Of a stretch of DNA of 63,899 nucleotides, positions 1-63,899 are shown one piece after another. Under the pieces are notes generated by a model. The model had not been told where the DNA came from, searched no databases, and saw only the letters and a list, made by a program, of their open reading frames with translations. The DNA lies in NCBI GenBank assembly GCA_029981855.1, contig JARRCS010000016.1, positions 1 through 63,899 on the forward strand, read 5' to 3'. Numbering within the stretch: the stretch's first letter is position 1; each line of letters opens with the position of its first letter. A program made the position numbers and the translations under genes. The stretch comes from Halanaerobiales bacterium (GTDB lineage: Bacteria > Bacillota > Halanaerobiia > Halanaerobiales > DTU029).

Positions 1-104
1 GTTGCTAATTTTTACCAAATTTTTAAGATAAATTAGTAAGATGGGGATGTCTGCGCTTTTTTTCCAAAAAAACATTTGACAATAGTACGCTATAGTATTC
101 AAAC

Positions 105-1364
105 TTAAAAACTGGTTTTAATAGAAACATTTAATTGCTGTGGCAAATTAGAGAGTTCGCCATCTTCACCGATTGTTAGAATAGGACTTACCTTCAGATC
201 AGTAACCTGGGTTAGCCTGTGGGTATAAGCAGGTATAACTAGACCACTCTGGTCATCTAGATTAATAATACTGGTTAATTCCACTGTATTATCCTGATCA
301 AAATCATAGGAAAAACGACTCATTAAGTACTGGCCTGCTTCTACCTCTTCACCTGGATTTAAATTGTAAGGTATAATAAGGGAGCCATTACCATAGTAGA
401 GATATTGTCCTTCAGCATAAATACCATTATCAAAGGTATAATCACTACCAATTACAGCCTGAAGATAGGGTTCGTTCATGGACATGGAAACCTCACCAGC
501 AGCCGAATCTACCTTTAATTTTTCAGGGATAACATAGGCAGCCTCTGCCCAGACTCCGACATTATTTAATGTTCCGGCTGTTGCCAGACCTAATTTATCC
601 ACTTTACGGTATTGAGCAAAAAGAACCGGTTGACCTGTTTCAGGATTAATAACAGGATTTCCTTCCGAGTTTAATCTCATTTTCAATGCAGGTACATCTT
701 CCCAGCCATGGAAATAACTAAATTTTAGATCATAACCTGCTGCTCTGGTCTCTGCTTTAAGGGCATATTCCATATTTTCTAGTTTATTTTCAGGTTCATC
801 GTTGGTTAAGTCAAGATTAGCAAATAAATCGGAATATTCTTCTCCCCCGCCCATAGAACTAAAACTTGATATATCCTGTGGAACAAAATCAGGTATCACT
901 ACTCCCGTCAAATTAAAGTTATTACCATAATAGGTTGCCTGGGCGGACAGAACCGGCTCACCATTTAATTCACCATTAGTAAAAGAATCCATACTCTTGG
1001 GATTAATACTGTTAGTGGGATTAATACCATCGGCTGTACCCCAGTTAATAACCTGACGGCCAATGGTTAAATCGGTTGTATCTAAATAAATGGAGGTATA
1101 GGCTTCATCAAGATTAATATCACCTGTTTGGTTTAACAAATCATAGTTTCCTTTAAAGGAGAGATAAAGCTTTCCATCAAAGCCGAGTTCCTTTGCTAAT
1201 TCAAGTTTATAGTTTGTATCTGCAGCACTTAATTGTTCCTCATCAAAATTGTAGATTAATCCCTGGCTCAGTTCTCCACTAATCTCCAGGTCAGCAGCCA
1301 TTACTGCTGTAGTCATAATTCCTAGCAATAAAAATGTAAGTAAAAACATTTTTAATCTCCGCAT
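105..1364 (-). CDS. Outer-membrane beta-barrel protein (DUF1302/porin-like)
   Basis: About 419 residues with an N-terminal signal peptide (basic MRRLK then a hydrophobic stretch ending in AMAAD-like residues, written VMAAD). The mature part alternates polar and hydrophobic residues with many aromatic strand ends and finishes in ...NVSIKTSF, a terminal Phe typical of outer-membrane barrels. The motif IGRQVINWGTADGINPTN near residue 115 resembles the DUF1302/alginate-export-like barrel family. It is the last gene of a run TetR, RND pump, LolA-like protein, barrel, so it may be the outer-membrane partner of that pump. Start is uncertain: an in-frame TTG at 1388 precedes the chosen ATG at 1364, which keeps the basic signal-peptide N-region. 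Family placement is by motif and context only. Confidence 0.72.
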   Translation of the reverse strand: MRRLKMFLLTFLLLGIMTTAVMAADLEISGELSQGLIYNFDEEQLSAADTNYKLELAKELGFDGKLYLSFKGNYDLLNQTGDINLDEAYTSIYLDTTDLTIGRQVINWGTADGINPTNSINPKSMDSFTNGELNGEPVLSAQATYYGNNFNLTGVVIPDFVPQDISSFSSMGGGEEYSDLFANLDLTNDEPENKLENMEYALKAETRAAGYDLKFSYFHGWEDVPALKMRLNSEGNPVINPETGQPVLFAQYRKVDKLGLATAGTLNNVGVWAEAAYVIPEKLKVDSAAGEVSMSMNEPYLQAVIGSDYTFDNGIYAEGQYLYYGNGSLIIPYNLNPGEEVEAGQYLMSRFSYDFDQDNTVELTSIINLDDQSGLVIPAYTHRLTQVTDLKVSPILTIGEDGELSNLPQQLNVSIKTSF

Positions 1365-1431
1365 TCTTTTTCTATTCCCACCTTTCAATTATATTTTTAT
1401 GCATTTCATTAGTAAATAGATGATCTTCTTC

Positions 1432-2217
1432 TTATCTGCGCAGATATCTCATAGTAAAATACTGATCATTTACTTCTTCATCATTACTCTCCAGAATCTC
1501 AATAATTGTCTTGGTGCCCGCCAGTTCATCTGACATTACTACCTTATGAGGCATATAATCACCATCATCCTCTTTTTCCAGTTCACTGGAAACAAGTTTC
1601 TTACTTAACTGTCCATCCAGGTTATAAAACTCAATTTGCAGAGGTATCATCTCATCCTGCCAGACCCACATCTTTACCTTGCTATAATCACTGTCTTTAT
1701 CTTCAGGAATCATTTCCAGAACATAACAGTTATAGCCTGCAAATTCTTCATCAGCAAGACGTTTTGCCTGGTAATCATCACTATAACTTTGGCCGCCACC
1801 GATCTCATCATAGGTAAAATCTGTACCCATAAACTTATCCTCGGTCATATGGCCAGCTATGCGGCGTTCTCTACCCAGGGCAGGTAAAAATAACCACATC
1901 TGATTCTCATCTGTTTCAGTATTATTTATGGATAAGAACTTTGTCCCCTTGACATCGGCCGGTTCCAGATATTCTAACAACTGTTTCTCCAGCTTACCAT
2001 CATCCTTGCGATAGATTTTTAACTTATTAACCCTTTGTTCTCCCTTCTCATTCTCGGTAATCAGATTGATAATAGCCGTACCGGAACCTGTCAGGGTTGA
2101 ATCATCCTTTAACCTATCCAGTATCTCATCACCAGTTAATTCATCGGCTGCCCCAACAATGACACTCCCCAACAACATGACCGTTAAAACCATAACACTA
2201 ATTTTCTTTAAACTCAT
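1432..2217 (-). CDS. LolA-like outer-membrane lipoprotein-sorting protein
   Basis: About 261 residues with a signal peptide (MSLKKISVMVLTVMLLGSV, cut near GAADE). The body matches the family annotated as outer-membrane lipoprotein-sorting protein: residues around WLFLPALGRERRIAGH, then GTDFTYDEI, then a C-terminal ..YFTMRYLRR. These LolA/LolB-fold proteins bind acyl chains in a hydrophobic half-barrel in the periplasm. It sits between an RND exporter gene (21 bp upstream) and a barrel gene, suggesting a shuttle between inner and outer membrane. Start ATG at 2217 is preceded by AAGGAG; an in-frame GTG lies 12 bp earlier inside that ribosome-binding region. Confidence 0.8.
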   Translation of the reverse strand: MSLKKISVMVLTVMLLGSVIVGAADELTGDEILDRLKDDSTLTGSGTAIINLITENEKGEQRVNKLKIYRKDDGKLEKQLLEYLEPADVKGTKFLSINNTETDENQMWLFLPALGRERRIAGHMTEDKFMGTDFTYDEIGGGQSYSDDYQAKRLADEEFAGYNCYVLEMIPEDKDSDYSKVKMWVWQDEMIPLQIEFYNLDGQLSKKLVSSELEKEDDGDYMPHKVVMSDELAGTKTIIEILESNDEEVNDQYFTMRYLRR

Positions 2218-2237
2218 TTTAAGAATCACTCCTTATT

Positions 2238-4565
2238 TTAATTTGCTTCTACATATTCATAGTCAAGTTCTCTATATTTTTTCCTGAGAATAGCCCTAGC
2301 TGGCATCAGCCTTAAAATCCCAGGAATTACGGTTAACGAAGCTAAGGAACTTATCAACATGGTCAGGGCAATTAAATAACCAAAGACATCAATGGCCCGG
2401 AAATGGGAGAAAATCAGGATACCAAAACCTAAAATCAGGGTCAGAGCATTAAAGAAGATACCCCTACCGGCTGTGGCACTGGTAATAGCAATCGCCTCAT
2501 CCTGGCTTTTGCCATTTCTGATTTCATTCCGATATCTACTGAGATAATGAATTGAATAATCAACACCGATTCCAATGGCAATACTGGCGATCATAGTTGT
2601 TACAGCATCTAGGGGAATACCTGAATAACCCATAATGCCAAAATTAATGCCAACAGTAAGGACTAAAGGCAAAATACTAACCAGTCCAGCTAACCAGGAG
2701 CCCATTAAGAGGGCTACAATAATACCTACTGTTACAACAGAGGTTACTAAACTGGAGATCTGACTGGCAACAAAACGATCCATCAGCCTTAACATAACCT
2801 TTGGTAAACCTACCACTTTAACCTCCAGGTCATCCTCACCTGCAAATTTATTCTCGACATAGCCTTCAATCTTATCAATTACCTTCTCCAACTCACCTGA
2901 ACCCATATTCTCTATCCTGGCATTAACTATCGCCTTATCAAAATTATAACTTACCATAGAATCTATTCCTGATCCCCCCTGCATGGTGAATAATAACAAC
3001 TCCTGGGCCACTGCCTGGCGGGTATCAGGGATCCGATAATACTCCTCTTCTCCCATATTTAAAGCCTGATTTAATTCCCTGACCAGATCAGCCAGAGAAG
3101 AAGCCTGACTTACATGGGGTAAAGAATTTAAATATTCCTGGGTCTCTACCATCTTCTTTAAAACCACAGGTTCCTTAACCCCATCTTTCTTGCCGGTATC
3201 AAAAACTATTGAAACCTGTATGGTACCACCGAATTCATCCTCAACAATGTCGGTACCCTTGACAATAGGGCTATCTTCCTCAAAATAATTCATCATATTA
3301 CTTTCCAGAGAAAGATTAAAGGCCCCAAAGATGAAGATAAGTAAGATAACAGCAGAAACCCCAACAATTACTTTAGCGTGTTTTGCCATAAATTTACCTA
3401 AAACAGTTAATCCCTTGACCAACCATTCCTTATGTTCTCTTGTTTCTTCATTAAAATGAGCCGGCAGTTTTTGTAAAACCAGGGCAGCAGGGATAAATAA
3501 CAAAGAGAAGAACATAGCTGCCAGTACCCCGAAAGCTGTCAAAAGTCCGAACTGACGAATGGGAGTTACAAAGGAGGTTATTAAGGCGGCAAAACCGGCA
3601 CCTGTGGTTAGGGAGGTCATAATTACCGGACCATTCATCTCCCGCATGGTTTCCTCTAAGGCCTTCCTTTTAGATCTACCCAGGGCTAATTCCTCATAGT
3701 ATTTATTGAGAATATGGATCCCGTCGGCACTACCGATCGCCACCAGAATGATCGGCATCACCATAGTAACAATAGTCAGAGGAATACCCAGGATAACCAT
3801 TAAACCTACTGTCCAGATAACACTGATTATTACAGTGGCAAGTGGTAGTAAAACTCCCCGAGCACTGTGGAAACTCCAGTATAAGATACCAACTAATATC
3901 AAGACAACTAAGGGCATTAAAACCCTCATATCACTACCCATGGCATTTTCGGCATAATGTCCGACATAGGTATCTCCCACAATATAGATTTCTTCCGGGT
4001 CCCGGTAGGAATTGACAATCTTATCTATCTTAGCAGTTAAGGCTTTCATCTTCTGGGTAGATAAATCACCAAAGGGCTCCATGGTCACCATAATTGCTGC
4101 TGCTTTCCCATCTGCGGTCACTAATTTACCAACATTTGAGCTGTTAAGTATTCTTTGACGATATTTGTCTATCTCCTCCTCAGTCTGAGGCAGTTTATCA
4201 ACAATGGGATTAATCTCGATCCCCATGACACTACTTTCAATGAGATCAACATTGAGGGGACTCATTACCTTTTTTACACCATCTAACTTCTCTATCTTAT
4301 TCGTCAGTTCATCAATCTTTTTTAATGTCCCGGCATTAAATATATTGTCACTACGCAGGGCAATCATTAAAAAATCCTGAGAACCGAAATCTTCTATCGC
4401 CTCTTCTAAATCCTTAATTACCGGGTCATCATCGGGAATCATCTGCTCCATATCAGCATCAAAACTGATCTGAGGTATAAAAGCGGCAAAAATTATGGTA
4501 ATGATCGCCAGAACCCCAATAATGATTTTAGGATTATCCAGTACAAACTTATTAAATCTTGACAA
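2238..4565 (-). CDS. RND/MMPL-family exporter (HAE3-like)
   Basis: About 775 residues. It has the two-fold RND layout: a first membrane helix (IIIGVLAIITIIFAAFI), a large extracytoplasmic loop, a cluster of helices near 215-370, another helix near 400, a second loop, and a final helix cluster near 610-760 with GIGVDYSIHYLSRYR. Such MMPL/HAE3 pumps use proton motive force to move lipids or other hydrophobic molecules. Start chosen as TTG at 4565 because AAAGGGGTGG lies 6 bp upstream; the longer reading from 4610 crosses this site and adds a polar segment. It is followed by the LolA-like gene and the barrel, so a trans-envelope lipid exporter is inferred; the substrate is unknown. Confidence 0.85.
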   Translation of the reverse strand: MSRFNKFVLDNPKIIIGVLAIITIIFAAFIPQISFDADMEQMIPDDDPVIKDLEEAIEDFGSQDFLMIALRSDNIFNAGTLKKIDELTNKIEKLDGVKKVMSPLNVDLIESSVMGIEINPIVDKLPQTEEEIDKYRQRILNSSNVGKLVTADGKAAAIMVTMEPFGDLSTQKMKALTAKIDKIVNSYRDPEEIYIVGDTYVGHYAENAMGSDMRVLMPLVVLILVGILYWSFHSARGVLLPLATVIISVIWTVGLMVILGIPLTIVTMVMPIILVAIGSADGIHILNKYYEELALGRSKRKALEETMREMNGPVIMTSLTTGAGFAALITSFVTPIRQFGLLTAFGVLAAMFFSLLFIPAALVLQKLPAHFNEETREHKEWLVKGLTVLGKFMAKHAKVIVGVSAVILLIFIFGAFNLSLESNMMNYFEEDSPIVKGTDIVEDEFGGTIQVSIVFDTGKKDGVKEPVVLKKMVETQEYLNSLPHVSQASSLADLVRELNQALNMGEEEYYRIPDTRQAVAQELLLFTMQGGSGIDSMVSYNFDKAIVNARIENMGSGELEKVIDKIEGYVENKFAGEDDLEVKVVGLPKVMLRLMDRFVASQISSLVTSVVTVGIIVALLMGSWLAGLVSILPLVLTVGINFGIMGYSGIPLDAVTTMIASIAIGIGVDYSIHYLSRYRNEIRNGKSQDEAIAITSATAGRGIFFNALTLILGFGILIFSHFRAIDVFGYLIALTMLISSLASLTVIPGILRLMPARAILRKKYRELDYEYVEAN

Positions 4566-4705
4566 TATATACCACCCCTTTATTTTGAAATAAATTGCAC
4601 TATTACACATGTTGTTTTAGAAATTAAAAACTAAGTCATCTATTGAGATTAAGCCTGTTACCTGATTTATTGTTTTTTTAATTAATTTAAAGCAGGCTTT
4701 TCATC

Positions 4706-5287
4706 TTAATTATCTTCTTTCTTCTCTTTTAAAATTCCCTTTAGAGTGATTTCCAGTAAGTTTTCAGCTATCCTATTTAGATTTTCTTTAGTTAAATCCT
4801 TATAACTTGCAATAGAATTAATAATTCCTATAAAGGCTATAGCCATTATATGCGGGTCTTGCAATTTAAATTCATCATTTTTTATCCCTTGAGCAAATAT
4901 TTCTGTTAGAATTTCTTCATGTTTCTGTCTTGCTTTTAAAACCTTTTGTTTGAATTCTTTATCTATCCCCTCAAGATTACTTAAGATTATCTTGGCCAAT
5001 GACTTATGCTGGTATAAAAAATCCATTCTGTAATCAATAATAGCCTTTAGCTTCTGTGAACATGAAAGATTATTTTTATTACTTGTCTGTTCTAAAAAAG
5101 TAAAGTAATCATTAAAACCTGTTTCTAAAATCGCTCTAAATAATTCATCTTTACTGGCAAAATGCCAATAAAGGCTCCCTTTACTTAATCCTGCTTTTTC
5201 TGCTATCATATCCATAGTCGTTTTATGATAACCATAATTAGCAAATAATTCAGTAGCAGCTTTTATAATCTTCTTTTTTGATGCCAA
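4706..5287 (-). CDS. TetR/AcrR-family repressor (pump operon)
   Basis: 193 residues. The N-terminal helix-turn-helix is textbook TetR (FANYGYHKTTMDMIAEKAG, then LSKGSLYWHFASKDELF), followed by a variable all-helical ligand domain. It lies 140 bp upstream of the RND exporter on the same strand, and three copies of a TetR-type palindromic motif occur in the intergenic DNA just upstream of it. The simplest reading is autoregulation and control of the exporter operon, released by a lipid-like or toxic ligand. The ligand cannot be read from sequence. Confidence 0.88.
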   Translation of the reverse strand: MASKKKIIKAATELFANYGYHKTTMDMIAEKAGLSKGSLYWHFASKDELFRAILETGFNDYFTFLEQTSNKNNLSCSQKLKAIIDYRMDFLYQHKSLAKIILSNLEGIDKEFKQKVLKARQKHEEILTEIFAQGIKNDEFKLQDPHIMAIAFIGIINSIASYKDLTKENLNRIAENLLEITLKGILKEKKEDN

Positions 5288-5306
5288 ACTTATCCCACCT
5301 CCATCC

Positions 5307-5328
5307 TATACCAACCAGTCAGTTTAGA
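5307..5328. promoter_or_regulatory. TetR-type operator, copy 1
   Basis: The motif TATACCAACCAGTCAGTTTA lies 20 bp upstream of the tetR start. It matches copy 3 at 5529-5550 at nearly every position and resembles the ACCGACTNGTCGGT-type half sites bound by many TetR repressors. Placement between promoter and start codon suggests autorepression. Confidence 0.6.
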
Positions 5329-5412
5329 CATATTGTATTATAATAAAGGAAGTTTTGTCTATTAATCTCCCTTTTTTCATATTAATAATATAATAGTATA
5401 TTACTCAACCTT

Positions 5413-5426
5413 CCAGTCGGTCTAGT
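5413..5426. promoter_or_regulatory. TetR-type operator, copy 2 (inverted, weaker)
   Basis: CCAGTCGGTCTAGT, whose reverse complement ACTAGACCGACTGG resembles the other two sites. It lies about 125 bp upstream of tetR. The match is weaker than copies 1 and 3. Confidence 0.45.
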
Positions 5427-5528
5427 AATCATAAAAAAATATAAATACAATATCCGACAGTACCGCAAAACACGGCAAAAACCATAAGTAAAAAAAACAG
5501 CAATCGCTAGCTCTTTATATTCGCCTCC

Positions 5529-5550
5529 TATACCGACTAGTCAGTTTACT
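5529..5550. promoter_or_regulatory. TetR-type operator, copy 3
   Basis: TATACCGACTAGTCAGTTTA contains the palindromic core GACTAGTC and repeats the sequence at 5307-5328 with only a few changes. It is about 245 bp upstream of tetR and just 3' of the patatin gene. The 302-bp intergenic gap 5288-5589 holds these three sites and AT-rich DNA, and nothing else I recognise. Confidence 0.55.
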
Positions 5551-5589
5551 TTTATTATAATTATTCAGATAGTTGTTGTCAAGAGTTTT

Positions 5590-6582
5590 TTACAAATCAG
5601 TATTTTGCCATCGATTCAGAGCATGTTGACTTAACTCCTTTCCTTCCCATCCCAACGTATTAGTAAAAGAAGTTTTAAATGCAGAAAATAGCTTTTCCTC
5701 AATATTCTTTTGTTTTACCTCACCGGCAGTTATACAATCTTCAATCCGATGAAAATCATACCAACGAATATCTCCTAAATCCGGCCTAACGGTAAACATA
5801 TTTCGACTATTAATATGATCAGACCTACTTACCATTTTATTTAACTTTAGAGATTTACTTACAATCCTGATACTTGCTGGCAGGATATTGTTTACATAAT
5901 AATCAACTCCTGTTTTTTGTGAAATTCGTTTATACCAATCAGATTGAAAGATATATGAAAGTTTATATAAATATTCAGTACCAGTCATTGGTGAACTAAC
6001 ATCAACTGCAATTACTATATCAGCTCCTGCCGCAAAGGCAGCCTTCCACGGGACAGGTGCAGTAATTGAGCCATCAACATAGATAGAATCATTAATCTTA
6101 ACAGGTTCGAAAATGCCCGGAATAGCTATGCTAGCATGAATTGCCCTGATAATATCTCCTTTATCTATCCATTCTTCTCTACCAGTCTCGATGTCAGTAG
6201 CCACAACTACCAATCTTTTAGATAGATTAGCAAAATTTTTATCTCTTAAAAGCCCTCTTAAATAATCTTCTATCTTTCTACCTTTTATCAATCCCTTTGC
6301 TGGCAGCGAAAGATCAACCATCTTGAGTAACTTTTTCCAATCGTTGCTTTTGGCAATTGCTATCATTTCATCTATAGGATAACCGGCAGCATAAGCAGCT
6401 CCTACTATAGCCCCAATACTGGTACCTGCAACTATCTCTATATTAAGACCATATTGTGCTAAAACCTTAAGTATACCCAGGTGGGCAAAGCCTCTAGCCC
6501 CACCTCCACCTAATGCTAGACCGATAACTGGTTTATTTTTTTCACTAATCATTACCCCCATATTATAATAATAATTCACCAT
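5590..6582 (-). CDS. Patatin-like phospholipase (RssA/NTE type)
   Basis: 330 residues. All patatin motifs are visible near the N-terminus and middle: oxyanion-hole GGGGARGFAHLG, nucleophile motif GTSIG, and the dyad aspartate in DGS (VDGSITAPVPW). The family hydrolyses acyl esters of phospholipids or lysophospholipids in the cytoplasm or at the inner membrane. It is transcribed toward the pump operon but from its own promoter, which carries the same TCGGA-N2-TCCGA palindrome as the radical SAM gene at 8.1-9.5 kb, so co-regulation is inferred. Start is uncertain: an alternative ATG ten codons in (MISEKNKP) also follows a G-rich ribosome-binding site. Confidence 0.88.
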   Translation of the reverse strand: MVNYYYNMGVMISEKNKPVIGLALGGGGARGFAHLGILKVLAQYGLNIEIVAGTSIGAIVGAAYAAGYPIDEMIAIAKSNDWKKLLKMVDLSLPAKGLIKGRKIEDYLRGLLRDKNFANLSKRLVVVATDIETGREEWIDKGDIIRAIHASIAIPGIFEPVKINDSIYVDGSITAPVPWKAAFAAGADIVIAVDVSSPMTGTEYLYKLSYIFQSDWYKRISQKTGVDYYVNNILPASIRIVSKSLKLNKMVSRSDHINSRNMFTVRPDLGDIRWYDFHRIEDCITAGEVKQKNIEEKLFSAFKTSFTNTLGWEGKELSQHALNRWQNTDL

Positions 6583-6648
6583 AAAAGCACCCCAAGTATA
6601 ACATTCTATCTTTATTTGCTTTGTCTAAAATAACCCCCTGATTATAAT

Positions 6649-6703
6649 TCGGACATCCGATTAAATTTGCTTATTGTATAATATACTATTCGAGATTATT
6701 AAA
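6649..6703 (-). promoter_or_regulatory. Patatin promoter with TCGGA-N2-TCCGA operator
   Basis: On the minus strand a -10 like TATACA (6675-6680) is followed 15 bp downstream by the palindrome TCGGATGTCCGA (6649-6660 on the plus strand as TCGGACATCCGA). The same -10 region and operator, at the same spacing, occur upstream of the radical SAM gene (9646-9700). The -35 (around 6698-6703) is weak. The adjacent second TetR gene is the obvious candidate binder. Confidence 0.65.
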
Positions 6704-6781
6704 AAGTATAAATAAGTTTAGAACCAGCTAAACCGAATAAAAAAATAAGCCTCAATTCTGGAGAAAAAACAAATAATTTTA

Positions 6782-7084
6782 TTAATCCCTTTCATCTAAT
6801 ATCTTTCTAATTTCATCTCTAACTATCCCTCTAATCTCTTCTCTACCAATCAAATCTTCTTTTCGAGCTAAATTATTTAAATCTAATAATCCTGTAATCT
6901 CTTTTCTAATAAATTTTTTCAACTTTTCCCTCTCGTTCTTACCTTTATTTACAAATTCATCAATAAGATTCTGGGTATCCTCATCTGTTGTTTCATCCTT
7001 TTTTATAATCTTTTTAATTTTCTCTCTTGAATATGAAAATACACCGAGCCCAAAATTAATTGACTTTTCAAGCACATTAATCAT
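6782..7084 (-). CDS. Phasin-like coiled-coil protein
   Basis: 100 residues, with a hydrophobic N-terminal patch (NFGLGVFSYSREKI), then a charged, almost wholly helical C-terminal two thirds rich in Lys and Glu (..KNEREKLKKFIRKEI.., ..RDEIRKILDE). This resembles small phasin / polyhydroxyalkanoate-granule-associated (PhaF/PhaI-type) proteins that coat lipid or polymer surfaces. No PHA synthase is present nearby. It lies between the patatin gene and the second TetR, all on the minus strand. RBS GAGGAGG is well placed before the ATG at 7084. Family assignment is tentative. Confidence 0.6.
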   Translation of the reverse strand: MINVLEKSINFGLGVFSYSREKIKKIIKKDETTDEDTQNLIDEFVNKGKNEREKLKKFIRKEITGLLDLNNLARKEDLIGREEIRGIVRDEIRKILDERD

Positions 7085-7147
7085 CTATAATCCTCCTCTT
7101 ATAATAATATTCAATCCTTTAAACCTTATTCAGATCTAGGAACCTGC

Positions 7148-7371
7148 TCGAAAACCATTGGCTCTGGCCCAAAACCTCCGCAACGGCTCCCATTATGGCC
7201 GATTACGGGCTGTTTTAAACTTCCTCCGGTCAGACAGAAAAACAGCCTTTATCGTAATCGGCCTAACTCCCGTCTGCTCCGTTTTGATGCCTGAACTTTG
7301 GTATTATCAAATTGACCTTTTTAAAGTAAAATTGGAAATTTGATTAGGGCCTTACACCAACTGGTTTTCCG
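7148..7371. repeat. Imperfect palindromic cassette (MITE-like or structured RNA)
   Basis: The gap 7085-7422 holds a segment of visibly higher GC than its flanks. Its ends are imperfect inverted repeats (CGAAAACCATTGGC at 7149 on, against CGGAAAACCAGTTGG read inward from 7371), both followed by GGCCC. Inside, GGCCGATTACG at 7197 pairs with CGTAATCGGCC ending at 7263, each followed by a GGCTGTTTT-type arm, around a loop of about 20 bp. A short open frame through it (7158-7343) has no recognisable protein features and is ignored. Confidence 0.55.
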
Positions 7372-7422
7372 GGAATCCTACTTTCCAAGCGGACTCCTAA
7401 CATTTATTTATATTTCAGTAAA

Positions 7423-8007
7423 TTATTTATCAAAGATAATTTGAATTGCATTTAAGGCCTGTGGCAGCTCTTTCTCTTCCGGTTCCAATAATACCTGGAT
7501 TGCTGTTCCAAACATCGCCCCTAAAATCATTCTGGACAAAGCCCTGGGGGAATAACCCTTAAAAAAATCTTTTATATAGATGTTATCCAATATATGTTTT
7601 TTGATCATATTGGATAAATTTTCATATAATCTCTGTAATTGCCCATTAAAAGACTCTGACCAGAGAGCCAAATTGGTAAAATCATATAACAAACGAAAAA
7701 GACCGGGGTCGTCTTTTAAAATTTTTTCAAAAAAATTAATGAGAGATTGAGTTTTATCTCTAGCAGTTTTGCCTTTTCGCAAGTGTTGTTCAATCTGAAC
7801 AGTATATTTATGAATAACCTTATTTACCACAGCGGTAAGAAGACCTTCTTTATTATTAAAATAATAATGTAATTGGCTTAAGGCAACACCTGCTTCCTCA
7901 GCAATTTGTCTTAGTGAGATATTAGCATAGCCACTTGTAGAAATACAATAATAAGCCGCATCTAAAATCTTTTCTTCCTGGGTTATTATTTCCTTTTGGT
8001 TATCCAT
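7423..8007 (-). CDS. TetR/AcrR-family regulator (second)
   Basis: 194 residues. N-terminal TetR helix-turn-helix is clear (ISLRQIAEEAGVALSQLHYYFNNKEGLLTAV), followed by a helical effector domain. The ATG at 8007 is chosen over a GTG four codons upstream because GGTGGGG lies 6 bp before it. It sits 100 bp downstream of the radical SAM gene and between the two promoters that share the TCGGA-N2-TCCGA palindrome, so it is the likely repressor of both the radical SAM enzyme and the patatin. No copy of that palindrome was seen in front of this gene itself. Confidence 0.87.
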   Translation of the reverse strand: MDNQKEIITQEEKILDAAYYCISTSGYANISLRQIAEEAGVALSQLHYYFNNKEGLLTAVVNKVIHKYTVQIEQHLRKGKTARDKTQSLINFFEKILKDDPGLFRLLYDFTNLALWSESFNGQLQRLYENLSNMIKKHILDNIYIKDFFKGYSPRALSRMILGAMFGTAIQVLLEPEEKELPQALNAIQIIFDK

Positions 8008-8107
8008 GAAGTACCCCACCCTTTTTCATTTAGGTATCCAATAAAAAGTTCCAAAACGAAGGTTTCTTTATACTACCATTGTTCTTATTTAAATTATTGT
8101 GCTTTAA

Positions 8108-9496
8108 TTATTGTGCTTTCTTCTCAAATTCTTTTTCACTTTTTTCGGTATTCATACGTTCATCATTAATATGTCTCGAACGTTTATGCCAGCGTTTTGA
8201 AAGCTCATCTAACTCTTTAGCTACATTCCCCTTAAGAACCATATCTGCTCCCGGATGAGTTGGCCTGGCACCTGATTCCTCTATTATATCCCTTAAAGCC
8301 TGGGGATTATCTATAATCGGGCAGGGTGCCATTAAATTATCGGTAAAGGGCTGACGTTTCTGGTAAGATTTAAATAACGGTGTCTGTAATACTTCCTTTA
8401 AACTCTTATCCTTAATATTATCTACGGCAAAATGAACAAAAGCACAGGGTTCCACATCTCCCATAGCATTAATATGGAAATAACGCCTTCCTCCAGCTAT
8501 ACAGCCACCAGTAAAAGTACCGTCATTCCAGAAATCAGCAACAAACAATGGAAAATTGCTCCTGATCTCCGGAACTCTATAAGCCAGCCATTCCCGCTGC
8601 TCGGGAGTAAGCATCATATCAAGGTTCGGATTCCGGCCGATGGGAACATAATGAAAAGACCAACTATAAGTTGCACCCTTATTAATAAGATGGTGAATAA
8701 ACTCATCACTGAATAATTCTTTAACATTATAGCGAGTAACCGTTACACTTGTTCCAAAAACTATACCGCGTTCCCTGAGTCTATCCATGGCAGCCATTAT
8801 TTTATCATAAACACCTTCTCCCCGCCGTTCATCAGTGGCTTCTTTGTAGCCTTCCAGACTGATTGCGGGAGTAATATTACCGACTTTAAGCATTTTATCG
8901 GCCATTTCTTCATCAATTAAAGTACCATTTGTATACATCATAAAGGTAACATCACTGTGTTTTTCGAAGATATCAAATAGATATGGATATAGTGTTGGTT
9001 CACCGCCAGAAAGAACTATAAAATATATTCCAAGTTCCTTTGCCTCAGTAATTATTCTATCTATTGTTTCAAATTCTAAACTATGACTTTTACTATATTT
9101 ACCGGCCCAACAACCTGTACATTTGAGATTACAGACACTGGTTGGGTCAATCAAAATAGTCCAAGGCACATCTACTCCCAACTCATCTGCAACCTTAAAT
9201 TGTTGGGGAATACCAAGTAAACCGGAATTAACAAAGAAGTTCATAACCAGACCTTCCTGGTAACTGGGCGCTATTTCGGTAAACTTTTTAACATAATCCC
9301 TGACAATTGAATTATTTTTGAAACCCTCTCTTATCGCAGCAATTTGTTTATGGTGATTCTCAGTACTTGCTATCTTATCAGCAAGATTCAGGACCTTCAG
9401 AAAGTTTTTTTCAGGATCCTTCTTAATATAATTCATAGTCTGCTTAAGTACTTGTTCAGCGGCAAATTTCTTGGCAAAGTTAAAATTAATTGCCAT
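8108..9496 (-). CDS. Radical SAM enzyme with SPASM-like C-terminus
   Basis: 462 residues. The radical SAM cluster motif is CNLKCTGC (CX3CX2C) in the context DPTSVCNLKCTGCWAG, followed by the SAM-binding GGEPTL. C-terminal cysteines in CIAGGRR, EPCAF and APCPI suggest an auxiliary Fe-S site. A helical N-terminal domain of about 120 residues precedes the barrel. Relatives are widespread in Firmicutes and usually unnamed; radical SAM enzymes that make membrane-spanning or ether-type lipids are one candidate function, which its shared operator with a phospholipase would fit, but this is inference. Start at 9496 chosen because AAAGGGGGG lies just upstream; the reading from 9553 adds 19 unlikely residues across that site. 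Confidence 0.85.
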   Translation of the reverse strand: MAINFNFAKKFAAEQVLKQTMNYIKKDPEKNFLKVLNLADKIASTENHHKQIAAIREGFKNNSIVRDYVKKFTEIAPSYQEGLVMNFFVNSGLLGIPQQFKVADELGVDVPWTILIDPTSVCNLKCTGCWAGKYSKSHSLEFETIDRIITEAKELGIYFIVLSGGEPTLYPYLFDIFEKHSDVTFMMYTNGTLIDEEMADKMLKVGNITPAISLEGYKEATDERRGEGVYDKIMAAMDRLRERGIVFGTSVTVTRYNVKELFSDEFIHHLINKGATYSWSFHYVPIGRNPNLDMMLTPEQREWLAYRVPEIRSNFPLFVADFWNDGTFTGGCIAGGRRYFHINAMGDVEPCAFVHFAVDNIKDKSLKEVLQTPLFKSYQKRQPFTDNLMAPCPIIDNPQALRDIIEESGARPTHPGADMVLKGNVAKELDELSKRWHKRSRHINDERMNTEKSEKEFEKKAQ

Positions 9497-9645
9497 TTTG
9501 TTCCCCCCTTTAACAAAATTAAAATTTTTGGTAATAACCTTATGCAACCCCACCTAAAATCGTTTTTCCAAAATCACATTACGGTTAAAATAATTAGTTC
9601 TACTGTGATTGAATTGTCATTAATAATCTAATCATATTTTTTAAT

Positions 9646-9700
9646 TCGGACATCCGATTTAATCTGGTTATAGTATAATATAATTGATCTTGATTGTCAA
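9646..9700 (-). promoter_or_regulatory. Radical SAM gene promoter with TCGGA-N2-TCCGA operator
   Basis: Minus-strand sigma-A promoter: TTGACA (9695-9700), a 17-bp spacer, TATACT (9672-9677). The palindrome TCGGACATCCGA (9646-9657) lies just downstream of the expected start of transcription, a position suited to repression. Flanking bases extend the symmetry to AATTCGG...CCGATTT. Confidence 0.8.
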
Positions 9701-9753
9701 GACTATTCTTAAATTACACTGATTTATCGTAACTACTCAGGCATAACTTTTAT

Positions 9754-10034
9754 TTAATGCCTAAAATATTCATGTTTTTTCCGCGGCAGATAGATCCCTT
9801 CTTTCAACATATGATTAAAATATATTGCAAAAGCATCTGTATCACACTCTTTCCCCAGGACCCAACATAATCAATATATTCATTACCATCAACATCATAG
9901 ATTAATGCTCCATCACCCCTGTCAATAAATAACGGGTCATTATTAACAGCAGAGAAAGCCCGGGCAGGAGGGTTATTTACTCCCCCGGAAATAACCTGTT
10001 TAGTTTCCTGAAAAAGTTTCCTTGATTTTGACAT
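9754..10034 (-). pseudogene. hemL: Glutamate-1-semialdehyde aminomutase, internally deleted
   Basis: The first 60 codons encode a normal HemL N-terminus ([20 protein letters not shown], then [12 protein letters not shown]). Right after SWG, where the PLILGH segment should follow, the sequence jumps to a HemL-like C-terminus read one frame off ([20 protein letters not shown], ending at a TAA at 9754). Some 300 or more central codons, including the PLP lysine, are missing and the junction is out of frame, so no aminomutase can be made. It follows hemB by 20 bp, where an intact hemL normally ends this operon. An intact copy may exist elsewhere. Confidence 0.88.
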
Positions 10035-10054
10035 AATTTCACCCCAGTAATTAC

Positions 10055-11035
10055 TTAGTTACTCTTTAACCAGTCTACAACATCCTTGGCCCAGTAAGTA
10101 ATAATTATTTCCGCTCCAGCTCGCTTTATACTTGTTAAGATCTCTAAAGCTACTTCTTTTTCCTTAAGCCAGCCTTTTTCAGCCGCCGCTTTAACCATGG
10201 CATACTCCCCACTAACATTATAAGCAGCTAAAGGGAAATTAATATTGTCTTTAACCCGTCTGATAATGTCAAGATAGGCTAAAGCAGGTTTAACCATTAC
10301 AATATCAGCACCCTCTTTTATATCTAACTCAATCTCCCTCAATGCTTCATTACTATTTGCGGGATCCATCTGATAAGTACTCCTATCTCCTTCCTGGGGA
10401 GCCGAATGAGCTGCATCACGGAAGGGACCATAAAAGCTGGATGCATATTTGGCTGAATAGGCCATAATCGATACCTCTTTAAAACCTGTTTCATCTAATT
10501 TGCGGCGTATAGCTTTTATTCGTCCATCCATCATATCTGAAGGAGCTACCATATCTGCCCCTGCCTGAGCATGGGACACAGCTACCCTGGCTAAATACTC
10601 CAATGAGACATCGTTTTGCACATAGCCATCCTTAATAACTCCACAATGACCATGACTGGTATACTGGCATAGACAAACATCTGTAATCACCAGTAATCCA
10701 GGATACTCACTCTTAATCCTCCGGCAAGCCCGCTGGACAATACCATCTTCTGCCCAGGCACTAGAGCCTTTTTCATCCTTAGATTCAGGGAGACCAAACA
10801 AAATTATGCCACCTATTCCCAGCTCAACTAATTCCTCTATTTCGCACATTAATAGATCTAAAGAAAAATGATGAATACCAGGCATAGAAGGAATCTCTTC
10901 TTTGACTCCAGTTCCAGGGACTACAAATAGAGGATATATTAAATCATCTAAACTCAATTTAGTTTCCCTGACCAATCTCCTGATTGATTCTGTCCGTCTT
11001 AACCTGCGTGGTCGATGAATAAAATCCATTGTCAT
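10055..11035 (-). CDS. hemB: Delta-aminolevulinic acid dehydratase (porphobilinogen synthase)
   Basis: 326 residues, full length. Condenses two 5-aminolevulinate molecules to porphobilinogen in the cytosol. Visible landmarks: cysteine-rich metal site [14 protein letters not shown], first Schiff-base lysine region [18 protein letters not shown], second in [11 protein letters not shown]. Its start overlaps the end of the cobA-hemD gene by 4 bp, indicating translational coupling in the hemA to hemB operon. With hemL broken downstream, its substrate must come from another hemL copy or from uptake. Confidence 0.96.
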
Positions 11036-12552
11036 CCCTCCAGACTTTTATAATAATCTTGTATAGCTGTCAGCAATCCTTTAACTGTATACTCCCCTGC
11101 CACAATATCAACTTCTAATCCATATTCTTCTACTGTTTGAGCTGTAATAGGACCTATACAGGCAATTTTAACCCCTTTAAGCAATTGCTGATAATCATTT
11201 GCTAGCCCTTGAATAAAATTATGAACCGTAGAAGAACTAGTAAAGGTTACCAGATCAACTTCATTGGCTCTTAATTTAGCGATTAAAACATTATTGTTAT
11301 CACCTCTGATAATACGGTATGCTGTAACATTATCAACAACAGCCCCTAAATCCTCCAGACCTTTTTGTAACTTCTTTCGGGCAATATCAGCCCTCGGTAA
11401 CAAGAATTTCTTACCGGTCAGATCCTGCCCTTTAAACCCCTGGATAATTGCTTCACTAACATATTCATCTGGAAGGTAATCAACCTGTAAACCATTTTTT
11501 CTTAACTGAGCTGCTGTTTCAGAACCAATAGCCCCGAGTTTAACTCCGGCAAAAGACCGCACATCTTTTCCCAAATCAAATAACCGCTCGATAACATATT
11601 TAACCCCATTAACACTGGTAAATACTACCCAGTCATAGCTTGCCAATTTTTCTAATTTCTCATCCAATTGACTATAATCTTCAGGAGGTAGAATCTTAAT
11701 AGCTGGTGCTTTAATCACATTTGCTCCTGCTTCTCGTAAAGAGTTACAAAAGGAAGTGGCTTGCCTGGCTGGACGGGTCACCACAATGCTCTTACCGAAT
11801 AATGGTCTGGTTTCAAACCAATTCAACTCCGCCCGCAGGTTAACTACATCCCCTACAATTATAATTGCTGGCGGTTTAAAATTGACCTCTCTTACCTTAG
11901 CAACAATGTTATCCAGACTACCTACCAGGGTTTCCTGTCCGCCTTTCGTACCACATCTGATCAAAGCCACCGGGGTATCAACATCACGTCCAGCTTCCAA
12001 CAATTTTGAAACAATCTCTGGTAGATTGCCTACCCCCATGAGAATCACTAATGTATCTACTCCAGTAGCTAACTCATTCCAATTAATGCCTGACTCTCCT
12101 TTACCGGATGCTTCATGGCCAGTAACGAAAGCCACAGAAGAACTAATATTACGATGGGTAACCGGGATGCCAGCATATGCAGGCCCAGCAATGGCCGAAG
12201 TTATCCCTGGTATAATTTCAAATCTAAGATTCTCCCTGGCTAACTCTCTAGCTTCTTCACCACCCCGGCCAAAAACAAAGGGGTCTCCCCCCTTTAATCT
12301 CGTAACAATCTTGCCTTCCCTGGCGTACTCAATCAGCAACTGATTTATTTCTGCCTGGGTACAATAGTGATTATGAGCTTTCTTGCCAACGAATATTAAT
12401 TCTGCACTATCTCTGGCTTCCGCAAGTAATCTCTCATTGACCAGATAGTCATATAATATTACATCTGCTTCCTTAATCGCTTTAAGACCCTTGACTGTAA
12501 TTAAACCTTCATCTCCAGGACCGGCGCCAACTAAGTATACTTTTCCCTCCAT
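11032..12552 (-). CDS. cobA-hemD: Uroporphyrinogen-III methyltransferase / synthase fusion
   Basis: 506 residues in two domains. Residues 1-245 are the SAM-dependent uroporphyrinogen-III C-methyltransferase ([18 protein letters not shown] at the start, [23 protein letters not shown]). Residues 250-506 are uroporphyrinogen-III synthase ([37 protein letters not shown]). One polypeptide therefore closes the tetrapyrrole ring and methylates it to precorrin-2, committing flux to siroheme or cobalamin, not haem. Two bases separate it from hemC and it overlaps hemB by 4 bp. The fusion is common in Clostridia. Confidence 0.95.
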
Positions 12553-12554
12553 GA

Positions 12555-13493
12555 CTACTTCTTTCCTTCCTTAATCTCAGTTAAAATCTCCCTGGCTCCC
12601 TGGGCGATTAATCTTTTAGCCAGTTTAATCCCCAGCAAACGGGCTTCAGTTTTACTGGCTTTACTTCCTGTAACTTTTTCTCTTAGCACCTTACTACCAT
12701 CCACTCTAGCTACCATTCCCTCAATAACCAGTTTATTATTCTTAAATTGAGCATAAGCCCCTATTGGAACCTTACAACCACTATCTAAATAATCTAAGAA
12801 AGCATGTTCAGCTGTTACAAGAATAGCAGTAGATTGATGATTAATTGCTGTTAATAGGTCTCTCATTTCCTGATCATCTTCCCTGATTTCAACTGCCAGT
12901 GCACCCTGTCTTGCAGCTGGAATACAGATAGCTGGATTTAGATACTGGGTTATTTTATCCTCCCAGCCCAGTCTTTTTAAGCCAGCTGCTGCTAAAATAA
13001 TCCCATCTAACTCTGTCTCATTTAATATCTTCAATCTAGTGTCAATATTACCCCTGATCGGCAAAATTTCTAGATCGGGACGGTAATTAAGCAACTGGGC
13101 TTTTCGCCTTAAACTACCGGTTCCCAGTTTAGCCCCTGGGGGTAGCTGATCTAATGTAAACCCTTTTTTAGCAATTAAACTGTCCAAAGCCGTGACCCGT
13201 TCAGGTATGGCTCCTATTCCCAGTCCCGGGGCTAATTCAGCCGGTAAATCCTTATAACTATGCACTGCCAGATCAATCTCTCCATTTAATAAAGCTATCT
13301 CTATTTCTTTAATAAATAATCCTTTACCACTAATCTCAGCTAAGGGCTTGTTTAAAATTCGGTCACCTTTAGTACTAATCTTTTTTAATTCAAAATTATA
13401 GCCAGGATACTTTTCCTTTAACATATTGGCTATTATCTCTGCCTGGGCTACAGCCAACTTGCTTGGCCGTGTTCCAATAATAATCTCTTTCAT
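12555..13493 (-). CDS. hemC: Hydroxymethylbilane synthase (porphobilinogen deaminase)
   Basis: 312 residues, standard length. Polymerises four porphobilinogens into hydroxymethylbilane using a dipyrromethane cofactor attached to the cysteine in SGCKVPIGAYA. Other family landmarks are IGTRPSKLAVAQAE at the N-terminus, KDLPAELAPGL and GTGSLRRKAQL. It lies within the siroheme operon between the siroheme dehydrogenase gene and cobA-hemD. Confidence 0.96.
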   Translation of the reverse strand: MKEIIIGTRPSKLAVAQAEIIANMLKEKYPGYNFELKKISTKGDRILNKPLAEISGKGLFIKEIEIALLNGEIDLAVHSYKDLPAELAPGLGIGAIPERVTALDSLIAKKGFTLDQLPPGAKLGTGSLRRKAQLLNYRPDLEILPIRGNIDTRLKILNETELDGIILAAAGLKRLGWEDKITQYLNPAICIPAARQGALAVEIREDDQEMRDLLTAINHQSTAILVTAEHAFLDYLDSGCKVPIGAYAQFKNNKLVIEGMVARVDGSKVLREKVTGSKASKTEARLLGIKLAKRLIAQGAREILTEIKEGKK

Positions 13494-13541
13494 ACCATCC
13501 TCCTCTAAAATTACCTTCCCGCTAATCTCAATACTTAAGCC

Positions 13542-14216
13542 TTAAGCCTTAATCCTAACATCACCACCTATTATAAACTCACAACCCAGTTCAGTCTGTA
13601 AAACTTCCTTTATCTTGTCGATACCGGCATTTTTATCTGCAGCTAACAAAGCCAACAACTCTAGATTAGCTAATTTTCTAAAAACCTCTCTTCGCTCTTC
13701 TTCAGCAACAACTTTATCGATAATCACTGGTCTTAGCTGACCCATTACCTGCAAAAAATTAGCATATTCTTCCCCAAAATATTCCTCCAATTTTTTTCTA
13801 ATCTCTTTTGCTAAAGCTGGTGAATTCCCTCCTGTAGCAATGGTTATCAGCAGATCACCCCGTTCTACTATAGCCGGTAGAGTGAAGTTTGATAATTGGG
13901 CATCATCAACTACATTTACTAGTTTGTTTTCTGCCAGGGCTAACTCTCCAATCTGTTTATTAATCTGTTTATCATTAGTGGCAGCGATTACCATAAAACA
14001 TCCTTTAATATCATCGGGTACAAATTTCCTCTTACAATATGTTATGTTTTCACTATTGATTAAACCAGCAACTCTATTAATAACTCGGGGACTTACAAGC
14101 GTAATCCTGGCACCAGCACGCAAAAGCCGTTTTAGTTTACGCCAGGCTACTTTACCTCCTCCTACCACTAATACCTGTCTATCCGTTAAATCAATATTTA
14201 CAGGATAAGGATTCAT
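13542..14216 (-). CDS. Precorrin-2 dehydrogenase / sirohydrochlorin ferrochelatase
   Basis: 224 residues, the CysG-N/Met8p-type enzyme that oxidises precorrin-2 with NAD+ and can insert iron to give siroheme. The NAD-binding motif VLVVGGGKVAWRKLKRLL is near the N-terminus and TLPAIVERGDLLITIATGGNSPALAKEIRKKLE is the catalytic region seen in the family. Start ATG at 14216 is chosen because GGAGG lies 5 bp upstream; the in-frame ATG at 14228 contains that ribosome-binding site. It begins 13 bp after hemA and feeds the siroheme-dependent AsrC encoded next door. Confidence 0.93.
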   Translation of the reverse strand: MNPYPVNIDLTDRQVLVVGGGKVAWRKLKRLLRAGARITLVSPRVINRVAGLINSENITYCKRKFVPDDIKGCFMVIAATNDKQINKQIGELALAENKLVNVVDDAQLSNFTLPAIVERGDLLITIATGGNSPALAKEIRKKLEEYFGEEYANFLQVMGQLRPVIIDKVVAEEERREVFRKLANLELLALLAADKNAGIDKIKEVLQTELGCEFIIGGDVRIKA

Positions 14217-14229
14217 TTTTTCCTCCATC

Positions 14230-15492
14230 TTATAATTCTTCAGTAAACAATTCCCTGATTACCTCTATTTTTTGACTATCACCATCACTATTGGCTAATG
14301 CTTTAATACCTATAGTCGGTGCATGTAACAACTTATTTACTAAACGATGGGCTAGACTTGAAATTATCTCTTCGGGTTGAGCATTTGAAGAAGATAATTG
14401 TTTTAATGCTCTTCTTAACTCTTCTTCTTTTATCTCTTCTGCCTTTTGTCTTATCTGTTTAATTACCGGTACACATTGTCGTGTTTTTAACCATTTTTTA
14501 AATTGGACTACTTCCTCATCGATTATCTTTTCTACTTTCTCTACTTCTTCTTTACGTTGGGTCAGATTCTCTTCTACTACTGATTCTAAATCATCAAGAT
14601 CATATAAATGAACACCAGGGATTTCATTAACCTCTGGTTCAATATCCCGCGGGATTGCAATATCAATTAAGAATAGAGGGCCTCTTTTCTCCTGCATAGC
14701 TTCTTTAATCATCTTATAATGAAGCACATAATGGGGAGCTGCTGTAGAAGCAATTATTATATCCACTTTTCTTAACCAATCCTCTAAATGGTCCCAGGTA
14801 ACAGCCTCTCCATTAAATCTTGCAGCCAATTCCTTACCACGTTCATAAGTCCGGTTAGCTACTATTACCCCTTTAACACCATAATCAACCAAACTCTTTA
14901 AGGTTAATTCACTGGTCTCACCGGCCCCCAGGATTAAAACAGTCTCTCCCGATAATGAACCAAAAATCTTTCTGGCCAGCTCTACAGCTGCATAACTGAC
15001 TGAGGCGGCATTACAATTAATCTTCGTTTCCGTCCTGGCCCTTTTCCCTACACGCAAAGTTTCAGTAAAGAGCCTGTGTAAATAACCCTCTACTACTTTC
15101 AGTGTCTTCGCTCTTTGAAAAGCATCTTTAATTTGTCCTAAGATCTGATCCTCCCCAATAACTAAAGAGTCTATCCCGCTTGCTACCTGATATAGGTGCT
15201 TTATTCCTTCTGGACCACAATGGATATAGATATAATCCCTTAATTCCTCAATCCCTAAATGGGAGATTTGACTCAAATAGGTCAGGGTAAAATCTTCAGC
15301 ATTGCTTCTATCATCAGCTATTAAATATATTTCTGTCCGGTTACAGGTGGATAGCACTACCCCTTCTTTCAAGTCAGGATTGGACTTTATAGAAGATAAC
15401 AAATTATTCTGCTCCCTGGTTGACAGTGATAGGCGTTCTCTTACCGCTAAGGGAGTAGTTTTATGATTAGCCCCTATTACGACTAATTCCAT
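14230..15492 (-). CDS. hemA: Glutamyl-tRNA reductase
   Basis: 420 residues. Reduces glutamyl-tRNA(Glu) to glutamate-1-semialdehyde, the first step of the C5 pathway. Catalytic cysteine motif STCNRTEIY, GEDQILGQIKDA, NADPH-binding LILGAGETSELTLKSL and the C-terminal dimerisation helices are all present. It is the first gene of the siroheme operon, with a good promoter 50-80 bp upstream. The next enzyme of the pathway, HemL, is present only as a deleted pseudogene at the far end of this operon. Confidence 0.96.
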   Translation of the reverse strand: MELVVIGANHKTTPLAVRERLSLSTREQNNLLSSIKSNPDLKEGVVLSTCNRTEIYLIADDRSNAEDFTLTYLSQISHLGIEELRDYIYIHCGPEGIKHLYQVASGIDSLVIGEDQILGQIKDAFQRAKTLKVVEGYLHRLFTETLRVGKRARTETKINCNAASVSYAAVELARKIFGSLSGETVLILGAGETSELTLKSLVDYGVKGVIVANRTYERGKELAARFNGEAVTWDHLEDWLRKVDIIIASTAAPHYVLHYKMIKEAMQEKRGPLFLIDIAIPRDIEPEVNEIPGVHLYDLDDLESVVEENLTQRKEEVEKVEKIIDEEVVQFKKWLKTRQCVPVIKQIRQKAEEIKEEELRRALKQLSSSNAQPEEIISSLAHRLVNKLLHAPTIGIKALANSDGDSQKIEVIRELFTEEL

Positions 15493-15541
15493 CCTTTATC
15501 ACCTCGAAGATCTATTAGCTGTTTTTTACTTTAGTACCTTA

Positions 15542-15570
15542 ATTATATATTTTATCAATAATTTATTCAA
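15542..15570 (-). promoter_or_regulatory. Sigma-A promoter of the hemA operon
   Basis: Minus strand: TTGAAT (15565-15570), 17-bp spacer, TATAAT (15542-15547). It lies about 50 bp upstream of hemA and after the asrC terminator, so the siroheme operon has its own promoter. Confidence 0.75.
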
Positions 15571-15604
15571 ACTACTTGTTATACCGTTGAGCCTGAGTTA
15601 AAAA

Positions 15605-15644
15605 TAATTATAGGTGGAAGCATATACACCCCCACCCATAATTA
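15605..15644 (-). terminator. Rho-independent terminator after asrABC
   Basis: Arms TAATTATAGGTGG (15605-15617) and CCACCCATAATTA (15632-15644). Read on the minus strand the single mismatch becomes a G-U pair and the stem is followed by TTTTT. It separates asrABC from hemA. Confidence 0.8.
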
Positions 15645-15668
15645 TCTTAAATATTTAGTTATCCGTCC

Positions 15669-16685
15669 TTATTTAGTATTACAGGCAGGTTTAACATGTA
15701 TATTGGCTCTATATTCAGTCTCTGCCCAGTAAATTTTGTCAGCTACCTCAGCCTCCGGGTTTAACTCAACACCTTTTAGGATCATTTCTTTAAATTTATC
15801 ATATCCGGCTCTATCAATCAGATGTCCACCGTGCAGGTATACCGGTTTATGGTTCAGAATCTCAGCAGAGAATTCCTGCCAGTTGCCAATAACACCCAGA
15901 ACAACATCTTCAGTCACCCAGTTTAAGAACATCTTGCCCATCCGGGGATACTGTTTACCAGATCTACCACCAATTATTACTCTATAGAATTTTTTAGGAT
16001 TTCTGGTCCAGGCACCAGTTGGACAGACAGTGGCACACTCACCACAACCAACACAGCAGCAGGTATCCTTAACAATCTTTCCTTTTTCCACAGATAAGAC
16101 TCCAGTTGCATGGTGGGCACAGGTTTCAACACACTTTTTACAGCAAATACAACGATCATAGTCATATTCCATCTTGGCAATACCAATGATACCGAAATCA
16201 TTAAATTGAGCCTTGGCACAGTCGTTAGGACAACCAGCTACACTCATTTTTATATGATAATCACTGGGAAAGATAAGTTTTTCTAACTTTCTGGCCAGAG
16301 TAGTTGTATCAATATTTGCTTTGATACAGTGACTATTTCCTATACAAGCCATGATATTACGGGCACCTATCGTTGGATAACCTTTATCATTAACATCCAT
16401 ATCAACATCACATAACTCTACTTCAATATCTTCAATATAGGATTTTATATATTCATTAACTGCCTCTATATTTTCATACTTAATCCCGGGTAAGGAAAAA
16501 GTTTGTCTCATTCCTAAGTGAAACTGTCCATTGCCCCAGGTATCAGCAATATGTTGGACCAGCGATAAATGCCTGGCCTCTATAACACCACCGGGCACAC
16601 GCATCTGAAGCATAAATTCACCGGGTACTTTAGACTGACGAAAACAATTCTTTTGCAGTTCTTTTATATTAATGTCATGATTCAT
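15669..16685 (-). CDS. asrC: Anaerobic sulfite reductase subunit C (siroheme catalytic)
   Basis: 338 residues. Reduces sulfite to sulfide at a siroheme-[4Fe-4S] centre. The coupled-cofactor cysteines are in ACIGNSHC and AGCPNDC; a ferredoxin-type insert with CICCKKCVETC and CCVGCGECATVCP binds two more clusters. The N-terminus has the nitrite/sulfite reductase ferredoxin-like half domain (GEFMLQMRVPGGV). It is the third gene of asrABC, with the siroheme operon directly downstream, so cofactor supply and apoenzyme are neighbours. Confidence 0.95.
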   Translation of the reverse strand: MNHDINIKELQKNCFRQSKVPGEFMLQMRVPGGVIEARHLSLVQHIADTWGNGQFHLGMRQTFSLPGIKYENIEAVNEYIKSYIEDIEVELCDVDMDVNDKGYPTIGARNIMACIGNSHCIKANIDTTTLARKLEKLIFPSDYHIKMSVAGCPNDCAKAQFNDFGIIGIAKMEYDYDRCICCKKCVETCAHHATGVLSVEKGKIVKDTCCCVGCGECATVCPTGAWTRNPKKFYRVIIGGRSGKQYPRMGKMFLNWVTEDVVLGVIGNWQEFSAEILNHKPVYLHGGHLIDRAGYDKFKEMILKGVELNPEAEVADKIYWAETEYRANIHVKPACNTK

Positions 16686-16702
16686 AGTTTAACACCCCCT
16701 AA

Positions 16703-17494
16703 TTAATCTAATAACTCTTTGGCTTTAGTGTAGTTAAATACTGGTCCCTCTAAACAAACATAAGTTTCGTCAATCTTGCAATGACCGCATTTGCCTACAG
16801 CACAGGACATCTTTCTCTCAAAGGACACCCAGATCTTTTCTTCAGGCACTCCATTCTTTAAACATTCTAAAGCAGCAAAATGCATCATTGCTGGAGGCCC
16901 TACAATGATTACGTTATAATCTTCAAAGGTATCAAATGGAATTTTTTTAATGTGTTCGGTTACAAACCCAACTTCAAATCCTTCAACCTGTTCGTTATCA
17001 AGGGTATAGATTGTGTTAAATTTTGTTTTGAAGTTCTCTAAATCCTCTTCAAACAAAATACTCTTTTTATCTTTAAATCCAGCAATAAAGTATAATGAGT
17101 TTATGTCATCTGGATTTTGGTAAAAATGCTTTAAAGTACTTCTAACAGGAGAAACCCCGGTACCACCGGCTATGACAACTAAATCCTTGTCCTTGTATTT
17201 ATCTATGGGAAAAGATGTGCCATACGGCCCACGCATAAATAGTTTATCTCCAGGCCGCAAATTAAAAATTTCATTTGTAACTTTACCAACTTTTCTGATG
17301 GTAAATTCCAGCCAATTATCTCCCATAGCACTCACAGATATTGGGGCTTCACCGATTTTAGGCAGCGATATTTGAAAAAATTGTCCATGCTCAACCTTCA
17401 AATCAGCTTCAACTCTAAATGTATACTCGATTTCTGTCTCACGGATGATCTCTAAAATTTCATGTGGCTTGGGAAGTAATAGATTCTTACTCAT
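16703..17494 (-). CDS. asrB: Anaerobic sulfite reductase subunit B (FAD/NAD(P)H)
   Basis: 263 residues of the ferredoxin-NADP reductase-like family. FAD-binding RKVGKVTNEIF and MRGPYGTSFP, nucleotide-binding VIAGGTGVSPVRS, and a C-terminal [2Fe-2S] motif CAVGKCGHCKIDETYVC are visible. It passes electrons from NAD(P)H to AsrA/AsrC. It starts one base before asrA ends and is 17 bp upstream of asrC. Confidence 0.95.
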   Translation of the reverse strand: MSKNLLLPKPHEILEIIRETEIEYTFRVEADLKVEHGQFFQISLPKIGEAPISVSAMGDNWLEFTIRKVGKVTNEIFNLRPGDKLFMRGPYGTSFPIDKYKDKDLVVIAGGTGVSPVRSTLKHFYQNPDDINSLYFIAGFKDKKSILFEEDLENFKTKFNTIYTLDNEQVEGFEVGFVTEHIKKIPFDTFEDYNVIIVGPPAMMHFAALECLKNGVPEEKIWVSFERKMSCAVGKCGHCKIDETYVCLEGPVFNYTKAKELLD

Positions 17495-18559
17495 TTATTC
17501 CACCTCCTTGGACGCAGCTTGTACTTGAGATACTTTTTTATTTTTAAGCTTGTTAACTTCTTCACTTAATCGGTTAATAGTTGTTGCAAACGAGATTAAT
17601 TGCGGACATCTATCAGTACAACGTCCACAACCAACACACATCTGTTCTTCTCCAAAACGGGCTTTAAAGTCGTAAACTTTATGAAGAGTCCTGAATCTCA
17701 TTCTTTCTCCAGGAGTATTTCTGAAACTATGGCCACCGGCCATTTCAGTAAAGTCTTCATGGAGACAGCTAGCCCAGACTCTCCTTCTTTCTCCAGCTCT
17801 TCCGTTTTCACTGTAGATAACATCTGAAGTAGTAAAACAGCTACATGTTATACAGGCAGAAGTACATGCTCCACAATTTCCACATCTTGAATTATAACTT
17901 TCCCACATATCCAGGTCATGGACTTTCTTCAGTATTTCTTTGTTGTCAATCTCAGGGATTTTAACTGTTACCTGATTTGAAGTAACAAACTCAGGAGTAA
18001 AGTCGGTTGTTTTTTCATTTGCAAATAGATTATTGAATGCTTCATCTTTAACTTCAACCAGTAGGTTATTCTCAGCAAACCTAACCGCTAAGCTGTAGTT
18101 ATCGGTTTGATTGGATCCCATTGAAACACAGAAACAGGTATCCCAGCCTTCTTTACATTCCATCAAAATAAACTTTACCTTTTCACGCAAACGCTTATAG
18201 TAGATATCTTCCTGATCTCCATTTTCTAAGAAAATGGTATCAAGTCTCTTAATACCATTGATGTCACAAGGGCGAGCAAAAATCAATATACCCTTATCAT
18301 GTACCTTGCTTTCCTTATATTCATGTTCAGTAAAGTAAAATAGGGTCTGAGTTATGGGATAGATGACTTCTTTCGGTGAAAAATCAGCCTTTTCATCATA
18401 TACTATCTCTTCAACCATACTAATTTCTGCATAACGAATTAGGTCAGTGTCAGAATAACGTCCACGTTTTTCAAAACGTTTTGGAGCATATACTTTGTAG
18501 TCTTTCTGAAGTTCTTTCAAGATTTCATTCATTTTTTTGACACTCACACTGTAACTCAT
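17495..18559 (-). CDS. asrA: Anaerobic sulfite reductase subunit A (Fe-S electron transfer)
   Basis: 354 residues. Two ferredoxin-type motifs, CGNCGACTSAC and CVGCGRCTDRCP, carry [4Fe-4S] clusters; the N-terminal region with ILIFARPCDINGIKRLD matches the AsrA / hydrogenase-beta-like family. It is the first gene of asrABC, with RBS AGGAGG before the ATG. Its promoter lies in an 81-bp segment that is duplicated at 21981-22061. Confidence 0.94.
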   Translation of the reverse strand: MSYSVSVKKMNEILKELQKDYKVYAPKRFEKRGRYSDTDLIRYAEISMVEEIVYDEKADFSPKEVIYPITQTLFYFTEHEYKESKVHDKGILIFARPCDINGIKRLDTIFLENGDQEDIYYKRLREKVKFILMECKEGWDTCFCVSMGSNQTDNYSLAVRFAENNLLVEVKDEAFNNLFANEKTTDFTPEFVTSNQVTVKIPEIDNKEILKKVHDLDMWESYNSRCGNCGACTSACITCSCFTTSDVIYSENGRAGERRRVWASCLHEDFTEMAGGHSFRNTPGERMRFRTLHKVYDFKARFGEEQMCVGCGRCTDRCPQLISFATTINRLSEEVNKLKNKKVSQVQAASKEVE

Positions 18560-18638
18560 ATCATCCCTCCTAGAATAAAAAAATTTTACAATGTCTAAAT
18601 AAACAACCGATATAGGAATCTAAACTTTATTATCCCTT

Positions 18639-18765
18639 TATATCATTATAAAACTTACAAAACCATTAGTAAAATAATATATTTTTATGTTGTCTATAAG
18701 TAATAACTTATGTCGTCGATTAAATAATTGCTTCAAAATTATTAAATACATGTTTGATGTTGCAG
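18639..18765 (-). repeat. Duplicated asr promoter segment plus lysR fragment (copy A)
   Basis: Bases 18639-18719 match 21981-22061 over 81 bp with two differences. Six bases further, 18726-18765 repeats 40 bp identical to 22281-22320 inside the lysR gene. The segment contains a minus-strand promoter (TTTACT, 17 bp, TATAAT) that would drive asrA, and a dyad ATAAGTAATAACTTAT of the kind LysR proteins bind. Copy A lacks about 220 bp present in copy B between the two parts. Confidence 0.9.
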
Positions 18766-18821
18766 CTCACGTTTTGATATTTAAAAAATAAAGATTTTAT
18801 TTTTCTATTCAACCCTTAATT

Positions 18822-19118
18822 ATGGATATATGGTATTTTTTTAGTGGTATACGTTGGTTTACATCTTTTCCCTCTCTTGAGTTGATTCCAATGATTATTA
18901 TGGCCAACTTTCTTAAAAATATACCTGAATATGCTAAATTGGGAAAAACAATTGTGTTTCCTCATTATGGCTGTAAAGCATGTGGCTATCAAGGAAGATT
19001 ACATCGTCATGGTTTTTACCCCCGTAATGTTATTACTGGCCCTTATCCCTGTTCCCAGGAACACAAGGGTTTTGATATCAGAGACAGAAACTATCCACAC
19101 TCTATAATCTTCTGGTAG
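18822..19118 (+). pseudogene. Transposase N-terminal remnant (zinc-ribbon type)
   Basis: An open stretch of 98 codons whose recognisable part is YGCKACGYQGRLHRHGFYPR, a zinc-ribbon and basic segment typical of the N-terminus of DUF6431-like IS-associated proteins. The remaining CXXC pair is incomplete and the frame runs into the serC stub on the opposite strand, with which its last 40 or so bases overlap. It is a decayed mobile-element piece, not a working gene. Confidence 0.6.
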
Positions 19119-19232
19119 CTTTAAAATTTCTTTTGTTTTCTCTATTGCCAGAGCATCAAGATTAAAGCCTGGATACTTTGCACATGGCCCGGAAGAAAAG
19201 CGTGAATTTGATGGTTTTTTCCAGATTTCATC
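19070..19232 (-). pseudogene. serC: Phosphoserine aminotransferase, N-terminal stub
   Basis: The minus strand directly after serA encodes KKPSNSRFSSGPCAKYPGF, then ...LPEDYRVWIV, which is the start of a SerC of the FSSGPCAKRPGW type. After VSVSD the similarity stops. The start ATGATG with its AAGGAG is one frame off the coding stretch, separated by a run of six A residues, so a single-base slip is also present. Truncation at about residue 50 and the frame error make it non-functional. In an intact serA-serC operon this gene would complete serine synthesis from 3-phosphoglycerate. Confidence 0.75.
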
Positions 19233-19239
19233 ATTAATA

Positions 19240-20844
19240 TCACTCCTTAATTTCTATATATTTTATCTCTTCTATACCAATTCCATCTATCTGTTGAAGT
19301 TTATCCACTACATCTGCTTCTACAACAGAATCAATCTTAATTAGCATTATCGCCTGTTCTCCCTGTTTATTTCTTCCTACATGCATACTCCCGATATTTA
19401 TATTGCTTTCTCCTAAAATTGTTCCGACCTTCCCAATTACCCCGGGTTTATCCCGGTAAAAGATTAATAAGAATTTACCGCTTAAATCAAGTTCAACCCT
19501 GTATCCATCTATTTCAACTATGTGAGGTCCTCCCACCTCAATATCTCCGGCAATACTATAATATCTGTCACCGGATTTTATATTTACCCGGATGAAATTA
19601 TTGTATCCTCCAGGTTCTTCTATATAACTCTTTTTGATATTGATACCTCTTTCTTCAGCAACTAATAATGCATTAACCAGATTAACCCTACTATCCAGTA
19701 CAGAGTCTAAAATAGCTTTGATTATATGTATTAATATCAACTCATTTTGACTGCTTTCCGCCTTATCCCCAAATTCCACTTCTATTTTTTCAATTTTCTT
19801 TGGACCGGCCCATCCGGATAGAAAATTACCCAGCCTGTCCGCCAGCTCCAGGACCGGTTTAGCAGGAAATTCCTGTGGGTTAAAACTACTGATGTTCAAG
19901 GGTGATAAGGGTAAGTTCCCTTTTAAGACTTCCAGAACCTGTTCTGCAGCATTTATAGCTACCCGGTCCATTGCTTCAGCCGTACTTGCACCCAGATGAC
20001 AGGTCATAATTACCCTGTCCTTATATTGGGTTAAAGGATTTTCGGCCGGGTCAAAAGGTTCTTTTTCATGGGCATCAAGGGCTGCACCGGCTACTTTCCC
20101 ACTCTCTATTGCTCGAGCAAGGGCCTCTGTATCAATATTTTGACCCCGGGCACAGTTAATAATCCTTACCCCATCTTTCATCTTTGCAAATTCCTCAGTA
20201 CTTAGTAAGTGGAATGTTTCCTTCGTTAGCGGTGTATGGAGTGTAATGAAATCCGATTTTTTAAGTAACTCATCCAGGGTTACCAGCTCTACATTCATTT
20301 TTTCGGCGTGTTTTGAGGAAACATATTCATCATGAGCTATAACCTTCATCCCGAAGGCCTGGGCTCTTTCTGCTACAAGACTACCTATTTTACCAAGCCC
20401 TATAATTCCAAGTACCTTACCGTATAACTCAACACCCAAAAATTTCTTGCGGTCCCATATCCCCCTTATTGTCAATTCATTGGCCTGGGGAATATTTCTT
20501 GATAGGGCAAGCAGCATCCCCATTGTATGTTCTACCGCTGAAATTGTATTAGAATTTGGTGTATTAAATACGATAATCCCTTTTTTAGTTGCAGCAGAAA
20601 CATCAATATTGTCATAACCTGTCCCTGCCCTACCGATTACCTTTAGATTATCTGCCCTTTCCAGAATCTCACTATCCAGCTTTGTTCCGCTTCGTACAAT
20701 AATGCCATCATATTGACCTATTTCTTCCATTAATTCATCATGAGTTAAATTAGTTTTAATATCAACCTCTACCTCTTCTTTTAATAGATTAACACCCTTT
20801 TCTGAAATACTATCACTTATCAGAACTTTAATTTTTGTCCCCAC
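19240..20844 (-). CDS. serA: D-3-phosphoglycerate dehydrogenase
   Basis: 534 residues, the long form. Oxidises 3-phosphoglycerate to 3-phosphohydroxypyruvate, the first step of serine synthesis. NAD-binding GKVLGIIGLGKIGSLVAERA, catalytic region RIINCARGQNIDTEAL, and DAHEKEPF with the ..CHLGASTAEA histidine are visible; residues 320-450 form the regulatory intervening domain and 460-534 an ACT domain (GKFLLIFYRDKPGVIGKVG). The start is uncertain: GTG at 20844 has its ribosome-binding site too close, while an ATT at 20832 sits 6 bp after GGTGGGG and would give MKVLISDS. The partner serC is a stub just downstream. Confidence 0.95.
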   Translation of the reverse strand: MGTKIKVLISDSISEKGVNLLKEEVEVDIKTNLTHDELMEEIGQYDGIIVRSGTKLDSEILERADNLKVIGRAGTGYDNIDVSAATKKGIIVFNTPNSNTISAVEHTMGMLLALSRNIPQANELTIRGIWDRKKFLGVELYGKVLGIIGLGKIGSLVAERAQAFGMKVIAHDEYVSSKHAEKMNVELVTLDELLKKSDFITLHTPLTKETFHLLSTEEFAKMKDGVRIINCARGQNIDTEALARAIESGKVAGAALDAHEKEPFDPAENPLTQYKDRVIMTCHLGASTAEAMDRVAINAAEQVLEVLKGNLPLSPLNISSFNPQEFPAKPVLELADRLGNFLSGWAGPKKIEKIEVEFGDKAESSQNELILIHIIKAILDSVLDSRVNLVNALLVAEERGINIKKSYIEEPGGYNNFIRVNIKSGDRYYSIAGDIEVGGPHIVEIDGYRVELDLSGKFLLIFYRDKPGVIGKVGTILGESNINIGSMHVGRNKQGEQAIMLIKIDSVVEADVVDKLQQIDGIGIEEIKYIEIKE

Positions 20845-20863
20845 CCTTCTTATTTTTATTTAC

Positions 20864-21067
20864 TCAACTTTCAGAGGTCAAAATCCCTAATGGTTTCTTG
20901 ATATAATTGGGAAGAAGACCAAAAAAGTAATCTAATAGTTCATTTATTTTCTCCTCAGTAATTACTAAACAGTCGTTAAGAGTCTTTTTGAAAAGATTTA
21001 TTATTAAAAGCAATGCTTCAGCAAATTGTATATCTTTTAGTTCATCGCAATACTCAAAGAAAGCGGC
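20864..21067 (-). pseudogene. Transposase C-terminal remnant
   Basis: The 353-bp gap between serA and the next gene contains an open minus-strand stretch with no start that reads FFEYCDELKDIQFAEALLL... and ends ..FFGLLPNYIKKPLGI.. at a TGA at 20864. It looks like the helical C-terminal tail of an IS transposase (IS4/IS1182-like tails are similar), but the family is not certain. On the plus strand 21070-21185 there is also a short unrecognised coding-like tail (KPVICFDNGHIKIKEVNI then stop). Confidence 0.45.
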
Positions 21068-21197
21068 TTAACCCCTTAATTTTGGAGAAAACATTGCAAC
21101 AGGCATTGGAGAAAAGAAAAATGGGAATAAACCTGTAATTTGTTTTGATAATGGTCACATCAAAATTAAAGAAGTTAATATATAAGTATTTTGGTTT

Positions 21198-21485
21198 CTA
21201 TCCTTCTCTATACCAACATCTTATATCAAGACGAGCTTTACGAGTTAGTTTATAATATGTGTGGTTCATATGTTTAGGCTTATAAAGGTCCTTGCGTTTA
21301 AGAAAGGTCCCTTTTACACGCTCTAAAAATCCTAATTTCTCTAAGTGTTTTAAACGCTGCATTGTCTCCTCTAAGCTTATCCTCAATCTACGACTTATAA
21401 ACTTGGCACAGTCCGCTTCAATATTGTAAAGGTATTGTAAAATTTTAAGATCATTTTCTTCCAAAACATCCCAGTCAAGCATCAT
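21198..21485 (-). CDS. Winged-helix protein (DUF2250-like)
   Basis: 95 residues. A compact winged-helix fold is suggested by LKILQYLYNIEADCAKFISRRL, LEETMQRLKHLEKLGFLERV and the Lys-rich wing followed by HTYYKLTRKAR. This pattern matches DUF2250-type DNA-binding proteins of Archaea and Firmicutes. It lies inside the scarred region between serA and lysR and has its own start codon; target genes are not evident. Confidence 0.65.
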   Translation of the reverse strand: MMLDWDVLEENDLKILQYLYNIEADCAKFISRRLRISLEETMQRLKHLEKLGFLERVKGTFLKRKDLYKPKHMNHTYYKLTRKARLDIRCWYREG

Positions 21486-21555
21486 TTTATTTTACTGCCT
21501 TTCATAAATAGATTTATCTTTTAATATATAAAATCTGTACATTTTTAATGAAGTG

Positions 21556-21867
21556 TTATATTTTTTTTCTTTTAATAACTTTAGTGTCTTTTTCATTGTA
21601 TTTGCCCATAGTATATAACCGAATTTTGTGACTACGAGGAAACTCTTTCTTAAGAATTACTTTAAATAGTTTTTTTAGTTTTGCTAAATTTACACGAAAT
21701 TCTTCTTTGAAAAAACCATCTTCTATAACTAAGAAAGAGTCATGATCTTCTTTAACTACAAATACAGTACGATTTCTTTTATAACTTCTGATATCTAAAT
21801 AATGCCCAACAGGAAGTTTCTTAGCTCTTTCTATCAAAACTTTTATGAAGATATTTTTGTCTATCAT
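21556..21867 (-). CDS. Conserved-looking small protein, unknown function
   Basis: 103 residues, no recognised family. Mixed alpha/beta content with a basic C-terminus (..KYNEKDTKVIKRKKI). The ATG at 21867 is chosen because AGGTGA lies 7 bp upstream; the open frame extends to 21987, but that extension crosses a 25-bp copy of serA sequence and is unlikely to be coding. The upstream 81-bp segment 21981-22061 carries the duplicated asr-type promoter reading toward this gene. Confidence 0.55.
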   Translation of the reverse strand: MIDKNIFIKVLIERAKKLPVGHYLDIRSYKRNRTVFVVKEDHDSFLVIEDGFFKEEFRVNLAKLKKLFKVILKKEFPRSHKIRLYTMGKYNEKDTKVIKRKKI

Positions 21868-21941
21868 TTCATTTTCACCTAACTTGGAAATTAAAATCCA
21901 GTACTCCAGCTTATTAAATTTCCAATTCTTAATTGCTCTAG

Positions 21942-21966
21942 TTTGTTCCGCTTCGTACAATAATGC
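21942..21966. repeat. 25-bp serA fragment
   Basis: Bases 21942-21966 are identical to 20681-20705 inside serA (TTTGTTCCGCTTCGTACAAT and five more). It abuts the duplicated asr promoter segment and marks a rearrangement joint. Confidence 0.8.
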
Positions 21967-21980
21967 ATTTAGGATTACCA

Positions 21981-22061
21981 ATATCATTATAAAACTTACA
22001 AAACCATTAGTAAAATGATATATTTTTATGTTGTCTATAAGTAATAACTTATGTCCTCGAT
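21981..22061 (-). repeat. Duplicated asr promoter segment (copy B)
   Basis: 81 bp matching 18639-18719 with two differences. It lies just 3' of lysR, where in copy A the asr operon follows. It contains the same TTTACT-17-TATAAT promoter and the ATAAGT-N4-ACTTAT dyad. Confidence 0.9.
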
Positions 22062-22085
22062 AAAACTCTCTCCATTTTGTAAGTT

Positions 22086-22961
22086 TTAATTCTTTAAGTA
22101 ATTAAGAAACTGAGTAAATAGTTCTGAGTGATATTTATCTTTATGATAAATAATGTTAAACTTCCTTTTGAGCTGTATATCCTTTATATCAACTTTTACA
22201 ATTTCCCCTCGCTTTATTTCTTCACTTACTGCAATTTTAGGAACAATAGATACCCCAATATTGGCTGCAACTGCGTTTTTAATTGCTTCAAAATTATTAA
22301 ATACATGTTTGATGTTGCAGGCCAAATTATGTTTATAAAAAGTCCTTTTAATTATCTCTCTTGTCCCACTACCCTCTTCTCTAATTATAAAATCAGCCTC
22401 TTTAATTGCAGCCGGTTCAATAATCTTTTTTTCTGCCCACTGATGGTCCCTGGAACAGATGAGGCACAGTTCATCATCCTGAAAAGGCTTAATAATTATA
22501 TCTTCTAAATCAACCCGTCCTTCTACTAAACCTATGTCAAGCTCATTACCAAGTATCTTATCGACAATAAAATCTGTATTATCAATCACCAGTGGCAGTT
22601 TAATGCCACTATATATCCTTTTAAACTTTTTTATTAATTCTGGTAGTAAATATGTTCCTATAGTCATACTGGCACCGATCCGTAATTCTCCCTTTTTAAT
22701 ATTTGTAATTTGCTCTATCACATCTTCTGTTTCCTTAACTAAGCGTAAAATTTTTTGACTATAATTTAAGAGAACCTTCCCTGAATTAGTCAAAACCAGT
22801 TTGTTTTTTATCCTATCGAATAATTTTATATTGAGTTCTTCTTCTAAATCCAGTATAGTCTGACTTACAGCCGGTTGGGTCATGTGGATTTTTTTAGCTG
22901 TTTCAGTCATGCTCCCTGTTTCACAAACCATAACAAAAATTTTAAGTTGCCTAAAATTCAT
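22086..22961 (-). CDS. LysR-family regulator (CysL/YeiE-like)
   Basis: 291 residues. LysR helix-turn-helix at the N-terminus (LKIFVMVCETGSMTETAKKIHMTQPAVSQTI) and a type-2 periplasmic-binding-fold effector domain from about residue 90. It is divergent from a YeiH-type transporter gene, the same pairing as yeiE-yeiH in Enterobacteria, and a fragment of it lies upstream of asrA, which suggests lysR was once adjacent to asrABC. Control of sulfite or sulfate handling is therefore inferred. The 137-bp divergent region has a 14-bp perfect palindrome GATATTATAATATC at 22992-23005. Confidence 0.88.
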   Translation of the reverse strand: MNFRQLKIFVMVCETGSMTETAKKIHMTQPAVSQTILDLEEELNIKLFDRIKNKLVLTNSGKVLLNYSQKILRLVKETEDVIEQITNIKKGELRIGASMTIGTYLLPELIKKFKRIYSGIKLPLVIDNTDFIVDKILGNELDIGLVEGRVDLEDIIIKPFQDDELCLICSRDHQWAEKKIIEPAAIKEADFIIREEGSGTREIIKRTFYKHNLACNIKHVFNNFEAIKNAVAANIGVSIVPKIAVSEEIKRGEIVKVDIKDIQLKRKFNIIYHKDKYHSELFTQFLNYLKN

Positions 22962-22991
22962 ATTAATTCACCTCATAACTATTTTATTATG

Positions 22992-23005
22992 GATATTATA
23001 ATATC
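22992..23005. promoter_or_regulatory. Palindrome between lysR and yeiH
   Basis: GATATTATAATATC is a perfect 14-bp palindrome 31 bp upstream of lysR; further on, TCTGTTATAAT is repeated at 23032 and 23051, the second forming a -10 for the plus-strand transporter gene. A LysR operator is the natural guess. Confidence 0.4.
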
Positions 23006-23098
23006 ATGTTATTTTAAATATGCAAATTTATCTGTTATAATTTTTTTTGTCTGTTATAATGTTTTAGAAAATAATAGTAAAGGAGATCGAGACAACTC

Positions 23099-24118
23099 AT
23101 GGAGAAAATCAAAAAATATTTGCCGGGTTTATTTTTCACAACAATTATTGCTTTATCCTCTTTTCAAATTCAAAGAATTAATTTTATCAAGGAGATGCAC
23201 TTTAGTTCTTTAATAATCGCCATTCTCCTGGGAGTGATAATCAGGAATATATTTAGATCACCTAAAATTTTGCAACCAGGGATTAACTTCTCTTTAAAAA
23301 AGGTATTACGCTTAGCAATTATTCTGTTAGGTTTTAAACTAAGTTTTACACAGGTGGCTAGTATCGGTGGAAAGGGGTTAATTCTGGTATTAATTGTTTC
23401 TGGTTTCACCCTGTTATTTGCAAAGTGGTTTGGTCAGAAGCTTGGACTCAGTGAAAACCTCGCTCTGTTAATTGGAACAGGAACATCTATATGTGGTACT
23501 GCTGCTATTGCTGCCGTGGCTCCTGTATTAACAGGAAAAGATGATGATATTAAAGATGATATAACTTTCGCGATAGGAACGGTAACACTATTCGGTACTA
23601 TGGCTATGTTACTTTATCCAATAATATTTAGATCTTTCCATTTGCCCACCCTTTTATATGCTGTCTGGACCGGATCATCAATTCATGAAGTAGCACAGGT
23701 CGTGGCAGCTGGTTTTGCAGCAGGTAATCAAGCAGGACAATTGGCGACATTAGTGAAACTAACCAGGGTGTTATTGGTAATACCATTGGCTATTGTTTTA
23801 GGTATAAGACAGATCAAGATGGAAAAAACCAAAAGTAGGTCAAAACTAAATTTTAAAAAGATTACTATCCCCTGGTTTGTCTTTGGTTTCTTAGCAGTGG
23901 TAATAATCAATTCTTTAAATATTATTGAGCAAAATATGGTTAACGAATTAATTGCAGTTGATAAATTCTTACTAACCCTGGCTATGGCAGGGATGGGACT
24001 TGAAACAAGCTTTAACAAGATAAAAAAAGTAGGGATAAGACCCTTTTATGTAGGTTTTGCTGTTTGGATTTTTATTGGTTTTTTTGCCTATATTATTACC
24101 AGGTTGTTGTTTGTCTAG
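23099..24118 (+). CDS. YeiH-family transporter (putative sulfate/sulfonate exporter)
   Basis: 339 residues, almost entirely membrane helices (about ten), with family landmarks ALLIGTGTSICGTAAIAA, WTGSSIHEVAQVVAAG and MAGMGLETSF. The UPF0324/YeiH family (PF03601) is annotated as putative sulfate exporter, though substrates are poorly established. Divergence from a LysR gene and proximity to anaerobic sulfite reductase suggest export or exchange of a sulfur anion. RBS AAAGGAG is 13 bp from the ATG. Confidence 0.85.
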   Translation: MEKIKKYLPGLFFTTIIALSSFQIQRINFIKEMHFSSLIIAILLGVIIRNIFRSPKILQPGINFSLKKVLRLAIILLGFKLSFTQVASIGGKGLILVLIVSGFTLLFAKWFGQKLGLSENLALLIGTGTSICGTAAIAAVAPVLTGKDDDIKDDITFAIGTVTLFGTMAMLLYPIIFRSFHLPTLLYAVWTGSSIHEVAQVVAAGFAAGNQAGQLATLVKLTRVLLVIPLAIVLGIRQIKMEKTKSRSKLNFKKITIPWFVFGFLAVVIINSLNIIEQNMVNELIAVDKFLLTLAMAGMGLETSFNKIKKVGIRPFYVGFAVWIFIGFFAYIITRLLFV

Positions 24119-24127
24119 TATCTTATT

Positions 24128-24286
24128 CTAGACTTCAATATAAACAAGGCGGGGTGTCATCCCATAACAGTTCATCATCAGTTCTGGAAACAAGGCAATA
24201 TCAATGGGTTTTACGTCTTTTACACTACCTTCACTAATAAAACAATAAGAGAGGGATTTTTTCCTCTCTTGAGCATTTATCCTTAA
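24128..24286 (-). pseudogene. Unrecognised C-terminal gene remnant
   Basis: Minus strand, no start codon: a stop at about 24284 precedes an open stretch reading ..AQERKKSLSYCF.., ..KDVKPIDIALFPELM.., ..GMTPRLVYIEV and a TAG at 24128. It reads like a real protein C-terminus of about 50 residues, directly downstream of the dipeptide epimerase, but I do not recognise the family. Confidence 0.4.
24247..24270 (-). terminator. Hairpin downstream of the epimerase operon
   Basis: Perfect 8-bp stem AAGAGAGG/CCTCTCTT with an 8-base loop, followed on the minus strand by a T-rich but interrupted tract. Probably terminates the peptide-transport operon. Confidence 0.5.
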
Positions 24287-24346
24287 TCATCTTAATTAAA
24301 TTTTAATTTTTCAAGCACTCCTCCATCTCTTTCTCCTCCGGGATAT

Positions 24347-25444
24347 TTAATCATTGAATACCCCTTCAACCATTGTAATTCCCAGGCCGGGTTCCTCGAG
24401 AAAACTAATTTTCTCGCCTGTATAGACCAGTCCTCCAGCAACATTATCTTCATTGCGTAGCAGGGGACTGTCAAGGTCATACCTGGTAATAACTGCCCTG
24501 GCTGCAGCCAGATGAGCAGCAGCAGCAATTCCGATTAAACCCTCTGAGGAACAGCCGATCATGCATTCCACCCCATAGGTTTCTGCAACAGCACAAATCT
24601 TCAGGGCATTATATATACCACCCGCTTTCATAAGTTTTATGTTGATTAAATCGGCAGCTCCCATTTCGATAATTTTAAGTGCATCGGCCGGTGAAAATAC
24701 ACTTTCATCAGCAAGTACGGGGATATCAACATTTTCAGTTACATATTTCATCCCTCTAAGGTCATGGGCAGCTACCGGCTGCTCGACCAGATCAATCTTT
24801 AAGTCTAAATCCTCCAATCTTCTCAAAAACCTGACCGCTTCCTTGGGTTTCCACCCCTGATTGGCATCGATCCTGATCATTATATCTGTACCGACAGCAT
24901 CCCTGATGGCCTTCATCCTGCTGTAATCTATATCAGAATCCTTACCTAATTTAATCTTGAGAATACTGAAACCCTTCTCCACGGCCTCCAGCGCATCCCG
25001 GGCCATAACCTCCGGGTCATTCACACTGATGGTCATATCTGTGACCAGCTCACTCCTGTACCCTCCCAGCAGCCTGTAAAGAGGAGCTTTATACAGTTTC
25101 CCATATAGATCATATAAGGCCATATCAACAACCGCTTTGGCACTGGTATTGCCGACCAATGACTGGTTCAATCTAACCATAACTTCTTCTAGGTTCTCTA
25201 TCTCCAGACCAATAATATTCTTTTTTATATGTTCCTCTATTGCTCCAACAATAGCTCCCTTTGTATCTCCTGTAATTACTGCTGTAGGAGAAATAGCACC
25301 AAATCCTGCCGTCCCCTCTTCTGTAATTACTTTCACCAGGATATTATCAGAACTTACTATTGTTCTGACGGATGTCTTAAAAGGTTTCTTGTAAGGAATG
25401 GTTAAAAATCCAATCTTTATATCCTTAATTTTCATATCTGACAC
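24347..25444 (-). CDS. Dipeptide epimerase (enolase superfamily, L-Ala-D/L-Glu type)
   Basis: 365 residues. Catalytic lysine motif LKIKLG, metal-binding aspartate and glutamate in RIDANQGW and VEQPV, third ligand in VLADESVFS, second acid/base lysine in INIKLMKAGGI. The family epimerises dipeptides such as L-Ala-L-Glu derived from murein or proteins. It is the last gene after a peptide-binding protein and two permeases, fitting use of murein or other peptides. Subgroup specificity cannot be fixed without structure-based comparison. Confidence 0.9.
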   Translation of the reverse strand: MSDMKIKDIKIGFLTIPYKKPFKTSVRTIVSSDNILVKVITEEGTAGFGAISPTAVITGDTKGAIVGAIEEHIKKNIIGLEIENLEEVMVRLNQSLVGNTSAKAVVDMALYDLYGKLYKAPLYRLLGGYRSELVTDMTISVNDPEVMARDALEAVEKGFSILKIKLGKDSDIDYSRMKAIRDAVGTDIMIRIDANQGWKPKEAVRFLRRLEDLDLKIDLVEQPVAAHDLRGMKYVTENVDIPVLADESVFSPADALKIIEMGAADLINIKLMKAGGIYNALKICAVAETYGVECMIGCSSEGLIGIAAAAHLAAARAVITRYDLDSPLLRNEDNVAGGLVYTGEKISFLEEPGLGITMVEGVFND

Positions 25445-25545
25445 CTCTTATTAAGCAAGAGGACAATAACAATTTTGTTCAAGATTTGCCGCCTCCTTTA
25501 TCTACCATCCTTTAATTAATACCTATAAATGTTTTTAACAGCTCA

Positions 25546-26400
25546 TTACCTCTTTAATTTAGGGTCAAACGCATCTCTTAGACCATCTCCGACCAGGTTA
25601 AAACCCAGAACCAGCAGAGCTATGGCGATACCGGGGAAAGTCGCCACCCAGGGGGCATCCCTTAAGAAGGTCTGCCCATTACTCAGGATAGCTCCCCACT
25701 CCGGAGTTGGCGGCTGGGCCCCGAGACCGAGAAAACTCAAACCGGCAGCATTTATTATTGCCCGCCCAATACTTAGAGTAGCCTGGATAATTATCGGAGC
25801 CATAGCATTGATCAGGACGTGTTTCAGTAATATCCTGAGATCTCCAGCCCCGAGCGATTTAACTGCTTTAATATATTCCTCTTCTTTAATCGTCAATACT
25901 GAACTACGGACAATCCGGGCAAATGTAGGTATATAGACAATTCCGATCGCAATCATTGCATTGTATAATCCGGGTCCGAGAATGGCCATTATAACTAAAG
26001 CCAGCAGGATATATGGAAAACAGAGCATTAAATCCATTACCCGCATAATTACCATATCAAGCCAGGAACCGTAATAACCTGCAATAAGACCTAAAGTAAC
26101 CCCAATTACCAGTGATATGGTAACCGAAATAAATCCTATTTGGAGAGAAATACGGGCTCCGTATAGAAGACGGCTGAATAGATCCCGACCAAATTCATCA
26201 GTACCAAAAAGATGTTCCTTAGAGGGAGGTAGTAATGATTTAATAAAGCTCTGCTCCAGGGGGTCATATGGAGATATATAGGGTGCAAGAAAAGCAACTA
26301 CTGTAAAAAAAAGTAGAATTACTACCCCGACCATTGCAGTCCTGTTTCGGCAAAATTTTCTATAGGATAAGGTCCAGAGGCTTTCAGATTTCTGCCGCAT
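25546..26400 (-). CDS. Peptide ABC transporter permease (OppC/DppC type)
   Basis: 284 residues with about six membrane helices, the N-terminal OppC segment (NRTAMVGVVILLFFTVVAFLAPYI) and the EAA loop VKSLGAGDLRILLKHVLINAMAPI that contacts an ATPase. 15 bp downstream of the partner permease. No ATP-binding subunits are encoded in this operon. Confidence 0.93.
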   Translation of the reverse strand: MRQKSESLWTLSYRKFCRNRTAMVGVVILLFFTVVAFLAPYISPYDPLEQSFIKSLLPPSKEHLFGTDEFGRDLFSRLLYGARISLQIGFISVTISLVIGVTLGLIAGYYGSWLDMVIMRVMDLMLCFPYILLALVIMAILGPGLYNAMIAIGIVYIPTFARIVRSSVLTIKEEEYIKAVKSLGAGDLRILLKHVLINAMAPIIIQATLSIGRAIINAAGLSFLGLGAQPPTPEWGAILSNGQTFLRDAPWVATFPGIAIALLVLGFNLVGDGLRDAFDPKLKR

Positions 26401-26415
26401 TATCTCATTCCTCCT

Positions 26416-27420
26416 TTATGAATAACTTATTCTTGGATTCAGATAGGCATAGAGGATATCTACTGCTAGATTGATAAAAACAAAGAAGGTTGCAATTACC
26501 AGTACTGCCCCCTGAATTACCGGAAAGTCCCTTCCCAGAATACCGTTTATCAACAGACGACCAACTCCGGGTCTGGCAAAGACCGTCTCTGTAAGGACTG
26601 CCCCTCCTAGAAAGCTGCCGAACTGCAGCCCGATTATGGTTACAACCGGAATCAGGGAATTCTGCAGCACATGCTTCCAGATAACCACCTTCTCAGGAAG
26701 TCCTTTGGCTCTGGCAGTCCTAATATAATCCTGATTTAGTATTTCCAGCGTGGTAGAACGGGCCATCCGAGCAATCATCGCCAGAGGAATAGTAGCCAGG
26801 GTCAGGGATGGTAGAATCAAATGCAAGAATGTGCTCTTAAAAGCAGCCCAGTTTCTGGTCAGGATACTGTCCAGCAGGTAAAATTGGGTTACCGCCTCCA
26901 GATTTGTCTGCAGATCTATCCGCCCGGAGATGGGTAACCAGCCCAACTTCCAGGAGAAGATAAGCATTAACATCATCCCTACCCAGAAAACAGGCATGGA
27001 AATTCCAAGCAGAGCTCCGACCATCGTTAGATTATCTACCCAGGAATACTTCTTGATCGCCGAGATTACACCGGCAAGAACACCGATAATCGTTGCAATA
27101 ATCATACTTAAGATAGTCAGTTCTATCGTTGCCGGGAATGAAGCTGCTATTTCTTTTGATACCTTATTATGGTTACGGATTGACCGCCCCAGATCACCAT
27201 GAAGTAGATTACTAAAAAACTTGCCATACTGGATATAAAGGGGTTTATCCAGTCCTAGCTCAGCCCGTAAGCGAGCTATATCTTCTGCCGCACCCTTTTC
27301 TCCCAGCATAATCTCCACCGGGTCTCCGGGAATAAGGTGTATCATTAAAAAGACAACAATAGATATTGCAATCAAAAGTGGTATTAAGTATAATATTCGT
27401 CTAATAACATAACTAAGCAT
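26416..27420 (-). CDS. Peptide ABC transporter permease (OppB/DppB type)
   Basis: 334 residues, six helices, with N-terminal YVIRRILYLIPLLIAISIVVF, GDPVEIMLG and the EAA loop ARAKGLPEKVVIWKHVLQNSL. The ATG at 27420 is preferred over an upstream start at 27459 because GGGGTG is properly spaced and the protein then begins MLSYVIRR like its relatives. Confidence 0.93.
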   Translation of the reverse strand: MLSYVIRRILYLIPLLIAISIVVFLMIHLIPGDPVEIMLGEKGAAEDIARLRAELGLDKPLYIQYGKFFSNLLHGDLGRSIRNHNKVSKEIAASFPATIELTILSMIIATIIGVLAGVISAIKKYSWVDNLTMVGALLGISMPVFWVGMMLMLIFSWKLGWLPISGRIDLQTNLEAVTQFYLLDSILTRNWAAFKSTFLHLILPSLTLATIPLAMIARMARSTTLEILNQDYIRTARAKGLPEKVVIWKHVLQNSLIPVVTIIGLQFGSFLGGAVLTETVFARPGVGRLLINGILGRDFPVIQGAVLVIATFFVFINLAVDILYAYLNPRISYS

Positions 27421-27558
27421 CGTCTTCACCCCATAAAAATAAATTGGCCTGGCGGCCATATGCTTTATTTTATGATATAAATTCTTGTTGTACAGGAACT
27501 CAAATCATCCATATATTTATTGAAGGGGGCCCCGATGATGGTACCCCCTTTATCTCCT

Positions 27559-29121
27559 TTATTGTTCTAACCAGACTTTGTGGAAGAACTTGTTATAGGT
27601 CGGGTAGAGAACATAGTTCTTCACATTGGTTCTCATCGGGAGCATCTGTTTCATATGGTTAAGGAAGACAAACGGTGCATCTTCAACAACTATTTTTTGA
27701 ACCTCTTTATATATCTTTTCGCGCTCTTTCTCGTCACTAAGTTTCTGTGCCTTAATCAGCAATTCATCTACTTTCTCATTGGTGTAAAAGGCCCTGTTGG
27801 TGGAACCCTGGTTTGCCGAGTTAAAAAATACATTAAGGAAGTTATCCGGGTCACCGTTATCAGCCATCCAGCCAAACAGTGCGGCAGTATGCTTACCGGC
27901 CTTACCTTCTTTAATATAGGTACCCCATTCAAGCTGCTCAATCTCAGCATTGACACCAATTTCTTTTAAGTACTGCTGGATAGCGGTGGCCAGTCTGGCT
28001 CCTACCGGGTTATAACCCCTTGGTGCCGAATAAGTCCTGAGAGTAAAGGTAAAGCCATCACCATAACCTGCTTCTTTCAGCAACTCCTTAGCTTTTTCAG
28101 GATTGTAGGGATAACCCTTCAAAGTATCATCATAAGACCAGATGGTAGGAGGTAGTGGACCTCTGGCCGGAATTGCTTGATCCTTCATCAGATATTTACA
28201 GATCTCTTCTTTATTAATGGCATAATTCATTGCCTGACGGACAAGTTTATTGTCAAATGGCTTTTTCTCATTGTGTAAGGCAATATACCCGATATTCAGT
28301 CCGGGCTGCTCCAGAAGTTTCAGGTCCGGATTATCTTTAACTTTTTTAATATCGGTAGGATTAAGACCCTCCATAATATGAATATTGCCCTTCTCCAGCT
28401 CAAGCAGGCGCACTTCATTTCTTGGAATCACCTTGAAGATAACCTTATCTACATAAGGACGACCATCCCAGTAGTCTTCGTTGGCTACAACTGTAATGTG
28501 GTCATCCTTCACCCATTCCTCGAAGATAAAGGCACCGGTACCTACAGGATGTTTGAATATCTCTTCTCCATACTTCTTAACAGCCTCAGGACTGACAATA
28601 CAGGTAGCAAACATAGCCAGATTCTTCAGGAAAGGAGCATATGGATGTTTCAGTGTGAATTTTACAGTGTATTCATCAACAGCTTCTACCTTTTCAATCA
28701 TCCCCAGAGAAAACCCAGCATAGGGAAATTTCCCTTCCAGATAATAGGGGTGATTGGGGTTAATCTGTCGCTCAATATCAAATACTACTGCATCCGCGTT
28801 AAATGGAGTCCCATCATGGAATTTTACACCTTTACGCAGGTTAAAGGTCCAGATCAAGCCATCATCGGAAACATTCCAGGAAGTAGCCAGAGCCGGCTCT
28901 ATCTTCGTAGTTCCTCGCTCAAACCGCACCAGACCATCAAAAACATTGACTATAATGTCGGCGGAAGTACCTAGTAAAGTCATGTGGGGGTCCAGAGCAT
29001 CAGCATCTGCCCCATGAGCATAGATTAAGGTACCTCCATACTGGGGTTCTTCTGCACTACTCACACCTGCTATACCCAAAAGCATTACTAAAACCAGTAA
29101 TAGACTAATAACCTTCTTCAA
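27559..29121 (-). CDS. Extracellular peptide-binding protein (SBP family 5)
   Basis: 520 residues. Signal peptide MKKVISLLLVLVMLLGIAGV with cleavage near SSAEE and no lipobox cysteine, consistent with a soluble periplasmic protein in a diderm cell. Family-5 solute-binding landmarks: GTLIYAHGADADALDPH, LRKGVKFHDGTPFNADAVVF, YAINKEEI. It heads the operon and delivers peptides to the OppBC-like permeases. Confidence 0.94.
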   Translation of the reverse strand: MKKVISLLLVLVMLLGIAGVSSAEEPQYGGTLIYAHGADADALDPHMTLLGTSADIIVNVFDGLVRFERGTTKIEPALATSWNVSDDGLIWTFNLRKGVKFHDGTPFNADAVVFDIERQINPNHPYYLEGKFPYAGFSLGMIEKVEAVDEYTVKFTLKHPYAPFLKNLAMFATCIVSPEAVKKYGEEIFKHPVGTGAFIFEEWVKDDHITVVANEDYWDGRPYVDKVIFKVIPRNEVRLLELEKGNIHIMEGLNPTDIKKVKDNPDLKLLEQPGLNIGYIALHNEKKPFDNKLVRQAMNYAINKEEICKYLMKDQAIPARGPLPPTIWSYDDTLKGYPYNPEKAKELLKEAGYGDGFTFTLRTYSAPRGYNPVGARLATAIQQYLKEIGVNAEIEQLEWGTYIKEGKAGKHTAALFGWMADNGDPDNFLNVFFNSANQGSTNRAFYTNEKVDELLIKAQKLSDEKEREKIYKEVQKIVVEDAPFVFLNHMKQMLPMRTNVKNYVLYPTYNKFFHKVWLEQ

Positions 29122-29178
29122 TTAAATTCCCTCCTCTGTTTTTAATCCTGCTAAGTTACAAAATAACTCATATTACGT

Positions 29179-29232
29179 ATAATACAACATAAAAATTTCA
29201 TAGTTAAATATTTGCATTTTTAAATATTTAAC
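29179..29232 (-). promoter_or_regulatory. Peptide-transport promoter with overlapping palindrome
   Basis: Minus-strand TTAACT (29202-29207), 17-bp spacer, TATTAT (29179-29184). An 11-bp perfect inverted repeat GTTAAATATTT / AAATATTTAAC (29203-29213, 29222-29232) overlaps the -35, suggesting an operator for an unidentified regulator. Confidence 0.5.
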
Positions 29233-29335
29233 CATCAGGCGCTTTGCTATCTCCATTCCAGCCAAAACAATTTTCACTGAGTCCTAAAAAGTCAATTATT
29301 TTGTTAGCATGAAAAAGCCGGTTGGTTATACAACA

Positions 29336-29590
29336 CTTTTTTGCAGCCAATAATTATCCCATTCCTCAGCTGAATAGTTTTCAAGGCAAAGCATCACCCC
29401 CCTTACGTGTCCATTGCATTGAAGTATGTTTCTGTCTTCTCGCAACAAGTATTTCATTTGCCTTTTCTACTATGACACTTCCATTATACAAACACCGCTT
29501 GCGCCGTTTGCCTTCCCATAGCATTGGGATTAGTTGGGTAGAAACTTCTTTTCTATGGACTTTACCAAAACAGATCATGCTCAAGAGCAA
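29336..29590 (-). pseudogene. Transposase C-terminal remnant (frameshifted)
   Basis: The 625-bp gap before the tRNA holds an open stretch reading STQLIPMLWEGKRRKRCLYN, then ARRQKHTSMQWTRKG, followed in another frame by ENYSAEEWDNYWLQKSVV and a stop. The W-rich tail after a RRQKHTSMQW-type segment resembles transposase C-termini (UPF0236/ISLre2-like is my best guess). Upstream to 29735 there are further stop-ridden fragments. The rest of the gap (29233-29335) shows nothing clear. Confidence 0.55.
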
Positions 29591-29746
29591 TTTATCCAGT
29601 CATTTTTGCAATTTATTCCAAATAATCCGTGGATGATCATAAATCTACTTTTTCATGCTAAGAACTTTTTTTACCTAAGTATTGCGTTGCTGTCAAACCG
29701 TATTTTCCCACTATATGTAAAAGGGCAATAATCCCTGATATATCAA

Positions 29747-29822
29747 TGGAGCCGGTGACAGGACTCGAACCCGCAACATGCTGATTACGATTCAGCTGCT
29801 CTACCAATTGAGCTACACCGGC
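29747..29822 (-). tRNA. tRNA-Thr (CGT)
   Basis: Complete cloverleaf on the minus strand: acceptor GCCGGTG / CACCGGC, D-arm AGCTCAATTGGTAGAGC, anticodon stem GCTGA/TCAGC with loop ATCGTAA (anticodon CGT), T-arm GCGGGTTCGAGTCCTGT, discriminator T and encoded CCA. Confidence 0.95.
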
Positions 29823-29856
29823 CTGGAAATTATTTTACCAGATAACTAAATCGAAA

Positions 29857-30003
29857 TCAACTGATTACAACTATTTTTTTAACACTTTTAATCCGCCTAT
29901 ATATTTCCTTTTCCCTACATTCCGGACATAAATCAGTAAGGTAACTCTTTCGCTGTTGTATTCTTATTTCTTTTATTCGTTCACATAAAGGACATAATTT
30001 CAT
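29857..30003 (-). CDS. Small zinc-ribbon-like protein
   Basis: 48 residues, too short for most gene finders. Begins MKLCPLCERIKEIR and has a second pair in DLCPECREKEI, giving CXXC...CXXC suited to one zinc ion, then a basic tail. ATG at 30003 follows AGGTGG by 8 bp. It is divergent from the DUF1540 gene and 34 bp from the tRNA. Function unknown. Confidence 0.6.
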   Translation of the reverse strand: MKLCPLCERIKEIRIQQRKSYLTDLCPECREKEIYRRIKSVKKIVVIS

Positions 30004-30119
30004 AATTTAAAACCACCTCATTTATCTATTATTAACACCTCCCGGTAGATTTAAACCTGAAATAAGTATAATTAATTCTTTATGTGGAAAAATATCATTG
30101 AAAGGGAGGTGAAATAAAC

Positions 30120-30314
30120 TTGGCAAGAATAAAATGTACTGTTGACGACTGCCATTATTGGGGTGAAGGTGATATCTGTGAAGCTGACACCATTGAAGTA
30201 GCCAATAACTTTACCGGTGGTGCGGACATGGAAGCCGGTGTGTTAGGAGAAGATGCCGGTTCCTCCAATCGGACACAATGTGTAACCTATAAACCAAAAA
30301 AGAAAGGTAAATAG
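30120..30314 (+). CDS. DUF1540 protein
   Basis: 64 residues with the DUF1540 cysteine pattern (IKCTVDDCHYWGEGDICEAD ... RTQCVTYKP), a small Cys-rich, probably metal-binding protein common in Clostridia and spore formers. Start is TTG at 30120, 8 bp after GGGAGGTGA. Function is not established for the family. Confidence 0.8.
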   Translation: MARIKCTVDDCHYWGEGDICEADTIEVANNFTGGADMEAGVLGEDAGSSNRTQCVTYKPKKKGK

Positions 30315-30360
30315 AAACAGGGCGGGATTAATTTCCCGCTTATTTCAGTGAGGTTTAGCA

Positions 30361-31248
30361 ATGTTAAAGCCACCACTTCAACCCATGTTATTAACCGATT
30401 TAGAGAAGCCCTTTAACTCAGATGATTTTATCTTTGAAATAAAATGGGACGGCTACCGGAGCCTGGTCTTTACCGAAAATAAAGATGTCTATCTCCAGAG
30501 CAGAAATCAAAAGGACCTCACACCCTATTTTCCTGAATTAAAAAAGGTCTATCAACAGGTCAACAGTAAGAGGGCTATCCTTGATGGAGAGATATGCTAT
30601 CTTAATGAAGAAGGCAAACCGGTTTTTGAATTTTTACAGGGCAGAATATGGAAAAAATACGATAAGAAAGAAAAGATAAAATACCCGGTAAGCCTAGTTA
30701 TCTGGGACCTCCTGGCCTTTGAGAATGAAGATATCTATAAATTACCATTAATAGAACGGAAAAAATATCTTAAGGAGATAGTAAGACCAGATAAGAATTT
30801 GTACCTTTCACCCTATATAAAAAGAGAGGGTAAACAATTGTACAAAAGTGCAGCAGCTGAAGGCCTTGAGGGGATTATAGCCAAGAAGATAGACTCACCT
30901 TATGAATTCAAACGGAGTAAATACTGGTATAAAATTAAGATCTGGCAATATACCGAAACCTTTATAGCAGGATATAGCCTGGATAGAACGGGGTTAGTAG
31001 TTGGGAAGTTTAAAGATAACAACTTTATACATATGGGAAAGATAAAACTGGCCCTGAGTAAGGAGGAAGAAGAGGCCCTTTTTAGATTTCTTCCCTCAAT
31101 CAAAATAGAAAAAAGCCCCTTTCAGGAAGAACCGCAAATTTCTAATGTTAACTGGGTAAAGCCTTCCATAAAATGTAGAGTGAGATTTACCGAGATTACC
31201 GGTAATGAAACCTTTCGGCACGGTTATGTGATTAAACTATTAGTTTAA
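30361..31248 (+). CDS. ligD: ATP-dependent DNA ligase (LigD ligase domain, stand-alone)
   Basis: 295 residues. Adenylation motif I EIKWDGYRS with the nucleotide-accepting lysine near residue 28, DGEICYL (motif III), GLEGIIAKK (motif IV), and a C-terminal OB fold. Corresponds to the ligase module of LigD; polymerase and ligase are separate genes here and no 3'-phosphoesterase module was seen. With Ku and the polymerase downstream it forms a bacterial non-homologous end-joining set, typical of spore formers. Confidence 0.9.
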   Translation: MLKPPLQPMLLTDLEKPFNSDDFIFEIKWDGYRSLVFTENKDVYLQSRNQKDLTPYFPELKKVYQQVNSKRAILDGEICYLNEEGKPVFEFLQGRIWKKYDKKEKIKYPVSLVIWDLLAFENEDIYKLPLIERKKYLKEIVRPDKNLYLSPYIKREGKQLYKSAAAEGLEGIIAKKIDSPYEFKRSKYWYKIKIWQYTETFIAGYSLDRTGLVVGKFKDNNFIHMGKIKLALSKEEEEALFRFLPSIKIEKSPFQEEPQISNVNWVKPSIKCRVRFTEITGNETFRHGYVIKLLV

Positions 31249-31269
31249 TAGTTGTTTAAGGAGTTTAAT

Positions 31270-32205
31270 ATGAATAAGATATTAGTAGCTGATATAGAGG
31301 TAAAAATAAGCAATCTGGATAAGGTTTTCTGGCCTAAACATGGTTTTACCAAAGGGGATATGATCAACTATTATATAGAGGTCTATCCCCTGATTAAAAA
31401 TTACCTTAAAGACCGGCCGCTCTCTTTAAAAATTTATCCTGATGGTATCAATGGTAAATCATTTTATCAAAAAAATGCCCCCGATTATGCCCCTGACTGG
31501 CTAACTATCATTCCGATTTACTCCAGTCATAGAAAGGAGGCAATAAACTGGGTTATGGTCAATAAGCTGCAGGATCTTATCTGGGTTGCCAATAGTGCTT
31601 CAATCGAACTCCATGGCTGGTTTTCAACAACCAGAGATCTAGAGAGACCAAACTTTGCAGTCTTTGACCTTGATCCAGGTATTAATACAGGCTTTGAGGA
31701 TACCATTGAAATTGCCCTCTTAATAAAGAAAATACTTGATGAATTAAAACTAATCTCCTTTATTAAAACATCAGGCAAATCAGGCCTTCACATCTATATA
31801 CCACTGAGACCAGTTTACAAATATGAAAAGGTAAAAGGGTTTTTGAAAGCTATTGCCGAGATGGTGATTAAATTAAAACCCGAACTAGCAACTATCGAAT
31901 GGAGAAAAAGGGAACGTCAAGGCAAGATATATATCGACTACCGCCAGAATAGCCGGTCCAAGACAATACCTGCCCCCTATTCCCTCAGACCAACCGAAAA
32001 TGCCACTATCTCTACCCCATTAGAATGGGAAGAGCTTTCAGCAGGTATAAAACCGGAAGATTTTACCCTGGCTAATATAAAAGACCGTCTTGATGAAAAA
32101 GGTGACCTCTGGTCAGACTTATTAAAAATACATCAAAAACTACCCGGTTTTCTTCTTTACCTTCTTTTCTTTCTTCTCTTCACTGGCCTCAACACTGGCC
32201 TTTAA
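31270..32205 (+). CDS. LigD-type primase-polymerase (stand-alone Pol domain)
   Basis: About 311 residues. LigD-Pol landmarks: VFWPKHGFTKGDMINYY at the N-terminus, ELHGWFSTT, catalytic FAVFDLDPG, TSGKSGLHIYIPL and YRQNSRSKTIPAPYSLR. ATG at 31270 is chosen because AAGGAG precedes it. The usual domain ends near DLLKIHQKL; the last 20 or so residues (FLLYLLFFLLF...) are hydrophobic because the frame continues antisense through the Lys-rich end of ku, so the natural stop seems to have been lost or moved. Confidence 0.9.
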   Translation: MNKILVADIEVKISNLDKVFWPKHGFTKGDMINYYIEVYPLIKNYLKDRPLSLKIYPDGINGKSFYQKNAPDYAPDWLTIIPIYSSHRKEAINWVMVNKLQDLIWVANSASIELHGWFSTTRDLERPNFAVFDLDPGINTGFEDTIEIALLIKKILDELKLISFIKTSGKSGLHIYIPLRPVYKYEKVKGFLKAIAEMVIKLKPELATIEWRKRERQGKIYIDYRQNSRSKTIPAPYSLRPTENATISTPLEWEELSAGIKPEDFTLANIKDRLDEKGDLWSDLLKIHQKLPGFLLYLLFFLLFTGLNTGL

Positions 32206-32952
32206 TCTTTCCATCAGATCCAGAACCTTGTTCTCTTCACTAACTGTCTCGGGTATTTCAACCTCCTTGCCTTCGATCTTCTCCCTAATTATCCTCATTA
32301 ATTCCTCCCTATATTCATCAGTATATTTTTCAGGTTTAAATTCAGCAGTCAGGTTATTGACAATCTCAACAGCCAGTTTCTCTTCCTTATCATTGATGCT
32401 TATCTTTTCCCCCATTTCATTGATACCGAGTTCATCTGCGGACCTCACCTCATCGGCAAAATACATAGTTTCCAGGGCTAAAGCATTATTCATTACCCTG
32501 ATAACAGCCAGACTCTCCTTATTTCTAATAGTTATCTTGGTAATAGCCACCTTATTGGTTTTTTCCATGGCCCTTTTTAATAATAGATAGGGTTTCTCTC
32601 CCCCCTCGGCAGGACTTAAATAATATGTTTTAATATAATAGACAGGGTCAATCTCCTCTAGCTTAACAAAGTCAACAATATCGATGGTCTTGGTGGATTT
32701 AACGGGAATATTATCAAAATCCTCATCTCTTAAAACTACAAACTTATTATCTTCATACTCATATCCCTTAACAAGCTCCTGATAATCTACCTCCTGGTCA
32801 CATTTAGGACAGTATCTCTTGGTATCTACCGGGGTATTACATTCTTTATGCAATAATTTAAAACGGATATTCTTTTTACTGGTTGCAGTTGATAGCCTGA
32901 TTGGAATATTGACCAGGCCGAAACTAATGGCCCCCTTCCAGATTGTTCTCAT
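32140..32952 (-). CDS. ku: Ku protein (non-homologous end joining)
   Basis: 270 residues. Begins MRTIWKGAISFGLVNIPIRL, the hallmark of bacterial Ku, with CNTPVDTKRYCPKCDQEV (a small zinc-finger-like insert) and a basic Lys-rich C-terminus. Forms a ring homodimer on DNA ends and recruits LigD. ATG at 32952 follows AGAGGTGA; a GTG 9 bp upstream is less likely. It is convergent with the polymerase gene and overlaps it by 66 bp at the 3' ends. Confidence 0.95.
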   Translation of the reverse strand: MRTIWKGAISFGLVNIPIRLSTATSKKNIRFKLLHKECNTPVDTKRYCPKCDQEVDYQELVKGYEYEDNKFVVLRDEDFDNIPVKSTKTIDIVDFVKLEEIDPVYYIKTYYLSPAEGGEKPYLLLKRAMEKTNKVAITKITIRNKESLAVIRVMNNALALETMYFADEVRSADELGINEMGEKISINDKEEKLAVEIVNNLTAEFKPEKYTDEYREELMRIIREKIEGKEVEIPETVSEENKVLDLMERLKASVEASEEKKEKKVKKKTG

Positions 32953-33088
32953 AAATATCACCTCTTATTCTGGTATTATTCCCAATCAGTAAAATAAATA
33001 TATCTCTTCAAAAATGAAACAGAGCAAAATCTGAATGGATTAGAAAATTATGAAAAGAGTTTTAAAATTAAAACTTTGTTTATTTTAC

Positions 33089-33117
33089 TTTACTAGAGCA
33101 TAAGATTGATATATAAT
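33089..33117 (+). promoter_or_regulatory. Promoter of candidate small RNA
   Basis: TTTACT (33089-33094), 17-bp spacer, TATAAT (33112-33117), with no coding frame behind it. Confidence 0.6.
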
Positions 33118-33123
33118 ATAGAC

Positions 33124-33258
33124 AACCCCTTATAAGATCATAAGTATATAAGAAAAGAGGTTATGATGTCTTGATCATTATAAGGGGATAACATACAATT
33201 TTTTCATTTTTATCCTCCTTTTTTTGGGCCAACTGGAACGCACGGTTGGCCTTTTTTT
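33124..33258 (+). ncRNA. Candidate small regulatory RNA with CCUCC motif
   Basis: Between ku and tRNA-Gly lies a promoter-structure-terminator unit without an ORF. The 5' half folds into a long hairpin: CCCCTTATAAGATCA (33126-33140) pairs with TGATC, one bulged A, then TTATAAGGGG (33172-33187). A single-stranded U-rich stretch follows with TATCCTCC (33211-33218), complementary to Shine-Dalgarno sequences. It ends at a strong terminator: GGCCAAC/GTTGGCC stem (33227-33251) and seven T. The rest of the 604-bp gap (32953-33088, 33259-33556) shows nothing clear. Confidence 0.65.
33227..33258 (+). terminator. Rho-independent terminator of the small RNA
   Basis: Stem GGCCAAC / GTTGGCC with an 11-base loop and TTTTTTT directly after it. 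Confidence 0.85.
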
Positions 33259-33556
33259 CATGCCATACAAGCTATTCTTCAATATACCCCAATATATCCC
33301 CAGATTGACACTGTAATTCACGACAAATTGTTTCCAGAATTAAAACCATTCTGCTTTTGCCTTATTATTTTTGAGAATAGATAAATTTGCATTAGTTATA
33401 CCAATTATTTTTTAATAATTTATTGTTTCATATTTTCATATAAAAATGTCCTTAAGAGAAAATGCATAACGCCATAATCAGATCAAAAGCAATAAAAAAA
33501 GGAAGAAAGCTAAAATTAAAAATAGCTCTCTTCCCTGCTATATCAACAAATAAAAA

Positions 33557-33632
33557 TGGAGCGGACAACGGGCCTCGAACCCGCGACCTTTGGCTTGGGA
33601 AGCCAACGCTCTACCAACTGAGCTATGTCCGC
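33557..33632 (-). tRNA. tRNA-Gly (CCC)
   Basis: Cloverleaf on the minus strand: acceptor GCGGACA / TGTCCGC, D-arm AGCTCAGTTGGTAGAGC, anticodon arm TTGGC-TTCCCAA-GCCAA (anticodon CCC), T-arm GCGGGTTCGAGGCCCGT, discriminator T, encoded CCA. Confidence 0.95.
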
Positions 33633-33818
33633 TCACTAAAGATATTATAGCATAATTTTAATTTACTGGCAAGTATTTTAATGAATTTTTTATCCCTACT
33701 TCCATAAATTACATAGCTACACAATGTAGTATTTTATTAGTATATATGATATTATTTGTATATAGATGTATATCATTTAATATATAAAGATCAATATAAC
33801 TGGAGGGAGAATTAAGAT

Positions 33819-35018
33819 ATGTTCAGGCAAATTAAGATGTTTTTTATATTTCTACTGTTCTTCGTTATTTTCACTTCACAATTTGTTTTGGCCACAGAAC
33901 CAACTGATATAAGCAATCACTGGGCACAGGATTATATACTTAACCTGGTCAATAATGATATTATGGAAACATATCCGGATGGCACTTTTAAACCAGATCA
34001 GGCTATTACCAGAGGTGAATTTGCTGTAGCTCTGGCAAAACAAATCAACCTATTACCTGATAATAACATACGGTTTAGCGATTTACAAGATTATCCTGGC
34101 TATAATTTAATAAATGCATTAGTTAAGGAGAAAATTATTAATGGTTATCCTGATAGTACATTCAAACCGGATAAACCTATTTCCAGGGCGGAAACGGTTT
34201 CCATACTAATAAGATCATTAGGTATAAATGATGAAAAAGTAACAATTAATCTTGACGATTACCAGACATTTAACGATATACCTGCAAACCACTGGGCTTT
34301 AAACCAGATTAAGATCGCAGAAAAACTAGGGTTAGTTATGGGCGATTCCTTAAATAATTTCTACCCCCAAAAAAGTATAACCAGGGCTGAGGCAGCAAAA
34401 TACCTGACAAAATTAGCTTCACTTTCCTCAAATACCGGCTACATTACTGATGTGTATCCTACTTCCCAGAAGATATCGATCAATCTCTTAGACGGTAAAA
34501 GAGAAGTATTAAACTACAATGAAAATACCCTCGTTGGAAGAAATAATAGATTGGTCGATATTAATGATATACTAAAGACCGATAAGGTATTTATAGTTGC
34601 CGAGAATAATGATGAAGTCAAATATATTAAGGCCTATGGTATGATTACCCAGGATGACCTAGCTACAGAAGTAAGTACTATGACTCAGGGAATACTGGAA
34701 CCCAGTGATGTTAAAAAACTGGCCAGTGGTAATCTTAATTTTCTCAAACCTAAATTGCAAACAGCCATTGAAAAACAATTACAAGATCAGGGGTTAACTG
34801 CTGAAGAGATAATTGCTATCATGTCAACGGACTGGGATAAATTAGAAACTCTTAGCAAAGCAAGACTTTCTGAAGCAATTTCCATTCAGACCGGACTACC
34901 TCTCGATATTACCAGGAGCTTATTAAATGGGGACTGGGATAAAATTAAATCTTATGCTCAGATTGAACTAATCCAACGTCTGGTCCAGGAGGTACTTGAC
35001 TCTGATCTGATTTCATAA
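33819..35018 (+). CDS. SLH-domain envelope protein
   Basis: 399 residues. Signal peptide (MFRQIKMFFIFLLFFVIF, cut near VLATE), then three S-layer-homology repeats, each with the ITRGE/ISRAE/ITRAE signature (around residues 30-75, 88-135, 148-197), then a region with strand content near 205-260 and a helical C-terminus. SLH repeats anchor proteins to pyruvylated or similar cell-wall polymers; in diderm Firmicutes such proteins tie the outer envelope to peptidoglycan. There is no barrel domain here, so it is not an OmpM-type porin. Monocistronic, RBS GGAGGGAG. Confidence 0.88.
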   Translation: MFRQIKMFFIFLLFFVIFTSQFVLATEPTDISNHWAQDYILNLVNNDIMETYPDGTFKPDQAITRGEFAVALAKQINLLPDNNIRFSDLQDYPGYNLINALVKEKIINGYPDSTFKPDKPISRAETVSILIRSLGINDEKVTINLDDYQTFNDIPANHWALNQIKIAEKLGLVMGDSLNNFYPQKSITRAEAAKYLTKLASLSSNTGYITDVYPTSQKISINLLDGKREVLNYNENTLVGRNNRLVDINDILKTDKVFIVAENNDEVKYIKAYGMITQDDLATEVSTMTQGILEPSDVKKLASGNLNFLKPKLQTAIEKQLQDQGLTAEEIIAIMSTDWDKLETLSKARLSEAISIQTGLPLDITRSLLNGDWDKIKSYAQIELIQRLVQEVLDSDLIS

Positions 35019-35036
35019 GTATAATAATAAATATAT

Positions 35037-35068
35037 ACCGGGATATTCTAACATCTCAATTTCCCGGT
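35037..35068 (+). terminator. Terminator after the SLH gene
   Basis: Stem ACCGGGA / TCCCGGT around an 18-base loop, followed by TAAATTTTGTC. Moderate quality. Confidence 0.5.
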
Positions 35069-35128
35069 TAAATTTTGTCTTGCTTTTTTCCCGCAAATAT
35101 GTTAGTATATATAAGTGTCAGATATAGT

Positions 35129-35218
35129 GCCGAAGTGGCGGAATTGGCAGACGCGCTGGACTCAAAATCCAGTGGGCCTTTAAAGCTCGTGTGGGTTCGA
35201 CCCCCACCTTCGGCACCA
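35129..35218 (+). tRNA. tRNA-Leu (CAA)
   Basis: Type II tRNA with long variable arm: acceptor GCCGAAG / CTTCGGC, anticodon arm CTGGA-CTCAAAA-TCCAG (anticodon CAA), variable arm TGGGCCTTTAAAGCTCGT, T-arm GTGGGTTCGACCCCCAC, discriminator A, encoded CCA. Confidence 0.96.
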
Positions 35219-35322
35219 TTATTTTTTATCCAGTATTAAACTTTACTGAAATTATGATATAAGACAAAAGACAATGATACAAGTGCTAAAGTCAATAATT
35301 TCAGACTTATCCCATCCGATGT

Positions 35323-35351
35323 TTTACTTTTAGCCTGTTATATGCTATAAT
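35323..35351 (+). promoter_or_regulatory. mgtE promoter (extended -10)
   Basis: TTTACT (35323-35328), 17-bp spacer, TGCTATAAT giving an extended -10 with TATAAT at 35346-35351. Transcription would start just before the M-box. Confidence 0.7.
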
Positions 35352-35374
35352 TATTCCGAACACAATAGAATATA

Positions 35375-35535
35375 CCTCCGTTAGGTGAGGCTTCTATACA
35401 GATATATGCTACTGCCCGGAAACATCGAAAGATGCCAATGGGTTAACAGGTATTACCGGAATAAGGTTTTACCTAATGTAGCTGGATTTAACATAATCCA
35501 AAGCTGTATAGTGCTAAAGCTCAACGAGTGGGGAC
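35375..35535 (+). promoter_or_regulatory. M-box (ykoK) magnesium riboswitch
   Basis: The leader carries the M-box consensus blocks in order: CCTCCGTTAGGTGAGGCTTC, GCTACTGCCCGGAAACATC, AAAGATGCCAATGGGT, TACCTAATGTAGCTGGATTT, and GTGCTAAAGCTCAACGAG. It folds around Mg2+ and, when saturated, favours the terminator at 35563. It precedes the magnesium transporter gene mgtE, the classic M-box target. Confidence 0.95.
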
Positions 35536-35562
35536 CGATCTTCCAGTATGATTAATACTAGA

Positions 35563-35595
35563 CCTTTCCACTCGTATGGAAAGGTTTTTTTATTT
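35563..35595 (+). terminator. M-box expression-platform terminator
   Basis: Stem CCTTTCCA / TGGAAAGG with loop CTCGTA, followed by TTTTTTTATTTT. The upstream CGAGTGG (about 35525) can pair with CCACTCG in the stem, giving an antiterminator alternative. Confidence 0.9.
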
Positions 35596-35628
35596 TGTTC
35601 AAAATATGTTTATGAAAGGGGTGGTAGG

Positions 35629-35742
35629 ATGGACGCGGACCCTGACGATTTAAAAGTAAAAAATACAATTGAACTTCAGCAAAGGGATAGTGTTATTCTG
35701 CTACCCCGGAGTCAATATTCTCCCGGGGTAATCTTCCAGTGA
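35629..35742 (+). CDS. Acidic leader ORF upstream of mgtE
   Basis: 37 codons starting ATG at 35629 after AAGGGGTGG: MDADPDDLKVKNTIELQQRD, then 17 more ending in VIFQ and TGA, 34 bp before mgtE. The N-terminus is Asp/Pro rich, a property shared with enterobacterial mgtL-type leaders whose Asp/Glu/Pro runs destabilise ribosomes at low Mg2+. A GC-rich hairpin TACCCCGG/CCGGGGTA (35702-35730) lies in its 3' end. Coding status is a hypothesis from start, RBS and position. Confidence 0.4.
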   Translation: MDADPDDLKVKNTIELQQRDSVILLPRSQYSPGVIFQ

Positions 35743-35776
35743 ATAATTGTGATACTAAAATGTAAGGAGGGGGAGT

Positions 35777-37117
35777 ATGACAAGAGAATTAATGGAACTT
35801 ATAGACAATAGAAAAATTTCAATTGCAAAGGATCAACTAAAAAAAATGCAGGCAGTAGATATTGCAGAAATAATAAATGAAATGGACGGGAAAAACAGCT
35901 TGCTAACGTTTAGGTTACTCTCAAAAGAAGTGGCAACAGAAACATTTTCATACCTGTCTAGAGACAAACAGGCTGAATTATCTATATTGATTAATGAAAA
36001 TGAACTAAAGGATATTATTGAAGATTTACATTTTGATGATATGATAGATTATCTTGAAGAAATGCCTGCCAACGTAGTAAAAAAGATATTGAAAAATACA
36101 AGCGATGTTGAAAGAAAACTAATAAATCAGTTTCTGAATTACCCGGATAACTCTGCAGGAAGTATTATGACAATAGAATACGTAGATTTAAAAGCTGGTA
36201 TGACAGTTGGTGAGGCACTGAAACATGTACGCAAGACTGCCCCTGATAAAGAAACTATATATACATGCTATGTTATTGATAGTACAAGGATTCTGGAAGG
36301 CATTATATCCTTAAAAAGCCTTGTACTGGCTGATCCACAGAAGAAAGTAAAAGATGTAATGAAAACAAACTTCATAAGTGTTAACACATATAGCGACCAG
36401 GAAGAAGTAGCAGCACTTTTTAAAAAATATGATTTATTATCAGTACCGGTGGTAGACCAGGAAAACAGGCTTGTGGGAATTATTACAATAGACGATATTG
36501 TTGACGTTATAGATGAAGAAAATACTGAAGACTTTCATAAGATGGCTGCAATTCAGCCCTCGGATGAATTGTATCTATCTGCTAGTATTTTTAGCCTTGC
36601 CCGGAAAAGAATACAGTGGCTGCTTATCTTAATGGTGTCTGCCACAATATCAGGCTATATAATCCGTAAATATGAGGCAGTTCTTCAATCGATGGTCGTG
36701 CTTGCAGCCTTTATGCCAATGCTAATGGATACAGGGGGAAACGCGGGGTCTCAGTCCTCTACTCTGGTTATCCGTGGTCTTGCCCTGGGAGAAATTAAGC
36801 TTAAAGATTTTCTTAAAGTTATATGGAAAGAGATAAGGGTTAGCCTGCTTGTAGGTACTGCACTGGGTCTAATTAATTTTATACGGATATTGTATATTGA
36901 AAGTAGTAGTATACAGGTAGCTCTTACCGTATCAATAACCTTAGTAGTAACTATTGTTGTAGCAAAAGTATTAGGTGGAATACTGCCCCTTATAGCCAAG
37001 AGTCTAAAAATCGACCCTGCAATTATGGCCAGCCCACTCATTACAACAATAGTAGATGCCGCAGCCCTAATTACTTACTTTAGAACTGCTTCATGGATAA
37101 TAGGTATGAGCTTTTAA
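35777..37117 (+). CDS. mgtE: Magnesium transporter MgtE
   Basis: 446 residues with the MgtE order: N-terminal superhelical domain (about 1-125), two CBS domains (about 130-250; DVMKTNFISVNTY, VDQENRLVGIITIDDIVDVID), a connecting helix, and five membrane helices from about 280 with PMLMDTGGNAGSQSSTLVIRG, the Mg2+ pore region. Channel closing is controlled by Mg2+ binding to the N/CBS domains; expression is controlled by the M-box upstream. RBS AAGGAGGGGGAG. Confidence 0.96.
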   Translation: MTRELMELIDNRKISIAKDQLKKMQAVDIAEIINEMDGKNSLLTFRLLSKEVATETFSYLSRDKQAELSILINENELKDIIEDLHFDDMIDYLEEMPANVVKKILKNTSDVERKLINQFLNYPDNSAGSIMTIEYVDLKAGMTVGEALKHVRKTAPDKETIYTCYVIDSTRILEGIISLKSLVLADPQKKVKDVMKTNFISVNTYSDQEEVAALFKKYDLLSVPVVDQENRLVGIITIDDIVDVIDEENTEDFHKMAAIQPSDELYLSASIFSLARKRIQWLLILMVSATISGYIIRKYEAVLQSMVVLAAFMPMLMDTGGNAGSQSSTLVIRGLALGEIKLKDFLKVIWKEIRVSLLVGTALGLINFIRILYIESSSIQVALTVSITLVVTIVVAKVLGGILPLIAKSLKIDPAIMASPLITTIVDAAALITYFRTASWIIGMSF

Positions 37118-37278
37118 ATCAAAAGAATAAAAGTTACCATTTCAGGCTAATTTTTATTGATCAGGCATTTGTAAAAAATAGATAGACTGGACCTTGAAAA
37201 ATATAGTAAAATAGTTATATTTACTGTATTTTGTTACTGTAGTTTTTTGAGAAGAGCGATATATATATATATATATAA

Positions 37279-37306
37279 ACCCCCGGGATAACCGGGGGTC
37301 CTTTTA
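37279..37306. terminator. Hairpin between mgtE and pckA
   Basis: 8-bp stem ACCCCCGG / CCGGGGGT with a 5-base loop, followed by CCTTTTAT on the plus strand. It lies in the convergent gap and can serve both genes. An (AT)9 run directly precedes it (37259-37277). Confidence 0.65.
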
Positions 37307-37324
37307 TAGGAGCATTATTTGCTT

Positions 37325-38983
37325 TTAAAGCGGGTCGATAACCTCATCAAGATTCTCTATTTCTGTTACAACCTTCTTGATAGCCTCAAGGGCATCTTCC
37401 GGCAGCTGGTCAAGGCCGCCTCTTTCTGTCTTTCTTGATTCAATAAAGGCTACTCTGTCTTCCATTCTAGCCTTAAACTGTTTTAAATAGTTTTCATCTG
37501 TAAAATCAGGCTCATAACCCTCGATCTCCATAATTTCAAGATCGGAGAAGTTTGCCCATTGCTTGAACTCGGCCCGTCCTTCAATGATTGCTTCAATTAC
37601 TCCCAGGGTTACTGCAGGTGTGATATTCTTGCCCATAAACTCACCGGTATTAAGGATATAACAATCAATGCCGGTATCAAATAGGGCCTTAAACTTCATA
37701 TAGTCGTCCTTCAGTGGATAGGTCCTGAAGGGGTTAGCATAGGGCTCAACAACCAGGGCATTGGGATCAACACCCTCAGGCAATCTCTCGGCAGAAGTCC
37801 TCTTGGTAGCCAGGGTTGCTCCCATGGCAGAAGCCAGAGAAGAACCGTTGATTTTAACAACCGGAGGCAAAGTGGGGTCCTTCATTAACCAGAAGACTGC
37901 ATCTGCCTTTTCTTCAATCTTATCGACCCGGTTAGGCGACCAGAGTTTGGACTTTACAGCCCGGCCGTTACCATTTCGGATATCCTCGGTAACCAGAACC
38001 ACATTGCCATCCTGATCAACAGTTGCCCCGGTGTTCTGAGCAGTCAAAATATATTTGTTATCTTCAGAGGCCATGGGATAGTCCTGAGTCTTATCAAAAT
38101 AGGCAGGCTCCAGGGCAATAGATGAACCATCTTCAACATTGATGATGAAGGCATCATCATGCAGAACGGTTACGTCATACTTACCACCATGTTTTGCATG
38201 GGTGATGGTTGATTTTCCTGAACCGGAGAGCCCAAAAACAGCTACAACATAATTCTTATCCTCGAGATTGTAGCGTTTCAATCCTCCATGACAGCAGGCG
38301 TAGCCATTCCTGTTGGCAGTACCCCAGGCTAAAGTCAAAGTACCCTTCTTGTGCTCACCGAAATAGCGCATACCCAGCAGGGCAGCAACATTATGCTCCG
38401 GATCAAAGAAGGTTAATCCCAGCGGATGATCGGGATGTTTCCAGTCAGGGTCGGAGAAAATATAGATATCGCCTTCATTTTCAAGTTTAGTTGAGTTTTC
38501 ATACATATTATAGTAGAACTCATTGATATACTGGAAGTTCAGCAACCAGGAGAGGGCAATATTCTCGTGATTCTCCGGAATTAAAAGGTGTAACTTAACC
38601 ATAAAATCCTCGTGTAAGCCCGCATAGGCCTGACAGTGATACATCTTTCTATAACGGGTATCATAGATGGCCTCCCTTATTTTGGCGGCATAATCATCAA
38701 GTTCAACTCCCGGCTCGCCGACAATCCGCCGGGCTGCTGCACAGCGGCCCTTAACCGCACCATCGTTAAAAAGAAGAACAGTAGCATCCTGGGGCAATCC
38801 CAGTTTTTCAGGCTGATAGATGGGCATATCTGTCACTATTGTCCCCGGGCTTTCTTTGGCCAGTCTATAGGCCTCAGACGGGGTATCCAGACGAACCACA
38901 TTATTCCTGTAAAAAGCGGTCTCAACCGTTGTTCTTATTCTTGAAAGGATCTCTTTTTTCTCAAATCTTTCTATAGTTGACAC
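37325..38983 (-). CDS. pckA: Phosphoenolpyruvate carboxykinase (ATP)
   Basis: 552 residues. Interconverts oxaloacetate + ATP with PEP + CO2 + ADP. Nucleotide loop GLSGSGKSTITHAKHG, metal-binding LHDDAFIIN, and DFTD-type C-terminal region are visible. The enzyme is at the end of a minus-strand run with oxaloacetate decarboxylase subunits and PPDK. In anaerobes it may run toward oxaloacetate, making ATP, or toward PEP for gluconeogenesis. Confidence 0.95.
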   Translation of the reverse strand: MSTIERFEKKEILSRIRTTVETAFYRNNVVRLDTPSEAYRLAKESPGTIVTDMPIYQPEKLGLPQDATVLLFNDGAVKGRCAAARRIVGEPGVELDDYAAKIREAIYDTRYRKMYHCQAYAGLHEDFMVKLHLLIPENHENIALSWLLNFQYINEFYYNMYENSTKLENEGDIYIFSDPDWKHPDHPLGLTFFDPEHNVAALLGMRYFGEHKKGTLTLAWGTANRNGYACCHGGLKRYNLEDKNYVVAVFGLSGSGKSTITHAKHGGKYDVTVLHDDAFIINVEDGSSIALEPAYFDKTQDYPMASEDNKYILTAQNTGATVDQDGNVVLVTEDIRNGNGRAVKSKLWSPNRVDKIEEKADAVFWLMKDPTLPPVVKINGSSLASAMGATLATKRTSAERLPEGVDPNALVVEPYANPFRTYPLKDDYMKFKALFDTGIDCYILNTGEFMGKNITPAVTLGVIEAIIEGRAEFKQWANFSDLEIMEIEGYEPDFTDENYLKQFKARMEDRVAFIESRKTERGGLDQLPEDALEAIKKVVTEIENLDEVIDPL

Positions 38984-39031
38984 TCTCTACTCACTCCTTT
39001 GTAGTATAATTTTTAGTAAAGTTAATATTTA

Positions 39032-40366
39032 CTATGATTTTCGGTTTTCAAAGAATTTCTCGGCTACTGAAGGGAAAAGGATATAGGAAAGGACATCCTC
39101 TTCCTTTTGATAATAACCCTTACTCTTTAGCTCTTCCCTGGCTTTATCCAGAACCGGTTCCAGATCATCAGCGGGCCTGTGATCAATAACCTCGGCATCC
39201 TTACCTATAATCCTGGCTCTAAAGTCAGGGTCAATCTCTCCGGGTGCTTTACCGTAATAACCCTGGAGATACTTTTTAATCTCCTTGCTGACAACCTTAT
39301 ATCTCTCTCCTGTAGCAACATTAAAAACGGCCTGGGTTCCAACTATCTGACTCATCGGGGTAACCAGAGGTGGGTAACCAAGGTCCTTACGTACCCTCGG
39401 TACTTCTCTTAGTGTTTCCTCCAGCTTGTCAAGCATATTCATCTTCTTCATCTGACTTCTCATATTGGAAATCATGCCACCGGGTATCTGATAGATTAAA
39501 ACCTCAGGGTCAACCTCACCAGGGGCTTTATACTCTTTAAGTCTATCTTTAACGTCTTTAAAATAGCGGTTGATTTCAGAGACTAACTCTATGTCGAGGC
39601 CGGTATCGTACTCGGTTCCGGCAAAGGTAGCAATAATGGTCTCCGTAGCTGGCTGGGAAGTACCTAACGCCAGTGTCGAGAGGGCAGTATCAATTACATC
39701 TACTCCTGCCTCTACTGCTTTAAGATAGGTCATTGCAGCCAACCCACTGGTATAATGGGCATGTAATTGAATTGGGATACTCAATTCCTTCTTTAAAGTA
39801 CCGATTAGTGTTGTGGCTTCATAGGGACGTAATAAACCTGCCATATCCTTAAGGCAGATAGAGTCTGCCCCAATTTCCTGTAGTTTCTTAGCAGTTTCGA
39901 CATAATGGTCTATATCATGTACAGGACTTGTGGTATAAACAACAGTTGCCTGGGCATGGCCGCCATATTCTTTGGTTGCCTCAATCGCTACCTGCATGTT
40001 ACGAACATCATTTAAGGCATCAAAGATACGGAAAATATCTATTCCATTTTTAATGGCCAGTCTGACAAATTCCCTGACCGCATCATCGGGATAGTGCTTA
40101 TACCCTACTATATTCTGGCCTCTTAGAAGCATTTGAAATGGTGTGTTAGGCATCTTATCCTTAAGTTTTCTGACTCTGAGCCAGGGGTCTTCATTTAAAT
40201 ACCTCATAGCACTGTCAAAGGTAGCCCCACCCCACATCTCTACAGAATGATAACCAACCTTATCAATTTTTTCAGCAACAGGCAACATATCGTCAGTAGA
40301 CATCCGGGTTGCCAGCAGGGATTGATGGGCATCCCTTAAAATAGTCTCAGTGATTGCAATTCCCAT
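39032..40366 (-). CDS. Oxaloacetate decarboxylase alpha / pyruvate carboxylase B-type carboxyltransferase
   Basis: 444 residues. DRE-TIM-type carboxyltransferase with TETILRDAHQSLLATR (metal Asp), ICLKDMAGLL (catalytic Lys) and the HAHYTSG metal histidines. It lacks a C-terminal biotinyl domain, which is supplied by the separate carrier at 41642-42016. With the membrane beta subunit and gamma subunit nearby it transfers CO2 from oxaloacetate to biotin in a Na+-pumping decarboxylase. No biotin carboxylase gene is adjacent, which argues against a pyruvate carboxylase role. Confidence 0.88.
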   Translation of the reverse strand: MGIAITETILRDAHQSLLATRMSTDDMLPVAEKIDKVGYHSVEMWGGATFDSAMRYLNEDPWLRVRKLKDKMPNTPFQMLLRGQNIVGYKHYPDDAVREFVRLAIKNGIDIFRIFDALNDVRNMQVAIEATKEYGGHAQATVVYTTSPVHDIDHYVETAKKLQEIGADSICLKDMAGLLRPYEATTLIGTLKKELSIPIQLHAHYTSGLAAMTYLKAVEAGVDVIDTALSTLALGTSQPATETIIATFAGTEYDTGLDIELVSEINRYFKDVKDRLKEYKAPGEVDPEVLIYQIPGGMISNMRSQMKKMNMLDKLEETLREVPRVRKDLGYPPLVTPMSQIVGTQAVFNVATGERYKVVSKEIKKYLQGYYGKAPGEIDPDFRARIIGKDAEVIDHRPADDLEPVLDKAREELKSKGYYQKEEDVLSYILFPSVAEKFFENRKS

Positions 40367-40463
40367 ATTTTCACTCCCTTTTCACAATTAATTTCTAAAA
40401 AAGGTCTCTTCATTATCATCTTTATACTTAACCAGTAAATTAATACTTCACTTTCGTTCGGTA

Positions 40464-40497
40464 ATAACCGTAAATAGATCTTGAAGAGGATGTTTTA
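40464..40497 (-). repeat. Dispersed 3'-end repeat, copy 1
   Basis: Just after the oadB stop codon. Minus strand AAAACATCCTCTTCAAGATC followed by TATTTACGGTTAT; related to 45599-45630 and 56671-56702. Confidence 0.5.
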
Positions 40498-40499
40498 TT

Positions 40500-41612
40500 C
40501 TACCCCAGCATAGATAGCAAGGTACCGGCAGCAATAGCAGAACCAATAACCCCGGCTACATTCGGTCCCATGGCATGCATCAAGAGGAAATTACGGGGAT
40601 TCTCTTCCTGGCCAACCTTCTGAGATACCCTGGCAGCCATCGGTACAGCAGAAACACCCGCTGAACCGATCAGGGGGTTAACCTTACCACCACTCAGTTT
40701 ATACATTAATTTTCCGAAGAGAACTCCGGCTGAAGTTCCGATAGCAAAAGCCACCAGACCAAGGACAATTATCTTGATGGTACTGAGACTTAAAAAGCTC
40801 TCGGCATTAGCGGTAGCACCTACCGTCAGCCCCAGAAAGATGGTTACAATATTAATCAGTTCATTCTGAGCGGTCTTGGATAGGCGCTCAACTACCCCCG
40901 ACTCCCGCATCAGGTTTCCTAGCATTAAGGAACCGATTAAAGCTCCGGCTGAAGGTAGGAGTAAAACCGTTAATATGGTTACCACAATCGGAAAGAGTAT
41001 CTTTTCTAATCTAGAGACCGGTCTGAGCTGCTCCATCTTGACCTGCCTCTCCTCTTTAGTAGTTAAGGCCTTCATAATCGGCGGTTGAATAATCGGCACC
41101 AGAGCCATATAGGAATAGGCAGCAATGGCTATCGGACCAAGTAATTCAGGAGCAAGTTTGGAAGTAAGAAAGATAGCGGTCGGCCCATCAGCCCCGCCTA
41201 TGATGCCGATCGCACCGGCCTGGGGTAAAGTAAACCCGAGGATTAAAGATCCGATAAAGGTAATATATATACCAAACTGGGCAGCTGCACCGAGGAGAAG
41301 GCTTTTAGGATTGGCGATCAGGGGACCAAAATCCGTCATTGCCCCTATACCCATAAAGATTAAAGGGGGGTAAATCCCCAGTTTAACACCTTGATATATC
41401 CAGTAAAGCAATCCGCCCTTTTCCATTAAATTAGCCAGGGGTAAATTTGCCAGAAGAACACCAAAACCAATAGGTAAAAGAAGAAGTGGTTCATATTCCT
41501 TCTTAATTGCCAGATAAATCAACACACAGGCAATAATAATCATAATAACTTCTTTAAATGTTATATTAGCAAAACCAGTTTCCGCACCAAATTTAACTAT
41601 GCTATCGATCAC
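40500..41612 (-). CDS. oadB: Na+-transporting oxaloacetate decarboxylase beta subunit
   Basis: 370 residues, a nine-to-eleven-helix membrane protein with the family signatures [20 protein letters not shown] and [21 protein letters not shown]. It decarboxylates carboxybiotin on the carrier and pumps Na+ outward. For a halophilic or halotolerant anaerobe this couples oxaloacetate breakdown to the sodium gradient. It could also serve methylmalonyl-CoA or glutaconyl-CoA decarboxylases; the alpha subunit next door favours oxaloacetate. Confidence 0.94.
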
Positions 41613-41641
41613 GACATTTTTCCCTCCTCTTCTTCCAATAT

Positions 41642-42016
41642 TTATTCAATAACTGCTAAAAGATCACCTGTATCTACTGATGCTCCTTCTGAAACAAAGA
41701 TTGATTTAACTGTACCAGATACTGGTGCGGTAATCTCATTCTCCATTTTCATTGCTTCAAGTACAAATAAGACATCTCCTTCTGAGACGGAATCTCCTTC
41801 ACTAACTTCAAGGGAAATAGTACCAGGTAGTGGTGCCACAACCTTTTCACCTGTAACATCTCCTGGAGCAGCCGCCGGTTTAGGTGCTGCTTTTTCTACC
41901 GGCTTCTCTACCTTAGTTTCCGTCCTGGGTGTTTCTTTTTTTACTACAGCATCTTTAATCTCCTCCACTTCCACCTCATAGGTTTGATCATTAATCCTAA
42001 CTCTAAATTTTTTCAT
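41642..42016 (-). CDS. Biotin carboxyl carrier protein of the decarboxylase
   Basis: 124 residues. A flexible Pro/Ala/Lys linker ([14 protein letters not shown]) leads to a biotinyl domain with the modification site EAMKMEN. Carries carboxybiotin between the alpha and beta subunits. Located between oadB (29 bp) and oadG (51 bp). Confidence 0.93.
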
Positions 42017-42067
42017 AGCTTAAACCCCTTTCATAACAGGATAATATTCTTGATTTAGAAAAAATAT

Positions 42068-42346
42068 CTAATTCACCTGACGAATATTACAGATATACTC
42101 GTTATCATCTAGTATACTGGTCATTACTGCACTGATAGCTAAAACTACCTCTTCTATATCCTCTCCTTCTCTGCCTTTTAACCTTTCACCCTCTTTTATC
42201 TCGGGCAGTGGAGTTTTCACCTCAGTTTCTTCCTTATAGAAAAATGGCTCAAAAAACCTAAGAATTACAGAAAGGAGGAAAAGGGCTAAAAATACTACCC
42301 CCATTCCTATAACAGTTACCTTAAGGCCTTCAGATAAAATCTCCAT
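42068..42346 (-). CDS. oadG: Oxaloacetate decarboxylase gamma-type subunit
   Basis: 92 residues. One membrane helix near the N-terminus (VTVIGMGVVFLALFLLSVIL) and a charged tail, the plan of OadG, which assembles the complex. It is the first gene of the decarboxylase run. The 348-bp gap upstream (42347-42694) holds AT-rich DNA, presumably its promoter, and the ppdK terminator. Confidence 0.82.
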   Translation of the reverse strand: MEILSEGLKVTVIGMGVVFLALFLLSVILRFFEPFFYKEETEVKTPLPEIKEGERLKGREGEDIEEVVLAISAVMTSILDDNEYICNIRQVN

Positions 42347-42632
42347 TATTTAACTTATTACCCCCTTCCCTATGTAATGTATAACTATAAATTGACGCAA
42401 CAGTTATATTCTGCCAACACCTCCTTATATTACTTATGAGTCTTATGTTTGTGAAAAAAATCATTTGCTGTCCTGCTTTCAATTATCCATAATTATATCA
42501 TCTCTTTCAGGGAATTTCAATAAATAATAAATAGTAATTTACTGAATTCCTTTAAATTATAAATATTTATATTAATGTATATTTATGTATATTTATGCAT
42601 TTATCACCAGGTGTTCCTTCCGGATTTTGCAG

Positions 42633-42665
42633 AAAAAAGAGCCCACGCAAATCTGCATGGGCTCT
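42633..42665 (-). terminator. ppdK terminator
   Basis: Stem AGAGCCCA / TGGGCTCT with a 12-base loop; on the minus strand it is followed by six T. Confidence 0.88.
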
Positions 42666-42694
42666 ATTCATACTTTTGCCTTCGCTTCCCGGTT

Positions 42695-45361
42695 CTATGC
42701 CCTGGGATTTTCAATCTGGGCCTGAGCGGCAGCCAGTCTAGCGATCGGTACACGGTAGGGTGAACAGGATACATAATTTAATCCTATACGGTGGCAGAAT
42801 TTAACAGAACTTGGTTCTCCACCATGCTCACCGCAGATACCCACTTTAAGTTCTGGATTGGTAGAGCGTCCTTTAGTTACACCGGTTTCAACTAACTGGC
42901 CAACACCCTTCTGGTCAAGAACCTGGAAGGGATTCTTCTCCAGGATTTCGGAATCAAGATAATAAGCCAGGAACTTACCTTCAGCATCATCACGACTAAA
43001 TCCGAAGGTAGTCTGGGTCAGGTCGTTTGTTCCGAAGGAGAAGAATTGTGCTTCCTGAGCAATTTCATCGGCAGTCATACATGCCCTGGGAAGCTCAATC
43101 ATAGTACCGATGGTATATTCAAGTTCAACCCCGGCTTCAGAGATAACCTTCTCTGCGGCCTTCTGAACTACCTCTTTCATCAGCTTAAATTCGTTAATAT
43201 GGGAAACCAGAGGAATCATAACCTCAGGATGGACATTGATTCCTTCCTTAACCAGTTCAGTAGCAGCCTCAAAGATAGCCCTGGCCTGCATCTCGTAGAT
43301 CTCGGGATAGGTAATACCCAGACGGCAACCACGGTGTCCGAGCATTGGGTTCATCTCATGCAAACGTTCGATAGCCTTCAAAAGGCTTTCCTTTTCGGCA
43401 ATCTCTGCTTCATCTCCACCCTTAACCTTGAGCTCTGTCAATTCAACCAGTATCTCATCATGGTCGGGCAAGAACTCATGAAGCGGTGGGTCAAGTAACC
43501 TGATGGTTACAGGACGTTCGCCCATTGCCTTAAAGATGCCCTTAAAGTCACCCTTCTGCATAGGCAGAAGTTTTTCTAAAGCCTTTTCTCTTTCCTCTTT
43601 GGTATCGGCCAGAATCATATCCTGAACAATAGGTAGACGATCTTCATCAAAGAACATATGCTCTGTACGGCAGAGACCGATACCTTCAGCACCGAAACCA
43701 ACGGCCAGTTCAGCATCTTCAGGAGTATCGGCATTAGTTCTGACCTGCATTGTTCTAAATTCATCTGCCCAGCTCATCAATTTCTCGAAGTTCTCGTCCA
43801 TCTCGGGGTCAATAGTAGGCACTTCACCAAGATAAACATTACCGGTACCGCCATCGATGGTGATATAGTCACCCTTCTTAACTACAGTACCATCAGGAGT
43901 TGTAAACTGCCCAGCTTTATAGTCAACTTTAATATCTTCACAACCCGCAACAGCAGGTTTACCCATACCGCGGGCAACAACAGCTGCATGGCTGGTCATA
44001 CCTCCACGGGATGTCAGTATACCCTGGGCAGCAGCCATACCGTGGATATCCTCAGGAGATGTCTCAGTCCTGACCAGAATTACCTTCTCACCATGTTCAC
44101 CCATTTCAGCTGCCTCGTCAGAATCGAAAACAACCTTACCGGTAGCAGCACCCGGTGATGCGTCAAGCCCCTTGGCCAGTAAGGTTACATCTGCATCAGG
44201 ATCAATTCTCCTATGTAGCAGTTCATCGAGTTTCTGTGGTTCAACGCGTAAAACAGCGGTTTTCTTATCGATTAAGCCTTCAGCTTCCAAATCTACTGCA
44301 ATCTTAACAGCAGCCCTGGCAGTTCTCTTGCCGGTACGGGTCTGGAGCATAAAGAGCTCGCCTTCCTGGATGGTAAACTCAACATCCTGGACATCTGTAT
44401 AGTGTTTTTCAAGTTTATCAAAGATCTCGGTCAGCTGCTTGTAAATTTCAGGCATTTCCTTTTCCAGCTCGGCAATTGGTTTAGGAGTCCTGATACCGGC
44501 AACAACGTCTTCACCCTGGGCATTCTTTAAATATTCGCCCCAGTATTCGTTTTCACCGGTTGAGGGGTTACGGGTAAAGGCAACACCGGTACCGGAATTT
44601 TCGCCCATATTACCAAAAACCATGGTCTGAACGTTAACAGCAGTACCCCAGTGATGCGGGATATCATTGATATTCCTGTAATGTATAGCCCGTTCATTGT
44701 TCCAGGAACCAAAGACAGCACCGATAGCACCCCACAGCTGGTCTTCAGGTTTTTCCGGAAAGTCCTCACCGGTCTCCTTTTTTATATGGGCTTTAAATTG
44801 TTTGACAAGATCCTTCAGAGCATCGACTGTCAGTTCGGTATCATAGGTAACACCCAGTTCTTCTTTTTTCTTCTCTAGTATCTCTTCAAAGTCAGCACCA
44901 TCTACACCTAAAACAACATTACCGTACATCTGAACAAAACGGCGGTAGGAATCATAGGCAAAACGCTCGTTATTGGTCTGCTTGATTAGGCCCTGAACGG
45001 TCTCATCATTTAACCCTAAGTTAAGTACTGTATCCATCATACCGGGCATGGAGATCCTGGCCCCGGAACGGACAGAAAAAAGCAGGGGATTTTCGGTATC
45101 ACCGAATTTTTTACCCATAATGCTCTCAACCTTTGCTATAGCTTCATCAACCTGCTCTTTAAGTCCTTCAGGGTAGTTCCTATTATTCTCATAAAAGAGT
45201 GTACAAACCTCGGTAGTAATGGTAAATCCAGGTGGCACATTGATGCCGAGATTGCTCATCTCTGCCAGGTTAGCACCCTTTCCACCTAGAAGATTTTTCA
45301 TATCGGCCTTACCATCGGCCTTTCCTCCACCAAAGGAATAGACAAACTTTTCTTTAGCCAT
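42695..45361 (-). CDS. ppdK: Pyruvate, phosphate dikinase
   Basis: 888 residues. Interconverts pyruvate + ATP + Pi and PEP + AMP + PPi. N-terminal ATP-grasp domain (YSFGGGKADGKADMKNLLGG, SVRSGARISMPGMMDT), swivelling phosphohistidine domain GILTSRGGMTSHAAVVARG, and C-terminal PEP/pyruvate barrel with GIGLCRTEHMFF and GTMIELPRA. In glycolytic anaerobes it often works in the pyruvate direction with PPi. Monocistronic with its own terminator; pyk lies 270 bp upstream. Confidence 0.96.
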   Translation of the reverse strand: MAKEKFVYSFGGGKADGKADMKNLLGGKGANLAEMSNLGINVPPGFTITTEVCTLFYENNRNYPEGLKEQVDEAIAKVESIMGKKFGDTENPLLFSVRSGARISMPGMMDTVLNLGLNDETVQGLIKQTNNERFAYDSYRRFVQMYGNVVLGVDGADFEEILEKKKEELGVTYDTELTVDALKDLVKQFKAHIKKETGEDFPEKPEDQLWGAIGAVFGSWNNERAIHYRNINDIPHHWGTAVNVQTMVFGNMGENSGTGVAFTRNPSTGENEYWGEYLKNAQGEDVVAGIRTPKPIAELEKEMPEIYKQLTEIFDKLEKHYTDVQDVEFTIQEGELFMLQTRTGKRTARAAVKIAVDLEAEGLIDKKTAVLRVEPQKLDELLHRRIDPDADVTLLAKGLDASPGAATGKVVFDSDEAAEMGEHGEKVILVRTETSPEDIHGMAAAQGILTSRGGMTSHAAVVARGMGKPAVAGCEDIKVDYKAGQFTTPDGTVVKKGDYITIDGGTGNVYLGEVPTIDPEMDENFEKLMSWADEFRTMQVRTNADTPEDAELAVGFGAEGIGLCRTEHMFFDEDRLPIVQDMILADTKEEREKALEKLLPMQKGDFKGIFKAMGERPVTIRLLDPPLHEFLPDHDEILVELTELKVKGGDEAEIAEKESLLKAIERLHEMNPMLGHRGCRLGITYPEIYEMQARAIFEAATELVKEGINVHPEVMIPLVSHINEFKLMKEVVQKAAEKVISEAGVELEYTIGTMIELPRACMTADEIAQEAQFFSFGTNDLTQTTFGFSRDDAEGKFLAYYLDSEILEKNPFQVLDQKGVGQLVETGVTKGRSTNPELKVGICGEHGGEPSSVKFCHRIGLNYVSCSPYRVPIARLAAAQAQIENPRA

Positions 45362-45598
45362 ATTTAATACCTCCTACATCATTAGTTTTTGTCTTAGTTC
45401 TACCTTATATACTTACAAAAACATGGTACTCCTCTTAACACGGGAAAAAGACTGATTTATGTTTTAAACACCCCCTTTATCTTCATAATTAATTCAAGAA
45501 AAATAACTAAATCCCTTCTTTTTATGTCAAGAAAATCAGCCTTATGTAGATAACTATTAATTAATACCACTCTGTTCAGCAACTTAATTTGCCTTAAA

Positions 45599-45630
45599 AC
45601 AACTGCAAATAGATGTTGGAGAGATATATT
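45599..45630 (-). repeat. Dispersed 3'-end repeat, copy 2
   Basis: Directly after the pyk stop. Contains AACATCTATTTGCAGTTGTT on the minus strand, matching 56671-56690 over most of its length. Confidence 0.5.
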
Positions 45631-45631
45631 A

Positions 45632-47056
45632 CTATTCTTCCCCAACAACTAAAACTTCAATCAGATTAGTTGTCCCGGAGATACCTACTGGAACACCGGC
45701 AGTTATGATCACTAAATCCCCTGTTTCAACCAGTTTATGTCTTAAAACAGCTGAAATGGCATTGTGAATCATTTCATCAGTAGTTTTACTCCGGGGAGCC
45801 CTTAAGGGATAGACTCCCCAACTTAAGGTCAAAGTATGTTCTACAAATTCATTATGGGTTACAGCTATAATCGGAGTCATCGGACGGTGTTTCGAAACCA
45901 TTCTGGCTGTAAAACCGGAGTTTGTTGAGGTAATAATACATTTAACCTGTAAGTCGGTAGCTGTCTTTACAGAGGCAAAGCTGATCGCCTCTGTAACGGT
46001 CCTGGAATAATTGTTAGTCTGCTGCTTGAGTTTTTCTTTATAAGCGAAAGAACCCTCAACCTCTTCGGCAATCTTAGCCATAGTCTTTACGGCCTCTACT
46101 GGATAATCCCCGATAGCTGATTCAGCGGATAACATGGTTGCATCGGTGCCATCAAAAATGGCATTGGCTACATCAGAGGCCTCTGCCCTGGTTGCCCTGG
46201 GATTACGGATCATTGATTCCAGCATCTGGGTAGCGGTAATCACCGGTTTTGCCGCTCTATTACATTTTCTGATCATTTCCTTCTGAATAACCGGTACCTT
46301 TTCCGCAGGTATCTCCACCCCCAGGTCCCCTCTGGCGATCATAATTCCATCCGAAACCTGGATGATATCATCAATATTATCTACACCCTCCTGATTCTCA
46401 ATCTTGGAGATAATCTTGATATCTTCAGCCCCTTCATCCTTTAACAACTCCCTGATCTCCAGGACATCACTGGCCTTACGGACAAAGGAAGCCGCTATCA
46501 GATGGATCCCCTTTTTGATGCCGAAGGATATATCTTCCCTGTCCTTTTCGGTCAGGGCGGGTAGTTTGAGAGAAATCCCCGGCAGATTCACCCCTTTACG
46601 GGAGCCAAGGATACCACCATTGATTATTTTACACCTGATCTCATTACCCTGAACCTCAAGAACCTCCAGGCCGATCAAGCCATCATCTATCAGGATACTA
46701 TTACCCGGTTGAACATCCTCCGGTAGGTGTTTGTAGCTTATGGAGACACGCGAACTATCTCCGGCAATCTCCTCGGTAGTTAAGATAATTTCCTCGCCTT
46801 TAACCAGTTCAACCTGATCTTCCCTTAAGACTCCAGTTCTGATCTCCGGACCCTTTGTATCCAGCATAATACCGATCGGCTTTCCCAGCTCTGCCTCAAC
46901 CTCTTTGATCAGGTCAATCCTCCTCCCATGTTCCTCATAATCACCGTGAGAGAAGTTTAATCTGGCAACATCTAGGCCGGCTGCAACGAGTTCAGTTAAT
47001 ACCTCCTTGCTCTCACTTGCCGGGCCCAGGGTACAAACGATTTTTGTTTTACGCAT
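45632..47056 (-). CDS. pyk: Pyruvate kinase
   Basis: 474 residues. Barrel and lid landmarks: IVCTLGPASES, ARLNFSHGDYEEH, catalytic IKIISKIENQEGVDN, MIARGDLGVEIP, ATQMLESMI. It is the short form and lacks the extra C-terminal PEP-utiliser-like domain found in Bacillus enzymes. It closes the run accD-accA-pfkA-pyk. Confidence 0.96.
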   Translation of the reverse strand: MRKTKIVCTLGPASESKEVLTELVAAGLDVARLNFSHGDYEEHGRRIDLIKEVEAELGKPIGIMLDTKGPEIRTGVLREDQVELVKGEEIILTTEEIAGDSSRVSISYKHLPEDVQPGNSILIDDGLIGLEVLEVQGNEIRCKIINGGILGSRKGVNLPGISLKLPALTEKDREDISFGIKKGIHLIAASFVRKASDVLEIRELLKDEGAEDIKIISKIENQEGVDNIDDIIQVSDGIMIARGDLGVEIPAEKVPVIQKEMIRKCNRAAKPVITATQMLESMIRNPRATRAEASDVANAIFDGTDATMLSAESAIGDYPVEAVKTMAKIAEEVEGSFAYKEKLKQQTNNYSRTVTEAISFASVKTATDLQVKCIITSTNSGFTARMVSKHRPMTPIIAVTHNEFVEHTLTLSWGVYPLRAPRSKTTDEMIHNAISAVLRHKLVETGDLVIITAGVPVGISGTTNLIEVLVVGEE

Positions 47057-47078
47057 TATTTATCCCCCAGTAATTAAG

Positions 47079-48077
47079 TTAAGACGATAGAATCTGGCTC
47101 AGTTTATAGAGATCCATATCGATCTCCTTTTTCATGCTTAATATCTTAGACAGATCACGGCTGATAATTTTATTATCGGAAAAAGCAACCATTTTATTGC
47201 TTTCACCTTCCATCAATAACTCTACTGCCCTGGCCCCCATCCGGCTACCCAGAATGCGGTCGAAGGCAGTAGGCGAACCACCTCTCTGGAGATGACCCAG
47301 AATAATAACCCTGGTTTCCTGACCGGTCTTTTCAGCTATGATCTGACCAATGGAGAAGGCACTACTATCATGGGCAGGTTGATTGGTTCTGAAGTCCTCC
47401 TTGACGCCCTCAGCCACCAGAACTATATTATGTAGTTTTCCCATTTTATAGCGCTTAATTAGTTTTTGACAGATCTCATCGATATCAAAATCCATCTCCG
47501 GAATGATAATAGCCTCGGCCCCACCGGCCAGACCGGTCATCATGGTCAAAAAACCGGCCAATCTACCCATAGTCTCAATAATAAAGGTCCTTTTATGGGA
47601 AGTAGCTGTATCCCTTATCTTGTTAATGGCATCGAGAACCGTATTCATGGCGGTATCGTAACCGATAGTATAATCGGTTCCTGCCAGGTCATTATCGATC
47701 GTCCCAGGGATACCGATAGCCGGAATCCCCAGTTCCTTATTGACAATTTCCGCCCCCCTAAGGGAGCCGTCTCCACCGATAACAACCAATCCCTCGATTC
47801 CCTCCTGCTGCATATTTTTAAAAGCCTTTGCCCGGCCTTCCTTTGTTTTAAACTCCTCACAGCGGGCAGAAAGTAAAAAAGTACCTCCGCGCTGAATGAT
47901 ATCACTGACAGAATTGCGGTTCATCTGCTCAAAATCAGCCTCAATCAGACCGGCATAACCCCTTTTGATACCTATTACCTCAAGACCATAATAAAGACCG
48001 GTCCTGACAACCGATCTGATGGCAGCATTCATGCCCGGGGCATCTCCCCCGCTTGTTAAAACACCAATCTTCTTCAT
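47079..48077 (-). CDS. pfkA: ATP-dependent 6-phosphofructokinase
   Basis: 332 residues. [19 protein letters not shown] at the N-terminus, [12 protein letters not shown] for ATP binding, catalytic [22 protein letters not shown], and fructose-6-phosphate contacts in [17 protein letters not shown] glycine at the GGDGS position indicates ATP rather than PPi use. Starts inside the last codons of accA (4-bp overlap). Confidence 0.97.
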
Positions 48078-49057
48078 CCCAATCCCTCCTCGCTAAGAGA
48101 AATTCTGCTGAATTCACCTATTTGTCTGTATTTCTGATATCGTTGATTGATTAGTTCCTCTATAGAAAGCTTGGATAGCTCCTTGAGACTGGATAGAATC
48201 GCCTCTTTGACTAACATAGCTGCTTTTCCGGGATCCTTATGTGCTCCCCCTGCTGGTTCTTTGATAACTTCATCGATTAAACCAAGTTTATATAAAGCTG
48301 AGGAGGTAATCTTCAGAGCCTCAGCGGCCTCAGCAGATTTATCGGCATCCTTCCAGAGAATAGCAGCACAGGCCTCGGGAGAAGAAACCGAGTAATAGCT
48401 GTACTCCAGCATCATAACCTTATCTCCAAGACCGATTCCGAGGGCACCACCACTTCCGCCTTCACCGGTAACAATAACAATAATTGGCACCCTAAGGTCG
48501 GACATCTCCATTAAATTGGTAGCGATTGCCTCAGCCTGTCCCCTTTCTTCTGCACCCACCCCGGGGAAGGCCCCCGGTGTATTAATCAGGGTAATAACCG
48601 GCCGGTTAAACTTTTCGGCCTGTTTCATCAAGCGCAGGGCCTTGCGGTAGCCTTCAGGGTGAGCCATACCAAAGTTTCCCTTAAGATTCTCCTTGGTAGA
48701 CTTGCCCTTCTGGTGGCCCAGCAGGGTAAAGGGGATTCCGTCAATTAAGCCGATTCCTCCGAGCAGAGCGGGATCATCACCGAACCGTCTATCACCATGT
48801 AACTCAACAAACTCATCAAAGATATGATCGACATACTCCCGGGCGGTAGGGCGGTTCTGGTGACGGGCTATCTGCAAAATCTGTTTAGTAGTGAGTCCGG
48901 CATAGATCTCTTGCTGTAAATTCCTCGCCCTCTGTTTTAAACGGTTAATCTCATCACTCAAATCTATTCCTTTTTCATCCATAAAGGACTGTAGTTCCTT
49001 GATCTTTTCAGCTAACTCAATCAAGGGTTTCTCAAAATCAAGGATATTACCCACCAT
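48074..49057 (-). CDS. accA: Acetyl-CoA carboxylase carboxyltransferase subunit alpha
   Basis: 327 residues. With AccD transfers CO2 from carboxybiotin to acetyl-CoA, making malonyl-CoA. Signatures: [56 protein letters not shown]. Overlaps accD by 11 bp and pfkA by 4 bp, implying tight coupling between lipid synthesis and glycolytic genes. Confidence 0.96.
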
Positions 49058-49922
49058 AATTTACCACCCCGGCTTGATGGATTTTTAAAATCCTGGCAAG
49101 TTCATCCCGGAGCTGATCACGGGAGACTACCAGATCGAGCATCCCATGCTCTAACAAAAACTCGGCCCTCTGAAATCCTTCGGGGAGATCAGCACTTATA
49201 GTTTGCTTAATAACCCTCGGTCCGGCAAAGGCTATCAGTGCCCCCTTCTCACCGATAATAATATCAGCCAGGGAAGCAAAACTGGCTGTAACCCCACCCG
49301 AGGTAGGGTTAGTCATAACGGATATAAATAAAACCCCTGCTTTATGCAACCTTTTGACCGCAGCACTGGTTTTAGCCATCTGCATGAGAGAGAACATCCC
49401 CTCCTGCATTCTAGCACCACCGGCAGTACTGAAGATAATTAGAGGTTTTCTGGTCTCTAAGGCCTTCTCAATAGCCAGAGTGATCTTCTCCCCGACAACC
49501 GAGCCCATACTTCCCCCCATAAAATTAAAATCCATTACTCCGATAATAACGGGGTGTTCTTTGATGGTACCTTCACCGACAATTACAGCCTCATCCATAC
49601 CGGTTTTGGCCTTCGCTTTGGCAATTTTATCTTTATAGCCGGGAAATTCCAGTGGATCCAGACTGTAGATATCTTCTCCAAAGGGTTTAAAGCTACCCTG
49701 GTCCAGGGTAATGGTCAGTCTATCTTTAGCAGTCAATCTGAAATGATAGCCACACTTGGGGCAGACCATCAGATTCTCGACTAATTTTTTGTTAAAGATG
49801 ATCTCCTTACAACTATTGCATTTTGTCCAGAGACGGTTGTCAGGAGAGACCTCTTCCTTATCCCTTTTTTCTATAGTTTTAACGGTTACATATTTAGACT
49901 TACCGAAGAGATCCTTAAACAT
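49047..49922 (-). CDS. accD: Acetyl-CoA carboxylase carboxyltransferase subunit beta
   Basis: 291 residues. N-terminal zinc ribbon [20 protein letters not shown]...CGYHF, then the crotonase-like fold with [20 protein letters not shown] and [17 protein letters not shown] at 49922 chosen because GAGGTGA is 5 bp upstream; the GTG at 49931 is part of that site. First enzyme gene of the accD-accA-pfkA-pyk operon. Confidence 0.96.
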
Positions 49923-49940
49923 TAATTTCACCTCAGGCTC

Positions 49941-50117
49941 TTAATAAGATTCATTTAGAAACTGATGAACATCTTCAGCCTCTATTTCCGGAACCAATAT
50001 CTGATAACCACCATCATCCATAGCCTCTATTTTAACCAGGAAACCTTCCTTTGTCAGGCGTTCTTTAATCTTACAGGCCTCAGATTCATCTGTAGCTATA
50101 TAGACAACCTGCCACAT
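49941..50117 (-). CDS. Small conserved protein upstream of accD
   Basis: 58 residues: MWQVVYIATDESEACKIKER, then a ferredoxin-like beta-alpha-beta pattern ending VHQFLNESY. Proteins of this kind (signal-transducing-protein-like, DUF2007-style fold) often precede accD in Clostridia. ATG at 50117 follows GGGGGAAG by a few bases. Function unknown; a small regulator or stability factor of the operon is possible. Confidence 0.65.
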   Translation of the reverse strand: MWQVVYIATDESEACKIKERLTKEGFLVKIEAMDDGGYQILVPEIEAEDVHQFLNESY

Positions 50118-50171
50118 ACTTCCCCCTCACAATCTAATATTTTTCTAACTTTGCAAAAGAAAAACAGAAAA

Positions 50172-50193
50172 ACCAGCCCTGCTTCAGCCTGGT
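50172..50193 (-). terminator. Probable terminator after mtrB
   Basis: Short stem ACCAG / CTGGT with a GC-rich 12-base loop, followed on the minus strand by TTTTCTGTTTTTC. Confidence 0.5.
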
Positions 50194-50195
50194 AA

Positions 50196-50432
50196 TCAAT
50201 CTCCCGAAGTAATTGAACCGTGTTTGGTTAAAATTTCTGCTTTTCCTCGTACTTTAATTGCTGATGTATGTTCAGTAAACTGAGCGACAAGTATTTCTCC
50301 CCTGTCCAGTTTTTCGGTATGAGCAAACTTGGTCTCCTTACCTCTGGTTAACCCTATTATGGTCACGCCATCCTCCAGGGCCTTGACAACAATATAATCA
50401 GCTTTAATATCCATATTTTCGCTAATATCCAT
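50196..50432 (-). CDS. mtrB: trp RNA-binding attenuation protein (TRAP)
   Basis: 78 residues. The core DYIVVKALEDGVTIIGLTRG, TKFAHTEKLDRGE, AQFTEHTSAIKVRGKA is nearly the Bacillus TRAP sequence. TRAP forms an 11-mer ring which, with tryptophan bound (GLTRG, TEHTS regions), wraps (G/U)AG repeats in trp mRNAs and causes attenuation or translational block. The Lys and Arg residues that contact RNA (LTRGKETK, KVRGK) are kept. It has its own promoter and is not next to folE or trp genes, unlike Bacillus mtrAB. Start at 50432 follows AGGGGG. Confidence 0.93.
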   Translation of the reverse strand: MDISENMDIKADYIVVKALEDGVTIIGLTRGKETKFAHTEKLDRGEILVAQFTEHTSAIKVRGKAEILTKHGSITSGD

Positions 50433-50455
50433 CTTCTCAACCCCCTGTTTTTTTT

Positions 50456-50484
50456 ATCATACACTGTTTTCTTTTTAATGTCAA
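50456..50484 (-). promoter_or_regulatory. mtrB promoter
   Basis: Minus strand TTGACA (50479-50484), 17-bp spacer, TATGAT (50456-50461); the start codon is about 25 bp downstream. Confidence 0.8.
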
Positions 50485-50501
50485 GAAAACTACGAGCACC
50501 G

Positions 50502-50996
50502 TTAAAGAATCGCCTTACCGGTCAAACTTAAGACTAACATAATTATTCCCGCCAGTAAAATACCGGCCAGGATAGCCGGAAAGGCATAACGAAACCTGAT
50601 CTTAAAGATAATTGCCGCAAAACTGGCCGTCCAGGCTCCGGTGGTAGGAAGGGGGATTGCCGTAAAGAGAATCAGCCCCAGAGCCCCGTATTTATCTATA
50701 TATCCGCCCTTTTTCACCGTTCTTCTATCTAACCAGGCAAAGAAACGCTCTACAAGCGCAAAATGTTTACATAAAAACTCCCTGAGGGGCTGTAAGAGAA
50801 GCAGCAAAGGTATAACCGGAATGATATTCCCGATAACGCTGAGCCAGAAGGCTTTCAGCGGAGGTATCCCCAGAGAGATTGCCAGGGGAATAGCCCCCCG
50901 CAACTCAACTACCGGCAACCAGGCAGTAAAGAAAACAGCCCATTCCCGGGAAAAATAATGATTAAACCATTGAAAAACAGCATTATCCATAACCAT
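50502..50996 (-). CDS. Small membrane export protein (COG2426 family)
   Basis: 164 residues with about four to five membrane segments and the family motif VVELRGAIPLAISLGIPPLKAF near the N-terminus, a basic cytosolic loop (LDRRTVKKGGYIDKYGALGL) and PLPTTGAWTAS. Annotated in the family as putative small multidrug export protein (PF06695), with little experimental backing. Located 18 bp downstream of dnaE. Confidence 0.85.
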   Translation of the reverse strand: MVMDNAVFQWFNHYFSREWAVFFTAWLPVVELRGAIPLAISLGIPPLKAFWLSVIGNIIPVIPLLLLLQPLREFLCKHFALVERFFAWLDRRTVKKGGYIDKYGALGLILFTAIPLPTTGAWTASFAAIIFKIRFRYAFPAILAGILLAGIIMLVLSLTGKAIL

Positions 50997-51014
50997 TCCT
51001 CCATATGTATCCCA

Positions 51015-54000
51015 TCAATAATACCTAAATCCATCCTCGCCGACCAGGTTAATTAGGTCCTGCTTAAGTGCCTCCTTCCGGGCAACCCAGTATCTACTAC
51101 TGCTTAAAATTAAGTAGGAATTACCGGCCTGAGATACCTTAAAAAAGAGGGGGGTATCTCCCCGGTTGGCCTGACATATTTTTAAAAGGTCTGTAAGGAA
51201 ATCCTCCTTAAGTTTAATCTCTAGAAAGGGCCAATCTAAGGAGAGTATATTTTCGGCCAGAAGATTATCTTCATTTACCCTACCCCTGATGAGCAACTTT
51301 GCCCCCGGATCGAGGAAATCTCTTACTTTACTATATAGGTCAGGAAAAACAACCACCTCTATCTTACCTAACCAGTCTTCAATTGTCAAGAAGGCCATCT
51401 GGTTATTTTTTTTGGTAATATGCTCCTTCATTTCCACCACCATTCCGGCAAGGGTTGCCCACTGCCTTTCCTTATATCTCTGGCTATCACTATCGGTAAA
51501 GTAGACTATCTTCTCCTTATACTGATCAAGGGGATGGGCAGAGAGATAGATCCCCAGATACTCCTTCTCCTGGGCCAGTCTTTCCTCAAGACTGAGTTCA
51601 TCTATCTCCGGATAGTTAATGGTATCCTGATAAAAGGCCTCTTCCTGATCGACCAGATCAAAAAAGGAGGTCTGACCGGTTGAATGTTCCCGGTGGCTAG
51701 AGCTTACCTTTTCATATATCTCTTCAAATTTAACCAGCATTTGAGACCTATACTCTTTGAAATTAGAAAAAGCACCTGCCTTAATTAGGGATTCGATCAC
51801 CTGAATATTGACCTTACTTAGATTCACCCTCTTGATAAAATCCTCCAGTGATTTATAGGGTTTCTTCTCTCTTTCGTCTATAATAGCCTTAATGGCACTC
51901 TCCCCGACATTTTTAATGGCCTTCATACCAAAATGAATCTTATCATCGGCTACCGGTTTAAATTCATAATCACTTAAATTAATATCAGGCGGGAGCACCT
52001 CTATCCCCATCTCCTTACATTCCCGGATATAACGACCAACCTTATCCAGGTTGTTCATCACGCTTGAAAGCAGGGCAGCCATAAATTCTGCCGGGTAGTT
52101 TACCTTTAGGTAGGCTGTTTGATAGGCCAGAAGGGCATAGGCTGTACTGTGGGATTTATTAAAACCGTATCCGGAGAAGTACTCCATCTGATCGAAGATC
52201 TCATTGGCAATTGCCCTCTCTATCCCCCGGGCCACAGCCCCCTGAACAAATTTCTCCCGTTCATTGGCGATTAACTCCTTCTTCTTCTTACCCATACCCC
52301 TTCTCAGGAGATCGGCCTCACCCATAGTGTAACCTGCCAGTTTACTGGCTATCTCCATCACCTGCTCCTGATAGAGGATCAGGCCAAAGGTCTCCTTTAA
52401 AATGGGTTCCAGACTGGGATGAAGGTATTCTACTTCCCTTTTACCATGTCTGGCTTCAATAAACTGATCGACAAGATTACTGCCCAAAGGTCCCGGTCTT
52501 CCCAGGGCCAGGAGGGCAATCAAATCGGAAAAACGGTCCGGTTTCAGCTTTTGATTGAGGTCCTGAAAAAGGTGGGACTCCATCTGAAAGACTCCCAGGG
52601 TTTTACCCTGCTGGAGCAAACGGTAAACCTTAGGATCATCCAGGGGGATATTATCTATATCAATCTCTTTATTATGCCTCTCCCTGATCAGCTCCAGGGT
52701 CTTACCAATGATTGTCAGGTTCCGTAATCCGAGAAAATCCATCTTTAATAACCCCAGTTCCTCCAGGTCATTCATCGGCAGCTGGGTAATAATGCTCTTA
52801 TCTTGAGTCTGTAGGGGTATAATCCCACTCAGGTCAGTAGGACCGATCACTACACCCGCGGCATGAGTGGAGATATGGCGAGGTAATCCCTCAACACCCC
52901 GGGCATAGTCAATCAGTTTCCTGACATCAGGATCCTGCTCATAATATTCGGCTAACTGTTTATTAGTCTTCAGTGCCTCTTCAAGGGTAATCCCCGGCCT
53001 CCCCGGGACCATCTTGGCTATCCGGTCGACCTTTTTTAAGGGGAGATCGATAACTCTGCCCACATCACGGATAGCAGCCCGGGCAGCCATTGTTCCGAAG
53101 GTCCCTATCTGGGCTACCTTCTCCTTGCCGTACCTCCTTTTAACATACTCGATAATTCTATCCCGCTGTTCATCAAAATCTATATCTATATCGGGCATGG
53201 TAATCCGCTCGGGATTAAGAAATCTCTCAAAGATTAAATTATATTTCAGGGGATTTATCTTAGTAATTCCCAGGAGATAGGAGACCAGACTGCCGGCAGC
53301 AGACCCCCTACCCGGACCAACCCTGATACCATTTCTTTCGGCATAATCTATAAAATCCCAGACTATCAGAAAATAAGAAACATAACCCATTTCTTCGATA
53401 ATCTTAAGTTCGTATTCCATCCTTTCCCTGGCCTCTTGATCATCAGCCAGCCCTTTATTCTTTAAACCCTGCTTGCATTTAGCCCTTAGCATCTCTGCCG
53501 GTGATCTACCCTCTTTACTTTCCGGAAAATCGGGGAGGTAGAAGGTATTAAAATCGAGTTTAACCTCACACTCTTCGGCAATTTTCAGGGTGTTTTCATA
53601 GGCCCCCCTTAATTCAGGAAAGAGTCTGTAGATCTCCTCCTGACTTTTAAAATAGAACTGGTCATTAGGAAAGGACATCCGGTCCTGATCACTGAGCTTT
53701 TTACCCGTCTGCAGGGCTAGTAGAACATCATGAAGATCAGCTTCCTCCTGTTTAAGGTAATGGACATCATTGGTAACAACTAAAGGGAGACTAAGTCTAT
53801 TGGCCAGCTGAATTAACCTACTGTTGACCTTTTTTTCTTCAGGAAGGTTATGGTCCTGGAGCTCAAGAAAGAAATTATCATGACCGAAGATCGCCTGATA
53901 CTCCCGGGCCACCTCTGCCGCTTCCTGCAATTTATTCTGTAGAATAAGCTGCGGAATCTCTCCCTGGATACAGGCAGAAAGGGCTATCAGACCCTTCCTG

Positions 54001-54401
54001 TGCTCATAGAGGAGATCTTTATCGGCCCTCGGTTTATAGTAAAAACCCTCCAGCCAGGCTCGGGAGACAATCTTGATTAGATTATGGTAACCACGGTTAT
54101 CTTTAGCCAGCAAAACCAGATGATACCTCTCCCGGGTATTTTTTTCAAAGCGGGAAGTAGGAGCTAGATAGACCTCACAGCCAATAACCGGTTTGATTCC
54201 GGCCTTCTTTGCCCGGTGATAAAAATCAACCATCCCGTATAAAACCCCGTGGTCTGTCATCCCGACAGCAGGCATCCCCAGGTTCCTGGCCTGATTTACC
54301 AGATCTTCAATCCGGATCGCCCCGTCCAGGAGGCTATACTCGGTATGGCAATGTAAGTGAACAAAGTTTTCCGGTAAAGCATTTTTTTTATCTTCAGTCA
54401 T
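51015..54401 (-). CDS. dnaE: DNA polymerase III alpha subunit
   Basis: 1128 residues, C-family replicative polymerase of the DnaE type. N-terminal PHP domain (FVHLHCHTEYSLLDGAIRI), palm with GRGSAAGSLVSYLLGIT and catalytic aspartates in PDIDIDFDEQRD, fingers and tandem HhH (GYGFNKSHSTAYALLAYQTA), and an OB domain near 985-1060 (ATLAGMVVEMKEHITKKNNQ). Followed by the export protein and mtrB; divergent from ytrH-ytrI, as in Bacillus where ytrHI neighbour dnaE. Confidence 0.97.
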   Translation of the reverse strand: MTEDKKNALPENFVHLHCHTEYSLLDGAIRIEDLVNQARNLGMPAVGMTDHGVLYGMVDFYHRAKKAGIKPVIGCEVYLAPTSRFEKNTRERYHLVLLAKDNRGYHNLIKIVSRAWLEGFYYKPRADKDLLYEHRKGLIALSACIQGEIPQLILQNKLQEAAEVAREYQAIFGHDNFFLELQDHNLPEEKKVNSRLIQLANRLSLPLVVTNDVHYLKQEEADLHDVLLALQTGKKLSDQDRMSFPNDQFYFKSQEEIYRLFPELRGAYENTLKIAEECEVKLDFNTFYLPDFPESKEGRSPAEMLRAKCKQGLKNKGLADDQEARERMEYELKIIEEMGYVSYFLIVWDFIDYAERNGIRVGPGRGSAAGSLVSYLLGITKINPLKYNLIFERFLNPERITMPDIDIDFDEQRDRIIEYVKRRYGKEKVAQIGTFGTMAARAAIRDVGRVIDLPLKKVDRIAKMVPGRPGITLEEALKTNKQLAEYYEQDPDVRKLIDYARGVEGLPRHISTHAAGVVIGPTDLSGIIPLQTQDKSIITQLPMNDLEELGLLKMDFLGLRNLTIIGKTLELIRERHNKEIDIDNIPLDDPKVYRLLQQGKTLGVFQMESHLFQDLNQKLKPDRFSDLIALLALGRPGPLGSNLVDQFIEARHGKREVEYLHPSLEPILKETFGLILYQEQVMEIASKLAGYTMGEADLLRRGMGKKKKELIANEREKFVQGAVARGIERAIANEIFDQMEYFSGYGFNKSHSTAYALLAYQTAYLKVNYPAEFMAALLSSVMNNLDKVGRYIRECKEMGIEVLPPDINLSDYEFKPVADDKIHFGMKAIKNVGESAIKAIIDEREKKPYKSLEDFIKRVNLSKVNIQVIESLIKAGAFSNFKEYRSQMLVKFEEIYEKVSSSHREHSTGQTSFFDLVDQEEAFYQDTINYPEIDELSLEERLAQEKEYLGIYLSAHPLDQYKEKIVYFTDSDSQRYKERQWATLAGMVVEMKEHITKKNNQMAFLTIEDWLGKIEVVVFPDLYSKVRDFLDPGAKLLIRGRVNEDNLLAENILSLDWPFLEIKLKEDFLTDLLKICQANRGDTPLFFKVSQAGNSYLILSSSRYWVARKEALKQDLINLVGEDGFRYY

Positions 54402-54409
54402 AAATATTT

Positions 54410-54451
54410 GGCTGTGGAAACCCTGGACTTTAGTCTAGGGAGGAAACAGCC
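54410..54451. repeat. Long imperfect palindrome upstream of dnaE
   Basis: GGCTGTGGAAACCCTGGACT pairs with AGTCTAGGGAGGAAACAGCC around TT, with few interruptions. Palindromes of the CCCTGGACTTTAGTC type occur at IS200/IS605 ends and as solitary repeats. It lies in the dnaE 5' leader. Confidence 0.6.
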
Positions 54452-54584
54452 TTCCTCCTTTATTAAAATATAAATTGACATCAACATAATTATAACACAT
54501 ATGTTCGCCGCAATAAAGGATGAGCAGCAGAAAAATGTCATAAATGCAATTTTGCCCACTTATAATATAATGAGGTGAAAGCTT

Positions 54585-54896
54585 ATGAACCGGATTATCC
54601 CTGTTTTTTTTATCGCCCTGGGTGTGGTTCTGGGTGGCTCCTTTATCGGTAGTATCGGTGGCGTCCTGATTCATCAGTCCCCTCTGAAAACCATGGCCGA
54701 TATAGCAGATGACCTGAAACTGTATGCCATTATCAGTGCTATCGGAGGAACCTTTACCAATCTGCGCCTGCTGGAAGGTGTCTTTTTTCAGGGAGAGCCC
54801 CTGATTATCTTTCAACAGTTTATTATCCTTTTGAGTGCCTTTCTGGGTGCCCAGTTAGGCTACTGGTTAATAATTGTCTTCTGCGGAGGTAAGTAA
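54585..54896 (+). CDS. ytrH: Sporulation membrane protein YtrH
   Basis: 103 residues with three hydrophobic segments (IPVFFIALGVVLGGSFIGSI; LYAIISAIGGTFTNL; FIILLSAFLGAQLGYWLIIV). Matches YtrH, a forespore-expressed membrane protein needed for efficient sporulation in Bacillus. Divergent from dnaE and followed by ytrI after a single base. Its presence supports a spore-forming ancestry. Confidence 0.85.
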   Translation: MNRIIPVFFIALGVVLGGSFIGSIGGVLIHQSPLKTMADIADDLKLYAIISAIGGTFTNLRLLEGVFFQGEPLIIFQQFIILLSAFLGAQLGYWLIIVFCGGK

Positions 54897-54897
54897 T

Positions 54898-55383
54898 TTG
54901 GCTACCCCCTTTTTTGTCTTTACCAGGAATGAGTTAATCTATCTCTTGGTCCTTTTCCTGCTAGGAATTATCATCGGAGCCACCCTGTTAAACCTCTTTC
55001 TTAGCCAGCAGGTCGACCGCTTAATCCTGGAAAAAAAAGATCTTGAGGTCAAGGTTAAAGAACAGGAAGACCAGATCAAACAGCTAGAAGAAAATAAATA
55101 TAAATATAATTACATCAGGAAATTAACCATTAACCTGGACACTGACGTAAATAAACACACCCAGCAGGTAATTAAAAATAAAATCCGGGATTTATTATCG
55201 GGTCTATTAGGGAAGGAGATCAAAAGTATAGACCCTCTCCTGTTATGGGATGTTATCAATGACCGGTATATTCCAGTTGAAGATAAAACCTTCCACCTCC
55301 ACTTAGAGATTATGGTAATCACCGAAGAACTTCAACTATATATTAAAGTAAAGAGTACCAAAAAGGGTGAAGAGCCGGAATAA
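54898..55383 (+). CDS. ytrI: YtrI-like sporulation membrane protein
   Basis: 161 residues. A single membrane helix (ELIYLLVLFLLGIIIGATLL) is followed by a coiled coil (DRLILEKKDLEVKVKEQEDQ) and a soluble domain. This plan and the position after ytrH match Bacillus YtrI. TTG at 54898 is chosen because GGAGG lies 8 bp upstream; an in-frame TTG at 54874 lies within ytrH and lacks an RBS. Confidence 0.7.
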   Translation: MATPFFVFTRNELIYLLVLFLLGIIIGATLLNLFLSQQVDRLILEKKDLEVKVKEQEDQIKQLEENKYKYNYIRKLTINLDTDVNKHTQQVIKNKIRDLLSGLLGKEIKSIDPLLLWDVINDRYIPVEDKTFHLHLEIMVITEELQLYIKVKSTKKGEEPE

Positions 55384-55542
55384 GCAGCCCGAGAAAAATA
55401 TGATTTCATCAAAATTATGATATTCTGTTAGAATAATAAACCGACCTTAGGCCATAATATTCAAAAATGTAAATGAGATACCTTTATATTAAAAGATTAT
55501 CATGGTATAATAAGAAGGAGTATATTGATAGGAGGTGTAGAT

Positions 55543-55764
55543 GTGAAAGAAGAGGTTGCAAAAATCATTAATAAAATCAGGCCAAGCCTGCAGGCTGACG
55601 GCGGAGATGTTGAACTGGTCGATGTTGATGAAGATGGTGTGGTCAAGGTAAAATTACTAGGTGCCTGCCACGGCTGTCCAATGTCAACCCTAACTGTTAA
55701 AAATGGTATAGAAAGAACCCTAAAAGAACATGTACCGGGAGTTAAAGAGGTAAGGCCAGTCTAA
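55543..55764 (+). CDS. NifU-like Fe-S scaffold domain protein
   Basis: 73 residues. The NifU C-terminal domain signature is complete: RPSLQADGGDVELVDVDEDG and the cluster-binding GACHGCPMSTLTVKNGIE (CXXC). A small Fe-S carrier or assembly scaffold, fitting the many Fe-S proteins nearby (AsrABC, radical SAM, DUF362). GTG at 55543 follows AGGAGG by 7 bp; the upstream TTG at 55525 overlaps this site. Confidence 0.93.
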   Translation: MKEEVAKIINKIRPSLQADGGDVELVDVDEDGVVKVKLLGACHGCPMSTLTVKNGIERTLKEHVPGVKEVRPV

Positions 55765-55780
55765 CACTATTCCGGAACTT

Positions 55781-55812
55781 AAAGCACCCTACTGATCAGG
55801 GTGCTTTTTTTC
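55781..55812. terminator. Bidirectional terminator NifU / YlbF
   Basis: 10-bp stem AAAGCACCCT / AGGGTGCTTT with a 7-base loop and flanking T on the plus strand, A on the other side. Its left arm includes the stop codon of the convergent YlbF gene. Confidence 0.88.
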
Positions 55813-56151
55813 TTCTTTTGGAATTCCAATCTCCAGATCGGAAAATAGAATCCGCTGAATATCATTAAGCAGTACACCTACCCGGTATTCAGCATCAAGG
55901 TAGCTTTTAATATTTTTGTTGAGCTCAACAATCTCCCTTAATTTATTAAATCTCTCCTTCTCTTCCTCAGTTACCTCCTGACCCGATAACTGTTTTGTCT
56001 GTAATTTCAACTGCTCTTTTTGAAAATCCAGCAGCATTTCCTTTGTTTTTTCATCATCCATAATCTTTTTGCGCAAAGTAGAATAAGTACGGTACTCATC
56101 GGAATCCTTAATCCCCCTGGCCAGACGGTGGGCCAAATCATAAACAGCCAT
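55789..56151 (-). CDS. YlbF/YmcA family protein
   Basis: 120 residues, all helical: MAVYDLAHRLARGIKDSDEY, then a long amphipathic central helix region and a Lys-rich tail. The YlbF/YmcA (Com_YlbF) family in Bacillus forms the RicAFT complex affecting RNA processing, competence, biofilm and sporulation. Lies 12 bp downstream of the phosphodiesterase gene. Confidence 0.85.
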   Translation of the reverse strand: MAVYDLAHRLARGIKDSDEYRTYSTLRKKIMDDEKTKEMLLDFQKEQLKLQTKQLSGQEVTEEEKERFNKLREIVELNKNIKSYLDAEYRVGVLLNDIQRILFSDLEIGIPKEEKKHPDQ

Positions 56152-56163
56152 ATTATCCCTCCT

Positions 56164-56646
56164 TCAATCAAACTCAATAATCTGGCTATTGATACCATTA
56201 TCTAGATCAATTATACCAAAAGAATAGTGGGGTTGTAAACGCCGGTCGGTGGGCGAACCGGGATTAAAATAGAGCTGGCCTTCTATCCTCTGGTTACAGG
56301 GTCTATGGGTATGACCGAAGATAATAATGTCCGCTTCGGGGAAGATATAGCCGAGTTTATCCATGATATGCCCCTTAAGGTTATGGCCATGGGTAACCCC
56401 AATTTTATAACCCTCCAGGTTAAGTTCAAGCCGTTCCGGAAGTTGTTTTTTCAGCTGATGAGAGTCAACATTTCCTGCCACTGCTTTAAGTGGAGCAATC
56501 TCCTGCAATCTCTCCAGTGTTTCCCGGTTGACGATATCACCGGCATGGATAATTAAATCTACATCTTTAAACCCTTCAATCACTCTCCCGGGCAGCTCTT
56601 TTGCTTTTGTAGGTATATGAGTATCGGCAAGGACGCCAATCTTCAT
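56164..56646 (-). CDS. Metallophosphoesterase (YfcE/MJ0936 type)
   Basis: 160 residues. Two-metal phosphoesterase motifs in order: GVLADTH, HAGDIV, AVAGNVD, THGHNLKG, FGHTHRPC. Family members hydrolyse phosphodiesters such as bis-pNPP in vitro; natural substrates are unclear. It follows the DUF362 gene after a hairpin-rich spacer. Confidence 0.92.
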   Translation of the reverse strand: MKIGVLADTHIPTKAKELPGRVIEGFKDVDLIIHAGDIVNRETLERLQEIAPLKAVAGNVDSHQLKKQLPERLELNLEGYKIGVTHGHNLKGHIMDKLGYIFPEADIIIFGHTHRPCNQRIEGQLYFNPGSPTDRRLQPHYSFGIIDLDNGINSQIIEFD

Positions 56647-56670
56647 CTCTCCACCTCATTTCCCTTCAGC

Positions 56671-56728
56671 GATAACTGCAAATAGATGTTGAAGAGATGT
56701 TTAAAATCGGAAACATCTATTTGTAGTA
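56671..56728 (-). repeat. Dispersed repeat, copy 3, with competing hairpins
   Basis: On the minus strand: ACAAATAGATGTTTCCG, then AAACATCTCTTC, then AACATCTATTTGCAGTT. The first block can pair with either the second (AGATGTTT/AAACATCT) or the third (AAATAGATGTT/AACATCTATTT). The first block includes the DUF362 stop codon. Confidence 0.6.
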
Positions 56729-57868
56729 GTTACCAAAAACTAATTTACCCAATAAAGGGCGCTTTATCTCGACAGCCTGATACTGACATAACTCCTGACA
56801 GCAGAAACACCTGATACAGTTTTCCAGAACCACCACAGGTTTCCCTTTTGCCATTTTAATAACACCTGCCGGACAGCACCTGTTACAATCACCACAACCA
56901 AGGCATTTTTGATGATTAAATACCGGTTTTGGTCTTAAAAACTTATCCAGCAGGTTACTAACAGGTGCGGGTAATTTCTGGTCAAGCAGATTGGATTTCT
57001 GTTCAATTACAGGGATCTTAACATCTCGATAAGGTATTAGTTTGTCCCCCACAATCTCCAGCTGCGTGCTTGCCAGCAACCCCCTCTCTCCGGCAGCTGC
57101 TATAACAGGCGCCTTACTTAAAGGAGTTATCCCTAAGAGAAGAGCGGAAACAACATCGAGAGCGACCGCTGATGGACTGGCTAGTAAATAACCGAACTCC
57201 CTGGGGCTTCCCCCCGAGGGGCCTTCACCCTCCATCCCGATAATTCCATCCATAATATTGAGGACGGGTTTAACACAGAAGGCAAGGTCGATTAGCATCT
57301 GGGAAAAAAGATCTATCCGCGGCATCTTCAAATGGTATTCTGCCTTCAAAAGACCGGGAATAGCACCGAAGAGATTCTTAACGGCCCCTGTAAACATCGT
57401 CAGTCCATGGGTTTTCAGTTTGGGGAGATTAATAATTACATCCGCCTCCCTGATAAACTTACCCAGTACAAAGGACTTGTTATACCTACCGCCGGCGAAG
57501 GGAACCCTCTCCTGACCGGTATTATAATTAAGCTCAGCACCTGTTTCAGCGGCAACTCTGGCTAAACCGCTTTTTTCATAGGCCCTTTTAAGGGCCTTAA
57601 CTGTGAAAGGCCCACCGGGGCTATCCCCGATAATAACCCTACCGCCCGCCTCCTGTACCAGCCTGGTAATAACCTTGACCAGGGCAGGAGCGGTGGTTAC
57701 CGCAGCCTCCGGTGGTTTGCCCATCAATAGATTTACCTTTAATAACACCCTCTGACCGGGCCTGACAAATTCTTTTACTCCGCCAAGTAAATCCAGTAAA
57801 ACTCTTACATCCCTATGTAATCTTTCCTCATTATAATCCTGTGACCGGATAATAGCTACTTTCTCCAT
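56717..57868 (-). CDS. DUF362 protein with C-terminal ferredoxin domain
   Basis: 383 residues. N-terminal DUF362 domain (GQRVLLKVNLLMGKPPEAAV, VIIGDSPGGPF, INLPKLKTHGLTMFTGAVKN, MDGIIGMEGEGPSGG) and a C-terminal two-cluster ferredoxin (CLGCGDCNRCCPAGV, CIRCFCCQELCQYQAV). A likely cytosolic Fe-S redox protein; the DUF362 domain has no settled function. The last codons (NYYK, stop) fall within the dispersed repeat, and a related sequence lies just upstream of the gene. Confidence 0.9.
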   Translation of the reverse strand: MEKVAIIRSQDYNEERLHRDVRVLLDLLGGVKEFVRPGQRVLLKVNLLMGKPPEAAVTTAPALVKVITRLVQEAGGRVIIGDSPGGPFTVKALKRAYEKSGLARVAAETGAELNYNTGQERVPFAGGRYNKSFVLGKFIREADVIINLPKLKTHGLTMFTGAVKNLFGAIPGLLKAEYHLKMPRIDLFSQMLIDLAFCVKPVLNIMDGIIGMEGEGPSGGSPREFGYLLASPSAVALDVVSALLLGITPLSKAPVIAAAGERGLLASTQLEIVGDKLIPYRDVKIPVIEQKSNLLDQKLPAPVSNLLDKFLRPKPVFNHQKCLGCGDCNRCCPAGVIKMAKGKPVVVLENCIRCFCCQELCQYQAVEIKRPLLGKLVFGNYYK

Positions 57869-57887
57869 CGTTTCCCCTTTTCTACTG

Positions 57888-57908
57888 AATCGGAAACATC
57901 TATATTGT
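57888..57908. repeat. Partial repeat upstream of the DUF362 gene
   Basis: AATCGGAAACATCTATATTGT matches 56705-56724 with one inserted base, so the DUF362 gene is flanked by direct repeats. Confidence 0.6.
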
Positions 57909-58008
57909 ATTATTAAAAAGAAATTTAGCTACTTCTAATTATAACATATAGAAAAAAGGGAAGAAAGAGCTCTCAGTCTTATTCCTTCTTATATTGCAAA
58001 TTAATGTC

Positions 58009-59370
58009 TCACAAGGCAAAGGTTCCTTTCTTACCCTTGACTACCTTTAGTATTTGCTCTTCATCACCAGTCTCAGCATTAATATAGATCAGGTAGGTCT
58101 CACCACCAATATTACCTCTAATCTCATAGGTTAAAACCTCCTTTAAACTGGCACGGGGAATAACAGCCAGCCGGATCTCCTCAATCTCATCAAGGGTATT
58201 ACCGGCCAGTTTTTTCACCTCTTCAGGGGTAATTTTGGGTCTCTCAACTTCTCTTTCGCGGTGTGACATTAGATAACTTAAGGCTTCAACTCCCAGTATC
58301 TGACCATTATCGAGGGCTACCTGAACATTAATAATATCGGGATAATAGATAATATCCTCCGGCTTATAAGCAAAGGAGATATAGGCAATATTCTCATTAA
58401 CTTCGGAGTAGGTTGGTTCCATATTAGGATAGCCATTTTTGGCCAGGAAATCTCTCGCCTTTTCAACCGCCTCTTTTTGATCTAACCTGGCATTTTTGAG
58501 AGAACGGTTATTTAAAAGATCCACCAGATAACCGCCCTTTTTAGAGATATCAACCGAGTAGACGCCCTCATTATCGCTCTTAACCTGGAAGTTATAGGAG
58601 GGGATCTTCCCATTGACAGAAGTACCTCCGGTAATAGATATATCCTTCTTATCCTGAAAATCTACTACCTCCCTGGCCTTTTCCCTGGCTCTTTCCCTGG
58701 AGATGGTACTCCCTTTAAGCCCCTTAGGTTTGGTTTCGGTTATATGGTCCGAGAAGGGGCCATCATAGATAAGGGTGGGATATTTCTCCAGTTCTGCTCT
58801 GATATCATCAAAACCATCCCTGATGGGTACGGGTCTCCGGTCATCCCGGCTCATCCTTTGTTTTGTCCCTCTTACAAGTTCAATCCAGTTTACATCCCCT
58901 GAAAAGATCTGACTCTCCAGTTCATGTAAGGATGCACTTATCTGGGCTGCATGCTGGCGTAATTCATTCAGTTTTTTCCGGTTATCTTCTGTTAGCACCC
59001 TTCCCTGAGCATTGTTTCTAGCCATTACATGGGCGTAATCACCTGCCTGGCTTAGAAACTTGGCCGTCCTATAAACGGTCTCTGCGGCCAGGGGCAGTCT
59101 GGTTAATTCCTGCTGGGCTATATTGGCATGGCTCCAGATATCGGTCAGAATCATAATATTCTGCCGGGGTGAGGTAGAAACAAGTGATTTTCCCAGTAGG
59201 ACCTGTAATTGCTCGATATGGTCAACCATCTCATAGAAGGCTTGCTGGTATTTATTTCCGAGATATACTTCTAACTGCTGCCTCTGCCTGTACTGGTCAT
59301 AACCCCAGTAACCGGCAAGTCCTACCACAATAAGTCCGATTAAGACCGGTATGATCCACTTTCTTTTAAT
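58009..59370 (-). CDS. ypeB: Germination protein YpeB (apparent ATT start)
   Basis: 453 residues from an ATT at 59370. An N-terminal membrane anchor (IIPVLIGLIVVGLAGYWGYD) is followed by a helical region and C-terminal PepSY-like repeats (ARDFLAKNGYPNMEPTYSE; PKITPEEVKKLAGNTLDEIE). YpeB partners the cortex hydrolase SleB in spores. The first standard in-frame start is a GTG at 59328, which would delete half of the anchor and has no RBS; GGGAGG lies 8 bp before the ATT, hence the choice. sleB is 24 bp upstream, the standard sleB-ypeB order. Confidence 0.85.
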   Translation of the reverse strand: MKRKWIIPVLIGLIVVGLAGYWGYDQYRQRQQLEVYLGNKYQQAFYEMVDHIEQLQVLLGKSLVSTSPRQNIMILTDIWSHANIAQQELTRLPLAAETVYRTAKFLSQAGDYAHVMARNNAQGRVLTEDNRKKLNELRQHAAQISASLHELESQIFSGDVNWIELVRGTKQRMSRDDRRPVPIRDGFDDIRAELEKYPTLIYDGPFSDHITETKPKGLKGSTISRERAREKAREVVDFQDKKDISITGGTSVNGKIPSYNFQVKSDNEGVYSVDISKKGGYLVDLLNNRSLKNARLDQKEAVEKARDFLAKNGYPNMEPTYSEVNENIAYISFAYKPEDIIYYPDIINVQVALDNGQILGVEALSYLMSHREREVERPKITPEEVKKLAGNTLDEIEEIRLAVIPRASLKEVLTYEIRGNIGGETYLIYINAETGDEEQILKVVKGKKGTFAL

Positions 59371-59394
59371 TTTAAAGACCTCCCTTTAATGAAA

Positions 59395-60099
59395 TTATAA
59401 TGCAAAGACATGGCTCCCGATTCTTCTTACAATCCGGCGGGACCAGATCCATCTGCTAACAGGTTTGGAGGGATTCCAGAAAAATAATGCTCCATGGGTA
59501 GGGTCCCAGCCATTAAGGGCCGATCTTGCTGCCCTGATATTTTCCTGATTCGGGGGTAGATTAAACTGGCCGTTAGCAACCGATTCAAAGGCCAGCGGTT
59601 GATAAATAACCCCGCTGATTGAATTGGGAAAGGATGGGCTTTCAACCCGGTTGAGTAAAACCGCCGCTACAGCCACCTGTCCCTCAAAGGGTTCACCCCT
59701 GGCCTCGGCATGAACTAACCGGGCGATCAGCTCTACATTATCACTTCTATTAACCGGTGCAGCGGCTACCATGCGGGTTCTGGGCGTAGTCACACCTCTG
59801 TAACCCAGGGCTGCCCAGGTCTCCGGACCTACTACTCCGTCAACCCGGAGCCGGTTTTTCCGCTGAAAATCCCTTACTGCTAATGTTGTTTTAGTACCGT
59901 AGATTCCATCAATCCTGCCATCATAATATCCCCACTGCTGTAATTTCCACTGGAGTAACCTGACATCTCTCCCTCTAGCACCCCAGTAAAGGGTGGGACG
60001 GGCTGCATAGCTTTCCGGGATATAGAAAACTGTTAATGCTATGATTAAGAGAGTCAAAGAAATTAAAATCAGCAGATTAACTGTCTTTCTACTCATCAT
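59395..60099 (-). CDS. sleB: Spore cortex-lytic enzyme SleB
   Basis: 234 residues. Signal/anchor segment (LLILISLTLLIIALTVFYI), peptidoglycan-binding domain (VRLLQWKLQQWGYYDGRIDG, DGVVGPETWAALG), and a C-terminal hydrolase-2 domain (LIARLVHAEARGEPFEGQVA with the catalytic Glu, AALFFWNP-like ALFFWNPSK). A lytic transglycosylase that degrades spore cortex during germination. Forms an operon with ypeB. Confidence 0.94.
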   Translation of the reverse strand: MMSRKTVNLLILISLTLLIIALTVFYIPESYAARPTLYWGARGRDVRLLQWKLQQWGYYDGRIDGIYGTKTTLAVRDFQRKNRLRVDGVVGPETWAALGYRGVTTPRTRMVAAAPVNRSDNVELIARLVHAEARGEPFEGQVAVAAVLLNRVESPSFPNSISGVIYQPLAFESVANGQFNLPPNQENIRAARSALNGWDPTHGALFFWNPSKPVSRWIWSRRIVRRIGSHVFAL

Positions 60100-60256
60100 C
60101 TAACCCCTTTCAGGTATTTATTTCTCTCCATATATATCTTGCCTCAAATTACCCGGGTTTTATTCCTTTTTTTTTTACTTTGAAGATAGCAGTTCAGCTA
60201 TTTTCATGTTTTTATTGTTACTCGTAGATTATGGATATTTATAGGGAAAAAAGAAT

Positions 60257-60292
60257 AAAAAAAAAGAGCCGACCCTTTATCCAGGTCAGCCC
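60257..60292 (-). terminator. Terminator after the DUF523 gene
   Basis: Minus-strand stem GGGCTGACC / GGTCGGCTC (one U-G pair) with a short loop, followed by nine or more T. Confidence 0.82.
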
Positions 60293-60293
60293 T

Positions 60294-60761
60294 TTAATTT
60301 AATCTATCTTTAATTTTCTCAAGGTCCTCCTCCGAGTAGACCGTTACACCTTTCTTCTTTAAAAAGGCGGCCCCTACTCCGGTACCCGGTTTTAAGGTAC
60401 CGTTAAACTCCCCGGTATAGATTTTTCTAACACCGCAGCTGGGGCTTTTCTCCTTCAGGATAGCAAAATCAATCTCATCTAGATTAATACCTTTAAGCAT
60501 TTCCTGACAGCCTTTAAGGAAATTCTCGGTTACATCTTCGCCTTTTATGTTCATAACCCTGGCCTTTTGGGCCAGGACATCAAACCCATCACCATCAATA
60601 ATCTCAGCAGGGGGTCTGGGAATGGGAAGCCCCCCTGCTACCTCAGGGCAGACCTGTCTTATATCCTGCCCCTGCAGCAAATCCAGAAGAGTAGTGACTT
60701 CATTATTTCCCCCGTTATACTTACAGTTAGAACCTAGCAGACAGGCACTGACCAGTATCAT
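60294..60761 (-). CDS. DUF523 family protein
   Basis: 155 residues with the DUF523 signature ILVSACLLGSNCKYNGGNN, VCPEVAGGLPIPRPPAEI, and LKEKSPSCGVRKIYTG. Conserved cysteines in these blocks suggest metal or Fe-S binding. Function not established. It starts 4 bp after the zinc-ribbon gene, an operon pair. Confidence 0.9.
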   Translation of the reverse strand: MILVSACLLGSNCKYNGGNNEVTTLLDLLQGQDIRQVCPEVAGGLPIPRPPAEIIDGDGFDVLAQKARVMNIKGEDVTENFLKGCQEMLKGINLDEIDFAILKEKSPSCGVRKIYTGEFNGTLKPGTGVGAAFLKKKGVTVYSEEDLEKIKDRLN

Positions 60762-60765
60762 TTAC

Positions 60766-61026
60766 TTAAGAAACCTTCTTGTCTTTACTGGCAGCAACCT
60801 CTTTCTTGCTGCTGTCCTCTTTCTTATCTGCTCCATTAATTGTATTGCTTGCTGATCTATTATCGGTGGAATAAAATCCGGAACCCTTGAAGATTATCCC
60901 CGGTGCACCGATAATTCTCCTTACCGAACCCTTGCAGTCAGGGCATTCTTCCAGTGGCTTATCGCTGATCTTTTGAAACCTCTCAAAACGGCCACAGTTT
61001 TCGCATTCATAGAGATATGTGGGCAT
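60766..61026 (-). CDS. FmdB-type zinc-ribbon protein
   Basis: 86 residues. PTYLYECENCGRFERFQKIS and LEECPDCKGSVRRIIGAPGIIFKGSGFY are the classic FmdB/CxxC_CxxC_SSSS putative regulatory pattern. Zinc-binding; role unclear (named after a formamidase gene regulator). Lys/Ser-rich tail. Confidence 0.9.
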   Translation of the reverse strand: MPTYLYECENCGRFERFQKISDKPLEECPDCKGSVRRIIGAPGIIFKGSGFYSTDNRSASNTINGADKKEDSSKKEVAASKDKKVS

Positions 61027-61198
61027 TTTTCCTCAGTCCTTTCTTTTGTAATGATTATGGTCGAAGGCCAGTTTATTCTTTTCCTGCAAATCTATAGCAA
61101 TTTATAACCTTTTCCAGGGACCGAGAAATTAATACCATGGTTATACTGCCGGGGTCCCAAATATATTTTATATGAAATATTTTATTTTTGTCAAGTAT

Positions 61199-61474
61199 CT
61201 ATGCTTCCGTCTTTGTTCTGGTATGGCCCCAGTAGTTATAAAATTCGATAAAGATAAATAGGCCCAGTAGAACCCATTCCCTGATCAAGGCAAAAAAGAT
61301 ACTACCGGCTATTCCTGTTATAATAATGACCAGTAGATTCATTTTTTTACTCTTTTTCATTCTGATAACCTGCCAGGGAATGAGTCCGAGCCCTACAAAG
61401 ACCCCGGTTTCAACTTTAAAGTATAAGCCGGCAATCCCGATAATGATAAAAAAGATTAGCAGAAATAGATTCAT
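61199..61474 (-). CDS. Small membrane protein, unknown
   Basis: 91 residues with three hydrophobic segments (MNLFLLIFFIIIGIAGLYFK; LLVIIITGIAGSIFFALI; WVLLGLFIFIEFYNYWG). ATG at 61474 follows GGAGAGGAG and overlaps the methyltransferase stop (ATGA). The open frame runs back to 61567, but that part is out-of-frame methyltransferase sequence. No family recognised. Confidence 0.65.
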   Translation of the reverse strand: MNLFLLIFFIIIGIAGLYFKVETGVFVGLGLIPWQVIRMKKSKKMNLLVIIITGIAGSIFFALIREWVLLGLFIFIEFYNYWGHTRTKTEA

Positions 61475-62856
61475 CTTAACTCCTCTCCTTCCCAAATTTT
61501 TTCCAGGAGGACCATGGTCTCTACATGATAGGTCTGGGGAAACATGTCTACAGGTTGAACCCGGCATATTCTGTAACTTTCCTGCAGCAGGGCCAGGTCC
61601 CTGGCCAGGGTGGCGGAATTACAGGAGACATAGATAAGCCTGTCTGGCCTGGTTGTTAGCACTGTATCGATTACACTTTCAGCCAGCCCCTTTCTCGGGG
61701 GGTCAAAGATGACCAGGTCCGGCCTAATCCCCTGAGCCAGCAGTTCCGGTAATTTCTCCTCCACCTTCCCTACCTGAAAGGTACAATTGGTAATGTTATT
61801 CAGCTCAGCATTCCTTTTAGCATCTTCAATTGCCCCGGCTACCTCTTCAATCCCGAATACCCTTCCAGCCCTACCGGCAATATAAAGGGCTATACTGCCA
61901 ATACCGCAATAAGCGTCAACAACCAGCTCTTTACCGGTCAATCCGGCATATTCAAGTATAGTACTATAGAGTTTCTCCGTCTGCAGGGTATTAACCTGAA
62001 AAAAGGATTCGGGGGAGATTGCATATCTGATAGAACCAACATAGTCAAGATAGTAATCTTCACCGGCAATTAATTCCGTCCTTTTCCCTAAAATAACGTT
62101 AGTTTTGCCAGGATTAATGTTCTGCAGAATCCCGGTTAGTTCAGGTACTCTATCCAGAAGTTGTTGCGCTATCTCCTCTCTGTGGGGGAACCTGTTCCTG
62201 CTGGTAACGATAGTCAGTATAGCCTGGTTGGTACAGATCCCTGCCCGGATTACCAGATGGCGTAATAGTCCGGTATGTTCCTTTTCATCATAGACGGTTA
62301 GGGGGTATTGATTTAAAACCACGATGGTTTCCTTGAGGATTCTATTAATAAGCGGGTGTTGGATTGAACAATCATTATGTACCACCACCTCATGGGTACC
62401 CTTCCGGTAGAAACCAGCAACAATCTTCCCTTCTTCATCTACAGTTAAGGGGAACTGGGCCTTATTTCTATAGCCCCAGGGATAATCGGCACCGATAACC
62501 GGGTTGACCTTTACCCCCTTTAACCCTCCCAACCTCTCCAGAAGATCCTCTACCATCCTTCTTTTATGGCTTAGCTGCAGTGGATAATCCATCTGCTGCA
62601 GCTGGCAGCCACCACAGGCAGCAAAAACGGGGCAGGCCGGGTCTATTCTTTCCTCAACAGGCCTCAGAACCTTGAGCAATTCACCCCGGGCATAGGACTT
62701 TTTGCTTTCAGTAATCCTAACCCTAACCCTTTCACCCGGTATACCTCCGGGGACGAATATCGCCAGTCCCTTCAGATGGCCAACAGACTCCCCGCCATGG
62801 GCCAGATTATCCAGCTCAATCTCAACAATATCCCCTTTCTTTATCCCCTTGGCCAT
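61471..62856 (-). CDS. rlmD: 23S rRNA (uracil-5)-methyltransferase, TrmA/RlmD family
   Basis: 461 residues. N-terminal TRAM domain (GDIVEIELDNLAHGGESVGH), [4Fe-4S] cysteines CPVFAACGGCQLQQ plus a distal Cys, SAM-binding VDAYCGIGSIALYIAG, FDPPRKGL, and catalytic YVSCNSATLARDL. Methylates U1939-type or related uridines in 23S rRNA; Firmicutes members can modify U747 and U1939, so the exact site is not fixed (RlmC/RlmD/RlmCD). Confidence 0.92.
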   Translation of the reverse strand: MAKGIKKGDIVEIELDNLAHGGESVGHLKGLAIFVPGGIPGERVRVRITESKKSYARGELLKVLRPVEERIDPACPVFAACGGCQLQQMDYPLQLSHKRRMVEDLLERLGGLKGVKVNPVIGADYPWGYRNKAQFPLTVDEEGKIVAGFYRKGTHEVVVHNDCSIQHPLINRILKETIVVLNQYPLTVYDEKEHTGLLRHLVIRAGICTNQAILTIVTSRNRFPHREEIAQQLLDRVPELTGILQNINPGKTNVILGKRTELIAGEDYYLDYVGSIRYAISPESFFQVNTLQTEKLYSTILEYAGLTGKELVVDAYCGIGSIALYIAGRAGRVFGIEEVAGAIEDAKRNAELNNITNCTFQVGKVEEKLPELLAQGIRPDLVIFDPPRKGLAESVIDTVLTTRPDRLIYVSCNSATLARDLALLQESYRICRVQPVDMFPQTYHVETMVLLEKIWEGEELR

Positions 62857-62926
62857 TTTATCATCTCCTATATGACACCTTCAACTATGTATTATTTTTT
62901 AAGAGTAAATTAAGCTTCAGGCCTTG

Positions 62927-63208
62927 CTAGACCAATAATACTATTAGTTTTTTAGGGTGCGGAATGTGAGATAATAAATCTACTTGTTTTATATAAACAA
63001 ATTCTGAACCTCCAACACCCCTAACACTTCCAAGAAGATCATGAGGTTCAGGTTTTATACCGATTTTTTCAACTAATTCACCTTTTAAAATACTTCTTGC
63101 AGATCCAGTATCAATAAGTGCATTTTTTAATATTATCTCTTTTTCTTTATATTTAACTTTAATTTCTACAAAAGGTAGATTATCTATTATCTTCAGTTTA
63201 TAAATCAT
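62927..63208 (-). CDS. Retropepsin-like aspartyl protease, C-terminus altered
   Basis: 93 residues. The active-site motif ALIDTGSARSIL of retroviral-type aspartic proteases is present. Relatives usually end with a GLIGLDFL-like strand; here the frame ends early (..KKLIVLLV), and NSIIGLARPEA appears in another frame just beyond, pointing to a deletion or frameshift. Overlaps the upstream gene by 4 bp. Such pairs are widespread in Clostridia, function unknown. Confidence 0.6.
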   Translation of the reverse strand: MIYKLKIIDNLPFVEIKVKYKEKEIILKNALIDTGSARSILKGELVEKIGIKPEPHDLLGSVRGVGGSEFVYIKQVDLLSHIPHPKKLIVLLV

Positions 63209-63459
63209 ACTCTAACACCCAACCATTTTCTCTCTTGTATTTCTAAATTTTCTTTTTTAGTGTGGGCCACATATAATTCTCGTTGAGGTTCTTTTTTGTG
63301 TAATTTACGATAAGCTTTAATAGCCTCCTCACTGTCATTAAAAATATCGAGAACAGATAAATCTTCCACAATTCTTTTTCCCTCATTAGAATGTGCTTGT
63401 ACCGCTTCAAACAAAACCCAACTATCGGGATGTTTTTTTCTCAAGCCTTCCCACTTCAT
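63205..63459 (-). CDS. Small protein paired with aspartyl protease
   Basis: 84 residues: KWEGLRKKHPDSWVLFEAVQ, then KRIVEDLSVLDIFNDSEEA, ending QERKWLGVRV. This protein type is typically encoded immediately before a retropepsin-like protein with overlapping stop/start, as here. No catalytic motif. A two-gene module with toxin-antitoxin-like compactness, but no evidence of toxicity. Confidence 0.65.
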   Translation of the reverse strand: MKWEGLRKKHPDSWVLFEAVQAHSNEGKRIVEDLSVLDIFNDSEEAIKAYRKLHKKEPQRELYVAHTKKENLEIQERKWLGVRV

Positions 63460-63577
63460 TTTAAATACCCCCTATTTATACTGGATTATATGTTTATTAT
63501 AACATACATATCTAACCAAAACATGCAAGATTTCAGATAACGTTTCGTATTCACGACGTAGCCCGTTCCGTAGGACT

Positions 63578-63627
63578 GGCACAAGGCTTGCTCGTATCAT
63601 TCAAAACCAAATTGCAAGCCTTGTGCC
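63578..63627. repeat. 14-bp perfect inverted repeat
   Basis: GGCACAAGGCTTGC (63578-63591) and GCAAGCCTTGTGCC (63614-63627) around 22 bp. GC-rich compared with its surroundings; partial symmetry continues outward to about 63555 and 63655. Confidence 0.85.
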
Positions 63628-63662
63628 AGAGGACTATGTCCCGAAGGGCAAGAGCGTTAGCC

Positions 63663-63703
63663 CACAGCGTAAATACTGTGTTGAACTAAACCGCCGGAGG
63701 CGG
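63663..63703. repeat. Two short hairpins before the integrase
   Basis: CACAG/CTGTG (63663-63667, 63676-63680) and CCGCC/GGCGG (63691-63695, 63699-63703). They continue the palindrome-rich stretch 63541-63710. Confidence 0.6.
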
Positions 63704-63729
63704 TGGCTTTAATCCAAGAAAATTTCATC

Positions 63730-63781
63730 CTCCTTTTGATATAAAATTGATATAATGTCAATATCAGAATATCAAAAGGAG
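63730..63781 (+). promoter_or_regulatory. Integrase promoter inside an RBS-masking inverted repeat
   Basis: CTCCTTTTGATAT (63730-63742) is the perfect complement of ATATCAAAAGGAG (63769-63781), which contains the integrase ribosome-binding site. An extended -10 TGATATAAT (63748-63756) lies between the arms, so native transcripts start after the left arm and leave the RBS free. Confidence 0.65.
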
Positions 63782-63791
63782 TTGATTTAAA

Positions 63792-63899
63792 ATGTCAAAT
63801 ATATTTAAAAGCATGAAGATGGATCTAGAATTAAAAGGTTATAGTCCCAAGACAGTTGATGCATACGTCAGATATGCCAAAAAATTTATCCAACATTAT
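63792..63899 (+). CDS. Tyrosine recombinase/integrase, N-terminal fragment (runs off window)
   Basis: 36 codons to the window edge: MSNIFKSMKMDLELKGYSPK, then TVDAYVRYAKKFIQHY. This is the SAM-like N-terminal DNA-binding domain of phage/XerC-type integrases; the DLELKGYSPKT pattern is seen in integron-like and IS-associated recombinases. AAAGGAG lies 10 bp before the ATG. Catalytic residues lie outside the window. Confidence 0.82.
   Translation, partial: MSNIFKSMKMDLELKGYSPKTVDAYVRYAKKFIQHY

Follow-up and report, generated by a model that had tools for sequence, protein, structure and literature searches.

A multicopy family of putative small RNAs in the Halanaerobiales with a linker complementary to translation initiation regions

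Within the 63,899-nucleotide stretch of a Halanaerobiales genome analyzed here (the window), the segment at 33089-33258 on the plus strand is very probably an RNA gene. It belongs to a conserved small RNA (sRNA) family of nine copies, three in the same genome and six in five related genomes, which is a novel family within a known type of RNA and which, as judged from sequence, is probably transcribed. The RNA carries a conserved linker complementary to a whole translation initiation region, namely, the Shine-Dalgarno (SD) sequence, spacer, AUG, and then lysine codons (AAAGGAGGAUAAAAAUGAAAAA). We consider it likely that the RNA is a trans-acting sRNA that blocks translation initiation and resembles the csRNAs and LhrC RNAs in action.

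Structure and conservation of the RNA gene

The locus is flanked by ku (32140-32961, minus strand; TIGR02772) and a tRNA-Gly gene (33557-33632, minus strand) and has the following parts:

33089..33117 (+): promoter-like element TTTACT-17-TATAAT; 10 of 12 consensus matches
33125..33258 (+): putative sRNA gene, about 134 nt; fold and covariance model match
33126..33140 (+): stem 1, 5' arm, CCCCTTATAAGATCA; fold and conservation
33148..33160 (+): conserved purine-rich stretch within the hairpin, AUAAGAAA(A)GG type; 74% mean identity, nine copies
33161..33171 (+): hypervariable inner loop (part); 24% mean identity, lengths of 11 to 33 nt, nine copies
33172..33187 (+): stem 1, 3' arm, TGATCATTATAAGGGG; fold and conservation
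33184..33191 (+): GGGGATAA, with the 5' arm or TTATCCTCC as alternative partners; invariant in nine copies
33199..33225 (+): anti-initiation segment TTTTTTCATTTTTATCCTCCTTTTTTT; 84% mean identity, nine copies; unpaired probability of 0.97 to 0.98
33226..33258 (+): intrinsic terminator hairpin and U tract; terminator scan and paired changes over nine copies

The start of the RNA (approximately 33122-33125) was estimated from the position of the -10 element, and its end was estimated from the terminator. The promoter-like hexamers, 15-bp bulged hairpin, U-rich linker, and terminator described in the initial annotation were all located at 33089-33258, but the CCUCC that it had placed in a loop sits in the single-stranded linker between two stem-loops. 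Here, UAUCCUCC (TATCCTCC in DNA) occupies 33211-33218 of the U-rich unpaired linker, and the anti-initiation segment contains anti-lysine codons, an anti-AUG at 33205-33207, and an anti-SD at 33214-33218. The predicted fold of 33124-33258 has an energy of -37.7 kcal/mol (z = -4.0; 0 of 200 shuffles were as low), and the linker of the window copy is predicted to be unpaired with a probability of 0.97. Covariance model R1, for which the window is one of the training sequences, matches at 33125-33224 with 104.1 bits. In this AT-rich stretch, promoter-like and terminator-like matches taken alone are not above chance (10 found versus 8.1 in shuffles and 1 found versus 1.1, respectively), and conservation is therefore the real test.

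A DNA search of the window's own genome returned the window and two further copies (E values of 5e-89, 5e-23, and 1e-19), the latter two with 77% and 79% identity, and copies in relatives came to light when 61 genomes were searched at the DNA level. The covariance model built from the nine copies recovered exactly these nine, in 6 of the 38 genomes of the order (E <= 0.05). When the search was widened to 59 genomes of the class (E <= 0.01), convincing copies were confined to the window's own family, where six of eight genomes have them. A pattern scan of genome contigs returned seven stretches, four of them true copies and three plain gene starts in Clostridia; the titles of the copies found in this way place the family in the Halanaerobiales, and a pattern scan of viral contigs returned no copy.

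The class-wide search also gave one extra weak match (41 bits, E = 0.0023) at C15:16130-16229 (locus L263) of G038, a genome from another family of the class. This match has no CCUCC, no correctly placed CAU, and no clear U-tailed terminator and was not counted as a member. G038 carries the same CCCCTTATAA/TTATAAGGGG hairpin without the anti-SD linker, either by chance or as a distant relative.

Across the nine copies, mean pairwise identity falls from 93% and 94% in the 5' and 3' arms of stem 1 through 84% in the anti-initiation segment and 74% in the purine-rich part to 57% in the promoter block (-40..-1), 46% in the terminator block, 24% in the inner loop, and 23% in upstream DNA (-120..-61). 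The first 12 nt of the 5' arm are identical in all six copies that are linked to a kinase gene (see below), and the window copy is closest to the contig-56 copy of the related genome G004 (0.84). In the terminator stem, 6 of 10 pairs have changes on both sides, and all 88 cells are paired (100%). The 10-bp core stem has no compensatory change in the nine copies, with 5 of its 10 pairs invariant, so that what supports it is invariance and energy. Conservation in relatives had been put forward as a check on the RNA gene; nine copies in which the arms and the anti-initiation segment are kept bear it out, and we regard this conservation as the decisive evidence, beyond chance, for the putative RNA gene.

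The pattern of conservation also bears on whether the element is simply a bidirectional terminator shared by convergent genes, with the upstream hairpin incidental. Six copies have their terminator stem just past the end of the kinase gene, where it could serve both genes. However, no protein gene ends close to the window copy on its terminator side (the tRNA-Gly gene is about 300 bp away), the best-kept parts are the stem arms and the linker and not the terminator (46% for its block), and a promoter-like pair (TTTAC[A/T] ... TATAAT-like) stands upstream of every copy (9/9), making this explanation highly unlikely.

An alternative fold of the RNA can be drawn, as GGGGAUAA is able to pair with UUAUCCUCC and is invariant although its AUAA falls outside the stem. 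The predicted probability of the masked state is 0.02 for the window copy and 0.00 and 0.18 for the contig-34 and contig-19 copies of the same genome; among the relatives, it is 0.11 and 0.72 for the two G004 copies, 0.27 for G001, 0.95 for G002, 1.00 for G006, and 0.99 for G005. In the G002, G005, and G006 copies, the anti-SD is predicted to pair with GGGGATAA and to be mostly masked. These figures are energy-model predictions that depend on the chosen transcript ends (with shorter 3' ends, the G002 and G004 contig-56 copies are predicted to be open), and they are not evidence of a switch. We consider it unlikely that the whole family is a bistable switch in which GGGGAUAA would either pair with the 5' CCCCUUAU arm (ON), leaving the anti-initiation strand free, or mask UUAUCCUCC (OFF), with sibling copies set differently. 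Under such a model, the window copy would be nearly always ON and the G002, G005, and G006 copies would be nearly always OFF until freed; if true, a two-component system and a built-in mask would together tune a broad repressor of exported-protein translation. A loop-linker pseudoknot is a feature of RsaOG that is not supported here; duplex energies between the purine segment and CCUCCUUU are mostly no better than those of shuffled loops (13 to 125 of 200 were as low).

Two further features lie near the locus in the window. An M-box magnesium riboswitch (35370-35539, plus strand; RF00380, 156 bits) is found upstream of mgtE (35777-37117, plus strand; TIGR00400, 531 bits). At 30361-32961, two adjacent plus-strand open reading frames that resemble, by eye, the ligase and polymerase parts of LigD are convergent with ku (TIGR02772), whose end they overlap by about 65 bp, in a compact split end-joining locus.

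The linker and its predicted targets

The initial annotation had pointed to an anti-SD motif of the kind that blocks translation. The exposed anti-SD is present, but this description was incomplete, since the complementarity also spans the start codon and the first codons; it likewise did not extend to the multicopy family or to a two-component system as the most frequent neighbor of its members. In all nine copies, the opposite strand of the linker reads AGGAGG, a 5- to 7-nt spacer, ATG, and AAA AA(A/G). This arrangement, with its GGAGG and start, is what would be seen if the element were a small-protein gene on that strand with AAAGGAGG-N5-7-ATGAAAAA as its ribosome site and start, and the three pattern matches in other Clostridia are indeed genuine gene starts. 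However, the nine frames stop after 8 to 30 codons and have largely unrelated sequences, the spacing between the ATG and the CCCC arm differs from copy to copy in steps not divisible by three, and the promoter-like element and the terminator T tract are on the plus strand. Because the frames are short, largely unrelated, and out of step, they do not form a small gene, and we consider this explanation very improbable. A free-standing RNA gene with an exposed anti-SD, as originally proposed, fits the copies, the conservation, and the nonconserved opposite-strand frame.

A different role for the RNA could be to bind a protein or to sponge another RNA, for example, through the purine-rich AUAAGAAAGG, instead of pairing with start regions. 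The purine-rich hairpin segment is conserved, and Hfq is encoded in all seven family genomes examined, but such a role leaves the conserved order of anti-SD, spacer, and anti-AUG in the linker unexplained and seems quite improbable. An anti-initiation action of the RNA is likely.

In the scheme that we infer for transcription, repression, targets, and two-component control, the stretch would be the gene of a trans-acting sRNA in which a stable 5' stem-loop and a 3' terminator stem-loop flank a single-stranded linker. This linker is an antisense copy of the consensus initiation region (SD, spacer, AUG, and lysine codons), and its pairing with mRNAs, most likely those of exported or uptake proteins beginning with MKK, would keep the 30S subunit off and thereby lower the translation of the paired mRNAs. 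The founding copy of the family would apparently have stood next to an OmpR-type regulator and its kinase and given rise to the others by duplication, and this system may control the ancestral copy.

Targets were predicted among 767 genes called from 889,900 bases of the window's own genome with a crude start picker. The duplex energy of the linker with their start regions averages -15.4 kcal/mol versus -13.2 kcal/mol for the reversed linker, and over the 767 genes it is within the range of shuffles (-15.9 to -13.8 kcal/mol, 30 shuffles). Near-matches to the linker complement in the eight family genomes often begin genes that read like those for solute-binding proteins; these suggested the examination of sugar-binding-protein (PF01547) starts, which is therefore not blind. 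PF01547 starts pair better (mean of -20.4 versus -15.4 kcal/mol, p = 9e-5; 14 of 14 own-genome genes versus the 767 sampled, with two of the 14 starts looking misassigned but kept in the mean), and the mean for the 22 genes in the sample that have MKK starts is -20.8 kcal/mol (p = 8e-8). Predicted pairing favors mRNAs beginning AUG-AAA-AAR, such as those for sugar-binding proteins. The PF01547 effect is lost on shuffling the linker to the left of the UCCUCC core, that is, on the anti-AUG side (1, 0, and 0 of 100 were as low for the three own copies), and it is also seen in G001 (16 of 31 genes, the ones for which loci were returned) and G002 (14 of 14), with 0 of 60 shuffles as low in each. 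The same bias is found in G034, which belongs to another family and lacks the RNA (30 of 33 genes; none or one of 60 shuffles was as low), which points to generic start-region sequence and not to coevolution with particular targets.

Taken as a class, signal-peptide-like genes pair hardly better than others (p = 0.02); in the duplex ranking, where mostly other genes are on top, they make up 3 of the first 20 and 7 of the first 40, and no single conserved target was found across these predictions. Target prediction with the CCUCC region, as envisaged in the initial annotation, thus gave better pairing at PF01547 and MKK starts but a bias that is generic: the linker is predicted to fit exported-protein start regions in general, with no specific target established. 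A preference for uptake or envelope mRNAs is a tentative reading of these energies, and one that we lean somewhat against.

The strongest duplex joins the contig-34 paralogue (L044, 6655-6783) with the start of a Phage_holin_4_2 (PF04020) membrane-protein gene (L184, 6439) at -38.1 kcal/mol (z = -4.4 of 767 genes), with an almost continuous 31 predicted pairs, and makes this gene the clearest candidate target in the sample. Its orthologues occur in only two of the seven other family genomes searched, neither with the contig-34 paralogue, and their duplexes, with the various starts and seeds that were used, range from -11.4 to -22.7 kcal/mol.

The two-component neighborhood

In each of the six genomes with the RNA, which span five genera, one copy is convergent with a histidine-kinase gene and lies 6 to 23 bp from the end of that gene. 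At all six loci, the kinase gene follows an OmpR-type regulator gene. The six linked kinases are 54 to 81% identical and contain the Pfam domains HisKA, HATPase_c, HAMP, and ArlS_N, and the regulator contains Response_reg and Trans_reg_C; among the 25 best NCBIfam models listed for each protein, none reached its cutoff. On the far side of the regulator gene, five of the six loci carry one and the same ATP-pyrophosphatase-like gene, which we take for mnmA by its sequence, and G004 has a different gene in that place. No match to the kinase at E <= 1e-60 is present in G003 and G007, the two family genomes without the RNA (G007 is only 72% complete). Among 22 kinase loci examined, a count that leaves out other kinase matches (partial or about 34% identity), 6 have the RNA and 16 do not; all 16 are outside the family and have no such RNA within 700 bp.

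The three copies away from the kinase are the window copy, the contig-34 copy of the same genome, and the contig-56 copy of G004, the latter two having in common a nearby sucrose-phosphorylase-like gene (below the curated cutoff of that model). An AT-rich block like TTTAAAATTAAAACTTTATTT upstream of the -35 element is common to these three copies (window 33061-33085; L044; L039) and is not clearly present in the kinase-linked copies; it is perhaps a different regulator site. Upstream of the copies, we found no conserved regulator box and no clear cre site, and the best place for a CiaR box (NTTAAG-N5-TTTAAG) in the 120 bp upstream of each of the nine copies has between 3 and 5 mismatches at its 11 positions. 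That the kinase-linked copies are under two-component control, as their gene order suggests, falls a little short of an even call.

Comparison with known small RNAs

The initial annotation had recognized no known family in this RNA, and a search of Rfam agrees, as no family matched the stretch at its gathering score. The highest subthreshold scores considered were for ncr1241 (RF02451; 26.8 bits versus 60), rli22 (RF01457; 23.9 versus 80), and RsaOG (RF01775; 22.0 versus 50). RsaOG reached 32.3 bits in a copy from another locus (L057; E = 0.0014 in a 221-bp search), the only match to pass E <= 2 when the eight other copy loci were searched together against Rfam. These matches could mark the RNA as a distant member of a known family (RsaOG/RsaI, rli22/LhrC, or ncr1241), but all scores are far below gathering, were picked from many families and copies, and rest on the hairpin, U/C-rich linker, and terminator, which is a common arrangement among Firmicute sRNAs; we give such membership very little probability. 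Among the matches listed for literature on small RNAs in Halanaerobiales, Halanaerobium, and Halothermothrix, nothing concerned this RNA, and no small RNA from the order came up.

The streptococcal csRNAs are described as CiaRH-dependent siblings, with lengths of 87 to 151 nt in S. pneumoniae (PMC3091779, PMC4507080, PMC8186281), and as posttranscriptional regulators, four of whose six targets are transporter genes (PMC3091779, PMC4507080). As described there, they are like the RNA found here in size, in having an unpaired region with anti-SD and anti-AUG between two stem-loops, in the several similar copies per genome, and in their two-component association (PMC3091779, PMC4507080, PMC8186281). 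The arrangement that serves as a criterion for csRNAs, two stem-loops flanking an unpaired anti-SD and anti-AUG, is present in the window copy. In contrast to the csRNAs, no copy here has a CiaR box (3 mismatches over 11 positions at best), one copy adjoins two-component genes, and neither the sequence nor the bacterial class is theirs. Because the CiaR box is absent, we do not file the sRNA as a csRNA, though it would be csRNA-like in action.

LhrC1-5/rli22 of Listeria are reported to be multicopy and LisRK dependent, and their C/U-rich stretch is predicted to cover the SD sequence in the mRNA for a cell-wall protein (PMC4132741). The likeness extends to the multiple copies, the C/U-rich single strand between two stem-loops, and the two-component association (PMC4132741). 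However, the rli22 score here is 23.9 against a cutoff of 80, and LhrC has three CU-rich motifs (in loop A, the linker, and the terminator loop), whereas the RNA described here exposes a single CCUCC, in the linker. RsaI (RsaOG) of Staphylococcus aureus is described as pairing with the SD of a glucose-uptake mRNA and thereby repressing it (PMC9266662). Going by the Rfam model, it is similar in its hairpin, long U/C-rich linker, and terminator; it differs in that the scores are below the Rfam cutoff of 50 (22.0 here and 32.3 in the best relative) and in that RsaI is under CcpA, with no clear cre site here. AbcR1/2 of rhizobia are described as regulating ABC transporters.

If the proposed scheme is true, these RNAs would form a multicopy anti-initiation sRNA family in halophilic anaerobes that is anchored to a conserved two-component locus, and the covariance model and the syntenic anchor are supplied for finding copies. 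Because the csRNAs and LhrC work on the same principle in other Firmicutes, the family would then point to repeated recruitment, by two-component systems, of sibling RNAs whose sequence mirrors start regions.

Follow-up and report, generated by a model that had tools for sequence, protein, structure and literature searches.

Does the mgtE mRNA of this Halanaerobiales bacterium check Mg2+ only once, through its M-box riboswitch, or a second time, through a short ORF lying between the riboswitch and the transporter gene? The stretch of DNA analysed here (63,899 nt, hereafter the window) represents one contig of a 2.59-Mb genome, and all positions below refer to it.

Organisation of the mgtE locus

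The first-pass annotation had placed an M-box, its terminator, a 37-codon ORF with a ribosome-binding site and a product beginning MDADPDDL, and then mgtE in this order, and every coordinate that matters was correct (Table 1). The M-box matched the RF00380 covariance model over its full length (1–169) and above the gathering score. The terminator hairpin (35,560–35,587; dG −13.8, z −4.2) sits between the aptamer and mgtE. The product of the leader ORF (ATG 35,629–35,631, stop 35,740–35,742) is MDADPDDLKVKNTIELQQRDSVILLPRSQYSPGVIFQ, and 34 nt separate its stop codon from the mgtE start. The locus thus resembles the MgtL type in having a short ORF with a ribosome-binding site 5' of a Mg2+ transporter gene, and in the conserved acidic and Pro-rich first residues of that ORF (MDADPDD; family statistics below). 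The hairpin claimed at the end of the ORF (35,702–35,730) was also located as described (dG −16.4, z −3.3) and was equalled by only 1 of 200 shuffles. A tRNA gene (35,129–35,215) ends ~110 nt 5' of the mgtE promoter-like site. The 10-mer ATCTTCCAGT occurs both before the M-box terminator (35,539–35,548) and at the end of the leader ORF (35,730–35,739), which may be chance.

Table 1. Features of the mgtE transcript in the window.
Feature	Position	Strand	Evidence
Promoter-like site TTTACT-17-TATAAT, extended −10 (TGnTATAAT)	35323..35351	+	Consensus scan, 10/12 matches with TG
M-box (ykoK/Magnesium) riboswitch aptamer, RF00380	35370..35539	+	cmscan 156 bits, E 9.6e-36
Expression platform of the M-box: intrinsic terminator (hairpin and U-run)	35560..35596	+	Hairpin 35560-35587
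Leader ORF Shine-Dalgarno region GAAAGGGGTGG	35614..35625	+	Duplex dG −11.7 with 16S tail
Leader ORF, 37 aa, MgtL-like acidic/Pro N-terminus (MDADPDDL...)	35629..35742	+	N-terminus kept in relatives
Attenuator element 1, 5' arm of hairpin inside distal leader	35702..35711	+	Folding
Attenuator element 2, contains AAUAUUCUCCCGGGGUA	35712..35730	+	Partner is either element 1 or the mgtE start region (Shine-Dalgarno site, AUG)
mgtE Shine-Dalgarno site with AUG (element 3)	35764..35779	+	Duplex dG −11.6 with 16S tail
mgtE, 446 aa, MgtE_N, CBS and MgtE domains	35777..37117	+	Pfam

Conservation of the leader and selection on its first codons

We surveyed 157 non-redundant Bacillota M-box loci, 156 of which had a recognisable main gene, and took as the leader the first start codon preceded by a strong Shine-Dalgarno site, blind to the encoded peptide. 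The control comprised 208 upstream regions, taken from ten of the surveyed genomes (20 unrelated stretches of 20 kb) and from the flanks of the window; it replaced an earlier control drawn from the fetched loci, which was contaminated by leader-bearing mgtE genes lacking an M-box. A leader was picked at 101/156 M-box loci compared to 5/208 control regions, hence its occurrence exceeds chance, whilst 55 M-box loci had no leader by this rule. Residue 2 was acidic in 78 of 96 non-redundant leaders (Asp 67, Glu 11), residue 4 was most often Asp (34) or Gly (29) and residue 5 was Pro in 51. The pattern M[DE]x0-2P fitted 60/96 leaders and 0/208 gene N-termini (p ~1e-38); it matched none of the five ORFs picked in control regions and none of the leaders when read in shifted frames. 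Leaders were found in 39 families, with Asp or Glu at residue 2 in 32 and the full motif in 24. As judged from sequence, the Met-Asp-x-x-Pro leader is real and widespread before Mg2+-transporter genes in more than 20 Bacillota families.

The same start was seen close to the window organism. The nearest mgtE relative (L032, MgtE 74% identical) has MDSGPGSLDNY... in the equivalent position, and a member of the same family (L013) and one of the same class (L010) have MDTDPASQ... and MDADPGSRP..., respectively. L006, a same-family relative with an M-box, had no leader by the blind rule. As these three relatives and at least 24 families retain the ORF with its acidic/Pro start, the objection that the ORF is not conserved fails, and the proposed tandem of an M-box and an MgtL-like leader is real as an architecture. 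The likeness is confined to the start, with signs of selection limited to roughly the first five codons.

Across 33 comparable, non-independent pairs, pN/pS was 0.33 in codons 2–6 versus 0.97 in codons 7–20, a large contrast that points to purifying selection on the former and its absence from the latter. Synonymous variation was present at the kept residues (Asp2 as GAC in 38 and GAT in 29 leaders; all four Gly codons used; Pro codons varying too). Past about residue 8 the leaders have nothing in common, and likeness to MgtL did not extend beyond the first five residues. Because the distal peptides are dissimilar even within the set, common descent with MgtL is not claimed.

Codon usage near the start was also biased. 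Ser codons at positions 6–9 of the 96 loci were AGT in 44/59 cases, compared to 41/187 further along the leaders and 76/446 in the main genes, and the Pro5 codon was CCT in 37/51. A −1-frame hidden stop right after MDxxP was considered and rejected as mostly an effect of the amino-acid sequence (z ~4; excess in control codons too).

Leaders outside the M-box context

A genome-wide search for a Shine-Dalgarno site followed by ATG, Asp, x, Asp/Gly/Glu and Pro gave matches in 23 of 398 Bacillota genomes, compared to ~9 for the reversed-pattern control. Eighteen of the 23 matches precede mgtE, corA or an M-box-linked transporter: 11 behind an M-box and seven more directly 5' of corA or mgtE without one. 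One of these seven (L248) lies shortly 3' of a promoter-like stretch. The leader motif also occurred in 27/62 mgtE loci without a detected M-box, and several corA genes have MDxGP or MDDP leaders. Given that M-box-free mgtE and corA genes carry it, the leader is, by its genomic distribution, a separate module, often but not always stacked on the M-box. To regard it as special to the mgtE of the window would therefore be wrong; it is common, also without an M-box and before corA.

Several variants were observed. Oscillospiraceae and related Clostridia have a compact MDTVPG/MDAVPG leader of 13–24 codons before M-box-free mgtE (L075, L081, L083, L088, L089, L093, L095, L105). Three Treponema/Spirochaete mgtE loci without an M-box (L078, L079, L091) have a Shine-Dalgarno-led ORF that contains DTDSDPYGSK internally, which may be a related form of the MDxxP-leader idea in another phylum. 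At L115 (G055:C41:1088-1755), three tandem M-box aptamers with a 248-nt period precede one mgtE. The M-box-linked gene of L003 (1-3163) encodes an ABC-type permease (BPD_transp_1, Pfam), as do those of L147 and L176 by resemblance only; the M-box is followed by a leader at L003 and L176 and not at L147. This permease, which in several genera stands in the place of a known Mg2+ transporter, is possibly part of a Mg2+ ABC importer.

Predicted RNA pairing between the leader and the main start

Many non-overlapping leaders have the same three-part layout: element 1 is G-rich and lies in the distal leader, element 2 resembles CCUCC and lies close to the leader stop, and element 3 is the Shine-Dalgarno site of the main gene. 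At L220 and L222, element 3 almost repeats the sequence of element 1, and element 2 complements each of them; at L216, L218 and L205, a terminator-like U-run follows the 2:3 hairpin. Clear switches were identified at L192, L133 and L165 and, by complementarity, at L220 and L222. Across 60 loci, pairing reached p ≤ 0.05 in 23 for elements 1:2 (combined p 2e-17) and in 11 for elements 2:3 (combined p 3e-7), relative to shuffle nulls that ignore locus relatedness. The predicted unpaired fraction of the main Shine-Dalgarno site was 0.39 with intact leaders versus 0.29 with shuffled ones (60 leaders, p 0.003), and fell to 0.32 when the leader was covered to 12 nt before its stop (p 0.019). With the leader covered up to the stop codon, equilibrium folding gave no difference between states across the 60 leaders (p 0.34). 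In these models, the polarity agrees with a gene that is switched off when its leader is completed and on when the leader is aborted, as reported for mgtL, corL and mgtQ. In another 22/96 leaders the ORF overlaps the main start. Such ORFs may partly be chance open frames; however, a near-constant overlap of 47–61 nt in several families argues otherwise.

In the window, the two pairings were nearly equal in an RNA spanning 35,644–35,789 (1:2, −27.4; 2:3, −28.7 kcal/mol), and 1:2 won in a longer RNA. The 2:3 helix would mask the mgtE Shine-Dalgarno site and AUG, whilst the site was predicted to be free (0.85–0.90) in most states. A ribosome edge near 35,712 lowered its unpaired probability from 0.90 to 0.47 and further advance freed it again; 2:3 competed only in the short RNA or with the edge at this position. 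Pairing p values were 0.10 and 0.32. Mutually exclusive structures were significant across the 60 loci, and the window appears bistable, not robust. Given the near-equal pairings and the transient masking, we rate the output step modelled for the window as plausible but weakly supported. Across the family this layout is significant; for the hairpin of the window itself, a role has weak support.

A two-layer model and its alternatives

We propose that Mg2+ is checked twice in succession on the mgtE mRNA, by the M-box and then at a leader where ribosome drop-off would be converted into output by an attenuator or by overlap (probability roughly 0.6); Mg2+-dependence, drop-off, output direction and the detail of output in the window are what we infer here. 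At high Mg2+, the M-box would terminate transcription, and the translated leader would be present only on read-through RNA. Its MDADP start belongs to the conserved Bacillota family M-D-x-[D/G]-P. At low Mg2+, ribosomes whose exit tunnel is still nearly empty would, by analogy with MgtL, drop off or pause at MDADP. At adequate Mg2+, they would carry on through the leader, with completed translation giving less transporter. In non-overlapping leaders, the ribosome would melt 1:2 and release element 2 to pair with the transporter Shine-Dalgarno site or to form a terminator, whereas early drop-off would leave 1:2 paired and the transporter on. In overlapping leaders, the elongating ribosome would run over the transporter start site and cover it, as the ORF extends past that start. 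We lean, a little more cautiously, towards the wider reading that MDxxP leaders form an extensive class of Mg2+ sensors in Bacillota that work through the ribosome, with no visible descent from MgtL, lying before mgtE and corA and giving most M-box genes a two-layer switch with several output platforms.

The signal sensed could be another. A translated and selected leader might impose a constitutive or EF-P/ABC-F-dependent pause, not a Mg2+-dependent drop-off, and so report ribosome state or tune basal expression. Many leaders read MDSGP or MDAGP, with a single acid, weaker than the EPDP of MgtL, and EttA modulates MgtL pausing (PMC11282234). Nevertheless, we consider such a pause rather unlikely: near-confinement to Mg2+-transporter genes, many of them behind a Mg2+ riboswitch, points to Mg2+.

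It is more doubtful still that the leader senses nothing, merely covering the mRNA after the M-box terminator and opening the mgtE start through coupling or reinitiation. Leader stops often lie 5–50 nt 5' of the main start, and the gap in the window is of this order, but neither the restriction of selection to codons 2–6 nor the 1:2 pairing in the distal leader would be explained. Equally doubtful is that the ORF of the window is a decayed or non-functional member, leaving the M-box as sole regulator there. Its ambiguous output pairing and the leaderless L006 would agree with decay, yet the strong Shine-Dalgarno site, the full MDADP motif and the strong hairpin are intact, and two close relatives have the leader. 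An MgtP-type sensor of starvation for proline or another amino acid, reading charged tRNA-Pro, is very improbable: Pro is among the most conserved leader residues and Salmonella MgtP operates in this way (PMC3641672), but the early Pro is usually one codon at residue 5, Asp2 is more conserved, and in some leaders, such as those beginning MADDDD, the start is acidic with no early Pro.

Implications for Mg2+ sensing

The two-layer model suggests that Bacillota often check Mg2+ twice, by RNA and then by ribosome. If this is true, many genes thought to be controlled by the M-box only are also ribosome-gated, and Mg2+ sensing via ribosome destabilisation extends beyond enterobacteria, having either arisen repeatedly or being ancient. 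The leader set offers dozens of cases ready for testing in harmless laboratory species. In textbooks the M-box is a riboswitch with a single input, and reporters built on it are used to follow free Mg2+ in living cells. Two loci whose MgtE we take to be Bacillus-like (L161, L179) carry the leader. One study employed the full-length B. subtilis mgtE 5'UTR and concluded that free Mg2+ is lower in a ribosome mutant (PMC11567004); if that 5'UTR has this leader, M-box reporters may respond to ribosome stability itself.

Comparison with known systems

In the introduction of PMC12810186, the B. subtilis ykoK/mgtE M-box, whose aptamer and terminator logic is identical to that of the window, is described as a single RNA sensor and a leader ORF goes unmentioned. 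The same source describes uORF2 (Rv1805A) of the M. tuberculosis Mbox-pe20 locus, which, like the Bacillota leaders, is a small conserved ORF that follows an M-box directly and has a conserved N-terminus with a Pro (residue 7). Its role is left open by the authors, who do not link it to ribosome destabilisation; it is Mycobacterium-specific and lies behind a translational M-box with Rho. Our search of the open-access literature returned no paper describing MDxxP leaders in Bacillota, their combination with an M-box or their occurrence before M-box-free corA and mgtE, an absence that is not proof; the MDxxP leader behind an M-box is apparently undescribed in Bacillota.

Leader-based control of Mg2+ transporter genes has been reported for mgtL and corL (PMC11552253, PMC11282234), and the principle linking an acidic/Pro nascent chain, Mg2+ and a transporter is already known from enterobacterial MgtL and mgtQ. 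For CorL of E. coli and Salmonella corA, translation of the uORF is inverse to corA expression and Mg2+-modulated (PMC11552253); CorL differs in its UUG start, single Pro and Rho-dependence from the MDxGP/MDDP leaders of Bacillota corA. mgtQ, an ORF between Salmonella mgtC and mgtB, shares acidic-codon destabilisation of ribosomes (Asp2 and Glu5) and alternative stem-loops that uncover the mgtB ribosome-binding site (PMC8092293), but has eight codons and lies inside an operon, with a four-segment fold and no riboswitch upstream. A parallel in position and start is MgtL (MEPDP; mgtA of E. coli and Salmonella), where low Mg2+ or acid/Pro-slowed translation gives more transporter (PMC11282234, PMC11552253). 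MgtL is likewise a short ORF 5' of a Mg2+ transporter gene, with acid and Pro at residues 2–5 and the start pattern M-[DE]-x-[DG]-P. Its output is Rho termination in another RNA fold without an M-box, whereas the Bacillota leaders encode unrelated peptides past residue 5, precede mgtE and corA, and would act through Shine-Dalgarno sequestration, terminators or overlap.
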